Shown here: in pieces, positions 1 through 64,000 of the stretch
Layout: each line of letters starts with the position of its first letter
How positions within the stretch are numbered: position 1 is the stretch's first letter
Assembly (NCBI GenBank): GCA_029855935.1
Contig: JAGSHN010000025.1
Location: 147,135-211,134 of the forward strand
DNA: 64,000 bases
Reading direction: 5' to 3'
Origin: Candidatus Thorarchaeota archaeon
GTDB lineage: Archaea; Asgardarchaeota; Thorarchaeia; Thorarchaeales; Thorarchaeaceae
Notes under the pieces: model-generated
Seen by the model: the letters and a program-made list of their open reading frames with translations, nothing else
The model's database searches: none
Told to the model about the DNA's origin: nothing
Position numbers and translations under genes: made by a program

Positions 1-1340
1 TCGACGCTGACGGAAATGACGCCTGCAACGAACTCACGGAACTCATTCTGGTAGCCACTGGGAATATCAAGGTCACCCAACCCACTGTGTCATTCAGATG
101 GCATAGAGGCACCCCTGAGAAGATGAAGCGACTTGTGGTCGATGTCATCTCAAAGGGCCTTGGCATGCCCGGCCTCTTCAACGATGAGGTCATAATCCCG
201 ATGATGCTGAGGAAGGGGACCGACCCCGAAGAGGCCTGGAACTATGCGATACTGGGTTGCGTGGAGCCGATCATTGCTGGCAAGACCGATGCGCGCCCGG
301 ACATCGGCTACATCAACATCCCCAAGATCCTTGAGATCACACTGAACAATGGTCACGACCCAAAGACAGGCAGGCTGGTCGGTGTCGAGACAGGTGACCC
401 GAGAGAGTGGACCTCGTTCGAACAGCTATGGGACGCCTTCGTCCGGCAGATGGACCACGCTGTCGAGCTCCTGACACGCGCTGACAGAGTCGCCGCAGGA
501 CTTCACGCGGAGCTGAAGCCGACACCCTTCAGCTCAGCACTGATTGATGGATGCATTGAGTCAGGTAAGACGATGCAGGAGGGTGGTGCAGTCTACAACT
601 CAGGAGGAATAATGGGCGTCGGAATCGGCATCGCAACAGACTCACTCGAGATGGTCAGGAAGCATGTCTTTGAGAACCGTGATGTGAGTATGGACACGCT
701 TCTTGATGCACTGTCAAAGGACTACGAGGGTTATGAAGAACTGCAGGCGAGACTCCAGTCGGATCCCTCCAAATACGGCAATGACATAGAGCGGGTTGAT
801 TTCCTCGCTTGAGATGTGGGCAGGGCATTCTGTGAGGCTGTCCAGAGCCGGGAGACTACGCGCGGCGGACCGTATCACGGTGCGCTATTCTCAGTGTCCA
901 CGTACATCCCGCAGGGAGAGGTGGTCGGTGCGACGCCTGATGGACGACTCACCGGCTATATGCTGTCAGACGGTGTGTCGCCAACACAGAATCGCGACAC
1001 TCACGGCCCGACAGCCGCTACGAGATCAGTGGCACGTCTTGACCACGGACTGTACTTCGATGGCACACTGTACAACATGAAATTCACACCTGATATGTTC
1101 TCGACTCCAGCCAAGAGAGAGAAGTTCATCGGCCTGATAGATGGCTACTTCAGACTCGGTGGGCTACACGTCCAGTTCAACGTGGTCTCAAGAGAGGTAC
1201 TTGAGGATGCGAAGGTACATCCGGAGAGCCACCGTGATCTCATAGTCCGTGTTGCTGGCTACAGTGCATACTTCATCGAACTCGACCCGTTCGTACAGGA
1301 CAGGATCATCGCCCGGACGGAGTTCTCCTCCGCTAGATGA
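1..1340 (+). pseudogene. Glycyl radical enzyme (PFL-like eliminase family), 5'-partial, in-frame TGA
   Basis: This is the C-terminal half of a pyruvate formate-lyase-like glycyl radical enzyme; the reading frame is open to the left edge of the window. The catalytic-cysteine motif GCVEP lies near nt 257-271, and the glycyl-radical motif RVAGYSAYF lies near nt 1246-1272. The Cys-x-Glu pair is typical of the eliminase branch (choline lyase or diol dehydratase types) rather than true PFL, but the substrate cannot be told. A TGA at 810-812 interrupts the frame between ...VDFLA and DVGRAFC..., and homology continues in the same frame on both sides. The simplest reading is a CGA to TGA nonsense change at an Arg site, or a sequencing error. 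The activating enzyme is not in the window. Domain identity is secure; whether the gene is dead or read through is open. Confidence 0.85.
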
Positions 1341-1415
1341 GAGAGACCAGCTCGACCTCTCCGTCCCGGGAGCGGACGCGCTACCCTATGCGAACTGCGT
1401 TACCTCTGCCCCAAT

Positions 1416-1427
1416 GTTTTTAAGCAC
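1416..1427 (+). promoter_or_regulatory. TATA-like promoter element of the thermosome gene
   Basis: A T-rich element (gtttttaag) lies about 105 nt before the thermosome ATG, inside the 1341-1528 spacer. The chaperonin start at 1529 is preceded by ggtgat (1518-1523). Expected archaeal TATA-to-start spacing would put transcription near 1447, giving a leader of about 80 nt. No heat-shock operator was recognised. Confidence 0.4.
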
Positions 1428-1528
1428 TTCAGAGGCGAGAAGTGCATGTACAGTTTTGTTGTAGACGACTGGAACTATGCCAATGTGAGAAGGCAGGTTC
1501 CAGAACAAGACTCAGATGGTGATAGAAA

Positions 1529-3187
<1,659 letters not shown>

Positions 3188-3227
3188 TAGGCCTAGTGCC
3201 CGAAACGCACAGTCGCACAGAATAGAG

Positions 3228-3259
3228 GGAGCCAATCGGCTCCTCCTAGTTCCTTTTTT
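3228..3259 (+). terminator. Hairpin plus T tract after thermosome
   Basis: A perfect 6-bp stem (GGAGCC / GGCTCC, loop AATC, 3228-3243) is followed 10 nt later by six T residues (3254-3259). It sits 40 nt after the thermosome stop. T tracts alone can terminate archaeal polymerase, so this is a reasonable terminator. Confidence 0.6.
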
Positions 3260-3276
3260 CCACGAGGCTGAGTACG

Positions 3277-4194
3277 TTGAGTCACAGAGTCCTAGTCTTA
3301 GGGATGAGCCCGTTCGACTCAGGCAAGACGGAGATGTCAATCCGCCTGGCCAAGTTCCTTCAACAGGAGGGCCATACGGTAGAGTATTTCAAGCCGGCCA
3401 GCGGTAGCAATTACTGGTACAAGTACGACCACATCAGGCACTGTGTCCGAACGGGTCACCTGATCTCCGTCGACGCCACACGTGCACGGAAGCAGCTGGG
3501 TTCGCATGTCTCACCGCTGATGACGAATCCTGTGCACTCGCTCTTTGTGCCGAGCAGACTGACGAGACCGATAAGACCATATCCCAATACCTTGGGACTT
3601 GCTGGTTGGGACTCGTTCCTCGTGCTTCAGCGGTTCAGCAGACCCGCGGGAGGCGTCGTCCAGTCTACAATGCTGGTCGCCGACGCGCTGATTGACAACT
3701 CGACTGTAATCATCCCCAGAGAAGAAGTGGATGCTCTTACGCAGTTTGCGAGAACGATATCCGTCAACTCTCTGGAGGAGGCGCAGGCGTACGAGAGAGA
3801 CCTCTACGAAGACTCTGTCACCGCATCGTTTGCAGTCGTTGAGAAACACGCCGACGTGGTCGTGATCGAGTCGTTCAACAACTCGGCCTGGCCGTGGGAC
3901 GGTCTTGATCAGGTGGATGTCGTGCTTGTCGTTGGACCGGGACAGGCCTTCACCTACGACCCGTGGAAGTTCCGGCGTGCTGTCGAGTTCACCAGACGTG
4001 GAAAGGAACCTATAGGGCAGGTCACCGTAGGTCGGGTTGTCGACCTTGTGAGTCCGCTGAGGAGGCTTGAGCTGAGGCCCGGCATCGGCCTTGGGGAGGA
4101 GGAGATTGGCATCCTAGTAGAGTGCATTGAGGAAAGAGTGATTAGCAAGAAATACGCAGAAATTGAGAGCAAGGCAGGGAGGATGACAACTTGA
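3277..4194 (+). CDS. P-loop ATPase, dethiobiotin-synthetase-like fold
   Basis: A 305-aa protein beginning with a beta strand (VLVLG) and a Walker A motif GMSPFDSGKT (residues 9-18). Further parts that fit a SIMIBI-type P-loop fold are VVVIESFNN (about 196-204) and VDVVLVVGPG (about 214-223). This resembles the dethiobiotin synthetase / cobyrinate synthase N-domain group, but no substrate-specific motif was recognised, so the reaction is unknown. The start is TTG at 3277; the next ATG (3304) would begin inside the P-loop strand and is less likely. The stop overlaps the TTG start of the thioredoxin reductase gene by 4 nt, so the two are co-translated. Its job may therefore be linked to redox or cofactor chemistry, which is inference only. 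Confidence 0.7.
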   Translation: MSHRVLVLGMSPFDSGKTEMSIRLAKFLQQEGHTVEYFKPASGSNYWYKYDHIRHCVRTGHLISVDATRARKQLGSHVSPLMTNPVHSLFVPSRLTRPIRPYPNTLGLAGWDSFLVLQRFSRPAGGVVQSTMLVADALIDNSTVIIPREEVDALTQFARTISVNSLEEAQAYERDLYEDSVTASFAVVEKHADVVVIESFNNSAWPWDGLDQVDVVLVVGPGQAFTYDPWKFRRAVEFTRRGKEPIGQVTVGRVVDLVSPLRRLELRPGIGLGEEEIGILVECIEERVISKKYAEIESKAGRMTT

Positions 4195-5126
4195 GCAACG
4201 ACGAAGAATGGGACCTGATTATCATCGGTGGCGGGCCCGGAGGAATGACAGCCGCAATCTACGGCGCGAGATACGGACTCAGGACACTGCTCCTGGAGGG
4301 AGGAGTCCTCGGAGGAGCACAGGCAACAAGTCCGGCAATTGAGAACTATCCGGGCTTTGTGTTCATCACGGGAATGGAACTCGCTGAGAAGATGAAGCAA
4401 CACGTCAAGAAGGCGGGAGCCACTATCAAGGAGATCACAGAGGTCAGCAGTGTCGAGAGAGACGACAATACGGGTAAGTTCATTGTGACCACGAGGCGTG
4501 GTGACTACGTGGCAAGAACCATCGTGTTCGCCACAGGCGGTGGTCACCGGAAGCTGGGTGTCCCTGGAGAGGAAGAGTTCACAGGCAGAGGCGTATCATA
4601 CTGCGCCACCTGCGACGGGCCGCTGTTCAGAGGAAAGACCGTCGCCATTGTGGGCGGCGGTAACAGCGCCGTGACAGAGGCGCTATACCTGGCAGAGGTC
4701 ACAGGCAAGACATATCTCATTCACCGCAGGGACGAGCTGCGTGCCGAGAAAGCACTGCAGAATCAGATTCTCAACAGCAGTGTGGAGATACTCTGGAGCA
4801 CAATCCTCAAGGAGATACGTGGCGACCAGCTTGTCACAGAACTCGTTCTCGAGAATGTGAAGACTGGCGAGCAGATGACTCTGAAGGTGGACGCCGTGTT
4901 CATCTCCATAGGCGTCGAGCCCAAGAGTGAGCTGGCAAAGGAGCTCGGTGTGGAGACAAACGAATACGGAGAGATACTCGTCGACAAGCAGCAGAGGACC
5001 AACATCCCAGGCGTCTTTGCAGCCGGAGACGTGACAGACGCTATGAAGCAGATTGTTGTCGCGGCTGCGGGCGGAGCGGTGGCAGCGGATTCCGCACACA
5101 AGTACATCATGCAGATGGAATCATAG
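4191..5126 (+). CDS. trxB: Thioredoxin reductase (NAD(P)H:thioredoxin/flavin oxidoreductase)
   Basis: A 311-aa low-molecular-weight thioredoxin reductase. It passes electrons from NAD(P)H through FAD and a redox disulfide to thioredoxin-like partners in the cytosol. The FAD motif GGGPGG is at 13-18 and the redox-active CATC is at 138-141. The second nucleotide-binding motif is GGGNSA, with HRRDELRAEKAL after it, of the kind that usually prefers NADPH. The C-terminal FAD motif GVFAAGDVTD is also present. The start is TTG at 4191, overlapping the upstream stop, with gggaggatgac 5-14 nt before it. The gene is the last of a two-gene unit and is followed by a strong GC-rich hairpin (5141-5173). 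Confidence 0.95.
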   Translation: MSNDEEWDLIIIGGGPGGMTAAIYGARYGLRTLLLEGGVLGGAQATSPAIENYPGFVFITGMELAEKMKQHVKKAGATIKEITEVSSVERDDNTGKFIVTTRRGDYVARTIVFATGGGHRKLGVPGEEEFTGRGVSYCATCDGPLFRGKTVAIVGGGNSAVTEALYLAEVTGKTYLIHRRDELRAEKALQNQILNSSVEILWSTILKEIRGDQLVTELVLENVKTGEQMTLKVDAVFISIGVEPKSELAKELGVETNEYGEILVDKQQRTNIPGVFAAGDVTDAMKQIVVAAAGGAVAADSAHKYIMQMES

Positions 5127-5140
5127 GCCTGACAATTGCA

Positions 5141-5173
5141 GGAGGGGGTGGAGCTGACCCTCATGCCCCCTCC
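5141..5173 (+). terminator. GC-rich stem-loop after trxB
   Basis: GGAGGGGG (5141-5148) pairs perfectly with CCCCCTCC (5166-5173) across a 17-nt loop, starting 15 nt after the trxB stop. No T tract follows, so it could end transcription or simply protect the 3' end. Confidence 0.45.
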
Positions 5174-5228
5174 CACCTGTTGTCTTGATGATGTTCGACA
5201 CAGCACCCACGGTCTCTACTTCTTGGGA

Positions 5229-5240
5229 AACGTTAATAAC
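5229..5240 (+). promoter_or_regulatory. TATA-like element before the toroid protein gene
   Basis: The element aacgttaataac lies about 60 nt before the ATG at 5301 and would start a transcript near 5260. It marks a new transcription unit after the trxB hairpin. Confidence 0.45.
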
Positions 5241-5300
5241 TGCCCCATTGTCCGAGGCTGAATGCGCTGAGCATACTTCCTCAGCGACAGCTTGGATGAG

Positions 5301-6530
5301 ATGTCCTCCATGACAAGAATGAAGGCTGCAGGACTACTACTTGCGATGATGTTCGTGTCCATGGCGCTTCTCACACCGCCTGTCTCAGCGAACCCCGCCA
5401 CTCGGCTGGAGTCTGTACACTCGTACCTCAACGACCATTACGACACCACCGAGGGAGGATACTCGCTGAAGGCCGAGAAACTCTCCCGTGCAGAGCCGAC
5501 GTTCTCAGCACTGTTTGCGCTCAACGAGTTCGGTGACATTGCGACGCGACCCCCATCGATCAACCTCACGAAGACAAAGGAGTTCATCAATCACCTGCAG
5601 TGGACGAGAATCAAGGAGAAGGAGGACAAGTACGGAGGGTTCTCAAGTGCAATCGCAGTCACGCCCTCTGTGATGTCAACATACTATGCTCTGAGGGCTT
5701 GGCAGATACTGAGCCTGCACAACGACTACATCGGAATGACAGAAGTCGAGATCAACGAGACAGCTGCGTTGGTCTACCTGAATCGCACCTTCACGGACGA
5801 GGGATCCTTTGCCTCGAACGTCGGCGAACAGGGCAGCCTCTTGACAACCTATATGGCAGTGTATTCTATTGACTACCTCGCCAGGCTGATTGAGGAGGAG
5901 GATGGCACTCCCTATCAGAAGACGATGGACAAGTGGCTCAACGAGTCCGCCGTTGTCGACTATGTCCTCAGTTGTCAGAGCGGGGACGCCTTCAAGCCGA
6001 CGCCTGATGCAAGTGTCCCAGGGGTCACGCCCACTGCGGCCGCACTGCTGACTCTCGACATCCTCGACAGACTGAATGCCGTAGGAGATCTCCAGGGCGT
6101 TCGTGACTGGCTGCTCGCACGACAGGTGGTCACCCCCACTGCAGGCGAGTACGTCGGCGGGTTCACTGAGGGATATCTCACTAACGACACCAACCTGATG
6201 AGCACGTACTACGCACTCAAGGCACTTGATGTCCTGAATGCCATTACCAACTACGTGAACGTGAGCCTCGTCGAGGACTTCGTCATCAGTTGCCAGGCTG
6301 CAGACGGCGCGTGGGCACTGAGTCCAGACAGTCCCGAGGGCGAGACCACATACATCGGGATTGCAATTGAGGCACTGACACTGCTTCCTGACGTCAACGT
6401 GGTGACAGCGCTGAGCGTGGAGGATCCGAATAACCGCTCGCCGCCAGCGATAGACTGGCGTTGGATTGCTGTAGCGGTCCCGCTGGTGCTGGCACTCGTA
6501 GCCGGGCTTGTTGCCCTGAGGCTTGACTAG
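5301..6530 (+). CDS. Exported alpha/alpha-toroid protein (prenyltransferase/squalene-cyclase-type repeats)
   Basis: A 409-aa protein with an N-terminal signal sequence (hydrophobic core near 8-25, probable cleavage near PVSA-NP). It ends in one membrane span of about 20 residues (WIAVAVPLVLALVAG...), so it is anchored outside the cell by its C-terminus. In between are about five helical repeats with the pattern T-x-YYALxAL or TxxALxxLDxL, each preceded by a GGF/GSF or SCQ-x-DGA element. This is the pattern of protein prenyltransferase beta subunits, squalene cyclases and complement-like thioester proteins. Several N-x-S/T sequons fit surface glycosylation. No full set of prenyltransferase zinc ligands was recognised, so a binding role is more likely than catalysis. 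ATG codons at 5301 and 5310, or TTG at 5292, are all possible starts. Confidence 0.7.
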   Translation: MSSMTRMKAAGLLLAMMFVSMALLTPPVSANPATRLESVHSYLNDHYDTTEGGYSLKAEKLSRAEPTFSALFALNEFGDIATRPPSINLTKTKEFINHLQWTRIKEKEDKYGGFSSAIAVTPSVMSTYYALRAWQILSLHNDYIGMTEVEINETAALVYLNRTFTDEGSFASNVGEQGSLLTTYMAVYSIDYLARLIEEEDGTPYQKTMDKWLNESAVVDYVLSCQSGDAFKPTPDASVPGVTPTAAALLTLDILDRLNAVGDLQGVRDWLLARQVVTPTAGEYVGGFTEGYLTNDTNLMSTYYALKALDVLNAITNYVNVSLVEDFVISCQAADGAWALSPDSPEGETTYIGIAIEALTLLPDVNVVTALSVEDPNNRSPPAIDWRWIAVAVPLVLALVAGLVALRLD

Positions 6531-6621
6531 CCAAGATTCTTAAGAATCCCTGCAGGGACGTACACATGAGCGGCCCAGCCAGTGCAGTGAGAGGCGGCCG
6601 CTTCACGAGGTGCCTCCGCCA

Positions 6622-8100
6622 ATGAGCAGGGTCGAGCTGAACGGGTCAAGATACGTCCGGGGGTTCGAGTGGTTCCTCCACCTAGCAGAACACCATCTGA
6701 CAAGACGTAGATGGAGAAGGCTCGGATTCCTCTCGTTCTACGATGCGCCCTACATAGATAGCGATGCACTCTATCTTTCGCCGAAGCAGACAATGCTTGT
6801 GATGGCCAAGCTGGCCAAGAAAAGTGACAACGCCCTGATCATAGTGGCGGACGCACTTGAGAAGGGCGAGATGGGTCTGAGCAGCAGAGAGGGCTTCGAC
6901 CAGTTTATGTCGATCTTTGACCGTGTCTTCCCGAATGCTGCAAAGTACTATTTCGGACCGAAGACATCGGACCGCGCCTGGCTTCACGAGGCGCGACCAT
7001 TGAAGATTCCGCTGAAATGGCTCGTGGAGCATCCGAACGTATTGGCTGAGGTCCTCTCTGACGCGTCACCCGTTGGTGAGATTATCGGACCGGGCGATGC
7101 TGCCTTCGAGGACCTGGAGGGGATGAGAGAGGTTCTCATCGAGAAGCTCGGACCGCCCTCGCTCACAGAAGAGGTACTGGGCAAGATCAGAACCGCTGAG
7201 GCGAGCGAGTACGCGGGAGAGGCTGTGGGACTGATGACCGTATTCATCAGCCCCGCCACCGCTGTATCCCGCGGGATGAAGTACCTCGGCAAGTTCGTCA
7301 GCATGGTCAAGGAGCGACGACGGCAAGAGGTCAGAGAGATCTACGAGGAGTGGCAGCAACGAGTCGAGAACGGATACTCTGTCGACAACCTCCGCAGATT
7401 CCTCGATGAGGACCCCAACGCGAGACTTGATGTCGTCGACCATGTCAAGAATCGCGGGACCGTGCTCATTATCACAGAGACTCGAGACACTCTCTACGAC
7501 CTCTTCCTGCCGCTACTTCTGAGACGTCTTGTAGAGGAGATCGGCTATGTGCCTCCGCACCTGCGACCAAGACGCGAACCGTCATCAGAGGGGGCAGGGG
7601 ATAGCGAGAGCGGAGCGACTGGCCAGACCTCAGAGGACGATGGCGGGGGTATGCAGAAGGAACCGTTTGAGGGAAAGCCCGAAACTGTGCTCTTCCTCGA
7701 TGCGGCGACTCATCTCTCCAAGTTCACGAGGTCGTTCGAGTTCGCCGTCGGAATCCCCGACAGAATGCCCAATGTGTCCGTTGCAGCATCGTTCTTCACA
7801 AATCAGCAGCAGGTGACGGAGTCACTAGAGAAAGGAGTCATCGAGTATATGAGAAACTGGGCATTCGTGTTCGACCTACATCCCCAACTCTTTGACATAG
7901 TCACGAGCAATCTGCCAATCTCGAAGAAGGCGTGGCTGATGCTGCAGCTTCAAGAGCTTGAGCGTGTCAGGTCGGAGGGCGGTGTCGGTTTCCTTGAGTA
8001 CTACGCTGACTCAGAGATGCCGTGGCACCTGCACGTGGTGGAGAAGCCGGAGAAGGGCCTCCTTGGTGATGTCAGGGCATGGTTCCGCAAGATCCGCTGA
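6622..8100 (+). CDS. Divergent P-loop-like protein, possibly a degenerate VirB4/HerA-type ATPase
   Basis: A 492-aa protein with no confident family. Residues about 280-310 (GTVLIITETRDTLYDL, then a helix LFLPLLLRRL) look like a Walker A strand-loop-helix whose GxGK(S/T) has been replaced. Residues about 356-365 (VLFLDAATHL) look like a Walker B strand with Asp-Ala instead of Asp-Glu. The following part (FFTNQQQVTESLEKGVIEYMRN... and a C-terminal strand WHLHVVEKP) follows the order of the C-terminal half of VirB4/HerA-like motors. A low-complexity acidic linker separates the two parts. If this reading is right, the protein cannot hydrolyse ATP in the normal way. GTG at 6610 also opens the frame, but ATG 6622 has gaggtg 9 nt upstream. 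There are no conjugation genes nearby. Confidence 0.5.
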   Translation: MSRVELNGSRYVRGFEWFLHLAEHHLTRRRWRRLGFLSFYDAPYIDSDALYLSPKQTMLVMAKLAKKSDNALIIVADALEKGEMGLSSREGFDQFMSIFDRVFPNAAKYYFGPKTSDRAWLHEARPLKIPLKWLVEHPNVLAEVLSDASPVGEIIGPGDAAFEDLEGMREVLIEKLGPPSLTEEVLGKIRTAEASEYAGEAVGLMTVFISPATAVSRGMKYLGKFVSMVKERRRQEVREIYEEWQQRVENGYSVDNLRRFLDEDPNARLDVVDHVKNRGTVLIITETRDTLYDLFLPLLLRRLVEEIGYVPPHLRPRREPSSEGAGDSESGATGQTSEDDGGGMQKEPFEGKPETVLFLDAATHLSKFTRSFEFAVGIPDRMPNVSVAASFFTNQQQVTESLEKGVIEYMRNWAFVFDLHPQLFDIVTSNLPISKKAWLMLQLQELERVRSEGGVGFLEYYADSEMPWHLHVVEKPEKGLLGDVRAWFRKIR

Positions 8101-8263
8101 GGGCGCAACAAGACCACTTCCAGTCTGTCAGCGATTCGCCCTCTCTGCCACTCTGAGAACCGACACTGGGGAGAACATAGGAGGCACCTGCAGGGGCAAT
8201 CTTGCCTTGCGCGTGGGGAGTAGTAGTTTCTGGCAGAACTGGCGCTGCAGGCTCCATCCCACA

Positions 8264-8275
8264 AGAAATATAATC
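8264..8275 (+). promoter_or_regulatory. TATA box upstream of the AbrB/ACT-like gene
   Basis: The element agaaatataat predicts a transcript start near 8295. This excludes the earliest possible GTG (8293) and supports the GTG at 8320, which has GGAGG at 8307-8311. The rest of the 8101-8319 spacer holds nothing else recognisable. Confidence 0.55.
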
Positions 8276-8319
8276 GGGGCCTGACAAAAAGCGTGATTGT
8301 CAATCTGGAGGCAAGAGAA

Positions 8320-8736
8320 GTGTCGAACACTGACCTGACACAGGCGCGCGTGATGAGAGTCGAGGCGGGGAATGTAGTAACGCTGCCGCCAGAGTTTGTG
8401 GAGGGTATAAAGAAGGAGTATAGTCTTGTCATCCTAGTGAAGAAGGACGGCAACGTCAAGATCTACCCTGTCGAGGGGAAGGAGGTTCTCTATCTGAAGC
8501 TTGACATAGAAAAGCTCAGCAAGAGCTTTCTTGAAGAGCTGACAGGGGTGTTCGCCGACGCCGGCCTAGAGGACATACTCTTCACAAGCGGCATCTGTCA
8601 GACCAAGAGCCAGTGCTACTATGAGTGCTATTTCACGCCCCAGCAGCTCACAGTGGACAGGGAGAACCTGAGGGACCAGCTGGAGAAGATATCAGGGGTA
8701 CAGAAGGTCGTTCTGGAGCCGGTACCGACATCGTGA
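8320..8736 (+). CDS. Small protein with AbrB-like N-part and ACT-like C-part
   Basis: A 138-aa protein of unknown role. Residues about 10-50 (MRVEAGNVVTLPPEFVEGI...) look like the swapped-hairpin AbrB/SpoVT DNA-binding fold used by antitoxins and regulators. The C-terminal half (ELTGVFADAGLEDILF ... LRDQLEKISGVQKVVLEPV) has the beta-alpha-beta order of an ACT or ferredoxin-like sensor domain. Between them are three closely spaced cysteines (GICQTKSQCYYECYF) that could bind metal. A combined DNA-binding and ligand-sensing regulator is a guess from the domain order. The GTG start at 8320 is chosen because GGAGG lies 8 nt upstream and the TATA box at 8264 fits. Confidence 0.55.
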   Translation: MSNTDLTQARVMRVEAGNVVTLPPEFVEGIKKEYSLVILVKKDGNVKIYPVEGKEVLYLKLDIEKLSKSFLEELTGVFADAGLEDILFTSGICQTKSQCYYECYFTPQQLTVDRENLRDQLEKISGVQKVVLEPVPTS

Positions 8737-8870
8737 CACAACGGACGAGTGCGATCAGGCCTGTGATAGCAGACAGGCTCTGTTGTCCAATCTTCTCCCT
8801 TGCATTCCTTGTGGAACCATCCGGAGGCCGAGGCCCCCGGCGTTGGCGCCGAGGGAACTGAGAGGAAAAC

Positions 8871-8927
8871 ATGACCGACAAGACCAAGAGGACCCTATCT
8901 TCACACATCACTTGTGAACCGTCGTGA
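8871..8927 (+). CDS. Possible 18-codon leader peptide before the AsnB-like gene
   Basis: An ATG at 8871 with gagagg 5 nt upstream opens a short frame of 18 codons. It ends in a TGA (8925-8927) that overlaps the GTG start of the next gene as GTGA. The peptide (MTDKTKRTLSSHITCEPS) has four Thr but no Asn or Gln run, so it does not look like a classic attenuation leader. It may serve translational coupling, since the GTG at 8924 has no clear ribosome-binding site of its own. Confidence 0.3.
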   Translation: MTDKTKRTLSSHITCEPS

Positions 8928-10378
8928 CAGGTATGAGCATCGTCGTTGGTCGCGGTGATGAGGCTGTCGTAGAGGATACTGCCAGATACGTGGCCCGGAG
9001 GCTCACCCGACGCGGCACACCAGAGATCTCGTTCTACACGAGGGAGGGGCTACAGGTGGCTGTCGTCATTCACCGACACGAACGCCGTGGCTATCTCTCG
9101 CCGCTACTCGGCCCATGGGTCTTCGACGACAGCGACGACCGCCTCTCGGTCACGATGCGCTGGCCTCTGCCTGATGAGGATGCAACAAGGACCAACCTGT
9201 GTCACCAGATTGAGAATGGTCGACTCACGAGCGCTCGTGGGAACCTGTTCATGTGGCGCGTCCACTATGGTCTGACCAGTGACGTTGTCGTCGTGACCCA
9301 CGACCCCTTTGCACTGGAGAACGTAACCGACGACGTGCACCGGCTTGAACCGGGGGAACGACTCGTACTCGATGACGGAATAATCGGTGTACAGGAAGTA
9401 CAGCCGCTCCAGAAACCAGCCCATCCGAGATTCGACTCCGAGCAGAATGCTGTGGCGCTCCTCGCCGCAGTGCTCCCGAGATGCCTCTCGCCGTTCTACG
9501 GAGTCGACGTGGGTGTCCTCTTCTCTGGCGGCGTTGACAGTAGCCTGATTGCACTGCTCCGTTCCCACTCGAACGCCCGCACAATCCTCTTCGCTGTCAT
9601 CGGTCCCGATTCGCGAGATGTGGATGCGTCGCAGCGCGCAGCTGAGAAACTCAATCTCAATCTTGTCACGGTCCCAATCGATCATCACATCGTCTGGGAG
9701 ATGTTGCCGGAGCTGATCTACGCAACAGGCACCACCAGCCAGATGGACATCGCGATATCGATTCCAATGTACGCAGCTGCAAGAGAGGCCGTGAAACGCG
9801 GATTTGTCACGCTGCTGTCAGGACAGGGGCCGGATGAGCTGTTTGGAGGCTATGCCCATCACGTCAAGATTCTCAGGGAGAGAGGGCCCGAGGCACTCGA
9901 CGAGACGCTCTGGTCGCAGGTCTCCACGACCCACAGAAACAACCTTGAGAGAGACGAAGCTGTCGTCGCGTGGGCTGGGGGCGAGTTGTGGTTTCCCTAC
10001 GTCGCCCCAGAAGTCGTCGACCTCGCACTCTCAATCCCACCCTTGTGGAAAGTGGACCCGGGCGGCAAGCCCGAGAGGAAGGTCATCTTCCGCAGAGCGG
10101 CTGTGGCACTAGGCCTAGATAGAGAGATTGCAGAGGCGCCCAAGAGTGCCGCACAGTTCAGCTCGGGATCGGACAGGCTGCTCATTGAGGCCGTACGGCA
10201 TCACTGCAGGAGTGGAGAGAATCTTAGTCTACGCCGGGCCCGAAGACATGTACAGGACGTGCTCGACGACATAGCCAGATACTTGCACAGCGGTGGCGTG
10301 GAGGGCGGGGAACCGGGGTTTGATACATCTGCCGCCGACAGACTACTTGCAGAACTGGACAGAATGCGCGGAGCGTAG
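8924..10378 (+). CDS. Asparagine synthetase-like protein with a reduced glutaminase domain
   Basis: A 484-aa protein. The C-terminal synthetase domain has the PP-loop LFSGGVDSS (about 201-209) and the second signature SGQGPDELFGGY (about 301-312). These bind ATP and activate a carboxylate as AMP ester. The N-terminal domain keeps the late part of an Ntn glutaminase (VVTHDPFALENV... RLEPGERLVLDDG), but the protein does not begin with Met-Cys. The Cys nucleophile that splits glutamine is therefore missing, and it must use ammonia, another amine donor, or another amidotransferase. Archaeal AsnB paralogues and beta-lactam-synthetase-like enzymes share this shape, so the product may not be asparagine. 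The start is GTG 8924 or ATG 8933. Confidence 0.75.
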   Translation: MTGMSIVVGRGDEAVVEDTARYVARRLTRRGTPEISFYTREGLQVAVVIHRHERRGYLSPLLGPWVFDDSDDRLSVTMRWPLPDEDATRTNLCHQIENGRLTSARGNLFMWRVHYGLTSDVVVVTHDPFALENVTDDVHRLEPGERLVLDDGIIGVQEVQPLQKPAHPRFDSEQNAVALLAAVLPRCLSPFYGVDVGVLFSGGVDSSLIALLRSHSNARTILFAVIGPDSRDVDASQRAAEKLNLNLVTVPIDHHIVWEMLPELIYATGTTSQMDIAISIPMYAAAREAVKRGFVTLLSGQGPDELFGGYAHHVKILRERGPEALDETLWSQVSTTHRNNLERDEAVVAWAGGELWFPYVAPEVVDLALSIPPLWKVDPGGKPERKVIFRRAAVALGLDREIAEAPKSAAQFSSGSDRLLIEAVRHHCRSGENLSLRRARRHVQDVLDDIARYLHSGGVEGGEPGFDTSAADRLLAELDRMRGA

Positions 10379-10482
10379 ACTTGCTAGACAGTTGCCGAAT
10401 TGCGCTTCAACTCTACGCGGTGGACATGTAGCTAGAGATAAGTAGGATGGTAGTGCCTTGGAACTCGTCATTGAACGATGTT

Positions 10483-10515
10483 GGCCCACCCCTTTCGGTG
10501 AGAGCCGTTTGGGCC
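10483..10515 (+). other. Stem-loop in the spacer before HMG-CoA synthase
   Basis: GGCCCA (10483-10488) can pair with TGGGCC (10510-10515) around a 21-nt loop. It lies between the AsnB-like gene and the HMGS promoters and may be a 3'-end structure of the upstream transcript. Confidence 0.3.
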
Positions 10516-10529
10516 CCAGAGTCGGACGA

Positions 10530-10599
10530 AAACCTTTATGAACGCCTCCGGGGCCACAGGTGAGCCAAATGTCGTAAGACAGTTCGGCGTTTAACGAAC
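10530..10599 (+). promoter_or_regulatory. Promoter region of the HMGS operon, two TATA-like boxes
   Basis: A first TATA-like element (acctttatg, 10532-10540) predicts a transcript with a leader of about 60 nt. A second (gtttaacg, 10589-10596) sits inside a perfect inverted repeat GTTCG...CGAAC (10582-10599). It would give a leaderless transcript starting at the HMGS ATG (10618). A protein binding this repeat would cover the second box. Confidence 0.45.
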
Positions 10600-10617
10600 A
10601 CAAGGGGTTGAAATCTG

Positions 10618-11661
10618 ATGGTTGGAATCATCGGCTACGGAGTGTACATACCAAGATACCGCATCAAGACCGAGGACATCGCAGCGGTCTGGGGCGAGGA
10701 TGGTCCAAAACTCGCCAAGGGTCTTGGTGTGTATGAGAAGTCAGTGCCGGGTCCCGATGAGGACGTCGCCACAATTGCGACCGAGGCGGCACGAAACGCT
10801 GTGAAATACGCACGGATCGACCCAAAGGACATCGGCGCGATATATGTCGGTTCCGAGTCCCATCCATACGCCGTGAAGCCCACAGGAACGATAGTCCTTG
10901 AGGCTATCGATGGGAGCCACGAGAGCACATGTGCGGACTACGAGTTCGCCTGCAAGGCAGGCACGGCCGCGATACAGACGTGTATGGGCCTTGTCCAGTC
11001 CAAGATGATAAAGTATGGACTGGCAATTGGCGCTGACACCGCGCAGGGCAGACCTGGTGATGCACTGGAGTACTCGGCTGCAGCCGGAGGGGCGGCCTAC
11101 ATCATTGGAGAGGACAACCCCGTCGCAACCATTGAGACCACCGTGTCCTTTACCACGGACACGCCCGACTTCTGGCGCAGGGAGGGAGAGGACTTCCCAT
11201 CGCACGGTGCACGCTTCACTGGAGAACCAGCCTACTTTAGGCACATCGGCTCTGCAGCACGACTGCTGCTGGAGAAGACGAACACGACCATTGAGGACTA
11301 CGACTATTTTGTCTTTCACATGCCAAACGGCAAGTTCCCGGTCAATATGGGACGGCAGCTCGGCGTACCGAAGGAGAAGTTGCAGGAAAGTCTTGTTGTG
11401 AGAAAGATTGGAAATACCTACTCCGGGTCGGCAATGATTGGGCTGGCCCGAATCCTTGACATCGCGGAGCCCGGCTCCAAGATATTCGCGGTGTCGTACG
11501 GCTCGGGCGCTGGTAGCGATGCCTTTGTGATTCGTGTTGAGAAGGAGATAGAGAAACACCGCGGAGAGGTGCCGACAGTGGACGACTACATCGAGAGGAA
11601 AAAGTACGTCGACTACGCCACCTACGCCAAGTACAGGCGTAAGATCAAGGCGCTTGCTTAG
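10618..11661 (+). CDS. Hydroxymethylglutaryl-CoA synthase, archaeal type
   Basis: A 347-aa HMG-CoA synthase. It condenses acetyl-CoA with acetoacetyl-CoA to HMG-CoA, the committed step towards mevalonate and archaeal isoprenoid lipids. The catalytic Cys is in the motif [10 protein letters not shown] (about 100-109), the general-base Glu in VGSESHPYA (about 77-85), and the active-site His in [10 protein letters not shown]. The start is ATG after aaggggttga. The gene is followed at 15 nt by the thiolase and then by the DUF35 gene. In methanogens these three proteins form one complex in which DUF35 bridges the two enzymes, so the unfavourable thiolase step is pulled forward. The same gene order here predicts the same complex. 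Confidence 0.96.
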
Positions 11662-11676
11662 GGAGGGAAGAGACGA

Positions 11677-12837
11677 ATGGAGAGAGATGTTGCAATCATT
11701 GGCGTTGGAATGAGCAAGTTCGGAGAGCTCTGGGAGAAGAGCCTGAGAGACATCACACTCGAGGCAGGGATGTACGCCATATTCGACTCTGGCGTCAGCG
11801 GCAAGGACATAGATGGTATAGTGATTGGAAACATGAGCGCTGGCAGATTCACCGGACAGGAGCATCTCGGTGCAATGGCCGCGGATATGGGCGGTCTTGC
11901 TGGAGTACCTGCGTACAGCGTTGAGGCGGCCTGTGCCAGTGGCGGTGCTGCAGTGAGACAAGCGTATATGGCAATCAAGTCTGGCGAACACGACCTGATG
12001 CTCGTTCTGGGCTGCGAGAAGATGAGTGATGTGACTCAGGGCGAGGCCATAAACACGGTATCTGTGGCCACGGACTGGGAGTGGGAGGGCATGTTCGGTG
12101 CGACGTTCCCCGCACTCTATGCATTTATGGCCCGCAGACACATGCACCAGTACGGCACAACAGAGGAGCAGATGAGCTTGGTGACAGTGAAGAATCACAA
12201 GAATGCCCAGTGGAACCCGTGGGCACAGTTTCAGAGGCCTGTACCACTGGAGATTGTGATGAAGTCGGGTCTCATAGCCGACCCCATAAGAGTACTCCAC
12301 TCCTCTCCGGTGACGGACGGCGCCGCTGGACTTGTGATGTGCTCAGCAGACCTTGCCAAGAAGTTCACGGACACGCCCATCTACATTCTGTCATCCGAGC
12401 AGGCGAGTGACACGCTCTCCCTCCACGACAGGAGGGATATAACGACGATGGACGCCGTAGTCAGGTCGACCAAGTCGGCCCTGAAGGAGTCCGGCCTTGA
12501 GATAAAGGACATCGATGTGTTCGAGCTTCACGACAGCTTCACGATTGGTGAGATCATCCTCACGGAGGACATCGGCCTCACCGAGAAGGGCAAGGGTGGG
12601 AAGCTCGTCGAAGAGGGTGTCACTGAGATAGACGGGAAGTATCCTGTCAACCCGTCCGGAGGGCTGAAGGCCAGAGGCCATCCCATTGGCGCCACGGGAG
12701 TGGCACAGATAGTGGAACTTGCCCTGCAGCTGCGGGGCGATGCTGAGAAGCGACAGGTGGATGGTGCGGAGAAGGGCCTCGCCGTGAACATCGGGGGCAC
12801 TGGCGGGACCTCGATTGTCCACATTCTAGGGAGGTGA
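11677..12837 (+). CDS. Acetyl-CoA C-acetyltransferase (archaeal thiolase of the HMGS complex)
   Basis: A 386-aa SCP2-type thiolase that joins two acetyl-CoA into acetoacetyl-CoA for the neighbouring HMGS. The nucleophilic Cys is in EAACASGGAAV (about 87-97), the catalytic His is in GHPIGATG (near 332-339), and NIGGTGGTS lies close to the end. The ribosome-binding site gggaggga is 8-15 nt before the ATG. The spacer to HMGS is 15 nt and to DUF35 only 5 nt. This is a typical member of the archaeal HMGS/thiolase/DUF35 operon; a similar thiolase at 54979-56151 is paired with DUF35 only. Confidence 0.95.
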   Translation: MERDVAIIGVGMSKFGELWEKSLRDITLEAGMYAIFDSGVSGKDIDGIVIGNMSAGRFTGQEHLGAMAADMGGLAGVPAYSVEAACASGGAAVRQAYMAIKSGEHDLMLVLGCEKMSDVTQGEAINTVSVATDWEWEGMFGATFPALYAFMARRHMHQYGTTEEQMSLVTVKNHKNAQWNPWAQFQRPVPLEIVMKSGLIADPIRVLHSSPVTDGAAGLVMCSADLAKKFTDTPIYILSSEQASDTLSLHDRRDITTMDAVVRSTKSALKESGLEIKDIDVFELHDSFTIGEIILTEDIGLTEKGKGGKLVEEGVTEIDGKYPVNPSGGLKARGHPIGATGVAQIVELALQLRGDAEKRQVDGAEKGLAVNIGGTGGTSIVHILGR

Positions 12838-12842
12838 CATGA

Positions 12843-13271
12843 GTGGCAGAGAAGCCAGTAGCACAGTTCTGGAGAAAGATCAGGTCGGTCTACAATATCG
12901 TCGGTACGCACTGCAAGACCTGCGGCGAGTACTACTTCCCGCCGAGGCCAGTCTGCCCGAACTGCAGGCGGAAAGGCGAGCTGGAGGAGTACAAGTTCAA
13001 GGGACTCGGCAAGGTCTACACCTTCTCTGTGGTCCGTCAGGCGCCGCCGGAGTTCAAGCGTCAGGTGCCCTACGTGATAGCGCAGGTGGAACTGGATGAG
13101 GGTCCCCGTCTGACGGCGCAGATTGTCAATTGTGACCCCGAGGACGTACACATCGGGATGCGCGTCAGAGCGTGTTTCAGGAAGATCCGCGAGATGGGTG
13201 GCGGTGGCATCATCGTCTACGGCTACAAGTTCGAGCCCACCATGAAGGTCACCGGCCACAACAAGGAGTGA
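12843..13271 (+). CDS. DUF35 OB-fold protein, zinc-ribbon scaffold of the HMGS-thiolase complex
   Basis: A 142-aa protein with an N-terminal helix, a rubredoxin-like zinc ribbon (CKTCGEYYFPPRPVCPNC, about 24-41) and a C-terminal OB fold. In the studied methanogen complex this protein holds the thiolase and HMG-CoA synthase together and gives them a shared CoA site. The start is GTG at 12843, with gggaggtga 6 nt upstream spanning the thiolase stop. An ATG at 12839 is in another frame. Its stop abuts the stop of the convergent phosphoesterase gene. Confidence 0.93.
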   Translation: MAEKPVAQFWRKIRSVYNIVGTHCKTCGEYYFPPRPVCPNCRRKGELEEYKFKGLGKVYTFSVVRQAPPEFKRQVPYVIAQVELDEGPRLTAQIVNCDPEDVHIGMRVRACFRKIREMGGGGIIVYGYKFEPTMKVTGHNKE

Positions 13272-13973
13272 TCAGTCGTCGGTCCACAGCTCAAGTTGCG
13301 TGATCCTCCCGGTGGCAGGGAGCGACACGTTGCGTACGAGCGTACCATCAATCCAGGCCTCGTGTACCACGGAGTTGTGCGCGTGACCGTGGATCACGAG
13401 GTCTGGACTCTCTCTTCTTATCAGCTCCTCAAACCTACGGCTCCATGTCCACGGTACTACTCGCTCCGGCTCGCCTCGGCAAGTCGCCAGACAGGGGCTG
13501 TAATGCATCAGCAGAATCACCCTGTCCACAGACGGGCGGATACGCTGTAGTAGAGACTCAGCACGCCTTGCCCGACGCTCAAACTCTGTTCTCACACGCG
13601 GGATGTTCCGCCGTTGCCAGCTCGTCGGCTCGGTGAGAGACCCCTGCGTGCCGACTATTCCAATACGGATGCCTCTTATAGTGAGGATGAGGTCGCGTTC
13701 GTCGAGCATCACGACGTGATCTCTCACGCGTGAGGCTATTGCCTTTCGCAATTCAGTGTACTCCTGGTTGCCGTAGCAGCCGACAATGGGAAAGGCCGTG
13801 CCGAGCCGATCGCGAATCATAGAAACGACTGCCGCAAACTCCTCCGGAACGCCCTGGTCAACAATGTCTCCGGCCAGTAGGAAGAGATCTGGCGGGCTGC
13901 AGTCGTTCAGTGCTCTACCAAACTCGCCCAGATAGCGCGGACTGTGTACATCGCCAACGGCTGCGATCTTCAT
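13272..13973 (-). CDS. Calcineurin-like metallophosphoesterase
   Basis: A 233-aa dinuclear metal phosphoesterase of the YfcE/Icc-like type. Motifs in order are GDVH (7-10), GDIVD (about 35-39), GNQE (about 69-72), MHYSP (about 163-167) and HGHAHN (about 197-202). The third motif is normally GN(H/D)E; here the usual catalytic His is Gln, which may lower phosphodiesterase activity or change the substrate. The ATG start follows a TATA-like element on this strand (acgcttaaatc, 14016-14026). That element overlaps the one used by the divergent CoA-synthesis gene. The physiological substrate is unknown. Confidence 0.85.
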   Translation of the reverse strand: MKIAAVGDVHSPRYLGEFGRALNDCSPPDLFLLAGDIVDQGVPEEFAAVVSMIRDRLGTAFPIVGCYGNQEYTELRKAIASRVRDHVVMLDERDLILTIRGIRIGIVGTQGSLTEPTSWQRRNIPRVRTEFERRARRAESLLQRIRPSVDRVILLMHYSPCLATCRGEPERVVPWTWSRRFEELIRRESPDLVIHGHAHNSVVHEAWIDGTLVRNVSLPATGRITQLELWTDD

Positions 13974-14011
13974 AGCCTCTACTCGTGTGACTTTTGGTCA
14001 AGTCACTGAAA

Positions 14012-14027
14012 CATTGATTTAAGCGTT
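14012..14027. promoter_or_regulatory. Shared divergent TATA region
   Basis: The stretch cattgatttaagcg reads as a TATA-like box on both strands. It sits about 45 nt before the ATG of the phosphoesterase (minus) and about 40 nt before the ATG of the CoA gene (plus). The plus transcript would have a very short leader. Confidence 0.45.
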
Positions 14028-14057
14028 GGGTGCCAGAGATGGCAGTGTGCATCGGCA

Positions 14058-15050
14058 ATGACCGGGTCCTGGGCGCTCAATCTGTTCGACAGGTTCCATC
14101 TGGGCCACCAAGTACTCATTGAGAGGCTCCTTGAGTTGCCGGAGCCAAGGACTGCCTGTGTGGTGGAGGGGGAGTTTGTCGGACACAACCTTGAGCTGCC
14201 CCAGCTCATACAGCCCATCGACCTACGTGTCAAGAACCTCAAGCGGTATCTTGCTGAGACCGACGGTGGCGACACAATTGACGTTGTCACGATGTCGCAG
14301 TTCGACGACCTGTTGCGGATTGAGGGTTCCACGACGTTCCTGGTGTTTCAGGGGCCCTGCTGTGCAGAGATTGACGAACTGGGTCTTGCGAGACGTCAGC
14401 AGGTACTCGGCACGGAGGATGAGAGAGTGTATCTCAAGCCGGTCATGGCACGAGATGGTGGCAAGCTCTCGTCCGCACGCATCAGGCTCGGCGAGATAGA
14501 CAGAGAGGGCCGAAGACTGAAGGGAACTGACGAGCCACCACGACGGCTCCCCGAGACCGGTAGAGGGTCTCTCAAGACGCCCAAGGGAATCCTGTTTGAC
14601 GTCTGTGACGGCCCGCCGGAGGCACGTGTCGGGCAACGACTTGAGGAGGAGAAACCACCTGTCGTGATAGCGGTTGGAGACGTCACCAGTACGACTCTCC
14701 TCGATGTCGGGGTCCAGCCAGACGTGTGCATCGTCGATGGGGCCACAAAGAGAGGGGCCTTTGAGAGAGAAGTGCGGACGCGTGAGAGGTTTGTCATATA
14801 CAACCCGCCAGCCACAATCTATCCGGAGGCATGGTCAACGATTGCCACAGCCATCGAGTGCGATGCTCCGGCCGTCATTGCTGTGGAGGGCGAGGAGGAT
14901 CTACTCGGCTTTCCTGCGGTACTGCTCGCTCCTGAGGATGCCGTGATGCTGTACGGTCAGCCTGACCGCGGCATTGTATGGGTACCCGTCAACACAGATA
15001 GCAAGGCTGCAGCGAGGGCACTCCTTGAGCAGATGCCCGTCATCGAATGA
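14058..15050 (+). CDS. Fused phosphopantetheine adenylyltransferase and GTP-dependent dephospho-CoA kinase
   Basis: A 330-aa two-domain protein that would do the last two steps of CoA synthesis. Residues 1-165 are an archaeal PPAT-type nucleotidyltransferase, with the HxGH signature FHLGH (13-17) and the C-terminal motif SSARIRLGEIDREG (about 147-160). Residues about 200-330 are a DUF359 domain, identified in Thermococcus as GTP-dependent dephospho-CoA kinase, with the motif AVGDVTSTTLLDVGVQPDVC and then IVDGATKRG. These are usually separate genes in archaea. The first beta strand is short but the nucleotide-binding site is complete; no earlier start exists because of a stop at 14007. The 3' end overlaps the convergent nnr gene by 11 nt. 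Confidence 0.9.
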   Translation: MTGSWALNLFDRFHLGHQVLIERLLELPEPRTACVVEGEFVGHNLELPQLIQPIDLRVKNLKRYLAETDGGDTIDVVTMSQFDDLLRIEGSTTFLVFQGPCCAEIDELGLARRQQVLGTEDERVYLKPVMARDGGKLSSARIRLGEIDREGRRLKGTDEPPRRLPETGRGSLKTPKGILFDVCDGPPEARVGQRLEEEKPPVVIAVGDVTSTTLLDVGVQPDVCIVDGATKRGAFEREVRTRERFVIYNPPATIYPEAWSTIATAIECDAPAVIAVEGEEDLLGFPAVLLAPEDAVMLYGQPDRGIVWVPVNTDSKAAARALLEQMPVIE

Positions 15051-16569
15051 AGACCCCTCTCATAGCCTCAGGTATCTGACCGATACAGTCGGTAGCAGTG
15101 ATATGATCACCGAGCTGGGAATGCGCAATCTCTCCGGCAAGTCCCGAGATGAAGGCCGCAGCAGATGCCGCAAGAAAGGCACCGCGCCCTCGGGCGAGAA
15201 GTGCGGCACAGATTCCGGTCAGCACATCACCAGTGCCTCCAACTGTCATCGCAGGGACACCAGTCTTGTTCAACTTGTGCCTGCCGTCCGGTGATGCAAT
15301 CACATCAATGGGACCCTTGAGCAGAACCGTTGAGTTGTACTCACGTGCACCTTGAACTGCGTGCTCGACTCTGTTGTCAATATCGTCCGCCGGGCCGAGA
15401 TCGTCTCCGAGGAGTATGCCCAGCTCGCCCCAGTGTGGTGTGAGAATCACCGTCTCCGGGTCGAGTCTCAGACCGGATCCGGCAATTGCCTTAAGACCGT
15501 CAGCGTCTATCACCATCAATGTCCCCTCAGCCGTCAGCGTGCCCACAATCTGTCTGACAGCCCGCACGGTCGTATCATCTCTCCCCAGCCCGGGTCCAAT
15601 CGCCACCACATCGTTGGCCCTCGCCGCATCCAGAACCACATCCACGCAATCTGGACTGAGAACTGTCGTGCCCGTACTGCGGACCATCAGATTGGGGCTG
15701 AACGATCTGATGGCCCCAACAACAGGCTCGGGAGCAACCACACTCACGAGGTCCGCGCCCGTACGCAGTGCGCCAAGCGCCGAGAGAGCAGGCGCGCCCG
15801 AGAATACATTGCTCCCGCCCACCACGAGAACTCGTCCGTAGTCCCCCTTCTTTGACATCGATTTGCGAGGTCTGTTGAAGACCCAGAGGTCGCCGTCTCC
15901 GCATATCGTGTACGCCTCCGGAGGGATTCCAATAGGTACCACGACGAGCTCACCGACATACTCGCCTGCCTTCAGCAGTCCCGGCTTTGGAGCGTGAAGT
16001 GTGATTGTGACATCAGCCCGCACGGCCTCACCAAGTACCTCTCCACTGTCTGCATTGATCCCGGTGGGGACATCAATGGCGTACTTCCGGCCGCCTGCAG
16101 CATTAAAGGCACGCACCGCGGACAGAATGGGCTCTCTGAGAGGCGAACGCAGACCAAAGCCGAGCATAGCGTCGACAAGAATATCAGCAGCCCTCAGGGC
16201 CTCACAGTCTCGGACAGCGCTCTCCGTGCGGAGGGTGTGAACAGGGATACCGTCCAGATTCTTCAGAATGCTCCAGTTGAATCGCGTGTCCTCGCTTGAG
16301 ATGCTGTGTTCCGACCCGATGAGATAGACGTCCACTGTCGCCCCTGCCTCGTGGAGATGCCTTGCCGCCACCATCCCGTCGCCACCGTTGCCACCACCGC
16401 CACATAGGATGACTACCCTCTTCCTGTCGACACCCTTCTCGTGATCCGTGACTACGCGAGCGACCTCGCGGCCCGCTGCCTGCATCAACATACTAAGGCT
16501 CACTCCGAGGTACTGGGCGTTAAGCTCGAGGACTCGCATCTCAAGAGTTGACAGTGGTTCCTTCTGCAC
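15040..16569 (-). CDS. nnr: Bifunctional NAD(P)H-hydrate repair enzyme Nnr
   Basis: About 509 aa, two domains. The N-terminal YjeF-type epimerase (GGGGNGGDGMVAARHL near 63-78) interconverts the R and S forms of NAD(P)H hydrate. The C-terminal ribokinase-like dehydratase removes the hydroxyl using ADP or ATP; its motifs are GPGLGRDD, DADGLKAI, LTPHWGEL and GGTGDVLTGI. Together they repair damaged NAD(P)H. The frame is open upstream to 16722. GTG 16569 is preferred because gaggtgat lies 6 nt before it and the protein then begins near the usual family start (MQKEPLSTLEMRVLELNA). The spacer 16570-16809 holds no other recognisable gene. Confidence 0.92.
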   Translation of the reverse strand: MQKEPLSTLEMRVLELNAQYLGVSLSMLMQAAGREVARVVTDHEKGVDRKRVVILCGGGGNGGDGMVAARHLHEAGATVDVYLIGSEHSISSEDTRFNWSILKNLDGIPVHTLRTESAVRDCEALRAADILVDAMLGFGLRSPLREPILSAVRAFNAAGGRKYAIDVPTGINADSGEVLGEAVRADVTITLHAPKPGLLKAGEYVGELVVVPIGIPPEAYTICGDGDLWVFNRPRKSMSKKGDYGRVLVVGGSNVFSGAPALSALGALRTGADLVSVVAPEPVVGAIRSFSPNLMVRSTGTTVLSPDCVDVVLDAARANDVVAIGPGLGRDDTTVRAVRQIVGTLTAEGTLMVIDADGLKAIAGSGLRLDPETVILTPHWGELGILLGDDLGPADDIDNRVEHAVQGAREYNSTVLLKGPIDVIASPDGRHKLNKTGVPAMTVGGTGDVLTGICAALLARGRGAFLAASAAAFISGLAGEIAHSQLGDHITATDCIGQIPEAMRGVFIR

Positions 16570-16809
16570 AGGTATCACCTCGCTCGTACCACATCCGAAC
16601 TCACACTGTCTAATGAACCCTTTCGACACGTCTGACGACGGAGTGCCCGTAGCACGACCGGACAATTCCCTGAGACCTTGTGAATGGAAGAGGACAGGAT
16701 GAGAGAGGACCGGAGAGTACATGGGGGGTCACGATAGAAGAGAGAGGAGGACGCTAGCTATGAATGCCAGCGCCCATCGACCTATGTACAGCGACCTGTA
16801 CAAGTGCTG

Positions 16810-19082
<2,273 letters not shown>

Positions 19083-19187
19083 CAAGCTACGCCTCGCGCC
19101 CTTGTGACGCCGCGTGGGCCGACTTGAGGCGGTCATAAAGGTTTGGGTACCCACCTAATATCAGAAGCGCAATGGTTGCACAGACGC

Positions 19188-20915
19188 CTAGAAGACGGCA
19201 CGGACAGTGTTCAGTACAAGACCCACGAGATCCCTTGCCCGAGAGACCCTGATGACCGTCGCGCCCGCCTTGGTCAGAAGGGCCATCGACGGAGGATCAG
19301 AGCCCTCATCAAGCCATATGTGGAACACGAACAGGCTATGGCCGCGCTGTGTCAACCTCCTCACGCAGCGGACCATCTCTCCCCAGTTAGAGACTTCAGC
19401 GTCCGTGACCATCAGCACGACGGTCCTGTGCTCTGAGAGCAGACCCATCGTTTCGATTGCCTCGGCGGGAAGGACAGTGCCCTCCCCTTGGTACCTGAGC
19501 AGCACACGTTCGAGCAGGCTTCGTTCCCTCGTCCATCTCGTCTCAATCCAGTCTGAGGAGAAGTTGATGACAGCAACCCTGGACCCGCGACGCAACACAT
19601 AGTCGATTGCGGCAAAGGCGGATAGGAGAGCAAGATGAAATGCTCCCGAGAGCGAGGAGGTCCTGACATTCCAGGTCATCGAGCCACTGGAGTCAAGCAC
19701 AAGCAGAAGGTCTGGGAGGACCTTGGCCTCCGTGTCGGAATAGGACTCTACCCGGTGCCACCTCCGCGTTGATAGGTTCGGTATGAGGACGGGAAATGCC
19801 TGCAACGACTGGACCACATCAAGCTCCTCAATTGGATCACCAATCCGCCATACAATCGGAGCTAGCGGCAGGGCACCAGTGTGGCTACGCTCTCGTATCT
19901 CAAGCCTGACTAGCTCGCGAGCAAGGGCACGATACCAGAAACGGAGCCAGTCACGGCCTGAACCAGTGACCCCGCGCAGTACCATGGCCGCGCGAAAGTC
20001 CTCAAGATTGCCACCACGTTCTCTGATACTCGCAGCAGTGGCCTCAATCTCGGCCTCACTGGCGCGACGCAACGGGTCTGTGCATTCTCTCACACGCTCG
20101 CCGTTGCGAATCTCGACGGGACTGCCCATCACCCTGTCTACATCTTGTGGGACACGAACAACATCCTCCTTGCCCTCACCACGCCACGGCAGGCGCACCA
20201 TCTTGATGCTCTCGCCCGAGCCGCTGCCCGGCAGGCCCTCTTCCCCTGAAGTCCCCCCGAGTCTGGCAATGATCTGAGCAATCTTTTCGACTGCCAAGGG
20301 CCATCTGCGTTCACGATGACGATACTGGCGGAACACCTCCACAATCTCGGAGGCTGCAGCCAAGATGTCTCTACCGAGCTTCACGGACTCCGGAACGGGG
20401 AGACCCCACTGGACTCGGTAGGTCGCCACGATGAGCGACCAGAGGACTGACCGCTGGGCGCCCTTCATTGCGGAATAGTAGACCGAGTGTACGATCCGAT
20501 TGTGGGTCAGACGAGGATACTGCTCAAGAAGTAGGGAGTCGACGACGAGGTCCGCGAACAGGTTACACGCGAACATAGCGGTCTCGTCATTCAGATGTCG
20601 TCGGGCACGGGAGAACATCATCGCACTGGTCACGTTGTCATAAGGACAGGTCAGGTAGTGCTGCAGCTCATGATGGCACACTGACCTGACAAAGGCGAAG
20701 GTCTCTTCGCTCGTCAGATAGTCGGGGACACTAGCGAGGTTGAGATGGACAGTCCACGTCTCGGTGTCGATGTAAAAGTGGCTGGGACGCTCGTCGTCGA
20801 TGTCTATGACAGGGTCAGGGACAGGCGGCGAGTACAGGTCAGCCAGTGCCCGTGACCACGCACGCTCTGCGACCTCTATGATATGAGGCATGCCAGATCT
20901 GCTGTCGGACACCAT
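19188..20915 (-). CDS. Metallopeptidase-like / von Willebrand factor A protein (DUF2201-type)
   Basis: A 575-aa cytosolic protein. The N-terminal half resembles a zinc peptidase, with HELQH (82-86) preceded by a helix and followed by a possible third-ligand helix (NLFADLVVDSLLLE). The C-terminal part is a VWA domain with an intact MIDAS: DSSGSM (about 407-412) and later VTDAE. This combination is known from DUF2201/VWA-like proteins that pair with MoxR ATPases. Such pairs are thought to remodel or activate partner proteins. ATG 20915 overlaps the moxR stop as TGATG and has gagg 5 nt upstream. The client is unknown. Confidence 0.8.
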   Translation of the reverse strand: MVSDSRSGMPHIIEVAERAWSRALADLYSPPVPDPVIDIDDERPSHFYIDTETWTVHLNLASVPDYLTSEETFAFVRSVCHHELQHYLTCPYDNVTSAMMFSRARRHLNDETAMFACNLFADLVVDSLLLEQYPRLTHNRIVHSVYYSAMKGAQRSVLWSLIVATYRVQWGLPVPESVKLGRDILAAASEIVEVFRQYRHRERRWPLAVEKIAQIIARLGGTSGEEGLPGSGSGESIKMVRLPWRGEGKEDVVRVPQDVDRVMGSPVEIRNGERVRECTDPLRRASEAEIEATAASIRERGGNLEDFRAAMVLRGVTGSGRDWLRFWYRALARELVRLEIRERSHTGALPLAPIVWRIGDPIEELDVVQSLQAFPVLIPNLSTRRWHRVESYSDTEAKVLPDLLLVLDSSGSMTWNVRTSSLSGAFHLALLSAFAAIDYVLRRGSRVAVINFSSDWIETRWTRERSLLERVLLRYQGEGTVLPAEAIETMGLLSEHRTVVLMVTDAEVSNWGEMVRCVRRLTQRGHSLFVFHIWLDEGSDPPSMALLTKAGATVIRVSRARDLVGLVLNTVRAVF

Positions 20916-22669
20916 CAACGCCTCGCTACTTGTCCCAGTCCCTCCTCAATTATCCTCCTCAGTCTGATTGCAGGAGTACCACCCGACACCTCAAGAAACA
21001 CGGATGAGTCCGGTGAATCGCCAGTGACATAGATGACCAGGGTCAGTTGATCCATTCGAATGACACGTCGCTTGGGCGGATGTAGGGTCTCCTTTAGGAA
21101 GGGCGTCATCTCGGGGAATGCCATACTGATGGTCGTCCACAGCTCACTCCAACGACGGAAGTCAAGGGTGTACTGCGACAGCGTAAGCCTGTGAAGGGCA
21201 TCCGAGACCCGGCCAATCAGGGCGGCGCGGTTCGGTATTGTAGATGACCGTACAAGTTCCGCATACACCTTTGAGAGCCTCTTGACATCACCTGCAGCAA
21301 TAGCAGCATCAATACGATGCACCATCTTCTCGTACGAGGCCTGTATCATCTTCTTTGCCACAGGGAGATAGTCGAGTCTGACCAGTAGATCGCTCTTGGC
21401 AATCTCCTGGAGTTTCTGGATGTCATCACGAGACCCATCACCCGTCTGTAGGCGGGCCATTATCTTACGGGCTGGCTCCCGGGCCACGAATCGGGCAGTG
21501 GCCAGCTCCACAAGGTGGCACGTGAACTCGTATCTGTCACCATAGAAGGGCGATGCAGCCAGCCGGTCACGTACAAAGCGGGTGCGATGCCAGAAGACGA
21601 GCGGTGCAATCGACTTGACGATGTCCACACTCACTTCATCCGCACCGACAAGCCACGCTAGCGCCTTGCTGTAACGATTCAGGTCCTTTGCAGCCCTGAC
21701 GCTGAGTGGGATGACCACTTTGTTGCATACCGTCTTGGCGATGTTGTAGTGACATCCATCACAGAGTCCCGAGTCAACTGTCAGCTCTCCAGACTGGCTC
21801 TTGTCGACACGCACACAGGCGTCGAACTCCCTCACCAATGACCGTATGTACTCGGAGGCCCCGTGCGATACCGCCATCTTATCCGCAAGATTCCAGATTG
21901 TGAGGAGGTCCTCCTCTGTCAGGATCCCCGGCACCTGCCAGAGCTCGTCGTAGCCGAAGAGCCTCTCATCACGGGTACCCAGGATGATCTCAAGGTCAGA
22001 GATTCGAGGCATTGTTATTGGTACGGCAAGGCCAAACCTGTCGAGAAAGGGTGGCGCCAGCTCAAAGGTCCCCGAGTCGGTTGGATTCATAGTGGCAAAC
22101 AGGCAGTATTCCTCGCATCGGCGCACCTCATCATAGTACTTGAGTTCGCCCTCCGCAAGCATCGACAGGAGTATGTTCTGTGCATGCGGAGTGAGACGAT
22201 TGACCTCATCGACTATTTTCCAGAAGTCCGTTACAAACCGCCGCCAAACAACAACCTCGCGACCCTCCTTCATCAACGGGCCAGGACGAAGCGTCGCCAC
22301 CATCTTCTCCTCGGTCAGCTGTGGGTGTCCACGGAGAATGGCATCCTCGATCTCGGCTATGCTCCGCCCCGTCATCATCCGGCCAAGGAGTTTCACAAGG
22401 GTGGTCTTGCCGCCGCCGTGGCCTCCAACAAGCAGCATCGCAGAGCGAGGGACCAGGGCATTAAGAACACAGCTACCAGCAATGAGCGGCAGTCGAATCG
22501 ACTTCGCACGACCCGCTCCCGCTGGCTGATACTTCACGGTCAGCTCCCCGGAGTGAACGAACAGGCCGTGGCTCTCGACCGTCGTGATGACCTCCATCAC
22601 CTTGCGCCTCAGCTGTTCGTTCCTGCTGACCATTGCGATCACATCGCGTACTCTTATCGGAGTCTCCAT
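20915..22669 (-). CDS. MoxR-family AAA+ ATPase
   Basis: A 584-aa MoxR-like ATPase. Walker A is GGHGGGKTT (82-90). The Walker B region is WKIVDEVNRL, followed by the MoxR-typical QNILLSMLAEGE. Sensor 1 is ATMNPTDSGTFELAPPFLDRF. It has a C-terminal extension of about 250 residues not recognised as a known domain, longer than in small MoxR proteins. It is translationally coupled to the metallopeptidase-VWA gene downstream, so the two form one module. It is divergent from the SMC operon with 72 nt between starts. A TATA-like stretch at 22720-22731 could serve either strand. Confidence 0.9.
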   Translation of the reverse strand: METPIRVRDVIAMVSRNEQLRRKVMEVITTVESHGLFVHSGELTVKYQPAGAGRAKSIRLPLIAGSCVLNALVPRSAMLLVGGHGGGKTTLVKLLGRMMTGRSIAEIEDAILRGHPQLTEEKMVATLRPGPLMKEGREVVVWRRFVTDFWKIVDEVNRLTPHAQNILLSMLAEGELKYYDEVRRCEEYCLFATMNPTDSGTFELAPPFLDRFGLAVPITMPRISDLEIILGTRDERLFGYDELWQVPGILTEEDLLTIWNLADKMAVSHGASEYIRSLVREFDACVRVDKSQSGELTVDSGLCDGCHYNIAKTVCNKVVIPLSVRAAKDLNRYSKALAWLVGADEVSVDIVKSIAPLVFWHRTRFVRDRLAASPFYGDRYEFTCHLVELATARFVAREPARKIMARLQTGDGSRDDIQKLQEIAKSDLLVRLDYLPVAKKMIQASYEKMVHRIDAAIAAGDVKRLSKVYAELVRSSTIPNRAALIGRVSDALHRLTLSQYTLDFRRWSELWTTISMAFPEMTPFLKETLHPPKRRVIRMDQLTLVIYVTGDSPDSSVFLEVSGGTPAIRLRRIIEEGLGQVARR

Positions 22670-22717
22670 TCTGCCTTATGGTTGATGCGGTGAACGCGCC
22701 AAAGAGTGCCCCGCCCG

Positions 22718-22732
22718 AAGATGTAATAAACG
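22718..22732. promoter_or_regulatory. Divergent promoter between moxR and the SMC operon
   Basis: The stretch gatgtaataaacgta contains a TATA-like core readable on both strands. On the minus strand it gives moxR a leader of about 30 nt. On the plus strand it would start transcription near 22750, past the first ATG (22742), which makes a GTG at 22769 a possible true start for the plus gene. Confidence 0.4.
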
Positions 22733-22741
22733 TAGATTCCG

Positions 22742-23848
22742 ATGCCGGATGAAGGGCAGGTACCTACAGTGGGCGAAGAGACCTCATTTGCTGACGCGAT
22801 AAGGCTGGTGTCGCGGGAGGACATCAGTCCCAGTGGACTAGCACAGCGGTCAGTCGTCGAGATGGCAGAGTCTGTAGCCGAGGTCATTTCTGGCACCCTA
22901 GCCGCACGAGAGCAACTCGAGCAATTGGGCCTCTCCCCATGCACAAGGATACTATTCACGGGCCCCGTAGGAACGGACTTTGAGGACTTTGTCCTCTCTG
23001 TCTGCAGAGAGATGTCGCTGAATCTCGTAAGACTTCGAGTCGAGAGAACATTGCAATACGAGAGAGAGTTTGACACACTTGTTGCAGCAGCACTGGACAC
23101 TGCACGCAGAGAGGCACCAGCCCTCCTGCACATCTCGTCACTGCATCTCTTGAGGGCCGTTGGAGAACGTTCTGAGGTCCTTCTCCGAGAACAGCTGGCA
23201 CAGTCGTCTATGGATAGCCAGTCTCTCGTCGTCATTGTGGGCACCACTCACAGGCCACAGGATCTCGACCCACAGACCCTGCTTGCCTTCGACAGAGTGT
23301 TGTGCGTCGGTCCCCCGGACGGAGAGGACCGGCAGAGTCTGCTCGTCCAGGCCCTTGCGTCACACGAGGACATTGATATTCCTCGTCTCGTAGACCTCAC
23401 CGACGGGTGGTCCTACGCGTCACTCAGACATCTTGTTGCGGCCGTATTGGCAGAGGGCGGAGAGTCGGGCGAGGCGCCATCCATAGACCGCATCGAGAAG
23501 ATGATAGAGGAGGGGCTGTTCGTCCCAGTTCTTGCCACAGGCAGCACAACCGAACTGGAAAAGAGGCTTGTCGGCGGGGGACGGGGGATCACACACGTCA
23601 TTGAGGAGGTGTATCCTGATGACCTCCTCGACCAGCTCTACCTGATGGTCGTTACGGAGGACTATGGGACAGCACAGCAAGTCATCGAGGCCCTAAACGA
23701 GGGACTCCCGCTCTCTGATGAGCAGGTGAGGTTCCTCAACCGTTTTCCGTTTCTCCTCTCAGGAGAGCCCCGTGAGAGGCTCGCCCGTCTGATAAGGGCG
23801 AAGAAGAATAGAGACCGTCTGATGCGCGTGATGGGAAGGGAGGAATGA
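22742..23848 (+). CDS. AAA+-like pseudo-ATPase, first gene of the SMC operon
   Basis: A 368-aa protein that follows the layout of an FtsH/Cdc48-type AAA module but lacks the nucleotide-binding residues. The Walker A site is GPVGTDFED (74-82), with Phe-Glu where Lys-Thr should be. The Walker B strand is LLHISSLHLL (about 127-136), without the acidic pair. Sensor-1-like and following parts are clear: VIVGTTHRPQDLDPQTLLAFDRVLCVGPPDGEDR. About 130 C-terminal residues are helical and unassigned. The stop is 4 nt before the TTG of SMC, so it is co-translated with SMC, ScpA and ScpB. A role as loader or regulator of the condensin complex is inferred from position alone. Confidence 0.7.
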   Translation: MPDEGQVPTVGEETSFADAIRLVSREDISPSGLAQRSVVEMAESVAEVISGTLAAREQLEQLGLSPCTRILFTGPVGTDFEDFVLSVCREMSLNLVRLRVERTLQYEREFDTLVAAALDTARREAPALLHISSLHLLRAVGERSEVLLREQLAQSSMDSQSLVVIVGTTHRPQDLDPQTLLAFDRVLCVGPPDGEDRQSLLVQALASHEDIDIPRLVDLTDGWSYASLRHLVAAVLAEGGESGEAPSIDRIEKMIEEGLFVPVLATGSTTELEKRLVGGGRGITHVIEEVYPDDLLDQLYLMVVTEDYGTAQQVIEALNEGLPLSDEQVRFLNRFPFLLSGEPRERLARLIRAKKNRDRLMRVMGREE

Positions 23849-23852
23849 CTGA

Positions 23853-26800
23853 TTGAGCGTGATCGTGAGGTCAATCAGACTCAGGAACTTCATGCCCTTC
23901 GTGGACGAGACAGTCCCGCTCGACCGCGGACTGACAGTCATTGTGGGGAGGAACGGCGCTGGCAAGAGTGCGATACTGCACGGACTGAAGTTCTGCCTGG
24001 GCTCAAACCAGCGAGAGAAACGATTTGGTAGCTGGGAGGGCTTCATCAGATGGGGCGCGGAAGTTGCAGAAGTTGAAGTGACGGTTGAGCATCAGGGTGA
24101 GACGATCGTCTTCGCGCGCAGGATTGGCAAGAAGGGAGTCCCACTGGCCTACATTAACGGCCGAAGGGTCCGTGCATCGGAGCTGCGGCGCGAGGTCGAG
24201 CGCCTCGGTTTCAAGGTTGACAACCCTCTTGTCTTCCTCCCACAGGAACGTGTCATTCAGCTGAGCAGTGCATCAGCAACCGACATCAGAGAGATGGTCG
24301 AGGATGGTACGGGACTCTACAGACTGAGGGACCGGATCCTCCTTCAGGAGACAGAACTGCGTCACGACAGGATGAGATTGGAGGCCGCGCTTCTGGAGGC
24401 CCGCTCCATTCAGGGAGAATTGAAGCTTCTCGAGGGCGACCTCAAGCGCCTGAAGAAGAAGCAGGATCTGCAGAGGACCAGAGAGAGCCTTGAGATCGAG
24501 TTGAAGTGGGCCGAACTCGAACTTGTGGAGAGGAACATCGAGAGAATCGACCAGGAGATTCAGGAAGAGGAGGTCAGCCTAAGACAGGCCAGTGCAAAAG
24601 TCGAGGAGATTGAGAACAAGATAGAGAGTGAGACCCAGACGGCCAAGGCGATCGAGTCGCAGACGCAGCTAATAAGGACCGAACTCGGCCGACTGAGAGA
24701 GCGGCTGGATTCGGAACGAGACCGGTTGAAAAACCTGAAGGAGAGCAACAAGCAGGCTGTGATAGAGCTCGGGGAGATTGACAAGCGCATCAAGAGAGAC
24801 AGAATGGAGATGATGGCGCTACAGAGTGACATCGAGGCGAAGAAGAAGGAGATATGGAACACCACGGAGGAACTCGAGGAACTCAGGGAGAAGGAACAGG
24901 CGGCGAGAGAGGAACAGGAGAGACTTGAGGAGGCGCTAACACGCTACGTCGAGTGGAACACGCGTAGGATGGACATTCGGAGTAGACTGACAGCCGCACG
25001 AGGTCGGCTGAAGGACAGAGAGATAGATCTGAGAGCCTATCGCCAGAGGCTTCAGACAGACAGAGCCGATCTTGAGGAGATTGAGAGACAGTGGAGTGAT
25101 CTGTGGGAGACGCTCGAGACCACAAGCGAAGAGGAACTACTATCTCAAAGGACCGAGACCAACAATAGGATTGAAGAGCTGGCACAGAGGAGGGTGGCAC
25201 ATCTCAGCCGTATCGCTGAGCTGAAGAGGGAACTCGCGTTCACTGAAGAGTTGATAGCAGAGAGGTCAAAACGGATACCGAAGACTGTTCGTGCCCTCAG
25301 GTCTGAGGTAGAGAAGCACGGACTAGAGGCCATCGGTCCTCTCGTAGAGGTCGTGGGCGAGAACGAGGAGATGGCGGGCGCACTGGAGGCTGTACTGCGT
25401 GACCAGCTGGCCTTCGCATTCATAACGACAGACGCTGCGGACTTCCAGCTACTCTGTAGAATACGGGACGAACTTGAGGCGCCTGCACCAGTATTCCTAG
25501 TCGAAGATTCAACAGACGAGCGTGCCAAGGGGGCCCCCGAGATAGGAGGGAGGGAGGGGGTCCTTGGTGATCTGTGGCGGATGGCCGGGGTGACAGAGGA
25601 GCTTGCCCGCCTGCTGCGCAGGAGCATCGGATCGTTCTTGGTAGTCTCTGACGCAGGAGATGCAATGCGCATCGCCCGCACAGCAAGGGTAGCCACCGTC
25701 ACACCTCAAGGCCACGTCTTCATCGTTGGGAATGGTTTCGTCTTGAGCAGGCCCCAGAGTGGGCAGGCTGGACTCCTCTCGACAGCGCCTCTTCGAGCCA
25801 AGAGAGAGGTGCTGAGAAAGCAACTCATCGAAAGCGAACAACAGCTCGCGGAAACAGTCAGAGAGATTGCGAATCTGGAGCGACTGCGCGACGAGCTGAC
25901 CCAGCTTCTCGAGCGCTACGCGGAAAAGGACAGGATATGGGCCAGACGGAGCGAACTCGCAGAGGATATCGAGCGGACCGAGGAGGCCATCCGCAAGATC
26001 GAGGAGGAGATTCTCCCTCTGAGGGAGGAGATTGAAGAACTCGTGTCCGAGCTGAGGAAGATGGATAGCAAGCAGCCTCCTGAGAGGAGCCGGATTCAGG
26101 GCCAGCTCGTTGCCGTGCGTCAGCAGATCGCCAAGCTCGCCTCCGACATCTCCGCACGCAGGGGCCAGGTGGAGCGTGCAAGAGCTATCTTGAGGGCAGA
26201 TCAGGACAAGGTCGGTACACTGGAAGAGAGCATTGCTGCACTGCAGCAGCATCGTGATGAGCTGAAGGAGATTCTCAGGCTGGCTGCCGAACAGTCCGAC
26301 GAGATACTTGAGAACATAGAGGGCCTTGAGAGACGTATAGAGGAACTCTCTTCGAAGGAGGAGTCCCTGTCGCAGGAGCTGAGCGAACACCAGACAAAGC
26401 TGTACGCTCTGAACAGGGAGCTCGCGGAACACAACGTCCGTAGTCAGGACCTCATCAGAGAGGTGCGGCGCAAACGGCTACAACTGGGAAATCTTGAGAC
26501 TCGCAGGAAGGAGATACAGAGTCAGGTCGCCTCAATCGCACGACCAGCCCGGGTGAGACCCCTTGCAGATGTCACCCGCGAGCTGGAGAGCGTGACCTCG
26601 CGGTTGGACGAGTACAGGGATGTGGATGATGACCTTCTTCGCGTCAGGTCCGAGCTTGCCCAGCGACTGGCGGAGGTCGAGGCCAAGGCCGACCAGATAC
26701 GTGACGAGATGTCAGAGGCTGAGAGCACGCTGGAGGACATCAAGGCGCAGTACTACAGTGAGATGGCAAAGGTGCTGGAGCGTCTCGGCAGAGACATCAA

Positions 26801-27290
26801 CACTATTCTGAGGACTGTCGAGCTGGAAGGGGAGGTACGTCTGGAGATGGTCAAACAGGACGAGGAGTACGGGGTCGAGTTCCTGACGAGAATCAAGGAT
26901 GGTACGTTCAAGGGCGTGAGACCGGGATCCGGCGGAGAGCGCACCCTGATAACAATTGCACTGATCATCGCGCTACAGCAGCTGAATCCAGCCCCGATAT
27001 ACTTCCTCGATGAGGCGGACATGGCATTGGATGCTGTCTATGCGGACCGCGTCGGCCGACTGTTCAAGGCGGCTGCGGCCGACAAGCAGATTGTCATTCT
27101 GACACCGCTCCGGAGCGTCAAACTTCTCAAGCACGCAGACACTCTTCTGGGAGTTGCAACACCTGACGGTCGCACCCCAGTCATCATAGAGGCCCCAGAG
27201 GAGGACAAGAACGAAGAACAGAACGAGAGGAAAGAGGGAGATGCCAAGAGGGAGGGAGGCGACGATGACGATGGGAGGCAAGAGGAATGA
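23853..27290 (+). CDS. smc: Chromosome condensation/segregation SMC ATPase
   Basis: A 1145-aa SMC protein. Walker A is GRNGAGKS (32-39), followed by a Q-loop region, long coiled coils (about 165-480 and 640-1000), and a hinge around 480-630. The C-terminal head has the signature GSGGERT (about 1027-1033) and Walker B IYFLDEADMALD (about 1049-1060). A very acidic and basic tail (EEDKNEEQNE...) closes the protein. It forms a dimer that extrudes or holds DNA loops with a kleisin and KITE protein, both encoded directly downstream. The signature and Walker B differ from the common archaeal LSGGEK / DEVDAALD forms. TTG 23853 or GTG 23859 may be the start; ggagg is near 23839. Confidence 0.95.
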   Translation: MSVIVRSIRLRNFMPFVDETVPLDRGLTVIVGRNGAGKSAILHGLKFCLGSNQREKRFGSWEGFIRWGAEVAEVEVTVEHQGETIVFARRIGKKGVPLAYINGRRVRASELRREVERLGFKVDNPLVFLPQERVIQLSSASATDIREMVEDGTGLYRLRDRILLQETELRHDRMRLEAALLEARSIQGELKLLEGDLKRLKKKQDLQRTRESLEIELKWAELELVERNIERIDQEIQEEEVSLRQASAKVEEIENKIESETQTAKAIESQTQLIRTELGRLRERLDSERDRLKNLKESNKQAVIELGEIDKRIKRDRMEMMALQSDIEAKKKEIWNTTEELEELREKEQAAREEQERLEEALTRYVEWNTRRMDIRSRLTAARGRLKDREIDLRAYRQRLQTDRADLEEIERQWSDLWETLETTSEEELLSQRTETNNRIEELAQRRVAHLSRIAELKRELAFTEELIAERSKRIPKTVRALRSEVEKHGLEAIGPLVEVVGENEEMAGALEAVLRDQLAFAFITTDAADFQLLCRIRDELEAPAPVFLVEDSTDERAKGAPEIGGREGVLGDLWRMAGVTEELARLLRRSIGSFLVVSDAGDAMRIARTARVATVTPQGHVFIVGNGFVLSRPQSGQAGLLSTAPLRAKREVLRKQLIESEQQLAETVREIANLERLRDELTQLLERYAEKDRIWARRSELAEDIERTEEAIRKIEEEILPLREEIEELVSELRKMDSKQPPERSRIQGQLVAVRQQIAKLASDISARRGQVERARAILRADQDKVGTLEESIAALQQHRDELKEILRLAAEQSDEILENIEGLERRIEELSSKEESLSQELSEHQTKLYALNRELAEHNVRSQDLIREVRRKRLQLGNLETRRKEIQSQVASIARPARVRPLADVTRELESVTSRLDEYRDVDDDLLRVRSELAQRLAEVEAKADQIRDEMSEAESTLEDIKAQYYSEMAKVLERLGRDINTILRTVELEGEVRLEMVKQDEEYGVEFLTRIKDGTFKGVRPGSGGERTLITIALIIALQQLNPAPIYFLDEADMALDAVYADRVGRLFKAAAADKQIVILTPLRSVKLLKHADTLLGVATPDGRTPVIIEAPEEDKNEEQNERKEGDAKREGGDDDDGRQEE

Positions 27291-28003
27291 TCAGGGACGC
27301 ACTCAGGAGTAGGGTGAGACGCCTTGCCCGGAGTGTCGAGTCCGGAGAGGTCGACCCCCTCGAAGTTGAACTCGCGAGATTGTACAGAGAGCTGCAGGAA
27401 CTCTCGCAACAACTCCCAGTGAAGATGGAGATCGATGAGGCACTGAACGAACTCCTCAGTGCAAAGGTGGGTCGGGTGCAGGAACTGGCACGCGCCGTGG
27501 TGGACCCAGAACTGCTGGTAGACCGTGTGGCACACATGTCAGCCAGAGAGCTTGCCCGCCTCTTGAGGCTGAAGCGACCTCTGTTGGTCCCGGGGCTGTC
27601 GCATCAGCATATGCATCAGGCAGCGGAACGACTCAGACTTAGAGAACCGAGGAGGCAGTGGGACTTTGGGCGGGTCGAGCCAGTCGAACGGCCGACAAGG
27701 ATGGACCTGAGGCTTGAGCCGGAGATCACGGAGGAGGAGGTTGAAGAGTTCCTCACCTCAGTCCCAGTGGGAGAGCCACTACGACTGAGTGACCTCCTGC
27801 GGAGCGAGGACGTGGAGGAGTTCCTGCGTAGGTTCCTGATGGTGGTTCTTCTTGTGGCCAGCGGCGACCTTCAGTACGACGCGACCGCCAGAACCCTGAC
27901 CCGAGTAGAGAGGAGTCCGGACAGTACTTCTTCGCGTGAGCAACAACAGGTCGCTGGCCAGCCAGCGGACCGAGGGAGGAGATGGAGGAGGCGGTCCCGA
28001 TGA
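27287..28003 (+). CDS. ScpA-like kleisin
   Basis: A 238-aa protein overlapping the smc stop as ATGA. The N-terminal part contains VDPLEVELARLYRELQELS (about 23-41), matching the SMC-neck-binding helix region of ScpA. The C-terminal part (VEEFLRRFLMVVLLVASGDLQYDA, about 177-200) looks like the winged-helix that caps the second SMC head. The linker is variable and the tail is Arg/Gln-rich. Similarity is weak but the position between smc and a ScpB-like gene, the length, and the domain ends all fit a kleisin. It should bridge the two SMC heads. Confidence 0.75.
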   Translation: MIRDALRSRVRRLARSVESGEVDPLEVELARLYRELQELSQQLPVKMEIDEALNELLSAKVGRVQELARAVVDPELLVDRVAHMSARELARLLRLKRPLLVPGLSHQHMHQAAERLRLREPRRQWDFGRVEPVERPTRMDLRLEPEITEEEVEEFLTSVPVGEPLRLSDLLRSEDVEEFLRRFLMVVLLVASGDLQYDATARTLTRVERSPDSTSSREQQQVAGQPADRGRRWRRRSR

Positions 28004-28521
28004 ACAACGAGTTCTCTGTCTTGATGAGCGCACTGACGAGGCCCGGAAACCCCCCGGGGGCAAATATCTCAGACCTGATCGAGGTGCTTGGCTATCCAGT
28101 CGACCCGGGACGGACAATCGTATTCAGGCTGCTCGCCGGGCTGGATCGCATCCTGCATCAGGTGGGCCTGAGGATAGCGTTCAATCCGGTCGAAGATGTC
28201 TTCTTCATCGATGTCACTGCAAGGGGCAAGGAGGACAGGACAAGACTCCCCGACCGCCTTGCGGCTACACTGCTTGCCGTGATAGCACTGTCCTATCGGG
28301 AGCGCGACTGGGTCCAGGTGAGCCAAGTCAGACGCGTCCGCAGAAAGACGATGAGATCGGTCCGTGCGGACCTCCGTGAACTCCAGGTCCTCGGGTACGT
28401 AGAGTTCAGTGACGACGGGACCCGCGTCAGACCGGGTATTCGTGTGTCCTTCGAGGTCGACCACGATGAGTTCTTCCGTGCGCTGAGCAAGGGAAAGTAC
28501 GGCGCGAGCAGTGACGAATAG
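27982..28521 (+). CDS. ScpB-like winged-helix (KITE) protein
   Basis: A 179-aa protein overlapping the kleisin gene by 22 nt. Two wHTH-like parts can be seen: about 25-80 (NISDLIEVLGYP... LHQVGLRIAFNPVEDVFFID) and about 90-165 (RLAATLLAVIALSYRERDWVQVSQVRRV ... LRELQVLGYVEFSDDGTRVRPG). In bacteria and many archaea ScpB dimers bind the kleisin linker. The assignment rests mainly on gene order and wHTH layout. ATG 27982 has gggagg directly upstream; ATG 28000 with ggagg at about 10 nt is also possible. Confidence 0.65.
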   Translation: MEEAVPMNNEFSVLMSALTRPGNPPGANISDLIEVLGYPVDPGRTIVFRLLAGLDRILHQVGLRIAFNPVEDVFFIDVTARGKEDRTRLPDRLAATLLAVIALSYRERDWVQVSQVRRVRRKTMRSVRADLRELQVLGYVEFSDDGTRVRPGIRVSFEVDHDEFFRALSKGKYGASSDE

Positions 28522-28555
28522 GTCCCCAGGACGACAAGGAGAACAACTGTTTCAA

Positions 28556-28567
28556 TATGTTTATCTT
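28556..28567 (+). promoter_or_regulatory. TATA-like element before the zinc-ribbon regulator
   Basis: The stretch atgtttatctt is about 38 nt before the ATG at 28600. Transcription would begin near 28588, leaving a leader of about 12 nt with no ribosome-binding site, as is usual for nearly leaderless archaeal messages. Confidence 0.5.
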
Positions 28568-28599
28568 GTGTGGGAGGGCGGGATGCACGGTCCTGAATC

Positions 28600-28959
28600 A
28601 TGTCGCACAGGAAAGCATTGAGATTCGCAAAGACTGTCTGTCCCATCTGCGGTAGCAAAGAGGTTGCCCGTGATGACCTGAAGGGCGACCTTCTGTGCAC
28701 GAACTGTGGCCACATAATCACAAGACATGAGACCCGGGCCGTTGGAAAGTTCGAGATCGCGCAGCATCTGAAACGCGAGGGCAAGCTCACGTTCGAGCAG
28801 CTCAAAGAGATCACAAAGTCATCGGACGACCGACTGTTTGGCGTGCTGCAGAGCATGCTCAGCATGGGGCTCATTGACGAACTGGGTGGCAAGTATCACC
28901 TGACCAAGCGTGGTCAGCGCTGGTACCGCCAGAGACTGGGACAAGAATGGGGATATTGA
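28600..28959 (+). CDS. Zinc-ribbon / winged-helix protein
   Basis: A 119-aa protein. Residues 14-36 form a TFIIB-like zinc ribbon (CPICGS ... CTNCGH). Residues about 50-115 form a winged helix (FEIAQHLKREGKLTFEQLKE ... LFGVLQSMLSMGLIDELGGKYHLTKRG). The pair suggests a small transcription factor or a nucleic-acid-binding protein. It lacks the cyclin repeats of TFB, so it is not a general initiation factor. It has its own promoter and stands between the SMC operon and the YgbA-family gene. Confidence 0.75.
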   Translation: MSHRKALRFAKTVCPICGSKEVARDDLKGDLLCTNCGHIITRHETRAVGKFEIAQHLKREGKLTFEQLKEITKSSDDRLFGVLQSMLSMGLIDELGGKYHLTKRGQRWYRQRLGQEWGY

Positions 28960-29130
28960 GATCACGGCGGTGACCTGCTGCCTGCTCACCGGGCAGAGGA
29001 CACTCCCTCTGACAAGATGGCGGCGTGGCTCTACCGTCACACACACTCCCACGGTGTTCTGACCGCCAATCGTTTTGCGGCGAACCTCGTCCAAGACTGA
29101 GCACGGCTGCCGAATTTCTGCAGTAAGCCC

Positions 29131-29141
29131 AATGTTTATTT
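29131..29141 (+). promoter_or_regulatory. TATA-like element before the structured leader
   Basis: The element aatgtttattt predicts a transcript start near 29163, two bases before the first paired base of the leader structure at 29165. Confidence 0.55.
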
Positions 29142-29164
29142 GAAAAATCGCCGGAATGAGTGTG

Positions 29165-29262
29165 CGGTCCGAGTAAGAATACACATCTCCTCATGGAGAA
29201 CAATCTCCCCCCACCCCTCCTAACCACGCGAATACAACCTACTTCTTTTCTCACTCGGACCG
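29165..29262 (+). ncRNA. Structured RNA: leader of the YgbA-family gene or a separate small RNA
   Basis: Two 15-nt arms, 29165-29179 (CGGTCCGAGTAAGAA) and 29248-29262 (TTCTCACTCGGACCG), pair at 14 of 15 positions with one A-C mismatch. They enclose about 68 nt. Inside, GGAG at 29195-29198 can pair either with CTCC at 29187-29190 or, as GGAGA, with TCTCC at 29204-29208; the two hairpins exclude each other. A C-rich piece (CCTCC, 29216-29220) is complementary to the ribosome-binding site GGAGG (29331-29335) of the next gene. The predicted transcript starts at the first arm. The rest of the 28960-29343 spacer shows no protein gene. Confidence 0.5.
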
Positions 29263-29343
29263 TAACCCTCTCTCGCTCTGCCACTACAAGGCCATTCATA
29301 TTGAGCCGACAAGAGGATGGCTCTTGTTCCGGAGGACAACATT

Positions 29344-29748
29344 TTGAGCACGAGCAGCAAGGAACCCGGACGCATAGAATGGGAGAAAGATGTCGTCAGC
29401 GATATGATCAACCTGTACTGCAGAAAGAGACACAATACCCCCAAGGGTGAGCTCTGCAGGGAATGCGCCGACCTCCTCTCGTACTCCCTAGAACGACTTG
29501 ACCGATGCAGATACGGTGAGGAGAAACCAACGTGCAAGAACTGTCCTACTCACTGCTACCGTCCGGTGGAGCGCGAGAGAATCAGGGCAGTGATGAGATT
29601 CAGTGGTCTGCGGTTGTTCCTCAGGGCTCCGGTAAAATGGATGGTCCACGCTTTTCACGATAGAGTAAGACTGAGAGCAATCGAACAGAGAAAAATAGAG
29701 GGAGAGGCGGGTGGCCAAGAGGACCACCCATCCTCTGGGTCTAGCTGA
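29344..29748 (+). CDS. YgbA-family (nitrous oxide-stimulated promoter family) protein
   Basis: A 134-aa protein matching the E. coli YgbA family along its whole length. It has a Cys-rich core (YCRKRH; LCRECADLL; RLDRCRYGEEKPTCKNCPTHCY) and then the family's hallmark MRFSGLRLFLRAPVKWMVHAF. Conserved cysteines are at 26, 38, 41, 55, 64, 67 and 71, suited to metal or Fe-S binding. In enterobacteria the gene is under the NO sensor NsrR and helps growth under nitric oxide; the chemical role is not settled. TTG 29344 is chosen because GGAGG lies 8 nt upstream; ATG 29317 has no such site. The 3' end overlaps the convergent pyrophosphatase gene by 8 nt. Confidence 0.85.
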   Translation: MSTSSKEPGRIEWEKDVVSDMINLYCRKRHNTPKGELCRECADLLSYSLERLDRCRYGEEKPTCKNCPTHCYRPVERERIRAVMRFSGLRLFLRAPVKWMVHAFHDRVRLRAIEQRKIEGEAGGQEDHPSSGSS

Positions 29749-32074
29749 CCGTGACCTGTGCTACCTCTTCTTCAACTGGCGCAGTGAAGTCCGCAGGTTT
29801 GCGGCTCTTGGCAATCGCCCACGCCGTCACCAGCATCAGGACCAGCGCCGCGCCGAGGAGAGCAATGTCAGTCTGCAGACTCTGCCCGAACTGGTACTGT
29901 ACCAGCACGGGTGCAGCTATGAGCGAGATCAGGTTGATGACCTTGATCATCGGGTTCAGAGCAGGTCCAGCAGTGTCCTTCAGCGGGTCGCCGACAGTAT
30001 CACCGACAACACTTGACTTGTGACGCTCAGAGCCCTTGCCAGTGTTAGCGGCAGGATTGCTCTCTTCGTCCTCAATGGACTTCTTAGCATTGTCCCAAGC
30101 CCCACCAGTGTTGGCCATAAAGACAGCAAGAAGTTGGCCAGACAGAATCGCTCCCGCGAGGAAGCCTCCAAGAGCCTCCACGTTGAGCAGAATACCGACC
30201 ACAAGCGGGATGGATATCGTCATCACGGCCAGGCTGACAAGCTCCTTCTGTGCGGCGGCAGTGGAGATTCCGACCGCACGTCCATAGTCGGGCTTTGTCG
30301 TGCCCTCAAGCACACCAGGAATTCTGAACTGGCGTCTGACCTCCTGGACCATCTGACCCGCAGCACGTGACACAGCTTTGATGTTCAGCGCTGCGAACAG
30401 CCACGGAACAGCGCCACCGACAAGCAGGCCAGTGAACACGAGTGGCTCATTGAGCCTGAGAAAAGCGTACCCGGTGATGTTGACGAGATTCGTGTCCACA
30501 GTGTAGCTGTAGAAGAGGCTCACCGCAGCAATCACAGCCGAGGCAATCGCGACACCCTTAGTGATAGCCTTGGTGGTGTTGCCAACAGCATCGAGGTCGG
30601 CCATTATCTGCCGGGCTTCCTTGTCAAAGTCGCCTGGAGAGAGTTCACCGATGCCATTTGCGTTGTCGCTGATGGGACCGTAGGAGTCCATCGCGACATT
30701 GTTGCCAGTGTGAGAGAGCATTCCAATACCGACCAGCGAGATGGCATAGAGGACGTACAGAGCGCCATCAGCAGCATAGAGTGCTGTTGCTATGACAAAG
30801 CTGGTCACGATTGCCATCAGGGCGGCCACCGTGGACTCGTACCCAGAGGCCAAGCCCTGAAGGATGACTGTGGCCGTGCCAGTGTCGGATGCCTTGACAA
30901 TCTCCTGCACTGGAGCCTTGTACGGAGAGGTGAAGTAGCTCGTTATCGGGTTGAACGACACAGCGAGCATCACACCTGTCGCAATCAGAGCTCCGAGCCG
31001 CCAGTCACCAGCATACACCATACTGATGACGAAGGCGGACAGGATTGTGATTGCACTCGATACCTCGTACGACATGAACATTGCGTGCTCAGCGTCGTCC
31101 GTCTTCCAGACCGCGACCATGAAGGTCCCGACCATCGAGGAGATCACACCAATGGCACGAATCACCAGCGGGAAGACAATCCAGAACATCGGGGCGCCGC
31201 CAGCGAGTCCGCCCATAGCGTGGTAGATGGCCAGACCCAGAATCAGAGAGGAAACAATAGTTACCTCGTAACTCTCGAATATGTCGGCGGCCATTCCGGC
31301 ACAGTCGCCAACGTTGTCTCCGACGAGATCCGCTATGACGGCCGCGTTTCGGGGGTCGTCCTCTGGGAGGCCCTGCTCGACCTTACCGACAAGGTCGGCA
31401 CCCACATCAGCAGCCTTTGTGTAGATGCCTCCGCCGACTCTCATGAACAGAGCGAGGAGCGTGCCACCGAGGCCGAAGCCCAGGAGCGCATCAGGCGCTG
31501 CAAGGCCAAAGAAGATGAAGATGGACGTACCACCTAGAAGGCCAAGACCATCAGTGAGCATACCGGTGAAGGTGCCACCATGATACGCAATCTCAAGGGC
31601 ATGATTGAACCGGTTCTCACCCTCGCGAGTCGCCTGAGCCACCCTCACGCTGGACTCAACCGCAATCCTCATTCCAAGCTGGCCGACAATGAGCGAGAAA
31701 CTCGCGCCGAGGATGAATGCGCATGTGCGGCCCACGGCGACAATGAATCGCACATAGTCCGGGTTGTTGCCAAAGACCTCGATTGCCTCCGGAGTCGGCT
31801 GGACTATGTAGACGCTCAGAAAGAGAAAGGCGGTGAGTACAACAAGCGTGGGGACGATTGACCTGAGTTGCTTGTTCAGATATGAGAGAGCACCTTCCTT
31901 GATGGCACCCCACACAGCCTGCATCTGCTCTGTGCCCTTGGGCTTTGCCTTGACGCCCTGCCAAAGCCAGTGTGCGTACACAAGGGAGATTATCGCTGCA
32001 ACGATGACGAAGAGTAGCATTCCCTGTTCCAGCAGTGTGAAGTGATGAAGGAACGTGTCGAATAGTCCTTGCAT
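29741..32074 (-). CDS. hppA: Membrane-bound proton-translocating pyrophosphatase, K+-independent type
   Basis: A 777-aa integral membrane enzyme with about 16 spans. It splits pyrophosphate and pumps ions outwards. The PPi site shows as DVGADLVGKVEQGLPEDDPRN, with DNVGDCAGMAADIFESYE nearby and DTVGDPLKDTAGPALNP near the C-terminus. The motif GNTTKAITKG has Lys where K+-dependent enzymes have Ala. Family knowledge then gives a K+-independent pump, and all such enzymes tested move protons. ATG 32074 is preferred over the upstream in-frame ATG 32176, because ggtgat lies 6 nt before it and the protein then starts at the first span. A TATA-like element (tgcttaaagg) is at 32179-32188. Confidence 0.97.
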   Translation of the reverse strand: MQGLFDTFLHHFTLLEQGMLLFVIVAAIISLVYAHWLWQGVKAKPKGTEQMQAVWGAIKEGALSYLNKQLRSIVPTLVVLTAFLFLSVYIVQPTPEAIEVFGNNPDYVRFIVAVGRTCAFILGASFSLIVGQLGMRIAVESSVRVAQATREGENRFNHALEIAYHGGTFTGMLTDGLGLLGGTSIFIFFGLAAPDALLGFGLGGTLLALFMRVGGGIYTKAADVGADLVGKVEQGLPEDDPRNAAVIADLVGDNVGDCAGMAADIFESYEVTIVSSLILGLAIYHAMGGLAGGAPMFWIVFPLVIRAIGVISSMVGTFMVAVWKTDDAEHAMFMSYEVSSAITILSAFVISMVYAGDWRLGALIATGVMLAVSFNPITSYFTSPYKAPVQEIVKASDTGTATVILQGLASGYESTVAALMAIVTSFVIATALYAADGALYVLYAISLVGIGMLSHTGNNVAMDSYGPISDNANGIGELSPGDFDKEARQIMADLDAVGNTTKAITKGVAIASAVIAAVSLFYSYTVDTNLVNITGYAFLRLNEPLVFTGLLVGGAVPWLFAALNIKAVSRAAGQMVQEVRRQFRIPGVLEGTTKPDYGRAVGISTAAAQKELVSLAVMTISIPLVVGILLNVEALGGFLAGAILSGQLLAVFMANTGGAWDNAKKSIEDEESNPAANTGKGSERHKSSVVGDTVGDPLKDTAGPALNPMIKVINLISLIAAPVLVQYQFGQSLQTDIALLGAALVLMLVTAWAIAKSRKPADFTAPVEEEVAQVTVS

Positions 32075-32356
32075 GTTGATATCACCACATCTGGGGGTCA
32101 GGGCCGTGAAACCTACTCCATGCTCTTGTTTCAGGTCCTGAATTCCCCTTTGCACTGTGCTGTCCCGCAAAGACAAGGCCCTTTAAGCATTGCCTAGACA
32201 GCCATCAAGCAACGGGATACGCAATGGGTGCTGGTTGTGAACAGACTGCAGGACTCCCGCCCAGAGCGACAATGACAGACTACGGTCCTGCACCCCGGCC
32301 CGCGAATCTATTGTGCCACTGCGACCTAGAGGAGCCCAGGACGTGAGAAGGAAAGA

Positions 32357-32433
32357 TGGTGGACCGGGCGAGATTTGAACTCGCGACCTTCTGGATGCAA
32401 ACCAGACGATCTACCGGGCTAATCTACCGGCCC
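32357..32433 (-). tRNA. tRNA-Ala (anticodon UGC), CCA encoded
   Basis: The minus strand folds into a complete cloverleaf without intron. The acceptor stem is GGGCCGG / CCGGTCC, the D stem GATT / GATC, the anticodon stem TCTGG / CCAGA with loop TTTGCAT, and the T stem GCGAG / CTCGC with loop TTCAAAT. The anticodon TGC reads Ala codons and the acceptor stem has the G3-U70 pair that marks alanine tRNAs. Discriminator A73 is followed by CCA in the DNA (32357-32359). A TATA-like box (gttaaaac, 32457-32464) is about 26 nt before G1. Confidence 0.97.
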
Positions 32434-32461
32434 ACGTATTGAGACTGTCTGAGGGGGCGTT

Positions 32462-33067
32462 TTAACCCTTGCGCTCTCGATACTCCCTTCTGGCCATATC
32501 GATCCACGCGGGCGCACCCTTCAACATAGATGCCTCCTCGGATGTGAGTTCCTCATATTTGACCAGCGTCATGTCGTCTGGAAGGATGCCACTCACTCCA
32601 GCGGGGTCCTCAATAACTAGGGTGAACTCAAGCTGACCATCGATTGCCCGGTCAATCATAGCGAGAACCTCCGCCCCCCGTGCCTTCTGCTCAGGCCGCT
32701 GTGCGAAGTTGATTGCGGTCTGAACAACTGGTCGCACTCGTTGCAACACGCCCTCGACATTGGAGATGAACGAGTCGGCCGCGGGGCCCGGCTCGACGTC
32801 GATACCAAACTCCAGCAACCTGATAGTCCCGGAGCTAGACCGTATCACGCGTACTCGGAGCATCGATGGATCTTTGACGCGCAGCGTCCACCGGCTAGGC
32901 TGATGCTGCTCTGTTGAGAAGATGTCATTGTGCCGGAAGCTACAGGAGGGGCACCGCATCGTGAACATTGCTATCTCATTGAAGAAGGGGACAGTGTAGA
33001 GAATCGATTTCACCTCAAGGTCGGCCTTGCCACATATCGGGCATCGTATCTTCATCTCATCACTCAC
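32462..33067 (-). CDS. ZPR1-type zinc-finger protein
   Basis: A 201-aa archaeal ZPR1 protein. It has one C4 zinc finger (C9, C12, C39, C42; CPIC ... CPSC) followed by the beta-rich ZPR1 domain (SRWTLRVKDPSMLRVRVIRSSSG ... ADSFISNVEGVLQRV). Eukaryotic ZPR1 has two such units and helps newly made eEF1A to fold; the archaeal form has one unit and by analogy may serve aEF1A, which is inference. GTG 33067 is preferred, with GGAGG 8 nt upstream; ATG 33055 is the alternative. The 3' end overlaps the tRNA-Ala promoter. Confidence 0.9.
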   Translation of the reverse strand: MSDEMKIRCPICGKADLEVKSILYTVPFFNEIAMFTMRCPSCSFRHNDIFSTEQHQPSRWTLRVKDPSMLRVRVIRSSSGTIRLLEFGIDVEPGPAADSFISNVEGVLQRVRPVVQTAINFAQRPEQKARGAEVLAMIDRAIDGQLEFTLVIEDPAGVSGILPDDMTLVKYEELTSEEASMLKGAPAWIDMARREYRERKG

Positions 33068-33246
33068 GTCATACTCCTCCAGTCACGGTTCATGCTCTCG
33101 ACGCGCCCGACGGGACCTCTGCGTCATCGTTCTCTCGCTGATATGGCTCAATGTATCACATCCAAGCAGTACATCCGTGTAACACTCAAAAGGAATTCGA
33201 CAGAGGATACTTGTGGTCAATAGCTGCGGCACTGGAGGCCCGCCTG

Positions 33247-34458
33247 TTGGACGCAAAGAGCTTGTACATCATAAAGAGAGAGAGTGGCGTGTGCCTTTAT
33301 CACCGCGACTTCAAGGAGCCTATGTTCGATCCACACCTCATATCCTCATTCATCGCTGCGATGACCTCTTTCTTCACGGAGTCAAACTACTCCGTGATGT
33401 CGACAGCACGTGCGTTCGAAGGGGCCGACTACAAGATCGTTCTAGAGTTTGGAGAGTGGACCGTCGGAGCGCTGGTTGTGAACAAGGACACTGAGGCGCT
33501 CCGCGAGAAACTCAGGGCAATCATCCAGGAGTTTGAGAAGCAGTTCTCCATTCTGCGCTACATTGACCTTGACCTTGCAGTCTACACCAGGTTTGAGAAG
33601 ACTGTGATGAGCGAGTTCATCTTCAACGAGATCACGCCAGAGACAATCATCCGCAAGAAGTTGAACTGGGACCTTATCACGGACAATCCCGACGTGAGGT
33701 CTTTCCTGCAGCTCCTGCCAGAGAAATGCTCCGTGAGGGACGCGGCTGAGTTTCTTGAGATGCCCGTGGAGGTTGCAATGAAGCTGACGGCTGAGGCCCT
33801 GTGGGAGAGAGCTATCACAGTCTCAGAGCCAGTCCGACCCGACGACATATTCTCAGCGACAGTGCGCGGCCTCATAGGCGGGCAGACGGATGACGTTTCT
33901 CCGGACACCGCCCGTGCCATCAGGGAGCTCGATGGTGAGACACCTCTGGCCATCGCGGCAGAGAGGGTGAAGACTTCTGATCTTCAGAGGTTCCTCGAGG
34001 AGGTCGCAATGCTCGCACGCCGGAGAGCCATTGAGAGAGTCTCGCCATCGCAGACAGCCATGATACTGTGGACCTCTCTCATTCAGCAGCTGCTCAACAT
34101 CGGTGCCAAGATTCTTGGTACTGAGAGAACAGCCCGCGTGTTCACCGAGGCGCGTCGCGAACTGCTGGGCGTCTATCCGTGGCTGGCCTTTGTAGACCTT
34201 GAGAGAGAAGTCGATGTCGACATTCGAAGTGGCCTGATTGCCTCTGCTGTGAAGGGAGAGATCTCACCAGTGATAGTCAATGACGGGTTCAGGGCATTGA
34301 CGCAGTTCTTCACAAAGCGGCTGAGTAGGTATGTGAATATGAAACGGGTCAATGAGGCTATTCTCACCGTGAAGGACACAATGGAGAAGGAATTTCCGAC
34401 ACGGTGCTACGACATCGAGTGGGAACTCCTCAAGGTGAGCGAGGAGTCCGTCATCTAA
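33247..34458 (+). CDS. Longin-like domain / winged-helix protein (cytosolic)
   Basis: A 403-aa protein. Residues about 5-120 have the order of a longin/roadblock-type domain (LYIIKRESGVCLYHRDF ... DPHLISSFIAAMTSFF ... KIVLEFGEWTVGALVV ... LREKLRAIIQEFEKQF). Residues about 160-200 form a winged helix (CSVRDAAEFLEMPVEVAMKLTAEALWERAI). A third helical part of about 130 residues is unassigned. The first two parts resemble the C-terminus of the 1768-residue membrane protein at 47958-53264 in sequence and order. TTG 33247 is chosen because GGAGG lies 8 nt upstream and the domain starts there; ATG 33151 would add 32 residues of unlike composition. Function unknown; a switch or docking role is inference. 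Confidence 0.65.
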   Translation: MDAKSLYIIKRESGVCLYHRDFKEPMFDPHLISSFIAAMTSFFTESNYSVMSTARAFEGADYKIVLEFGEWTVGALVVNKDTEALREKLRAIIQEFEKQFSILRYIDLDLAVYTRFEKTVMSEFIFNEITPETIIRKKLNWDLITDNPDVRSFLQLLPEKCSVRDAAEFLEMPVEVAMKLTAEALWERAITVSEPVRPDDIFSATVRGLIGGQTDDVSPDTARAIRELDGETPLAIAAERVKTSDLQRFLEEVAMLARRRAIERVSPSQTAMILWTSLIQQLLNIGAKILGTERTARVFTEARRELLGVYPWLAFVDLEREVDVDIRSGLIASAVKGEISPVIVNDGFRALTQFFTKRLSRYVNMKRVNEAILTVKDTMEKEFPTRCYDIEWELLKVSEESVI

Positions 34459-34579
34459 ATCGTAAGTGTCATATCCCACAATGCGCTTGAGACGTCTGTC
34501 TCTTCACACCTAGGGGGCCCAGAGCCTGACTGAGAGAAGAACTCCACAAGTCATCGCCTACGTCGCAATTGCCATCATC

Positions 34580-35290
34580 GTGCCAGTTGTGGGCGGGCTC
34601 CTCCAAATGACCGGGCTCACCAGCGTGCTCCTCCTCTTGATAATCGTTCTTGGCCCGGCCATCGCCACCATAACAGGGGCTCTCGGAATAAGGAGATATG
34701 CACGAGGAGGGTTCGTCGGACACGATCAGTTCACCGCAATGAATCTACTCGTTGCACTGGGCGTCGGTGTACTGGTACTCCCTGAGATCCTTGCCTCAAT
34801 CATCACTATCGTGCCCTCAGCGACAAGTGACGTGATGGTTGTCATGTTGCTTCAGTTCCCGGGCGTTATCCTGTGGACACTTGGAACGATGAGCTACTAC
34901 AGTGCTGCCATTAGCGCCCTGAAACGTCGTAGCGTCCGTGGGGACATAGCGACGATGATTGTTGTGGCAGCGATCGTGACTGTGACTCCTACTTGGCTAT
35001 CTGTCGACTCTCCTGCGTCAAGAGATGTCATTCGAGCACTGGCCTACTTTCCCACAACAACAGCACTCGGTGCCACAGTCATTGCACTGGCTGCTCTTGC
35101 ATGGTCATTCAGAGGGGGGAGGATTGGAATCTTCATCATTGTCCTCTTGGCCGGCATGATAGTCTATCTGGTCCAGAGCCTGATGTGGGGGGCGCTCGGC
35201 ATACTCCCAACAGACATCATCACACGTCTTCTCTCAGTCGAGGCATACGTTCTGCTGGGGCTAACACAGAGCATCGAGGAGACTCTCTGA
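34580..35290 (+). CDS. Multi-span membrane protein of unknown function
   Basis: A 236-aa protein with about six or seven hydrophobic spans and short loops, no recognised domain. The frame continues upstream of GTG 34580 to a stop at 34511. The added residues (SLTERRTPQVIAYVAIAIIV) look like the missing half of a first membrane span, so the true start is probably earlier. No ATG, GTG or TTG exists there; a CTG at 34526 has agggggc about 8 nt before it. It lies 121 nt after the longin-like gene and may share its transcript. Confidence 0.65.
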   Translation: MPVVGGLLQMTGLTSVLLLLIIVLGPAIATITGALGIRRYARGGFVGHDQFTAMNLLVALGVGVLVLPEILASIITIVPSATSDVMVVMLLQFPGVILWTLGTMSYYSAAISALKRRSVRGDIATMIVVAAIVTVTPTWLSVDSPASRDVIRALAYFPTTTALGATVIALAALAWSFRGGRIGIFIIVLLAGMIVYLVQSLMWGALGILPTDIITRLLSVEAYVLLGLTQSIEETL

Positions 35291-35295
35291 CCGAC

Positions 35296-37275
35296 CTAGT
35301 GGGACGGAGGACCGCGACCACGTCCGGTGCCGCGCATTGGTGGACCTCCAGCATGTCCTCTGCGAGCACCAAGGCGATGTGGAGATACGGGCGGGCCACC
35401 TGGGCCGTGCTCGACCGCTGCCTCTCGCTGAACCTCCTGTTGAGCCACCTCCACGACCTCCTCACTGATCTCCTCTACACCCTGATGCGCATAGTACGTG
35501 TCGTACAGGCGCTTGAAGATTCCGCCCGCGGCCAGTAGCTCCTCGACCGTTCCCTGCTCCACCAGACGGCCGTGGTCAAAGACAAAGATCCGTGAGGCAT
35601 TGACAATCGTTGTCAGCCTATGAGCAATGACCACCGTGGTCCTTCCTGCAAACAGGCGCTGTTGCGCCTCCTGAACCAGTGCCTCGCTGTACGCATCGAG
35701 ACGACTTGTGGCCTCATCAAGAATCAGTATGCGCGGGTTGGCAAGCATCGTCCTTGCAATGGTAATCATCTGCCTTTGACCAGCGCTCAGGTTCTTCCCG
35801 TTCTCCACAACGCGAGTGTTGTAGCCGTCAGCCAGCACTTCAATGAACTCGTCAGCACCTATGAGGCGACACAGCTCGACAATCTCCTCGTCCGTGGCGT
35901 CCTCGCGGCCATAGCGGATATTCTCGATTATTGTGCCGTCGAACAGATATGGCTCCTGCGAGACGAGCGACACAACCCTGTGAAGAGACTCCAGGGTCAC
36001 GTGCCTTATGTCCTGATCGCCGATGAGGACGCGCCCCTCCTGCGGGTCGTAGAACCTGTTTATCAGAGCGGCCACAGTGGTCTTGCCCGCGCCCGTGTGA
36101 CCCACAAGCGCGACCGTCTCACCGGGCATCACCCTGAAGCTCACGTCCTTCAGAACCTCAGTTCCCTCAACGTAGGAGAAGGTCACGTGGTCAAAGGCTA
36201 TCCCGTCGCTGTCCTCGCGGAGTGGTACGGCATCAGGAAGGTCTCTGACGGAGGGCTTCGCCTCCAAGACATCCGAAACACGGTCCATCGCAGCAAGCGA
36301 CGCCTGCACCTGGGATGCCATCATCGTGAGCATCAGTAGCGGCCAGAGGAACTGTCGCGTCAGCATAATGCCCATGAAGACCTCACCAAGCGTCATCACC
36401 GGAGCAGCGCCCACAGCAAGAGAACCACCAACAAAGAGGAGTGCAGCAATGACGAGAGAGCCAATGCCACGCATCAGGGGCTGCATCGATGTCATCAGGA
36501 CCATCATTCTCTTGCCGTAGTTGTACGCCTTCTGGTTGAGGCGACAGAGAGTCTCAGCAAGCTCCTTCTCACGATTGAATGACTTTGCGACGTGTATGCC
36601 GCTGAGCGACTCGGCAATCTGTCCAGAGACCTGTCCGGTGGCCCTCTGTGAGGCGAGCATAAACTTCTGACCGACCGTGCCAAACAACAGTGCTATGAGC
36701 GCAATACCCGGTACGATGAGCAGGGATGTCAGAGCGACCATCTCTGAGGTGATCCAGAGAAGCGTGAACGACACTGCCAGCATCAGTACCTGCCCCGCAA
36801 AGTCTATGATCATCTGCACACCTGTTGCCAGAGACACTGTGTCAGATGTGACACGCGAGGTGACGTTGCCGCTCTGTTCCCTCTTGTGATAGAGCAGGTC
36901 GGCGTCGACCAGATGGTCGTAGACATCCTGTTGGACCGACTGGACGAACCCCGCCTGCGCACCTGACAGTATCCACGTGTAGGCGCCCATCAGTGCCCAC
37001 GCTGCAACGCGTAATCCGATATACAGCAGTGTCAGAAACACAACACCGTCCAACGCGCCACCGTAGAAGGCGAGGTCTATGCCACGTGCTATCACAAGAG
37101 GCGATACTGCGCTCATCACTGTGGCCAATAGTGACAGGACCGCACCGACAGCCACTATTCTCTTGAATGGACCGAAGTATCCAAACATCCGTCTCAGCAG
37201 GACTCGCACTGGGCGGCTCGGCTTCTGACGCCTCATCGCAAGGGCCCGTGGACCACCGTGACCTCTCATTGCCAT
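35296..37275 (-). CDS. ABC exporter half with consensus ATPase residues (heterodimer partner 2)
   Basis: A 659-aa type IV ABC exporter half: six membrane spans (about 30-320) and a nucleotide-binding domain. Walker A is GHTGAGKTT, Walker B ILILDEATSRLD with the catalytic Glu, and the H-loop VIAHRLTT is intact. The signature is LSAGQ, not LSGGQ. The C-terminus carries a Gly/Pro/Arg-rich tail of about 50 residues (from about GPGGPPVSPHRLG). ATG 37275 has ggaggtg about 9 nt upstream and lies 1 nt after the stop of the partner gene. With that partner it forms an asymmetric exporter of the TM287/288 or LmrCD kind, where this subunit supplies the working Walker B and the altered signature. Confidence 0.92.
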   Translation of the reverse strand: MAMRGHGGPRALAMRRQKPSRPVRVLLRRMFGYFGPFKRIVAVGAVLSLLATVMSAVSPLVIARGIDLAFYGGALDGVVFLTLLYIGLRVAAWALMGAYTWILSGAQAGFVQSVQQDVYDHLVDADLLYHKREQSGNVTSRVTSDTVSLATGVQMIIDFAGQVLMLAVSFTLLWITSEMVALTSLLIVPGIALIALLFGTVGQKFMLASQRATGQVSGQIAESLSGIHVAKSFNREKELAETLCRLNQKAYNYGKRMMVLMTSMQPLMRGIGSLVIAALLFVGGSLAVGAAPVMTLGEVFMGIMLTRQFLWPLLMLTMMASQVQASLAAMDRVSDVLEAKPSVRDLPDAVPLREDSDGIAFDHVTFSYVEGTEVLKDVSFRVMPGETVALVGHTGAGKTTVAALINRFYDPQEGRVLIGDQDIRHVTLESLHRVVSLVSQEPYLFDGTIIENIRYGREDATDEEIVELCRLIGADEFIEVLADGYNTRVVENGKNLSAGQRQMITIARTMLANPRILILDEATSRLDAYSEALVQEAQQRLFAGRTTVVIAHRLTTIVNASRIFVFDHGRLVEQGTVEELLAAGGIFKRLYDTYYAHQGVEEISEEVVEVAQQEVQREAAVEHGPGGPPVSPHRLGARRGHAGGPPMRGTGRGRGPPSH

Positions 37276-37276
37276 C

Positions 37277-39130
37277 TTACAGTGCACCTCCTGATACACT
37301 GGCTCCCGCCAGCAGTCGCTCAGCACCAGGCAGACGCTCGAAGATTCGCCGGTAGTGCTCCGACGTCTCCACGAGCTCACTGTGAGGACCGACTGCGACA
37401 ACTCGTCCGCGGTCAACAATGACTATGAGATCCGACTCCAGGAGGGTGCGCAGTCGCTGTGTGACCGTGATACTAGTGCGCCCCTCCATCACCTTGTCGA
37501 GAGCCTTTCGCAGATAGTACTCCGTCTGAGCGTCAACAGCACTGACGGAATCGTCGAGAAGGAGAATCTTCGGGTCCTGAATGATAGCACGTGCGATGGC
37601 AAGGCGCTGACGCTGACCACCGCTCAGTGTCATCCCTCTCTCACCAATGACCGTGTTGTAACTCTCAGGGAGCTGAACGATAAACTCGTGGGCCTGAGCC
37701 TGCTTCGCTGCCTCCACTATCTCCTCGTCGGTCGCGTCGGGCCGTCCGAACGCGATATTCTCTCGTATCGTCCCCCGGAACAGAAAGATGTCCTGTTCGA
37801 CCAGTGCCACAGCATCCCTGACCCTCTTTGTGCTGACGCGCCTCAGGTCTACACCACCAATCCTTATGCACCCCTCCGTCGGGTCATAGAAGCGCAACAA
37901 GAGCTTGAGGATTGTACTCTTCCCGCCCCCGGGGCCACCTATCAGGGCCACCCGTGAGCCCCCGGGGATTCGGACTGTTATGTCCCGAAGGGCGTAGTGA
38001 TTGTTCTTTGTATTGGGGTATCTAAAGCTCACATGGTCAAAGACTATGTCGCCAAGCCAGTCAACCTCAGGCTCGTCCTCCTCGTGAGGCTCGATGAGAG
38101 GATCTTCCCAGTTCAGAATGTCCACAATCCGCTGAGCATTGACGTACCCGCCGCGCAGCATCAGCAACATTCGTGGCAGCTGAAAGTTGAGAAACTCAAG
38201 AGATAGTATTAGACCCAGGATTGACACGAGAGAGCCCACGGTCATCCTTCCAAGCAGCACTGCATACGCACCATAGGCAAACGCAGCAGCGACCATAGAG
38301 ATGAATATCAACACAGGGAGGTAGAAGGCCGCCAGTCGCCCCTCCCGTGCCACAAGCTGTGCATATTTCGTGCTGACGTTCCTGAACTTCTTCTTCTCTC
38401 GCTCCTCAGCGCCGAATGCCCTCACCACCTCGATACCAGTGAACACTCCCTGAGCAACTGACGTCAGCTGCTCCATCCACTCCGATCGAGCGCGCCTCAC
38501 AGGCTCAATTGTCTTGGCGTACCTGTAGGCAAAAAACAGGTAGAGCGGAGAGCCTATGCCAAGAATGAGCGTGATCATTGGCAGGTTGACTCCCCAGACC
38601 GTCACAATGCCAAGAACCTCAGGGCTCGTGTCATAGGGAATGAGCAGAATGATTGTGACGGCCATCGAAGATAGGCCAGCCACGACGTTTCTCAGAGCAG
38701 GATTGATGGAAAAGCGGACCCAGCTGATGTCCTGCATCGCCACAGAGAGCAGCCTCTTGCTGTCAATGGAATCGTGAAACGCCATACTGAAGTCCTGGAG
38801 ACGCTCAACAAAGTCCTGTCGGGCATCTCGTTCCCATCTGAGTGTGACGATTGCCCAAGAATAGCCGACGAGAAAGTAGGAGAGCATATAGACGATAGAG
38901 ATCACCACTATCAGCTCGGTGAGGCTGATGAACTCTGGCGACAGTCCTGAGGCCACAAGGACATCCATGGCATCACCCACCAGAACGTTGGGGATGGTGA
39001 GCAGATAGGACGACACGAATGTCAGTAGCGTGGCACCGACTATCACAGCCTTGTTGCGGAGCAAGCTGCTGAGCATATATCTCGTGGCCGTTGCACGATG
39101 GCTGGCAGCACCGTTCTCGCTTCTTGACAC
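37277..39130 (-). CDS. ABC exporter half with degenerate ATPase site (heterodimer partner 1)
   Basis: A 617-aa ABC exporter half: six membrane spans and a nucleotide-binding domain. Walker A is GGPGGGKST and the signature LSGGQRQR is canonical. Walker B is ILLLDDSVSAVD, with Asp in place of the catalytic Glu, and the H-loop is VTQRLRT, with Gln in place of His. These two changes are typical of the degenerate subunit of heterodimeric exporters, and they complement the altered signature in the partner. The start is GTG 39130, with ggagg about 9 nt upstream across the padR stop. The order padR, exporter 1, exporter 2 points to a drug- or toxin-induced efflux operon. Confidence 0.92.
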   Translation of the reverse strand: MSRSENGAASHRATATRYMLSSLLRNKAVIVGATLLTFVSSYLLTIPNVLVGDAMDVLVASGLSPEFISLTELIVVISIVYMLSYFLVGYSWAIVTLRWERDARQDFVERLQDFSMAFHDSIDSKRLLSVAMQDISWVRFSINPALRNVVAGLSSMAVTIILLIPYDTSPEVLGIVTVWGVNLPMITLILGIGSPLYLFFAYRYAKTIEPVRRARSEWMEQLTSVAQGVFTGIEVVRAFGAEEREKKKFRNVSTKYAQLVAREGRLAAFYLPVLIFISMVAAAFAYGAYAVLLGRMTVGSLVSILGLILSLEFLNFQLPRMLLMLRGGYVNAQRIVDILNWEDPLIEPHEEDEPEVDWLGDIVFDHVSFRYPNTKNNHYALRDITVRIPGGSRVALIGGPGGGKSTILKLLLRFYDPTEGCIRIGGVDLRRVSTKRVRDAVALVEQDIFLFRGTIRENIAFGRPDATDEEIVEAAKQAQAHEFIVQLPESYNTVIGERGMTLSGGQRQRLAIARAIIQDPKILLLDDSVSAVDAQTEYYLRKALDKVMEGRTSITVTQRLRTLLESDLIVIVDRGRVVAVGPHSELVETSEHYRRIFERLPGAERLLAGASVSGGAL

Positions 39131-39131
39131 C

Positions 39132-39683
39132 TCAATCGACCTCCACGTCTACGCCGCTCTCAAGCCGTTTGAGAATCTCGTCAATCCTCTCACGTGCCGT
39201 CCTGAGATATCTGACAAGACGTTCTCTGTCACGTGCGCGAAGCTCGTCCGTCAGCGAACCGACGCAGTCGATGAGAGTGACCAGCGCATCCCGATAGAGG
39301 GAGACTTGATCACGCGGGTCGAGAATGAGGCCCCATATCCGGGGCAACATCTTCGCCTTGCTCCTGAACATCCGCTGATGGACCCTGTAGGCCGAGAGCG
39401 TCTGCCGACCAAGGTCTGTCAGGCGGTAGGTCTTCGTCCGTCCCTCGCGTGCGACAGCCTCAATCCATCCCAGTTCCTCCATCTGGGAGAGAAGAGGATA
39501 GATTGACCCCGGACTGGGACGCCACGCACCTCCGCTCTGCTGTTCGAGCGTGTCCATGATGTCCATTCCCGACATCTCATTGTCACGTAGGAGACGTGCA
39601 ATGGCGAGCTTGAGCAGCCCGCGTGGAATCGAATGCAGACGGATGTGCTCCGACCTGCCTCTCTGGGTCGACCCTGCGCACAT
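39132..39683 (-). CDS. PadR-family transcriptional regulator
   Basis: A 183-aa regulator. Residues about 18-95 form the PadR winged helix (LLKLAIARLLRDNEMSGMDIMDTLEQQ ... PSPGSIYPLLSQMEELGWIEAVAREGRTKTYRLTDLGRQ). The C-terminal half is helical and suits dimer formation. PadR proteins usually repress their own operon and a nearby efflux pump until a small molecule binds. The gene heads the two ABC genes (spacer 1 nt) and faces two copies of a 16-bp palindrome at 39700-39739. ATG 39683 is close to the predicted transcript start. Confidence 0.93.
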   Translation of the reverse strand: MCAGSTQRGRSEHIRLHSIPRGLLKLAIARLLRDNEMSGMDIMDTLEQQSGGAWRPSPGSIYPLLSQMEELGWIEAVAREGRTKTYRLTDLGRQTLSAYRVHQRMFRSKAKMLPRIWGLILDPRDQVSLYRDALVTLIDCVGSLTDELRARDRERLVRYLRTARERIDEILKRLESGVDVEVD

Positions 39684-39699
39684 ATCATCAACTCATCTC

Positions 39700-39715
39700 A
39701 TATCGAATACGATAT
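39700..39715. promoter_or_regulatory. Operator copy 1, ATATCGAATACGATAT
   Basis: A 16-bp element with perfect 6-bp arms ATATCG / CGATAT and a 4-nt spacer. It lies 17 nt upstream of the padR ATG and overlaps a TATA-like box on the minus strand. A PadR dimer is the likely ligand. Confidence 0.75.
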
Positions 39716-39723
39716 TTGAATCG

Positions 39724-39739
39724 ATATCGAATGCGATAT
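39724..39739. promoter_or_regulatory. Operator copy 2, ATATCGAATGCGATAT
   Basis: A second copy that differs from the first by one base in the spacer; the two centres are 24 bp apart. It overlaps the plus-strand TATA-like box (gatataaat, 39735-39743), so the same regulator could also control the DUF2070 gene. Confidence 0.75.
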
Positions 39740-39867
39740 AAATGAATCGGCGGCTGCAACGGGGCCGAAGAGCACTCTGGAGCAAGCAGCCCGATGCGAC
39801 TGACCCTCACGACAAGCTTGATAAGAAGACATCAGAGGGTTGCAGAGAACACCGGAGGATGTCACCT

Positions 39868-41706
39868 TTGGGCGAGAAGGCCAAGGTCAAGGAGACGGTG
39901 CGGCTCTATACGAAGTTATGGCAGTTGCCCTCCTTCGCGGGCATAGTGGCACGACTCGCTATGGCCCTCCTCGTGGTCAGTGTCCCCATCGCCATCATCA
40001 AGACGTTCCCAAGTCTTGGTCTTGAGACTGCGAACGCATTTGCAGAGTATTGTCTCCTCTTTGCGATCCCCATTGGTGTTGGGGTGGGCGGCCTCTACCT
40101 GACGGTACGACAGCCGGGCTCGCCGCTTGACCTCCGGAGGACGACAGGAGCATCTCTCGTAGCCTTTGCAGTCTGGCTCATCCTCTCTGCGATAGGTGTG
40201 GTCGTGGATGCTGCTGCAGGAACGCAGTACTTCGAGAGCAGGCTCGTCCTGGCAGGGATGGCGCTGTCGTTCTTTGCTCTGAGTTTCTTGGTCACGGGGC
40301 TCAGCACTCTGCATCCGCTGCGGCACTTTGTCGGGACCCTCTTTGCACCAGCCCTTCTGCTACTCATGTATGTGGCAGTGACGTGGACCTATGTGCAGCA
40401 GCCGTCCGCCACGAGTGACATCGTGCTCGTCGCGCTGGTCGTGGTGGGAGCAATGTCCGTGCGTCACATCTTCCGCTCTGTGTCAATGCCGTTTGAGAGA
40501 GACCTTGGTATCAATGGTCCCGCTCTCCTCAGGGCGTTCGGTTACTCCTATCTGGTCGACAACCCGCGACCGTTCGAAGAGATAATGACCCAGATTGCCG
40601 AGCAACAGGATGTCCCGATAGAGGTCATCGTGATTCGAGATGCCGACGGCCTCAAGGCGATAGGGGCAATACTGTACGTCCATCCGGGACCGTTCAGAAA
40701 CATTGGTAGCAGTGCTCTTCCGGCAACCCTGATTGAACATCTGGAGGACAAGTACGGTGTCACCGCGTTCGTCCTCCACGGGACCTGCACGCATCACCAG
40801 AACCTCACAACAAAGGAGGACTATGGTCCGGTCCTCAAGGAGCTTGATAGGCTGATCGACGAGGCTAGGACGACTGATCTCGCCTCTGGTCCGCACTGGT
40901 CGAACAATGGTCGGTTCAAGGCATGGACGCTCTTTGTAGATGATGACGTGCTTGTGATCACAACGAGTGCACCACACTACACCGATGACATTGCCCTTGA
41001 GGTGGGCAAGAGGGCGGCAATGGCCGTACGTGACAGGAACCCCGGGATCAGAAACGTGGCGATAGTTGATGCACACAATAGCATCGGCCATGACGCGGTC
41101 TCAGTGATGCCCGACGACCCTGATGCAGAGGAGTATGTCGGGACCGTGGCCGGAGCCGTGTTTGCGACTGCCAGTGCCGAGAAGGGCCCGGTGTCCGTTG
41201 GGGTCTACAGGACCGTGCCTGAGGGGCTTGGTATCCCTGATGGCATAGGTCCTGGTGGCATCGCTGTGATCGTGATCAGATCCTCGGTGGGCGAGACCGC
41301 TATCGTGTCTGTGGACGGCAACAACGTAGAGCCCGGATTCAGGGAGGAGGTGATCAGCCTCTTGAGAGGACAGGGATTTGACCAAGTGGAGATAACCACG
41401 ACAGACACGCACATCGTGAATGCAGTCTCACTATCTCACAGCGGATACCCACCAGTGGGTCGCGAACGACGAGAGGATGTCCTGGAGGCAATAGGGGTGG
41501 CTGCTGTAAAGGCCAGAGAACGTGTCACGGAGGCGGAGATGGGGCTGGCATTCGGTGAGGTGAGGGGCATCAGGACGTTCGGGGAGAGAGGTTTTGACAC
41601 GTTGACACAGGATGTCGCCGAGGCAACAGAGATTGCCAAGAGAGTAGGACTGAGGACGTCTGGCCTGTTTGCGCTGTTCACTCTATTGCTCTCACTTCTG
41701 CTGTAG
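39868..41706 (+). CDS. DUF2070 family archaeal membrane protein
   Basis: About 612 aa. Residues 1-210 hold about seven membrane spans. The rest is a soluble DUF2070 domain with the family hallmark YVHPGPFRNIGSSALP and DAHNSIGHD. The C-terminus ends in a further hydrophobic segment (SGLFALFTLLLSLLL). The family is archaeal and has no settled function; the conserved His/Asp residues hint at a metal-dependent hydrolase (inference). TTG 39868 is preferred over upstream in-frame codons because GGAGG (39854-39858) lies 9 nt before it. The promoter overlaps PadR operator copy 2. Confidence 0.88.
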   Translation: MGEKAKVKETVRLYTKLWQLPSFAGIVARLAMALLVVSVPIAIIKTFPSLGLETANAFAEYCLLFAIPIGVGVGGLYLTVRQPGSPLDLRRTTGASLVAFAVWLILSAIGVVVDAAAGTQYFESRLVLAGMALSFFALSFLVTGLSTLHPLRHFVGTLFAPALLLLMYVAVTWTYVQQPSATSDIVLVALVVVGAMSVRHIFRSVSMPFERDLGINGPALLRAFGYSYLVDNPRPFEEIMTQIAEQQDVPIEVIVIRDADGLKAIGAILYVHPGPFRNIGSSALPATLIEHLEDKYGVTAFVLHGTCTHHQNLTTKEDYGPVLKELDRLIDEARTTDLASGPHWSNNGRFKAWTLFVDDDVLVITTSAPHYTDDIALEVGKRAAMAVRDRNPGIRNVAIVDAHNSIGHDAVSVMPDDPDAEEYVGTVAGAVFATASAEKGPVSVGVYRTVPEGLGIPDGIGPGGIAVIVIRSSVGETAIVSVDGNNVEPGFREEVISLLRGQGFDQVEITTTDTHIVNAVSLSHSGYPPVGRERREDVLEAIGVAAVKARERVTEAEMGLAFGEVRGIRTFGERGFDTLTQDVAEATEIAKRVGLRTSGLFALFTLLLSLLL

Positions 41707-41764
41707 GACCAGATGGAACGACTTATTCGGTACAAGGGCTACTCTGACGAGATGTGGATGTGAT

Positions 41765-42352
41765 ATGTCCCGGAAGAGGTTCCTTGTCTGCATCACTGGA
41801 GCAAGCGGCGCGGTGTACGGCCTCAGGACTGTGAGAGCACTGCGAGAGCAGGGCCACTCTGTTCATCTTGTTGTGACTAGGTGGGGCGCCAAGACCCTAG
41901 AGTACGAGACTGGAGTGACTGCGTCGGAGCTTGCGAGAGAGGTCGAGAGAGTCTATGATGAGGACGACCTCTCAGCACCTCCTGCCTCGGGCAGCTTCCG
42001 TCCTGACGGGGTGGTGGTCGTGCCCTGCTCGATGAAGACCCTATCCGCTGTCGCCGCCGGTCTTGCAGACAACCTCGTTGTCAGAGCAGCAGACTGTACG
42101 CTCAAGGAACGACGACCGCTCATCCTCGTCGTGAGGGAGATGCCCTACAACCTCGTTCACCTGAGGAACATGGTCAGTGCCGCAGAGGCGGGGGCGATGG
42201 TCCTACCTGCGAGTCCGGCGTTCTGGCACAGGCCTAGGACGATAGACGACCTCGTGGACTCCGTCGTGGACAGGATACTGGCCCTGCTCAATGCCGGCAG
42301 CCTGCTGAATGCCACGTGGGGGGAAGGCGGGTACACGCTCGGTCAGGAATAA
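41765..42352 (+). CDS. ubiX: Flavin prenyltransferase UbiX
   Basis: A 195-aa flavoprotein that prenylates FMN to make prenyl-FMN, the cofactor of UbiD decarboxylases. Clear UbiX parts are the N-terminal ITGASGAVYGLR (10-21), VVVPCSMKTLSAVAAGLADNLVVRAADCTLKERRP split across the middle, and REMPYNLVHLRNM. Archaea use prenyl-FMN in isoprenoid and aromatic pathways, including UbiD-type steps of the modified mevalonate pathway. ATG 41765 begins the family's conserved start; the 32 residues upstream in frame are not homologous. No ubiD is in the window. Confidence 0.95.
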   Translation: MSRKRFLVCITGASGAVYGLRTVRALREQGHSVHLVVTRWGAKTLEYETGVTASELAREVERVYDEDDLSAPPASGSFRPDGVVVVPCSMKTLSAVAAGLADNLVVRAADCTLKERRPLILVVREMPYNLVHLRNMVSAAEAGAMVLPASPAFWHRPRTIDDLVDSVVDRILALLNAGSLLNATWGEGGYTLGQE

Positions 42353-42378
42353 GCAGAGACGTGAGCGGCCGGGATAGC

Positions 42379-43656
42379 CTATTCAGTGGCACCAGCCGAG
42401 TCGTGGCTCTCCAGAAGTGCGTCGGCGACCTTCTTCACCCTCGGCCTGTAGCCACGAGTCGTGTACACCCGGATTGTCCGCATAGGGCTCTCCAGACCTC
42501 TCGCAATTGGGCTCACATCACGGATCTCCCAGAACTCGTATCCCCTGGAGCCTCGTTCATACATGGCAATCTGACTGAGAGGATAGCGGCCAGGATAGAA
42601 CATCACAGAGGGACGGTCCGGGATGTCCACATAGACCCTCAGGGGATCGATTCCCACATCCTCTGCAATCTCTCGCTCCACGGCTCTCCGTCCCTCAGGA
42701 GTAGACAGCTGCTTGAGCATCTGAGGGTCGGAGATTGACCTCATGCTGGCGACCTTTATCAGGTCACGCCGTCGGAAGGCATTGAATATGTCACTGGCGG
42801 TCAGAAAGTCCTCAGAGGCCTCACTCGGCGGGTCGAGCAGCACGTGATGAAATGTCAGATCATCATAGGCGAAATATTCAGTCGGGTCCCGTTCAGGCGA
42901 GCCAACGAGCTCACGACCGGCCAGCTCGAGAATACGCAACAGCATAAGCTCCGCCGCCCGGACCGTCTTGTGGTAGTAGACCGCCTCGAACATGTTCGCG
43001 CCGGCCGACAGATATGAGTCGAGTGTATAGCGCGCGGCTCGGGAGATGACAAGCCGGTTTTTCGCGACGCGAAGAGATGAGAATAACCTGTTGATCTCCA
43101 GAGGGGCATAGTCGACACCTGCAAAGTAGGCATCGCGCTCGAGGCTGTCCATCAACTCGGGGTTGACGGGCACTGACTCAAGGTCGACGCGAATCGACCT
43201 CACAGGAATGCCCCTCTGGAGAGCGTCGATGACCTCCTCCCGCGACAGCGTGCTGTCATTGACTATGTCTCCGGCCTCCGTGCCTCGGATGGCCTCCACA
43301 GCAAGGGACTTCCTGGTGGCGCCCAGACCGTTGAGGTATTCCTCCATAGGATTGGCCCACGCCCCTCGTGCGACACTGAGAAGTAGAGAGACAAGCCGCG
43401 CCAGCGCTATCACGTGGGCGTCGCGCGCAAGATGGTCGAAGAGGAGATGGCTGAGGTCAAGAAAGCCCAGCATATGCCCCATCAGCGATGTGTCCGCCCC
43501 GGGATACACCTTGTAGACGCCCGCTGGCCAGCGGATGTTTCGTAGACGCTGTGTGAGTCGCAGGTCTAGGATCTTCTCCTCAGTCTCTGTGAGTTCGATG
43601 TAGCCTCGTACAGGGTCCTTTATCTGTAAGGTCGTCTTGAGGTTAATCAGAGGCAT
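42379..43656 (-). CDS. HD-superfamily phosphohydrolase homologue (COG1078/SAMHD1-like) without the HD doublet
   Basis: A 425-aa protein that follows the COG1078 family closely: KDPVRGYIELTETEEKILD (13-31), RLRNIRWPAG, VYPGADTSLMGHMLGFL (50-66), and ERDAYFAGVDY with NMFEAVYYHKTVRAAELML later. The metal-binding HD doublet should stand at about 93-94 in a segment reading LLHDIGHGPFSH in active relatives. Here the segment reads LLLSVARGAWAN, so HD is Leu-Ser and the two later His are Arg and Asn. His61 is kept. The protein should therefore not hydrolyse dNTPs in the normal way and may act as a regulator or nucleotide sensor. A TATA-like box is near 43719-43730 (minus). Confidence 0.85.
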   Translation of the reverse strand: MPLINLKTTLQIKDPVRGYIELTETEEKILDLRLTQRLRNIRWPAGVYKVYPGADTSLMGHMLGFLDLSHLLFDHLARDAHVIALARLVSLLLSVARGAWANPMEEYLNGLGATRKSLAVEAIRGTEAGDIVNDSTLSREEVIDALQRGIPVRSIRVDLESVPVNPELMDSLERDAYFAGVDYAPLEINRLFSSLRVAKNRLVISRAARYTLDSYLSAGANMFEAVYYHKTVRAAELMLLRILELAGRELVGSPERDPTEYFAYDDLTFHHVLLDPPSEASEDFLTASDIFNAFRRRDLIKVASMRSISDPQMLKQLSTPEGRRAVEREIAEDVGIDPLRVYVDIPDRPSVMFYPGRYPLSQIAMYERGSRGYEFWEIRDVSPIARGLESPMRTIRVYTTRGYRPRVKKVADALLESHDSAGATE

Positions 43657-43659
43657 ATT

Positions 43660-43671
43660 GGCCTGCAGGCC
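43660..43671. repeat. 12-bp perfect palindrome before the HD-like gene
   Basis: GGCCTGCAGGCC lies 4 nt upstream of the ATG of the HD-like gene and partly overlaps a GGAGG on the minus strand. As RNA it could hide the ribosome-binding site; as DNA it could be a binding site. The rest of the 43657-43868 spacer shows only a TATA-like box. Confidence 0.35.
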
Positions 43672-43868
43672 TCCATCTGAGGATAGGCTCTCAGGGAACT
43701 GCTCACTCAGAGGGTCATCTTGTATATTACTCTTGGCAATGACGACTCTATGCGTGGTGACATCGCCACGTCGCCCACACTAGGAGATTCGTTTCGCAGC
43801 ATAGTAGCCGGGTGTGGCAGGCCCAGGAAACTTGTCCCGCGCCTGGGCCCGACCTTCACCAGAGCAGA

Positions 43869-44774
43869 CTACGTGAAAGTGCGCAGCAGAATATCCCATC
43901 TGTGCTGGACGTAGGCCTGCAGCTCGGCAATCTTCTTCTCATCCTTCTTTGGCTTGAAGAGCCGAGAGAAGCGGCCCTGTAGTTTGAGGAACTCCTCTAT
44001 CGGCTTTCGCTTCGAGGGATCCTGATACCTCTTGCTCTGCGGACTGAGTCTGAACTCGTCACCAATCCGCTCCCAGAGGATCCAGTAGCCTGTCTCGACT
44101 GCGAGCTTGCCGACCTCGACGCCCTTCTCGACGGGATAGTTCCACGCCTGCGGACACGGGATGAAGATATGGATGAACTTGGGACCGTGTATCTCGCGGG
44201 CGCGACGGAACTTGTCGTACAGATCGCGCGGATAGGCTGCATTTGCTGTAGCTTGGTAGGCTGGCTCGTGTGCAGCGACAACGAGGTCCAGCATCTTCTC
44301 AGGTTCAGTCTTGCCGTACCACGTGGTGGTCGTCTGCGCATAGAGCGGAGTTGCACCCGACCGCTGCGTTCCGGTGTTGGAATACACCTGATTGTTGTAG
44401 CAGACGTAGAGGAAATCGGTTCGACGCTCGAAGGCCCCGCTCAGTGCCTGAATTCCAATGTCGAATGTGCCTCCGTCACCGGCCCAGACCATGACCTGAG
44501 TGTCATCACGACCCTTGACCTTCAGTGCTGCACGCACGCCGGACGCCGTGGCGGCTGCTGCCATAAAGGCTGTGTTCAGAACTGGGACACCCAGCCCGGA
44601 CTTTGGCCAGAGCGACTGAATGACGCTGGTGCAGCAGGCAGGCACGACTTGGATGACGTCGCCCTCAAGCGCCTTCAACGCGTGACGCAGAGACAGAGTG
44701 TCCATACATCCCGCACAGGCGGCGTTGCCCTTGAGCACATATTCCTTCATCGGCATCTCTCTTATCGCTACCAT
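43869..44774 (-). CDS. porB: Pyruvate:ferredoxin oxidoreductase beta subunit
   Basis: A 301-aa thiamine-diphosphate subunit. It has cluster cysteines (ACAGCMDTL, about 19-27, and PACCTSV, about 45-51). The ThDP motif is GDGGTFDIGIQALSGAFER, with YNNQVYSNTGTQRSG beyond it. It holds the ThDP and one [4Fe-4S] cluster and decarboxylates pyruvate (or a related 2-oxoacid) with ferredoxin as acceptor. It follows porA by 6 nt with ggagtgatg before the ATG. A basic C-terminal extension (FKPKKDEKKI) is common in archaeal PorB. Confidence 0.95.
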   Translation of the reverse strand: MVAIREMPMKEYVLKGNAACAGCMDTLSLRHALKALEGDVIQVVPACCTSVIQSLWPKSGLGVPVLNTAFMAAAATASGVRAALKVKGRDDTQVMVWAGDGGTFDIGIQALSGAFERRTDFLYVCYNNQVYSNTGTQRSGATPLYAQTTTTWYGKTEPEKMLDLVVAAHEPAYQATANAAYPRDLYDKFRRAREIHGPKFIHIFIPCPQAWNYPVEKGVEVGKLAVETGYWILWERIGDEFRLSPQSKRYQDPSKRKPIEEFLKLQGRFSRLFKPKKDEKKIAELQAYVQHRWDILLRTFT

Positions 44775-44780
44775 CTTGCA

Positions 44781-45959
44781 TCACTCCAGTAGGTCGTGCC
44801 ACGTCTCCTCCGGACCCAACTCTCCGGTCTCGACGGCCCTGACAGTGGCGAGGATGATCTCCTTGATGTCCTCGACAGTCACATCCCTGCCACCAAGTCC
44901 GCCAATGTAGCTCTTGACAAAGGGCCGGTGGGGCGAGTGGTACAATGCGGCGCGGATATCGTTGGCAGCGTGACCACCAAAACCGTACGATACCCCTCGG
45001 TCAAAGCTCGCGAACGCCTTGACGTGCGAGGCGAGCTTGCGTATCTCCTCAACGGGGAATGGGCGATACATCCTGATGCGGGCCACGCCGACCTTGTATC
45101 CCTGTTCACGAAGTTCATCGACAGCATCGATGGCCTCAGCACCGACAGTACCTTGAGCAGTGAAGACGACCTCGGCGTCGTCACACCTGTGTTGGGCAAT
45201 CATTCCTCCGAAATACTTGCCGAAGAGCTTCTTGTACTCCGCCTCAATCTCGGGATAGACCTTGAGGGAATTCTTGGATCCCTCGTGCATCTGGTATCTG
45301 AACTCCTGATAGTACTCCGGAAAGACAATGTTGCCGTGGGAGATGGGATTGTCCGGGTCCATCACCCAGTGAGGCGGCTTGTAGGGAGGCAGGAACTCGT
45401 CCACCTCCTCTGGCTCAAGATAGTCGAAGGGTGACACGGTGTGGCTCAGCACGAAGCCATCAGCGCTGACCATCACGGGCATGAGAACGCGCTCGTCCTC
45501 GGCAAGTCTGAAGGCCTGGATTATCGTGTGATAGAACTCATCAACACTGGCCACATAGAACTGGATCCAACCGGTGTCGCGCTTGCTCATGCTGTCGTCG
45601 TGGGTGACGTGAATATTCCACGACGGAGAGACAGAGCGGTTGATGTTCGCCAGTACGATGGGTAGCCGTGCTGCCGCGGCCCAGTGGAGAGCCTCGTCCA
45701 TCAGCAGGAGACCATTGGATGACGTCGCGGTGAAGGCGCGGGCACCAGCAGAGCTCGCACCAATACACGCAAACATGGCCGAGTGCTCAGACTCGACACG
45801 AATGAACTCGCCCTTGTAGATGCCTTCCTCGTCGAGAAGCGCAATCTGCTCGGGAACCGTTGTTGCTGGAGTGATTGGGTAGGCCGCAACAACCTCCACT
45901 CGGGCGGACACGACTGCCCTTGCGGCTGCATAGTTGGCACTCATAAGCATAGTCTTCAT
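44781..45959 (-). CDS. porA: Pyruvate:ferredoxin oxidoreductase alpha subunit
   Basis: A 392-aa alpha subunit. Landmarks are the N-terminal AAYPITPATTVPEQI (about 25-39), RVESEHSAMFACIGAS with the activating Glu, ATSSNGLLLMDEAL, and the C-terminal domain II motif VGVARIRMYRPFPVEEI. It binds substrate and CoA together with PorB. The start ATG overlaps the porD stop as TAATG, so porD-porA-porB is one co-translated unit. The gamma subunit gene is not adjacent. Confidence 0.96.
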   Translation of the reverse strand: MKTMLMSANYAAARAVVSARVEVVAAYPITPATTVPEQIALLDEEGIYKGEFIRVESEHSAMFACIGASSAGARAFTATSSNGLLLMDEALHWAAAARLPIVLANINRSVSPSWNIHVTHDDSMSKRDTGWIQFYVASVDEFYHTIIQAFRLAEDERVLMPVMVSADGFVLSHTVSPFDYLEPEEVDEFLPPYKPPHWVMDPDNPISHGNIVFPEYYQEFRYQMHEGSKNSLKVYPEIEAEYKKLFGKYFGGMIAQHRCDDAEVVFTAQGTVGAEAIDAVDELREQGYKVGVARIRMYRPFPVEEIRKLASHVKAFASFDRGVSYGFGGHAANDIRAALYHSPHRPFVKSYIGGLGGRDVTVEDIKEIILATVRAVETGELGPEETWHDLLE

Positions 45960-46228
45960 TACTTCGCCCCCGTTCTCTCAGTGGTGCGTACCATCTCGAT
46001 ACACTTCTTCGGGCACACCTGCGCGCAGATTCCACAGCCCTTGCAATAGTCATAGTCTATGTGGGGCGTTCCATCTTCCTCGAGGTCAATCGACGCCTCG
46101 GGGCAGTAGAGCCAGCAGGTCCTGCACCGGCTGCAGCTGTCATAGTCGATTACTGGATCGAAGGTGCGCCAGCTTCCCGTCTTTCCAGTTGAACCAACAA
46201 CGGGAACAGAATACGGACTCTTGGGCAT
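45959..46228 (-). CDS. porD: Pyruvate:ferredoxin oxidoreductase delta subunit (2[4Fe-4S] ferredoxin-like)
   Basis: About 89 aa with the usual PorD start (GSTGKTGSWRTFDPVIDYDSC). Two ferredoxin-type cluster motifs follow, CSRCRTCWLYCP and CKGCGICAQVCP. It carries electrons from the ThDP centre to ferredoxin. The frame is open to GTG 46279, but ATG 46228, with aggag about 11 nt before it, fits the family length. A TATA-like box (ccttaatatcc, 46326-46336, minus) drives the operon. Confidence 0.94.
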   Translation of the reverse strand: MPKSPYSVPVVGSTGKTGSWRTFDPVIDYDSCSRCRTCWLYCPEASIDLEEDGTPHIDYDYCKGCGICAQVCPKKCIEMVRTTERTGAK

Positions 46229-46365
46229 CTCAGCCCGACTCCTAGGATTGAGCTTGACCTCGTTGACCACGTGAAACACTTCCAGGTGCGGTCATTACAA
46301 GACAGGAGCCGCACTCCGCAGGTCGGATATTAAGGATTGTGATGTAGTTGAAACTGTCGCCTGCG

Positions 46366-46378
46366 CCACGCTTAACAA
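46366..46378 (+). promoter_or_regulatory. TATA-like element before the nitrilase-family gene
   Basis: The stretch cacgcttaacaac predicts transcription from about 46398, at the ATG codons 46395/46398, so the message is probably leaderless. It lies back to back with the por operon promoter. Confidence 0.45.
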
Positions 46379-46394
46379 CGACAATGTACGACGA

Positions 46395-47246
46395 ATGATG
46401 ACAGAGGCAGATCAGTTGAAGTTCAGAGTCGTACTTGTCCAGGTGCCCTGCGAGGAGGGTAGGCGTGAGGAGAACTCTCAACGTGTCCGTGAACTACTGC
46501 GAACACATCGGTATAGGGCGTCGGAGGACAGCGGACCCGAGTTCATAGTCCTGCCGGAACTGTTCGCCATTGGCTTCAGACATGCCGACTACGAACGTCT
46601 AGGACAGGGGGTTCCAGGGCCTACAGAGGACTTTGTCAGAGAGCTCGCCTCAGAGACAGGGGCCTTTGTTGTCACAACGGACATAGAGGCCCACGGTGAG
46701 AGGTACTACAACACTCTCGTCATGGCGTCCCCACAGGGTCGGACCATCGCGCGATACCGGAAGGTGCACCCCTTCCAAGCAGAGAAGGATGTCTTCGATG
46801 GCGGTGATACTCTCGCTCTCGTCGACATCGGTGACTTGAGAGTTGGCCTGCAGATCTGCTACGACATCAGATTTCCGGAGATGACAAGACGATTGGCACT
46901 TGAAGGCGCAGAGCTCGTTCTCATTCCTGCGGCCTTTCCCAATCCCCGGAGTCATCATTGGGATGCTCTGCTTCAGGCCAGAGCTATCGAGAACCTCTTC
47001 TTTGTGGCTGCGGCTAACCGCGTCGGCTCGGCCTTTGATGGCAAGACGTACTTTGGTCATAGTCAGCTGGTAGACCCGTGGGGCGTCAGGCGCACTGAGA
47101 TAGAGTCAAGTCCACGGGTGATAGTCGGGTCGGGCGACACGGAGGCTGTGAAGAGCGCAAGGACCCAGCTGACCTGCTTCGAGGATCGCCGTCCAGAGGC
47201 CTATGAGAGAGTACAGGTATTCAGATACGACACAACCGTTAAGTGA
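46395..47246 (+). CDS. Carbon-nitrogen hydrolase (nitrilase/omega-amidase superfamily)
   Basis: A 283-aa enzyme with the Glu-Lys-Cys triad: E55 (LPELF), K123 (YRKVHPF) and C155 (LQICYDIRFPE). The fold cleaves amides such as 2-oxoglutaramate, deaminated glutathione or N-carbamoyl compounds; FGHSQLVDPWG near the end is typical. The exact substrate cannot be read from the sequence; omega-amidase (Nit2-like) is the closest guess. ATG 46395 or 46398 is the start, probably on a leaderless transcript. It is divergent from the por operon. Confidence 0.9.
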   Translation: MMTEADQLKFRVVLVQVPCEEGRREENSQRVRELLRTHRYRASEDSGPEFIVLPELFAIGFRHADYERLGQGVPGPTEDFVRELASETGAFVVTTDIEAHGERYYNTLVMASPQGRTIARYRKVHPFQAEKDVFDGGDTLALVDIGDLRVGLQICYDIRFPEMTRRLALEGAELVLIPAAFPNPRSHHWDALLQARAIENLFFVAAANRVGSAFDGKTYFGHSQLVDPWGVRRTEIESSPRVIVGSGDTEAVKSARTQLTCFEDRRPEAYERVQVFRYDTTVK

Positions 47247-47279
47247 GCCCGTTGGCAGCAGTGCTTGGAGACAAGACAG

Positions 47280-47795
47280 ATGAGTGATAGAGAGTCCGAG
47301 CGCATCAAGAAGGCCGTCAGAGAGTGGTTCTCCCGCGAAGGCATCAAAGTAGAGAGTATATCGAACCCAAGGGCCGAGTTTCTCTACAAGGTCAAGTTCA
47401 TGAGATTCTTCTTCACAGTGGTCCGGCCCAATGACCAGAAGTTCATCCAGATCGAGTCACAAGTGCTAATCTCCCCGCAGCACCTGAAGAAGCTCACCGC
47501 AGAGAAGATGCAGGAGTTCCAGATCAAGGCGATGCGCTTTGCGTTCACCCAGGACATCAGTATGGGCTTTATACAGCCACGCCCAGGACAGCCAGGACCG
47601 AAACCACCCGGCCCGGGGTTTGTGGTCTCCGACAGGATCTATGATGACGCTTTCAGCGCCGACATGCTCTGGAGAACAATGCGCAAGGTACATCGCATTG
47701 TGGACATGGTCATTCACATTCTGAACGACATCACAGGCGACACACCCGGCAAGGCACCCGAGCCAACAGAAGAGGGACCCTCGTACTATACCTGA
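47280..47795 (+). CDS. Small conserved archaeal protein, possibly DUF2299-like
   Basis: A 171-aa soluble protein. Residues 1-105 look like a compact alpha/beta domain (RIKKAVREWFSREGIKVES ... AEFLYKVKFMRFFFTVVRPNDQKFIQIES ... HLKKLTAEKMQEFQIKAMRFAF), which recalls the DUF2299 family. A Pro/Gly linker (QPRPGQPGPKPPGPG) leads to a C-terminal helix that is amphipathic (ADMLWRTMRKVHRIVDMVIHILND). No function is known. ATG 47280 has GGAG 9 nt upstream; a TATA-like box (ccgttaagtg) lies in the end of the nitrilase gene. Confidence 0.55.
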   Translation: MSDRESERIKKAVREWFSREGIKVESISNPRAEFLYKVKFMRFFFTVVRPNDQKFIQIESQVLISPQHLKKLTAEKMQEFQIKAMRFAFTQDISMGFIQPRPGQPGPKPPGPGFVVSDRIYDDAFSADMLWRTMRKVHRIVDMVIHILNDITGDTPGKAPEPTEEGPSYYT

Positions 47796-47828
47796 GGCAG
47801 GATGTCCATCCCAAGTCTTTCCTCTAAA

Positions 47829-47840
47829 CCTATATATCTC
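47829..47840 (+). promoter_or_regulatory. TATA box of the giant surface protein gene
   Basis: The element cctatatatctc is one of the best TATA boxes of the window. It predicts a leader of about 95 nt before ATG 47958, which has gagg 8 nt upstream. Confidence 0.6.
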
Positions 47841-47957
47841 TGCGTGCGTTGACGAATACACGAGTTGGTTCGGTTGGCAACGTCCACCAGACTGAACTGG
47901 CCACCGATATTGACAGTTGCATCAGCACCCCGCTACCAGCACCAGTGAGGAATCTCA

Positions 47958-50900
47958 ATGAAACGCGCCCTCATCGTAGCCACGGTCCTCGTCTTGGTCA
48001 TGGTACTGGCACCCGTCCAAGAGAGTCCAGTCAGAGTGCTCCCAAGTAAGACCATTCCGGCCATAGTACCACAAGGCCGAGGAATGGAAAAGGCAGTCGG
48101 CTCCGCTGGCGGCCAAGGACAGCCTACTCAGGCAATCGAGTATTTTGCAACACAGATGACCTCTCAGAGAGTGAGCATCATGAACTCCTACTCGAATACC
48201 TCATACCACAGCGGGGTGATTGACCTGTCCGGACATCAGATCTCCGGCTGGACACTGTACAGGGTCACAATGGATGTTTCCAACATCACCGCCGCACCAG
48301 AGAGGGAGTCCGTGACAGACCCCGACCCCGCACAGAACACCGTCGGCAATGTGTTCAGGATCTACTACGACTCCGACACTGCGCTGACGACCGACGCACT
48401 GGCACAGGGCTTCTACTCCGACCAGCCCTTCGATGGCGCGCTCGTCAACTACTCCATCCGGTACTGGACGCTCATCTACAACCCTGCGACCTATGGGACA
48501 GCGTACTTTGTGGTGCGCTCCGACTACTCGGACAGCACGAGCAACGTCACCAACCCCGTTGCGGTGCAGTATGTCACGACCAACACCACTGCGAACATCA
48601 CCTGCTCCCTGAACCTCCTCAATGCCTCCACCACGTACTACGCCCTCATAGATGGCGAGTCTCTGCACTCCGCCTTTGGAGTATTCCCTGACATCATGTG
48701 GCACTATCAGTCCAAGGCGACGGACACCCTCGACAGCAGGAAGCACCTCCGCGGAGGTGGCTGGCCTCAGATCAACTCATATGACGCGTACCTGCTGTAC
48801 ACGTTCATCCCGTGGAACAGGACGACAGGCACGCCCCTTGACCTGACGGGTCGTCCCGACCAAGTGGACCTGCGGGCAAACGGCACTCTGCTGAGCGCGC
48901 CCGAGGCGGGCGCGTCGTCAACCCCTGACTGGGAGTTCACCTCTCCTACGGGAGAGAACATCACGTTCATCCGGTTCACGAGTAACCAGTCGGTCTACGT
49001 CTTTCACGACCTGACGCTGTGGTATCGCAGGATCACCAATTCGGACACGATATGGAGCGTGAGTAGTCCAGGGGGCAGCGTACAATGGAATGCAACAATG
49101 GCCGTGAGCTATCCCTCTGTACCTAGCAAAACGGGGCAATATGTCAACCTCTCCGTTCCTGCAGATTGGGATGCAACAGGTCTGTATGAGCAGTCCGCCC
49201 CAGCAACTAATCACACGCAGTTCGATCAATACGGGACGACGGTGGTTGCAAGTTCAATGTCGGATGGCACCTGGACTCTTGTTTCGTCGGCACCGAACTA
49301 TGTGGCGTCAATCGACTCGGTTTCGGAGGCTGTGATAACAAGTAATGTCACAATCAGGAACTACATTCAAGACTCCTCGTCCGTGAATGCCTCCACAGGA
49401 AGCACTAACCTGACGGTATCAAAGACGGGTGCCACGGTGTGGGCGCCTCAGAATGAAACAGTGATCGATGGTGTCACCACCTACGTGTGGGTCATCAGCA
49501 ACTGGACGACGGAAGGAGGCACATACCTTGTTGAGGTCTACTGGGCCAATGGCACAGAGGCTGGATTCCGTTCTGTGGAGATACACGTATACATCCCCAC
49601 GTCACTGTATGCCACTACACCCACCATATCTGCCTACGTGGACAGCTCTTTTGACATAGAGGTGTTCTTCAACGACACCTTCACTCCGGAGGGGTTGAAC
49701 GGCACACGAGCAACGGTTCAGTACTCCTTTGACGGCGGGTCGAATACAACGATGGGTGACCTTGGCAATGGCACGTGGACCGCCACTGTGTCGACTGTAG
49801 GAATGAGTCCAGGGGACTATGAGGTCACAGTCTTTGGGACTGGTAGCTACCTTGAGAATCATAGCATAGTCATAGATGTCACACTCGTCTATTCCACGGC
49901 ACCACTGGAGATCACGTGGACCAACGGAGACAACATCACCTACTACCAGACTACGACTCTTCAAGTCAACTACACTCTCCAAAATGGTACGGCGGTCAGT
50001 GGAGCGTGGGTAAATGTCACGATTGGAGGAACTACGTGGAACCTCACGTACAACGGCCTCCTTGGACTCTACGAGATTCAGCTGAATGGTAGCGACCCGG
50101 TTCCAGGAATCGGCACATACAGCGTCAGCGTCTCAGCCTGGAGAGTAGACTACGAGTCCCAGACAAATTCCACACTGACGTTCACCATCAGACCCGAGCC
50201 CACGAACATCACAGTGTCGTGGACATCCGCAACCTTCGACTGGACAGACTCAAGAACCCTAGTTGTGAACTACACGGACTCGTATGGGACGCCAATCTCT
50301 GGTGCAACACAGCTTCAGGTCCTTGTCAATGGCACGGAATACTCACTTCAGCCCTCAGGAAATGTCTATCAGATAGTGTTCAACAACTCCTTCGATCTTG
50401 GTCATCATATTGTATCGGTCAACATCAGCAAGTATGGGTATGTTCCCGGCACGCAGGAGGGCATTACCTTTGACATCACAGAGACCGTCACAACCCTCAC
50501 GGTGACGTGGTTCCCAGCCGATGTGGTCGTCCCGTATACGAGTGACCTCGTCTTGACTGTCGACTACTACTATGCTGGCGGGGATGTGCCCGCCACCGCT
50601 ACTGTGAACGTCAGTATTGACGGCAACAGGTATAACCTCACATATGACGGAGCAGTCTGGAGCGTCGCGATACCAGCAAGCAACCTCGGGTTCGGGCAGT
50701 TCAATGCCACCGTGTTTGCGTGGCTGTACGGCTACGAGGCAAGAACAAATGTGACCTACAATGTGACCGTCGTAGTCGCGACCCTCACCATCTCCACAAC
50801 CTGGACATCACTGGACCTGTACTACACACACCAAGGACCACTCAATGTGACCGTCACCGACCAACTCGGCTCACCGGTTTTCGGGGCCGAGGTGAACGCC

Positions 50901-53264
50901 TCATATCGCGGGACCAACTACACTCTTACCTCCGTCGACGTCGGAGTATATTCGATCACATTCAACGGCACCGATGGGCTCGGGACGTTCCAGATACAGA
51001 TCACCGTGCGAAGATATGGCGTGTTCAACACGACAAGAGACCTGACACTGAACATAGTCGAGACCCCAACGACTATGTCCATTCAAGAGATCCAGTACCT
51101 CTACAATGGGACCGCTGGCAACACCCTCTATCACGATGGAAGCGTTGAGATTCGCGTGTCCGTGCAGGATGTTGACGGACTGGGCGTCGATGGCCTTGTC
51201 GTCAACGTCACAATTGGCGGAGATACTTGGCCGCTCGCACCCCAGGGCGGAGGGTTGTATACAATCACTTTCCAAGGAGATGCTCTTGGCGTCGGCACCC
51301 ATGACTTCACGGTGGCGGCAGACACCTATGGCTACGAGGGAATTTCACAGTCTGACCAGATAGTGGTTGCAGCAGTTCCAACCACCGTGCTGGTGACAAG
51401 TGACGTACCAAGCGTGATAGTGATCAATGCTACTGCCGTCTTCACAATACGGTACGTGGACGCGCACACTCTGGCTCCTATTGCTCCTCAGTCTGTGACT
51501 GTGGACTGGGTGGGAATGCACGACTATTCTGTGACGGGCGACGGGTACGAGTTCAACATCTCGACCCTGATGGTACCGCTGGGGGACAACATTCTCACTA
51601 TCACCTTTGCGCTTGAGAACTACACTAATGCTCAGTACATTCGTGTCGTGAACGTACGTGCTGCATTTACGCTGTTCACGGCCGCTGACAGTCATACCGT
51701 ACCGCAGAACGAGACTGAGGTCTTCACCACAACATACTACGACATCGACCATCAGCGCCCGATTCGTTCTGCGAACGTCACTCTCGCAATCGAGGGTACT
51801 GTATATCCCATGGTCCACGTTGGAGAGGGAACGTATCGTGCTGAGGTATGGGTCAGGCTTGATCCTGGGACGTACACCATCACATTCCACGCCGAGGCGA
51901 CGGGTTGTGCTGCAAACTCCACCACGGTCACACTCACCGTGACCGCAAAGCGTGCTGTGGTGTTGGAGGTACAGGTACCGGAGAACGCTGTTCAGGGCTC
52001 TTCAATCACTGTCAGCGCGACATTGACCGATGAAGATGGCAATCCCATTGTGGGTGCTACCATCATCTTCGAGGTGACTGCTCGTTTCGACAACGGTAGC
52101 GAGATAGCTCAGGTACTGAGCGCCACGACCAATCCCGACGGCTATGCTAGTCAGGCCTACCAGGTGCCGCAGGCCGCCACCGAGCTGGTAGTAGAGGCGA
52201 CATTCAGAGGAACGTATCTCTATTGGAGCGCCTCCGTTCATTCACAGGTCATTCAAGTACATCCACCGGGGCTCAGTGAGAACCTAGTACGTACAGTGCA
52301 ATTTGGGTTACCATTCATCCTCCTTGTGGGAGCCGCCTACCTAGTCTACACCAAGAAGCACAGGCCGAGCAGGGAGCGCAAAGAGAAACGACTGCGGGAA
52401 CAGTACGAGAGATTCAAGGAACTATGCACCCTGAGACACTTTATGGCCGTCTACCGAGATAGGGGTACCTGCGTGTTCTACTACCCGTTCACGGAGGAGA
52501 GGATTCAGCCTGACCTGATCAGTGGGTTCATCACAGCGATAACAACAGTCTACGGTGAGATCAAGGGCGATGGCGTACAGGGCACGCTCGAGGAGATTCA
52601 GTACAAGGGACTGATACTCAACGCGTACAGTGGGAAGTATATCCTTGGAGTAATCATAATGGAGGGAGAGATGACCGGGTTCCTCAGGGACAGACTAAGA
52701 TTCTTTGTGGACATATTCGAGTCGCAGTACGAGGACATCCTGAAGGACTGGAGCGGCTGTGTTGACGACTTTGACGCCGAGTGGGTTGTTTCCACGCTTC
52801 ACAACGCGATCAACTACGACTGGGCCTTGCCTCATACTCTCAACAGGGCGGCCAAGACGAAGGGCGTGGAGAGGAAGGTTGTCGGGATCATAGCAGAACG
52901 ACTGAACGAGAGAGGAGAGTTCCACATCAAGGACATCCTGCCCGATGTCGCACAGAAACTGAAGGTGTCGGAGGAGGAGGCCCTCAACATTCTTCTCAAG
53001 ATGCACGATGAGGGCATCATTCAACCCATCAGTATCAGTACAATCGTCACTCGCCAAGGCCTCGGTATCCCAGGAGAGGGCGAAGGGGAGGCGCTGAAGA
53101 TAGTTCCCCCCGAGAGCGAGAACACTGAGCAGGAAGAGGAGCACAGGACGACGGAGGAGGACACCGAGAGCGAGCCTCGTGAAGATGATGCCGAGCAGTT
53201 CATTGAAGAGGTGGAACGCCTCCTGAGAGAGAAGTCCGACAATGACGAACAGCAGACTGACTGA
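47958..53264 (+). CDS. Giant single-span surface protein: beta-sandwich repeats outside, longin-like domain and winged helix inside
   Basis: A 1768-aa protein. A signal sequence (about 1-22) is followed by a Ser/Thr/Asn-rich ectodomain with dozens of N-x-S/T sequons. From about residue 650 to 1430 there are eight tandem repeats of about 95-103 residues, with starts near 651, 751, 846, 943, 1038, 1141, 1235 and 1333. They share a pattern of Trp/Thr strand, VxVxYTDxxGxPxSGAxVNV and YxxxFN, as in Ig-like/invasin-type folds. One membrane span (about 1449-1464) and a Lys/Arg-rich stop-transfer follow. Inside are a longin-like domain (about 1489-1594; QPDLISGFITAITTVYGE), a winged helix (about 1655-1697) and an acidic tail. 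The inner part is homologous to the protein at 33247-34458. It could be a receptor or adhesin. Confidence 0.8.
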   Translation: MKRALIVATVLVLVMVLAPVQESPVRVLPSKTIPAIVPQGRGMEKAVGSAGGQGQPTQAIEYFATQMTSQRVSIMNSYSNTSYHSGVIDLSGHQISGWTLYRVTMDVSNITAAPERESVTDPDPAQNTVGNVFRIYYDSDTALTTDALAQGFYSDQPFDGALVNYSIRYWTLIYNPATYGTAYFVVRSDYSDSTSNVTNPVAVQYVTTNTTANITCSLNLLNASTTYYALIDGESLHSAFGVFPDIMWHYQSKATDTLDSRKHLRGGGWPQINSYDAYLLYTFIPWNRTTGTPLDLTGRPDQVDLRANGTLLSAPEAGASSTPDWEFTSPTGENITFIRFTSNQSVYVFHDLTLWYRRITNSDTIWSVSSPGGSVQWNATMAVSYPSVPSKTGQYVNLSVPADWDATGLYEQSAPATNHTQFDQYGTTVVASSMSDGTWTLVSSAPNYVASIDSVSEAVITSNVTIRNYIQDSSSVNASTGSTNLTVSKTGATVWAPQNETVIDGVTTYVWVISNWTTEGGTYLVEVYWANGTEAGFRSVEIHVYIPTSLYATTPTISAYVDSSFDIEVFFNDTFTPEGLNGTRATVQYSFDGGSNTTMGDLGNGTWTATVSTVGMSPGDYEVTVFGTGSYLENHSIVIDVTLVYSTAPLEITWTNGDNITYYQTTTLQVNYTLQNGTAVSGAWVNVTIGGTTWNLTYNGLLGLYEIQLNGSDPVPGIGTYSVSVSAWRVDYESQTNSTLTFTIRPEPTNITVSWTSATFDWTDSRTLVVNYTDSYGTPISGATQLQVLVNGTEYSLQPSGNVYQIVFNNSFDLGHHIVSVNISKYGYVPGTQEGITFDITETVTTLTVTWFPADVVVPYTSDLVLTVDYYYAGGDVPATATVNVSIDGNRYNLTYDGAVWSVAIPASNLGFGQFNATVFAWLYGYEARTNVTYNVTVVVATLTISTTWTSLDLYYTHQGPLNVTVTDQLGSPVFGAEVNASYRGTNYTLTSVDVGVYSITFNGTDGLGTFQIQITVRRYGVFNTTRDLTLNIVETPTTMSIQEIQYLYNGTAGNTLYHDGSVEIRVSVQDVDGLGVDGLVVNVTIGGDTWPLAPQGGGLYTITFQGDALGVGTHDFTVAADTYGYEGISQSDQIVVAAVPTTVLVTSDVPSVIVINATAVFTIRYVDAHTLAPIAPQSVTVDWVGMHDYSVTGDGYEFNISTLMVPLGDNILTITFALENYTNAQYIRVVNVRAAFTLFTAADSHTVPQNETEVFTTTYYDIDHQRPIRSANVTLAIEGTVYPMVHVGEGTYRAEVWVRLDPGTYTITFHAEATGCAANSTTVTLTVTAKRAVVLEVQVPENAVQGSSITVSATLTDEDGNPIVGATIIFEVTARFDNGSEIAQVLSATTNPDGYASQAYQVPQAATELVVEATFRGTYLYWSASVHSQVIQVHPPGLSENLVRTVQFGLPFILLVGAAYLVYTKKHRPSRERKEKRLREQYERFKELCTLRHFMAVYRDRGTCVFYYPFTEERIQPDLISGFITAITTVYGEIKGDGVQGTLEEIQYKGLILNAYSGKYILGVIIMEGEMTGFLRDRLRFFVDIFESQYEDILKDWSGCVDDFDAEWVVSTLHNAINYDWALPHTLNRAAKTKGVERKVVGIIAERLNERGEFHIKDILPDVAQKLKVSEEEALNILLKMHDEGIIQPISISTIVTRQGLGIPGEGEGEALKIVPPESENTEQEEEHRTTEEDTESEPREDDAEQFIEEVERLLREKSDNDEQQTD

Positions 53265-53306
53265 TGCCGCCGGACGGCCAGCCAGTTCAGACCCGTCACG
53301 GGTACA

Positions 53307-53759
53307 ATGAGGGGCTCAGTACCCCCTTCAGAGAACACTTATCAAGAGGCAGTCGCAACGCGCAAGTCGGTGGTCACGGCTTTGCCTTGGAACATCGAGA
53401 ACTACTACATATTGGGCGGGCGCGTGCTATGCATTGAGATCACCATTCCCCTGATTGACTTCATCTACATCAACATAGACGATGTCAAACAGGCATGGAT
53501 TGACCTTCTTCGAGAGGTTGTCCAGGAGGAGCCGGGGCTGGAAGTATCGTGGGAGATGGTCCCGAGAGAGAAGGACGCACTGGTCACTATCCGCATAGCC
53601 AAAAAGGGAGAACTGGAAAGATTCACCAGCGGAGAGATCTCAAGGGCACTGGGCGTAACAGATGCGCTCGCAGCGGAGGAAGAGAAGACTGCATCTGGCA
53701 AGAAGTCCACGAAGAAGAAGAAGACAGCAGCCGCACGTAGGAAGACATCCAAGAAGTAG
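53307..53759 (+). CDS. Small unknown protein with lysine/alanine-rich tail
   Basis: Up to 150 aa. Residues about 25-115 could form a small alpha/beta domain (VLCIEITIPLIDFIYINIDDVKQAWIDLLREVV ... DALVTIRIAKKGELERF). The last 25 residues are mostly Lys, Ala, Ser and Arg (KKSTKKKKTAAARRK), as in tails that bind DNA or RNA. The start is uncertain: ATG 53307 lies before a TATA-like box (cacttatc, about 53335), which would favour GTG 53370. Not recognised as a known family. Confidence 0.5.
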   Translation: MRGSVPPSENTYQEAVATRKSVVTALPWNIENYYILGGRVLCIEITIPLIDFIYINIDDVKQAWIDLLREVVQEEPGLEVSWEMVPREKDALVTIRIAKKGELERFTSGEISRALGVTDALAAEEEKTASGKKSTKKKKTAAARRKTSKK

Positions 53760-53823
53760 GGTCAGCGCAGAACGGTGTGTGGAGTGTCCTGCAAAGGGAC
53801 TGACAAAGGGTGAGGACAGTCTG

Positions 53824-54534
53824 ATGAACAGGACAGATGTCATTGCAATCTCTTCAGTCGTCGTCATCATCCTCTACTGGATAGTCACGCTGATTGTTCC
53901 GACCATAGTGAGCCCAGTCGTGACCTTGTACCACCTGTTGATTGAAATTGCTCTTGCGATGGGCTACACTGGCGACTTCTTTGTCTGTCTTGTGGGCAAC
54001 GCCACTGTTCTTGTTCCCTTCCCATACCTCAGCATTCCGTTTGTCCTCGGCGGCCTGACAGACTCTTCAGGAGCATACCTCTTCGACCCGTACCTTGTAG
54101 GAATAGTGGGCGGAACCGGCGCACTCATAGGCGAGATGACAGGGTACCTAGCAGGCTATGTCGGAGGGGAGCTGGTGGAGGAGGACCGTCGGTCGGTGCT
54201 CAGAGAGATGGCGGAGGCACATCCGTGGGCCACCCCCGTGATACTGTGGCTCCTCGCTGTCACTCCTCTCCCTGATGATGTTCTCATAGTGCCACTCGGA
54301 GTCTCCCGCTACTCGTGGTGGCGTGTTGTGATCCCACAGTTCGTAGGGAAGACCATGTTCATCACAGCTGTTGCCATTGCTGGAAGGCTCGGGCTCAGCT
54401 GGGCCGATCAACTGGTGGGAACAGTTGCGTCAGGTGGCGTTGTCGGAAGGTCAATTGAGGCAATGGGCCTCATTACTCTCGTAGTCGTCATCTACCTGCT
54501 GGTCAGTCGCGACTGGATGCCGCAGACGCGATAG
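53824..54534 (+). CDS. DedA/VTT-domain membrane protein
   Basis: A 236-aa membrane protein with about five spans. It carries the VTT (DedA) pattern: PFPYLSIPFVLGGL, GGTGALIGEMTGYLAGYVGG, and a re-entrant-like segment VTPLPDDVLIVPLGVSRYSWWRVVIPQFVGKTMF. DedA proteins include lipid flippases and scramblases. Here the usual E-x3-P motif is modified, so substrate assignment is open. ATG 53824 follows gggtgagg; the frame upstream of it overlaps the 3' end of the lysine-tailed gene and is not homologous. Confidence 0.85.
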   Translation: MNRTDVIAISSVVVIILYWIVTLIVPTIVSPVVTLYHLLIEIALAMGYTGDFFVCLVGNATVLVPFPYLSIPFVLGGLTDSSGAYLFDPYLVGIVGGTGALIGEMTGYLAGYVGGELVEEDRRSVLREMAEAHPWATPVILWLLAVTPLPDDVLIVPLGVSRYSWWRVVIPQFVGKTMFITAVAIAGRLGLSWADQLVGTVASGGVVGRSIEAMGLITLVVVIYLLVSRDWMPQTR

Positions 54535-54592
54535 GATATGATTGGAGGAGAGTGGAGGACTCCCCGTCCGCACTGCCAAGCGCGTAGCATCT

Positions 54593-54982
54593 CTACGCTG
54601 GCCGGAAGCCCAGATACATGCGGCCAGTCTGGCCAGTCTCGTAATCGAGCCTGAGCGGCATTCCGAGCTGTACCTTCTCGGGCTGATCTGGATCAAGACC
54701 AAGGAGCCGCGCTGTCACACGAGTCCCCTCCTCGAGCTCCACGATGCCCACGAAGTAGGGAGCCTCGTCCTTGAACTGCTCGGGCGCAACGTGGATGACT
54801 GTGAACGAGATGAGCTTCCCGCGACCGCTGACCTTGGCCCATTCCAGCTCGTTGCTGCCACAGGAATAGCACACGCCTTTCGGTGGCGCTATCATTGCGC
54901 CACACTTCTTGCACCTGAAGACGTGAAAGTCGCGCTCCTGGATGAACTTCTGGTACTGCTCTATTGTCGGCCTCTCGCTCAT
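54593..54982 (-). CDS. DUF35 OB-fold protein paired with thiolase
   Basis: A 129-aa protein with an N-terminal helix, a zinc ribbon (CKKCGAMIAPPKGVCYSCGS, about 24-43) and an OB fold (RGKLISFTVIHVAPEQF ... GIVELEEGTRVTARL). Its ATG overlaps the thiolase stop as ATGA, so the two are co-translated and should form a complex like the HMGS-linked set at 11677-13271. Unlike that set, no HMG-CoA synthase is attached, so the role may be in acyl-CoA breakdown or synthesis. Confidence 0.92.
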   Translation of the reverse strand: MSERPTIEQYQKFIQERDFHVFRCKKCGAMIAPPKGVCYSCGSNELEWAKVSGRGKLISFTVIHVAPEQFKDEAPYFVGIVELEEGTRVTARLLGLDPDQPEKVQLGMPLRLDYETGQTGRMYLGFRPA

Positions 54983-56151
54983 GCGTCAGCCCTCCTCATA
55001 ATGTTCACGACACAGGTAGCCCCTGTGCCGCCAAAGTTGTGCATCAGTCCCACATCATGGTTCGGCACTTGGTTTGCTCCCGCCTCGCCAATGAGTTCCC
55101 TGTAGATGACCACAGCCTGCTTCACACCAGTGGCGCCGACCGGATGACCGACTGCCTTCAGTCCGCCCATCGGGTTGATGGGCATATCACCATCCATGGC
55201 TGTGACACCTTCGCGCACGGCCTTTGCACCCTCACCTGGCTTGAAGAAGCCGAGGTCCTCAGTGGCGATTATCTCGGCGATTGTGAAGCAGTCGTGGACC
55301 ACTGCAACGTCAATGTCCTTGGGAGTCAGGCCAGCCATCTCGTAGGCAATCCGGGCGGCTCGGACTGATCCCTCAAATGATGTCAGCTCTGTGCGGTCAC
55401 ACAAGTTCATCGACGCGGAGGCCTGCCCAGTGCCGACTATCCTGATCGGTGTATCGGTGTATTTCTTCGCCTTCTCGCGATTCGTCAACACCACCGCTGC
55501 AGCACCATCGGAGATCGGGGAGCAGTCGAAGAGCTTCAGAGGCCACGCAACATAGCGCGGTGTCATTGCCTTTTCAAGCGTGATCTCCTTTTGGAACTGG
55601 GCAAGCGGATTCTTTGCTGCGTTCTTGTGAGCCTTCACTGCAACGAGCGCCATATCCTCCTCCGTGGTACCGTATTTCTGCATATGCGCTACTGCTGCAA
55701 TGGCAAAGACGCCTGGGAAGGTGAGTCCCATGCTGGACTCGAACTCGTCATCTGCGGCCGCAGCAAGAGCCTCTGTCGCCTTGTTTGTAGAAACCGAGGT
55801 CATCTTCTCGGCCGCAGCAACAAGGACCGTGTCGTACAGCCCTGACTCAATGGCCATAATCCCAGCACGTAGCGCTGTGGCACCGGAAGCGCACGCGGCC
55901 TCGTGGCGTGTTGCTGGCAGACCCCTCAGTCCTGCATAGTCTACGAGGAGTGGAGCCGTGTGTCCCTGATGTACGAGCATCTCCGGAATGAACGTGCCAA
56001 TGAAGGCGGCCTGAATGTCCTCCTTCGCAATACCAGCGTCGACTGTCGCCTTGTCGACCGCCTCGGCAAACATCTCGCGGAGTGTGATTCCTTCGAGCTT
56101 GCCGAACTTTGTCTGCGCACCACTCACAATGTGTGTCTCTCTAAGCGGCAA
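54979..56151 (-). CDS. Thiolase (SCP2-type acetyl-CoA acyltransferase)
   Basis: A thiolase of about 390 aa. The nucleophilic Cys is in HEAACASGATALRAG (near 83-97), His is in GHPVGATG, and HNFGGTGATCVVN is near the end. It has the same order as the thiolase at 11677 but clearly differs in sequence. The frame is open to 56277, but homology begins at about THIVSGAQTKFG. TTG 56151 with ggtggag 6 nt upstream, or GTG 56163, is likely. A TATA-like box (tctttatatct, 56198-56210, minus) supports this. Nearby acyl-CoA dehydrogenase suggests fatty- or amino-acid-derived acyl-CoA use. Confidence 0.92.
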   Translation of the reverse strand: MPLRETHIVSGAQTKFGKLEGITLREMFAEAVDKATVDAGIAKEDIQAAFIGTFIPEMLVHQGHTAPLLVDYAGLRGLPATRHEAACASGATALRAGIMAIESGLYDTVLVAAAEKMTSVSTNKATEALAAAADDEFESSMGLTFPGVFAIAAVAHMQKYGTTEEDMALVAVKAHKNAAKNPLAQFQKEITLEKAMTPRYVAWPLKLFDCSPISDGAAAVVLTNREKAKKYTDTPIRIVGTGQASASMNLCDRTELTSFEGSVRAARIAYEMAGLTPKDIDVAVVHDCFTIAEIIATEDLGFFKPGEGAKAVREGVTAMDGDMPINPMGGLKAVGHPVGATGVKQAVVIYRELIGEAGANQVPNHDVGLMHNFGGTGATCVVNIMRRADA

Positions 56152-56326
56152 CGTGTTCTCCACCTGTCTAGACGGATATGAAACCACGCCAAGATGCGAG
56201 ATATAAAGACAATGGCCTATCCGTTGTGAGCAGAGCCGACAACCCGCCCGCTCAGCACGGAACGAACGATACTGCATGGGTCAGGATCGCGGGTGGTGAC
56301 CTTCAGCGGCTGTATATGGGAGAGCA

Positions 56327-56941
56327 TCAGGACCTCTGCGACCCCTCACCACGATGAGTGGCAATTACGACTATACCCACGAAGAGAAGAGAACCAAAGA
56401 CCGTATACCACTCCGTTATCGGACCCCCAATAGTGAGTGATATAGCGAAACTGGACAGGTCGAACAACAGTCCATAGATGGCGAAGAGCTTGGGGAACGC
56501 GGCGTTGAATAGTAGCGCCAGGCTGATTGTAGCAAGCATGAAGAAGTTGAGGAGAAAGAACGTCGCCGACGCAGCCATATGAGGCGCACCCGTGTCCTCA
56601 GAGTACACGCCAATCATCACGAGAGCGATTGCCGCAAGGACCCCGAGGACTTGACCGAGGAGGAGCAGTGCATCCACAGGACGCCGACCTGTCCACCAAT
56701 ATCTCAGACCAAGAAAGAAGGGGAACAAGGCAACTCCCGTGAGGACGCATCCGATGTTGTAGAAGTAGCCTCCAAATGGGCTGTAGAGCAGATCCCCGAG
56801 ACGGCTGAGGTAGTTCTCGGTCGGCCAGTACGCTCCGGGAAAGAGGGCCCAAGAGGTAAGGGTAAAGCATACATACAGGACTATCGTCAGCAGGCCACCC
56901 ACAATGAGCATCCTGGGTCGCTCAAATATGGAGAGGTCCAT
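56327..56941 (-). CDS. DUF998-like membrane protein
   Basis: A 204-aa protein with six predicted spans. The pattern (LSRLGDLLYSPFGGYFYNIGCVLTGVALFPFFLGL ... HMAASATFFLLNFF) resembles DUF998 family proteins, which have no settled function. ATG 56941 is chosen because the first span follows at once; the 30 residues upstream in frame look non-coding. It is divergent from the acyl-CoA dehydrogenase gene. Confidence 0.75.
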   Translation of the reverse strand: MDLSIFERPRMLIVGGLLTIVLYVCFTLTSWALFPGAYWPTENYLSRLGDLLYSPFGGYFYNIGCVLTGVALFPFFLGLRYWWTGRRPVDALLLLGQVLGVLAAIALVMIGVYSEDTGAPHMAASATFFLLNFFMLATISLALLFNAAFPKLFAIYGLLFDLSSFAISLTIGGPITEWYTVFGSLLFVGIVVIATHRGEGSQRS

Positions 56942-57085
56942 ATGACCACCAGAATGAGAAGGACGAAGCGGCGCCATAAAGCCATATTGCAACTCAAGTG
57001 TTGGCGACGAAGAGAGCCCGAGGTATTGCACAGGTCGTCTGTCGTGGCGTCATATGGTGCCAGCACGCTCTGACCTGTCACTGAG

Positions 57086-57098
57086 AACTGTTTTAAGG
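57086..57098 (+). promoter_or_regulatory. TATA-like element before acyl-CoA dehydrogenase
   Basis: The stretch actgttttaaggt predicts a transcript start near 57118, giving a leader of about 30 nt that contains the ggag ribosome-binding site at 57137-57140. Confidence 0.45.
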
Positions 57099-57148
57099 TG
57101 GGAGAAGTTGCTGGGGGTCCAGTGCTCAACAAGAAGGGAGCGATCAAT

Positions 57149-58351
57149 ATGGACTTCAAACTGTCACAGGAAGAGCAAGAGATCTGGGAACGGGCCAAGG
57201 AATTCACACGAGAGTACATCACTCCCAAGGCTCACAAGCTCGAGAAGAGAGACGAGTTCCCGAAGGACGTAGTCCAGAAGGCCTACGAGGCGGGCCTGAT
57301 GAACCTCCACATCCCGAGGGAGGCCGGAGGCCCGGGACTCTCGCTCCTCGCCGAGACACTGGTCTCAGAGGCCACGGGATACGGTTGTGCAGGAATGGCC
57401 ACCTCGATAATGTGCAACAATCTGGCCTTCGCACCTCTCATCATCGCGGCGACTATTGAGCAGCTCCAAGAGTACATCCAGCCTCTCATAACCGGGAAGG
57501 ACGTGAAGTTCGGAGCATTCTGCCTGACTGAGAGACAGGCCGGGTCGGATGTCAGCGGAATGCAGACGAGAGCAATCCGTGATGGCGATGAGTACGTCAT
57601 CAATGGTACTAAGTGCTGGATAACCAACGGACCAGTGGCGTCTGTCTTCACTGTCTTCGCCTCGACCCAGCCCGAACTCAGGCACAAGGGCATCTCGGTG
57701 TTCATCGTCCCAAAGTCAAAGGGCGTCAAGATTGGGCATATAGAGAACAAGGTCGGGCAGCGCAACTCGGTCCAGAGCGAGGTCATATTCGAGGACGTGC
57801 GGGTCCCCAAGGAGTGCCTTGTGGGCAAGGAGGGAGATGGCTTCAAGATTGCAATGATGACTCTTGACAAGACTAGGGCAGGGATAGCGGCCATCGCCAC
57901 CGGCGTCGCACAGAGGGCAGTCGACGAGGCCGCCAGATTCGCCAATATCCGACACCAGTTTGGTCAGCCAATTGGTAAGTTCCAGGGCATCAGCTTCATG
58001 CTGGCGGATATGGGCGCGAGAGCGTCTGCCGCACGGCTGCTGACAAGGTACGCGGCCTGGCGCGCAGATCAGGGCCTACCCGTATCCAAGGACTCTGCAT
58101 TTGCCAAGGCCTTCGCATCAGATGCTGCGATGAGGAACGCCATCGATGCAGTGCAGATCTTTGGCGGCTACGGCTACATTCAGGAGTACCCCGTGGAGAA
58201 GCTAATGCGTGATGCAAAGCTGCTCCAAATATATGAGGGCACAAACCAGATTCAGAGGATGGTGGCCGGCCGGCAGATCCTCAGGGAGTCAATGAACCTC
58301 GACACGGGATTCCACGTCGAGTACGAGGGTCGGGACGCTCCGCTCATATGA
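57149..58351 (+). CDS. Acyl-CoA dehydrogenase
   Basis: A 400-aa FAD enzyme that makes trans-2-enoyl-CoA and normally hands electrons to an electron-transfer flavoprotein. Family parts are visible: FCLTERQAGSDVSGMQT (about 115-131), WITNGPVASVFTVFA, IGKFQGISFMLADM, IFGGYGYIQEYPVEKLMRD, and the catalytic Glu in IYEGTNQIQ (near the C-terminus). The position of Glu in YEGT is that of short-chain (butyryl-type) enzymes. No etfAB is in the window. ATG 57149 has ggag 8 nt upstream. Confidence 0.95.
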   Translation: MDFKLSQEEQEIWERAKEFTREYITPKAHKLEKRDEFPKDVVQKAYEAGLMNLHIPREAGGPGLSLLAETLVSEATGYGCAGMATSIMCNNLAFAPLIIAATIEQLQEYIQPLITGKDVKFGAFCLTERQAGSDVSGMQTRAIRDGDEYVINGTKCWITNGPVASVFTVFASTQPELRHKGISVFIVPKSKGVKIGHIENKVGQRNSVQSEVIFEDVRVPKECLVGKEGDGFKIAMMTLDKTRAGIAAIATGVAQRAVDEAARFANIRHQFGQPIGKFQGISFMLADMGARASAARLLTRYAAWRADQGLPVSKDSAFAKAFASDAAMRNAIDAVQIFGGYGYIQEYPVEKLMRDAKLLQIYEGTNQIQRMVAGRQILRESMNLDTGFHVEYEGRDAPLI

Positions 58352-58516
58352 TGGACGGTGCAGGTTGGCGCGAGGCCCATATGGGGCCTCTCACTCTCAC
58401 CTATTCTCTGGGACACAGCGCCATCGATGTCTGTAAGATGCCCCACGACTTGACCATCACGTCCCCCAGCAAGTCTTGACAAGTCCGGCCCTCAGGTGCG
58501 TCTGTGAGCGGTCGCC

Positions 58517-58529
58517 AATCACTTAAAAG
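58517..58529 (+). promoter_or_regulatory. TATA-like element before nitroreductase operon
   Basis: The stretch aatcacttaaaag lies about 40 nt before the ATG at 58565 and predicts a leader of about 15 nt. The 58352-58564 spacer shows nothing else. Confidence 0.5.
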
Positions 58530-58564
58530 GGCGTTAGACCTTGCCGGCTCATTAGTGATGGAGC

Positions 58565-59317
58565 ATGGCCAAGTTGGAAGACAATGAGTTCATCCGCTTG
58601 ATAAAGGCCAGACGAGCCATCCGAGACTATGACACCGAGCGAGATGTGCCAGACGAGCTCATCTACAAGATAATAGAGGCGGGAGGCTTTGCTCCCAGTG
58701 CCGAGAACCAGCAACCGTGGCGGATCATAGTAGTCAGGGACAAGGAGATCCAAGAGTTTATCGGCCAGATTGCAGTGGACCGGACAATTCTCCTCTTCGG
58801 GAGAGCCACGCCTCGTCAGGAGCTAGAGCGCAGGCTCGGTTACATAAAGTCCAAGGCCAGTCTGGAGAGGACGATCGAGATACTGATAACGGGGCGGCGT
58901 TTCGAGTACATTAAGGGCAAGCCGGAGACCAACGGCGCACCTGTGCTGCTTGTTCTCGCCGTTGACCAGACACATGTGGGCAACTCCCAGCCGACGCTCC
59001 GTGGCACTGGTGGCGTCTACGGCTGGTCGGCACCGCGACACGCCTACATCGCAGGAGGGATGATGATGCAGAACATGATGCTTGCCGCAGCGTCACTTGG
59101 ACTCGGTACCTGCGTCTCATCCGTGCAGCTCGATCATTTCGATGATGTGAGAGCAATCAGCGAGAAGCTGGGAATACCATTCCCACACTGGCTGCCCATC
59201 CTGTGTCTGACTGTGGGCTATCCCAAGTACGAGAGAACGCTGGGACCACCTCGACAGCCTCCTGAAGAGATTGCATTCCTCAACAGGTGGGGCGAACCAT
59301 TCAGACTCAAGGAGTGA
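58565..59317 (+). CDS. Nitroreductase-family flavoprotein
   Basis: A 250-aa FMN protein of the nitroreductase fold. The phosphate/FMN-binding ARRAIRDYD (about 15-23), FAPSAENQQPWRIIVVRD (about 42-59), and the helix MMMQNMMLAAASLGLGTCVSS are typical. An insertion of about 30 residues in the middle (ERRLGYIKSKASLERTIEILITGRRF) sets it apart from small nitroreductases. The natural substrate may be a quinone, an enone or an acyl-CoA-linked compound. It heads an operon with the unknown gene at 59317 (shared TGATG) and the LeuA/NifV-type synthase. Confidence 0.88.
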   Translation: MAKLEDNEFIRLIKARRAIRDYDTERDVPDELIYKIIEAGGFAPSAENQQPWRIIVVRDKEIQEFIGQIAVDRTILLFGRATPRQELERRLGYIKSKASLERTIEILITGRRFEYIKGKPETNGAPVLLVLAVDQTHVGNSQPTLRGTGGVYGWSAPRHAYIAGGMMMQNMMLAAASLGLGTCVSSVQLDHFDDVRAISEKLGIPFPHWLPILCLTVGYPKYERTLGPPRQPPEEIAFLNRWGEPFRLKE

Positions 59318-59874
59318 TGAACAAGATGGACGAACTGGAGATACTCCGAAAGGGCTTTGTCGCGTTCCTCGATGGACTCTGGTGGGGCCTCAGAGACAAC
59401 GTGGGTGCCCTGTCTATGTACGAGGGATATGCCCGCGGCTTCCGGCAGATGGGCGAAGAGATCGCGGAACAGATGGGTGGTGACGGCCCCGAGGCTGCGG
59501 CTGGAATCGCGGTCAAGATAATGAGAGCCATAGGACTGGATGCTGAGCAGCAGGGCACTGAGGTCGTCGTCAAGTCCTGTCCTGTCTGGAACAGGATTCT
59601 CAATCGCGGACTGGAGTACGCATTTCACGTGGAGAAGATCTGCTGGGGGCCTCTCCTCAACGGAATAGGTGACAAGACAGGCGCGACTGCGATCATCAAG
59701 TCATCCCTCAGGCTAGCGCACGTGGAGCGTTCGAAGGCCGAGTACAAGAAACAGAAGGCGAAGAAGGCATTGGACTCTGGCCTCATCTCCGAGGAGGAAT
59801 ACCAGAAGCAAATAGATATGATGGACAAGAGGCTCAGCAGCATCGTGGACGAAGGACGATACGCCTTCGAATGA
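59317..59874 (+). CDS. Unknown protein with conserved cysteines and a SHOCT-like C-terminus
   Basis: A 185-aa soluble protein that I do not recognise as a named family. The middle part has CPVWNRILNRGLEYAFHVEKICWGPLLNGI (two Cys about 19 residues apart). The end (KKALDSGLISEEEYQKQIDMM) resembles a SHOCT oligomerisation motif. It starts at ATG 59317, overlapping the nitroreductase stop, or at ATG 59326. Co-translation with a flavoprotein hints at a partner or small-ligand-binding protein. Confidence 0.6.
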   Translation: MNKMDELEILRKGFVAFLDGLWWGLRDNVGALSMYEGYARGFRQMGEEIAEQMGGDGPEAAAGIAVKIMRAIGLDAEQQGTEVVVKSCPVWNRILNRGLEYAFHVEKICWGPLLNGIGDKTGATAIIKSSLRLAHVERSKAEYKKQKAKKALDSGLISEEEYQKQIDMMDKRLSSIVDEGRYAFE

Positions 59875-59900
59875 CCACAGGCCACGGATGAGGATGACGC

Positions 59901-61184
59901 ATGACTATGGAGTCCCTTGAGAAGGCAGGCCTTGCCGTCAACTACAACAGGCTGGAGGAGACAAGGCCTGCCAGCCTCCCCCAGAAGGTCTTCATCTGGG
60001 ACGAGACCCTCAGAGACGGAGAACAGACACCCGGCGTTGTTCTATCTATGGATGAGAAGATAGAGATAGCAAAGCTACTTGACGAGGTTGGAGTCTCGGT
60101 CGTCGTGGTGGGCTATCCTGCTGTGAGCAGACACGAGATGGAGATAGTCTCAGGCATAGCCCGCGAGGGACTATCTCACGCAAGGGTTGGGGCACCGGCA
60201 CGGGCAGTCAAGGAAGACATTGACGCCTGTATCAAGGCCGATGTCCAGGAGATACCAATCTTCATTCCGACGACCGATTTCAGACTGAAATACCAGTTGC
60301 GGATGACGAGAGAACAGCTGCTAGACAGACTGGCCGAATGCGTCAGCTATGCAAAGGAACACGGTGTCACCGTGACATATATCGCCGAGGACTCGACCAG
60401 GAGCGACCTCGACTTTCTCTGTCAGGCATATCGTACAGCCATCGATGCCGGTGCCGACCGGATCTGCGTGGCCGACACCGTGGGTTTCGTCCGTCCGCGG
60501 GTGATGACGTACATAATGAGAGGAATCAAAGAGAGGCTGTGGACAGAGAGCCGATACAAGGTCCCGATAGCCGTCCACTGTCACAACGACTTTGGCCTCG
60601 CAACAGCGAACACGTTGGCCGCAATCGAGGAGGGCGCCACTTTCCCGCACGTCTGCGTCAATGGCTATGGTGAGCGTGCTGGCAACGCTGCTCTCGAGGA
60701 GGTCGTGATGGCACTCGAGGAGCTGTACGGTGTCGATACGGGCGTGAGGACGGAGAGTCTGTATCATCTCTGTCAGGTGGTGGAACGGGACTTTATGATT
60801 CCTCTACCTATACACAAGGCAATCTGTGGCGACAACGCCTTCACCCACTCAAGTGGCATTCATTCCCACGGACAACTCTCACACTCTATGACATACGAGC
60901 CAATCAACCCTAGGAGGGTGGGCCGCCGGAGGAGATTCCATCTGGGGAAGTTTGTGGGGAGAAGATTCATCGAACACCTGCTGAAGATGGGGGGCGTGAG
61001 GGCGACACCGGAGCAGGTGAAGGAGATAGCAACGAGAGTAAAGAGCGCTCACGAGAGCATGAAGGAACAGCAGTCAAACAAGGAGGCCTTCGACAGAATA
61101 AAGAGAGAACTCCGCGCTCTTCGGACCGAGGTCTCCGAGCGGGAGTTCTGGTCCATAGTCTTCGACGTCATTGTCAAGGACTAG
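59901..61184 (+). CDS. 2-Isopropylmalate / homocitrate / citramalate synthase family enzyme
   Basis: A 427-aa DRE-TIM barrel enzyme. The motif WDETLRDGEQTPGV (about 33-46) supplies the metal-binding Asp and the catalytic Arg; HCHNDFGLATANTLAAIEEGA and VNGYGERAGNAALEEV follow. The C-terminal helices are present, but the LeuA allosteric dimer domain is absent, so feedback control by leucine is not expected. It condenses acetyl-CoA with a 2-oxoacid; the acceptor cannot be read directly (NifV/AksA-like or isopropylmalate synthase). It follows the unknown gene by 26 nt and overlaps the convergent membrane-protein gene by 11 nt. Confidence 0.9.
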   Translation: MTMESLEKAGLAVNYNRLEETRPASLPQKVFIWDETLRDGEQTPGVVLSMDEKIEIAKLLDEVGVSVVVVGYPAVSRHEMEIVSGIAREGLSHARVGAPARAVKEDIDACIKADVQEIPIFIPTTDFRLKYQLRMTREQLLDRLAECVSYAKEHGVTVTYIAEDSTRSDLDFLCQAYRTAIDAGADRICVADTVGFVRPRVMTYIMRGIKERLWTESRYKVPIAVHCHNDFGLATANTLAAIEEGATFPHVCVNGYGERAGNAALEEVVMALEELYGVDTGVRTESLYHLCQVVERDFMIPLPIHKAICGDNAFTHSSGIHSHGQLSHSMTYEPINPRRVGRRRRFHLGKFVGRRFIEHLLKMGGVRATPEQVKEIATRVKSAHESMKEQQSNKEAFDRIKRELRALRTEVSEREFWSIVFDVIVKD

Positions 61185-61950
61185 CCGAACCCTCGGCAGC
61201 GATTCGCCGTGCGAGACGCCTCCTCAGCAGAGTGCCAAGGTCAAGTATGACAGCGCCGAGAAGGAAGTCGATCCCGAAGACCAGCAGCACATCCGTTGTG
61301 GTGAACCAAGCCGAGTAGAGATAGTGCCATATCAGCTCAAAAGCCATGAACAGCAGTCCAACAAAGAAGCTGATGGCAATGCCAAAACGGAACAGGTCCG
61401 TGGCCACCCCCGCCTTCCGTGTGAGCTCTCCGAGATCGTATTGTCTAGCGGCGTCACCACCGTTGGTATGACTCTTTAGCACGGAGACCCGCACGAAGCG
61501 GCCTCTGGTGAGCTGCTCTCTTACGAAGTCGTCAAGACCAGTTAGGTCGAGAAACTCTATGGGTGTTTCAAGGACCGTCGAGATGACGTATTTGAACGCA
61601 ACACCACCGCTCAGTATCCCGAGTACCACGACGACTATTCCAAGTACCACGAACTGGACGACTGCGTAGACAGAGAGAACCACCGCGACTATGATGAAGA
61701 CACAGACTATCTCAACGATGCCTCCCGCACTCTCAACACCCCCCTCAAAGAGAAAAGAGAGTCTTGAGAGAACGGTCAGGTTGATGAAAGCACGGAAGAC
61801 ACGAGGGTCTTCTGCTGGTCGCAAGTGTCTGTTGAACGACTCCTTGACGTCGTCTCTCTTCCCCCCGTACACAACCACCCGTAGAACGTCCTGACTGAGT
61901 GCGGGGGGTGAATAGTCAGTTGATTCCGCTTGCACTGGCGTGCTACCCAC
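61174..61950 (-). CDS. Membrane protein of unknown function
   Basis: A 258-aa protein with four predicted spans in two pairs (about 80-125 and 185-235), separated by a charged soluble part (FLDLTGLDDFVREQLTRGRFVRVSVLKSHTNGG). No family recognised. A TATA-like box (agattattcaac, 61973-61984, minus) predicts transcription from about the GTG at 61950, which suggests a leaderless message. Confidence 0.65.
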   Translation of the reverse strand: MGSTPVQAESTDYSPPALSQDVLRVVVYGGKRDDVKESFNRHLRPAEDPRVFRAFINLTVLSRLSFLFEGGVESAGGIVEIVCVFIIVAVVLSVYAVVQFVVLGIVVVVLGILSGGVAFKYVISTVLETPIEFLDLTGLDDFVREQLTRGRFVRVSVLKSHTNGGDAARQYDLGELTRKAGVATDLFRFGIAISFFVGLLFMAFELIWHYLYSAWFTTTDVLLVFGIDFLLGAVILDLGTLLRRRLARRIAAEGSASP

Positions 61951-62157
61951 CCATCCAGACGTAGCAGATGATGTTGAATAATCTTACTGTCATTGATGGC
62001 ACTGACCGTGGAGGCTGCGACACCCCATAGGCAGACGACTGGTGAAACACCCACGGACTGATTCGTCGACGCCCAGCCCTGCTCGTCATGCTATGGAGGA
62101 CCTTGACCGAATGTCTTTTTGACCTGTCGTGAGTGCCGGTAGTACGGTGCGTCACTC

Positions 62158-62691
62158 ATGGTAGTCTATGCCCTCGGAGATCTTGTTCCTGACATTGCAG
62201 ACACGGCGTACGTACATCCCCTGGCCTGTGTCATCGGCGACGTGAAGATAGGCGAACGCGTCTTCGTAGCGCCTCAGGCCTCAATAAGAGGCGACAACGG
62301 TCGGATTGAGATCGGCGACGAAACGAACATTCAGGACGGCGTTGTGATTCACTCGGATCCTGCATTTGTGACCCGTATTGGGAGGCGTGTCAACATAGGA
62401 CACAATGCCTCGATTCATAGTTCGTATATCGGTGATGGAGCGGCCATTGGGATGAGCGCCGTACTGATGGTCGGTAGTGTCGTTGCAGAGAACTGCCTGA
62501 TAGCCAACGCGGCACTGCTTCATCCCAAGACAGAGACCGAACCATACAGAGTCTATGCAGGCGTACCCGCTAGACTCCTCAGGGATCTCGGACCGGATGA
62601 CCCGGCAAGAAGGACGATTGAGAAATATGTTGAGACATACGTCCGACTGACCCTAGACTATCCCTCCCGCCTTGTCAAGATACGGGACTAG
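62158..62691 (+). CDS. Gamma-carbonic-anhydrase-like left-handed beta-helix protein
   Basis: A 177-aa hexapeptide-repeat protein of the gamma-CA family. It has the conserved RGDNGRIEIGDETNIQDG stretch and the three expected zinc ligands, H65, H82 and H87 (VIH; IGH; SIH). The spacing of 17 and 5 is as in gamma carbonic anhydrases. The C-terminal helix packs on the prism. Many archaeal members bind metal but lack strong carbonic anhydrase activity, since the proton-shuttle loop is short; here it is also short. ATG 62158 is the start; a weak T-rich element is at about 62110. Confidence 0.88.
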   Translation: MVVYALGDLVPDIADTAYVHPLACVIGDVKIGERVFVAPQASIRGDNGRIEIGDETNIQDGVVIHSDPAFVTRIGRRVNIGHNASIHSSYIGDGAAIGMSAVLMVGSVVAENCLIANAALLHPKTETEPYRVYAGVPARLLRDLGPDDPARRTIEKYVETYVRLTLDYPSRLVKIRD

Positions 62692-62703
62692 CCAGCCCGT
62701 TCG

Positions 62704-63342
62704 TCACCACGAGTCGGTGCCAGCCCGGGCCAGGTCGACCACCTCTGCTCCAAGTCGAGTCAGGTCAGGGTCGTTCCGAAGCCGATGGTTCAGGGCTCGG
62801 TCAAGGACTGAGACAGCGAGCACCGTCAGACGGAGCTCGCCCTGACCCCTCACATTGATGACAGACTTGAGCCAGAGGGATCTGGGTATCGATGAGACAA
62901 GCAACAGCACAGGAGAGAGGAGTATTGTGAGAAATAGCGCAACGAATGAGATCATCAGTAGGAGGTCGCCACTCTCAGCGACGGAAGTCGCGACTACGAA
63001 GTATGCTGATCCCGCGACGAGAGATAGGCCAATGATGGCCTCGGTCACAAGGTTATAGGAAACAGCTGGGCGGACAACGTCCGCTGACGTCTCCGAGTGG
63101 ATGATGATCCGACACCTGTGGAGGCGAAAGACGAGAACAAATACCGCACACAAGAGGACCTCAAGGACGACAGTCAGGCCCCAGTCGAAGCCCTCACGGA
63201 GTGCCCAGAACGCCACGAGTGCTACTGATACGGTGAACGTCACCATCTTGCCCACGGCCCTCTCGGCCATGAGCCGACTCAAAGCCGAGGGCAACTGCTC
63301 AAAGACGAACTCGTCATCCGTGTCGCGACCTGCAGTAACCAT
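62704..63342 (-). CDS. Membrane protein of unknown function
   Basis: A protein of about 212 aa with four predicted spans in two pairs and a cytosolic C-terminal part rich in Arg/Leu (about 165-212). No family recognised. The frame is open to ATG 63444; ATG 63342 is preferred because a TATA-like box (ctgttaaacg, 63402-63411, minus) would put transcription inside the longer version. The other starts remain possible. Confidence 0.6.
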   Translation of the reverse strand: MVTAGRDTDDEFVFEQLPSALSRLMAERAVGKMVTFTVSVALVAFWALREGFDWGLTVVLEVLLCAVFVLVFRLHRCRIIIHSETSADVVRPAVSYNLVTEAIIGLSLVAGSAYFVVATSVAESGDLLLMISFVALFLTILLSPVLLLVSSIPRSLWLKSVINVRGQGELRLTVLAVSVLDRALNHRLRNDPDLTRLGAEVVDLARAGTDSW

Positions 63343-63399
63343 GGCAAGACATAAGCCATCGCGGGCCCTGATATACGCTTCCCACGCATGATGGAGCAC

Positions 63400-63414
63400 C
63401 GCATCGTTTAACAG
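63400..63414. promoter_or_regulatory. Divergent TATA-like element
   Basis: The near-symmetric stretch gcatcgtttaacaga lies between the membrane-protein gene (minus) and the zinc-ribbon gene (plus). It is placed correctly for both. Confidence 0.4.
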
Positions 63415-63448
63415 ACGTGCTCTCATTCCTAGAGCCGGAGGCAACAGG

Positions 63449-63823
63449 TTGCCCGAGTTCGATGTGAGATACTACTGCAACGTCTGCGGGGCTGGTCAAA
63501 CAGAGACAGTCGATATTCCTCCTGCGCCCAAGATGATACAGAGAGAGGTGACCTGCGAGAAGTGCGGTGACAAGACTCATCTCATTCTGACCTCTTGTCC
63601 GAACTGCGGGAGGACGTTCAAGCTCTTTGTCTCAGACCTTGACTTTGTTGGGGAGATACAACAGCTCTCAAACACCTATGTGAGGCTGATCGCGCAGATA
63701 CGGGACAGCCTTGCCGACTTTGTCAAGGAGTTCAGTGTCCCGGTGCCACGACGCTGGTCCGTCAGACTAAGCTGCAGCTGCGGACACGACTACGACGCGG
63801 AGATTCCATTGCGTCAGATCTGA
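63449..63823 (+). CDS. Zinc-ribbon protein of unknown function
   Basis: A 124-aa protein with two or more metal-binding knuckles: CNVCG (10-14), CEKCG (about 35-39), CPNCG (about 50-54) and CSCGH near the C-terminus. A helix (YVRLIAQIRDSLADFVKEF) separates the third and fourth. Four knuckles suggest two zinc sites and a nucleic-acid- or protein-binding role. TTG 63449 is supported by GGAG 8 nt upstream. Confidence 0.65.
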   Translation: MPEFDVRYYCNVCGAGQTETVDIPPAPKMIQREVTCEKCGDKTHLILTSCPNCGRTFKLFVSDLDFVGEIQQLSNTYVRLIAQIRDSLADFVKEFSVPVPRRWSVRLSCSCGHDYDAEIPLRQI

Positions 63824-63901
63824 GGCTTGCGGTCGAATCAGTCAGCCGTGTGTGGAATCCTCGGCCCGTAGACCGGATGAGGGGCCACTTCACGTCAGCC
63901 A

Positions 63902-63919
63902 ATTGATGGAGAATCAATG
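63902..63919 (+). other. Small hairpin in the last spacer
   Basis: ATTGAT and ATCAAT form a 6-bp stem with the loop GGAGA. No T tract follows. The 63824-63971 spacer shows nothing else apart from a weak TATA-like stretch (tatcatatc, about 63942). Confidence 0.2.
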
Positions 63920-63971
63920 GATGGCATCGAGCCGGCACGGTATCATATCAGACAGAGATGAGAGGAGTTGG

Positions 63972-64000
63972 GTGGCAGAGGCAAAGGGGTTGTGGTGGGA
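63972..64000 (+). CDS. Possible start of a further gene, cut by the window edge
   Basis: A GTG at 63972 opens a frame (MAEAKGLWW...) to the right edge. It is preceded by aggag (63963-63967) and by a TATA-like stretch near 63942. Only nine codons can be seen, so no product is suggested. Confidence 0.3.

Follow-up and report, generated by a model that had tools for sequence, protein, structure and literature searches.

In a 64,000-nucleotide stretch of DNA from a Candidatus Thorarchaeota archaeon (that is, the window), an operon begins with a gene for a 368-amino-acid AAA-like protein (22742..23848, + strand, ATG start; supported by Pfam, PDB profile, AlphaFold2 model and alignment), which we refer to as the pseudo-AAA protein (pAAA). 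As initially annotated, it is separated by only 4 nt (23848 to 23853) from an smc gene that starts at a TTG codon (23853..27290, +; 1,145 amino acids); its product, SMC-2, is a second, divergent SMC whose ATPase head has kept its motifs intact. Downstream follow two overlapping genes, the first for a ScpA-like kleisin (27287..28003, +; 238 amino acids; hhalign and PDB profile) and the second for a winged-helix, ScpB-like (KITE) subunit (27982..28521, +; 179 amino acids; profile comparison). In the opposite direction, across a short divergent promoter region, the window encodes a MoxR-type AAA ATPase (20915..22669, −; 584 amino acids) with an intact Walker A motif (GGHGGGKT) and a metallopeptidase-like VWA protein (19188..20918, −; 576 amino acids) that combines a MIDAS motif (DSSGS) with HExxH. 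Beyond the winged-helix gene lies a gene for a TFIIB-type zinc-ribbon/winged-helix protein (28600..28959, +; 119 amino acids; Pfam and locus comparison); of those loci of the window's family (placed by genome titles among Candidatus Thorarchaeota, within the Asgard archaea) that reach that far, most have such a protein close to the SMC-2 scpB, and its membership of the SMC-2 module is uncertain. One genome labelled Lokiarchaeota RBin_111 (L067) groups with the Thorarchaeota of this family, and its label is therefore probably wrong.

The AAA layout claimed in the initial annotation is well supported. Pfam matches AAA to residues 71–189 (1.2e-7), the NCBIfam CDC48 model matches at 2.3e-12 and Cdc48 is the PDB match (6.2e-21), and the AlphaFold2 model (pLDDT 82.6) comprises an AAA-derived part (alpha/beta core and lid, roughly residues 29–262), a disordered linker (about residues 265–288) and a C-terminal helical domain (residues 287–366; 23600..23839, +; also supported by HMM and identity). 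Both Pfam and the models indicate the alpha/beta core and helical lid that mark the classic-clade AAA fold, Vps4 and p97 being the top structural matches of the model (Z about 21, rmsd 3.0, 245 residues, ~20% identity); the fold was predicted for two pAAA proteins, one from the window's family and one from family f2. The C-terminal domain matched no known fold, in structure match lists that were dominated by the AAA part.

Within this fold the catalytic motifs have degenerated. The Walker A motif reads GPVGTDFE (residues 74–81; 22961..22984, +; alignment) instead of GPPGTGKT, with Phe in place of Lys; relatives keep its G-x-x-G-T-D, and the Lys is present in none of the 53 aligned SMC-2-linked pAAA sequences, in agreement with the loss of Walker A first noted for the window alone. 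For Walker B, the annotated absence of any Asp or Glu is true of the window (LLHISSL, that is, SS without D or E) but not of its family, in which an acid (D or E) still occupies the first position in 26 of 32 relatives and it is the catalytic Glu that is missing (30/32). The sensor-1 described as clear is likewise present as a strand, but the window has His in place of its Asn, which a single one of the 32 relatives retains. The FDR-x-L-x-V-x-PPD motif was correctly recognized (FDRVLCVGPPD), and the arginine-finger RPGR loop is deleted, which makes an Arg-finger activation by pAAA unlikely. Judged by these motifs, pAAA has lost the ability to hydrolyse ATP and, probably, to bind it. Comparison of close pairs gives dN/dS values of 0.08–0.14 (that is, purifying selection), and a ratio of about 0.1 in a protein from which the Walker-A Lys is uniformly absent points to a maintained pseudoenzyme rather than a decaying gene.

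The partner of pAAA was initially taken to be an archaeal condensin, an assignment that we revise. The window genome encodes two full-length SMCs (found in a phylum-wide search and in an SMC_N search of its own genome), and the canonical one lies on contig 14 (G000:C14), where it is followed by Pfam-recognized ScpA and ScpB. The contig-14 protein matches a solved archaeal SMC at 4e-134, as against a PDB match of about 1e-20 at best for SMC-2; SMC-2 scores 226.9 and 224.3 bits with the SMC_prok equivalog models, for which the cut-offs are 567 and 729, respectively; and head trees set the canonical SMCs apart from SMC-2. The window SMC is a divergent second paralogue and not the ordinary condensin SMC of this genome. 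SMC evolution is the subject of a 2024 preprint by van Hooff et al. (cited in PMC12188315 and PMC11627563), which may already describe the second Asgard SMC. The designation SMC–ScpA–ScpB operon stands in part: a Pfam search recognized neither the kleisin nor the winged-helix protein, and the suspicion that 'ScpA' and 'ScpB' are misnomers is countered for the former by profile comparison, which ties the kleisin to canonical Asgard ScpA (hhalign 94.5%) despite the absent Pfam match, its best PDB match being the ScpA C-terminal domain (4i99_C, E 0.0014). The winged-helix partner is weakly ScpB-like by profile comparison. With an SMC, a kleisin and a winged-helix partner in one operon, the locus has the general composition of an SMC–kleisin system.

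The position of pAAA next to smc-2 is conserved in related genomes, where the gene is found directly upstream and co-oriented in all 47 SMC-2 loci examined across seven Asgard families (the window, 23 further loci of its family, 12 of f2, 5 of f27, 3 of f28 and one each of f26, f4 and f6), and an AAA gene precedes canonical smc in none of the 10 canonical loci examined. In some relatives scpA and scpB lie about 2 kb apart; this gap, examined in L031, and the one downstream of scpB in L045 were considered as sites of an extra module gene and rejected, as both contain an inserted MFS transporter. Operon linkage can arise from co-regulation without contact. As the first gene of the window operon, beside the short divergent promoter region towards MoxR, pAAA might be thought a structural relic whose role is to control operon transcription from outside the complex. 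We regard this as very improbable, given that pAAA is not the first gene of the cluster in f4 and f6, is never separated from smc-2 and has no DNA-binding domain recognized in our searches (Pfam among them).

The C-terminal 80 residues of pAAA share 67% identity within families f1 and f2, compared with 41–44% for the AAA part, and 25–38% compared with 13–17% between families; across Asgard families, conservation is highest in the C-terminal helical domain and lowest on the AAA surface. An HMM of this domain built from the window's family, searched against 2,393 ORFs, detects it in all other SMC-2 families (E 7e-18 to 1e-4), and these matches are well separated from the noise, which begins at 0.6. 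Families f4 and f6 have lost most of the AAA part and kept the C-terminal domain, the f4 protein (276 amino acids) consisting of an eroded AAA part and a retained C-terminal domain. We suggest, with a probability of roughly two in three, that pAAA, AAA-derived and non-catalytic, serves the SMC–kleisin–KITE complex SMC-2 as a dedicated subunit or regulator. On the basis of linkage, conservation pattern and fold, its role would most likely be that of a scaffold or of a loader/unloader, and we infer a physical binding in which the C-terminal helical domain would dock on the SMC-2 complex (at the head/neck or the kleisin) while the AAA-shaped domain would hold a conformation or recruit a genuine ATPase. 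The candidate for such an ATPase is the linked MoxR ring in the window's family, f4 and f6, where together with its VWA/HExxH partner it could form a loading/unloading machine; for the other families, Cdc48 is a possible candidate.

In a different arrangement, pAAA would take up a regulatory position in a mixed ring with an active AAA (Cdc48-like or MoxR) and SMC-2 would be the client, pAAA being a ring adaptor rather than a stable SMC subunit. The nearest folds and sequences of pAAA are indeed those of ring-forming proteins (Cdc48/p97 D2, PAN and Vps4), and three families show genetic linkage to an active MoxR. However, the deletion of the arginine-finger loop, the poor conservation of an AAA surface that is largely gone in f4 and f6 where the C-terminal domain stays, and the membership of MoxR in another AAA class than the parent of pAAA make such a ring unlikely.

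The genomes of the window's family gain and lose pAAA, SMC-2, MoxR and the VWA/HExxH protein as a set. SMC-2 is present in 33 of 47 genomes; MoxR and VWA accompany it in all 33 and pAAA in 32, the one exception being a contig break. Among the 14 genomes lacking SMC-2, pAAA is found in none, MoxR in two and VWA in four, in each case at a contig end or next to a gap that contains N. Neither these counts nor Fisher's test of co-occurrence in the family (p = 4e-11) take shared ancestry into account. The apparent exceptions (G003, G015, G021, G220 and G024) are explained by genes that end at contig ends or, in G024, lie next to a stretch with 300 N. In this family the pAAA gene lies back to back with the divergent MoxR–VWA pair, and the six genes, MoxR–VWA among them, run in one direction in f4 and f6, where they overlap or come close to it. 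The MoxR Walker A (GGHGGGKT) is kept in 25 of 25 sequences, and the MIDAS motif and HExxH of the VWA protein in 21 of 21 relatives; the latter corresponds to H83, E84 and H87, all invariant, as is D123. Outside the window's family, f4 and f6, MoxR–VWA is absent from the SMC-2 locus, so that the recruitment idea is not general.

The patchy loss of SMC-2 within the family, and the combination of an SMC with accessory proteins, one of them possibly an HExxH protease, would also suit a Wadjet- or Lamassu-like system directed at defence or against plasmids, with pAAA as its sensor or regulator. We consider this improbable, as the distribution of the module is wide and syntenic and PADLOC reports no convincing system: it yields generic SMC/coiled-coil matches for the SMC and a weak AAA match (IetA) for pAAA, has no match for the kleisin, KITE, MoxR or VWA proteins, and recognizes no JetABCD (Wadjet) or LmuABC (Lamassu) partner genes at the locus.

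AAA proteins also adjoin other Asgard SMCs. In f11 and one f28 genome, a third, short SMC (about 835 amino acids; AAA–SMC pairs at L110:5096-8964, L111:5062-8990, L112:7418-11289 and L113:4739-8628) is preceded by a 460-amino-acid AAA protein in which Walker A and the sensor-1 Asn are intact, FIDNFD replaces FIDEFD (that is, catalytic Glu to Asn; L110–L114) and the C-terminal domain bears a weak likeness to that of pAAA. A ScpB-like gene, and usually a ScpA-like one too, lies downstream of the short SMC, and the Glu-to-Asn protein resembles a natural ATP-trap mutant. In one f20 genome (the pair at L115:2933-7041), a divergent 1,067-amino-acid SMC is preceded and overlapped by a fully intact 301-amino-acid AAA ATPase. 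These partners indicate that AAA–SMC pairing is wider than the dead form, and it is plausible that dead pAAA descends from an active SMC-linked AAA. The expectation that no orthologue has intact Walker motifs thus holds within the SMC-2-linked set but not for relatives at other SMC types (L110–L114 for Walker A; L115 fully). As the L110–L115 SMCs sat in the query alignment of the phylum-wide search, their E-values are inflated and, following the head tree, they were set apart as SMC types of their own. An AAA protein of G085 (L109) was rejected as an intact-Walker orthologue, the next genes being unrelated and no smc lying near.

The head of SMC-2 (23853-25112, +) is closer to eukaryotic SMC5/6 than that of the canonical SMC is. 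The best PDB match of its N-terminal 420 residues is yeast SMC6 (5e-14), and the SMC-2 N-head profile ranks SMC5 first in the PDB (96.8 bits) with archaeal SMC near (91.8), whereas the canonical Asgard N-head profile gives archaeal SMC 275 bits, SMC2 150, SMC6 52 and SMC5 37.6. In unrooted head trees (N-heads, four reference sequences, long branches), canonical SMCs and SMC3 split from SMC-2 and SMC5/6 with support of 100/99 when the short and odd SMCs are left out; when these are included, SMC5/6 does not join SMC-2. The unusual similarity of the SMC-2 head to SMC5/6 is suggestive and, with tree support that is not decisive, is best taken as a lead. A more ambitious scenario, which we put forward as doubtful, would make Asgard SMC-2 a prokaryotic relative of Smc5/6 with an ancestral AAA-derived loader that turned from an active ATPase (partly intact beside the short SMC) into a pseudoenzyme, working in the window's family with MoxR and the metallopeptidase-like VWA protein.

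No known prokaryotes are closer relatives of eukaryotes than the Asgard archaea, whose handling of chromosomes is, to our knowledge, almost entirely uncharted. If correct, a second SMC complex with a constant AAA partner and an SMC5/6-like head would bear on the origin of eukaryotic SMC complexes, and pAAA itself on the conversion of ATPases into SMC regulators; the AAA partners beside different SMCs, which range from intact through Glu-to-Asn and fully dead to nearly erased, form a series that is testable in vitro. The open literature that we searched contained no description of an SMC-linked pseudo-AAA or of an SMC-linked MoxR–VWA pair.

The SMC-2 module shares the gene order smc–kleisin–winged helix and a ScpA-related kleisin with canonical Smc–ScpAB, with which it coexists in the same genome, but has an additional pAAA, a divergent SMC far below the equivalog cut-offs and kleisin and KITE subunits without a Pfam match. 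Eukaryotic Smc5/6 has the kleisin Nse4, the KITE proteins Nse1/3 and the loader Nse5/6; a kleisin and winged-helix architecture is common to both, and we know of no pAAA counterpart in Smc5/6. MoxR–VWA pairs are known from RavA–ViaA and CbbQO, in which, as in the window, an active MoxR AAA adjoins a VWA protein with a MIDAS motif; the window protein differs in its additional invariant HExxH and in the linkage to an SMC module. With the classic AAA ATPases (Cdc48/p97 D2, PAN and Vps4), pAAA has the fold and the FDR..V..PPD motif in common, yet it lacks their Walker-A Lys, catalytic Glu, sensor-1 Asn and RPGR Arg-finger loop and adds the C-terminal helical domain. Inactive AAA subunits occur elsewhere, as in the clamp-loader delta subunit and the Torsin cofactors LAP1 and LULL1; these are ATPase-less, AAA-shaped partners that open, cap or regulate another machine, and pAAA would be analogous to them, with an SMC complex as its partner.
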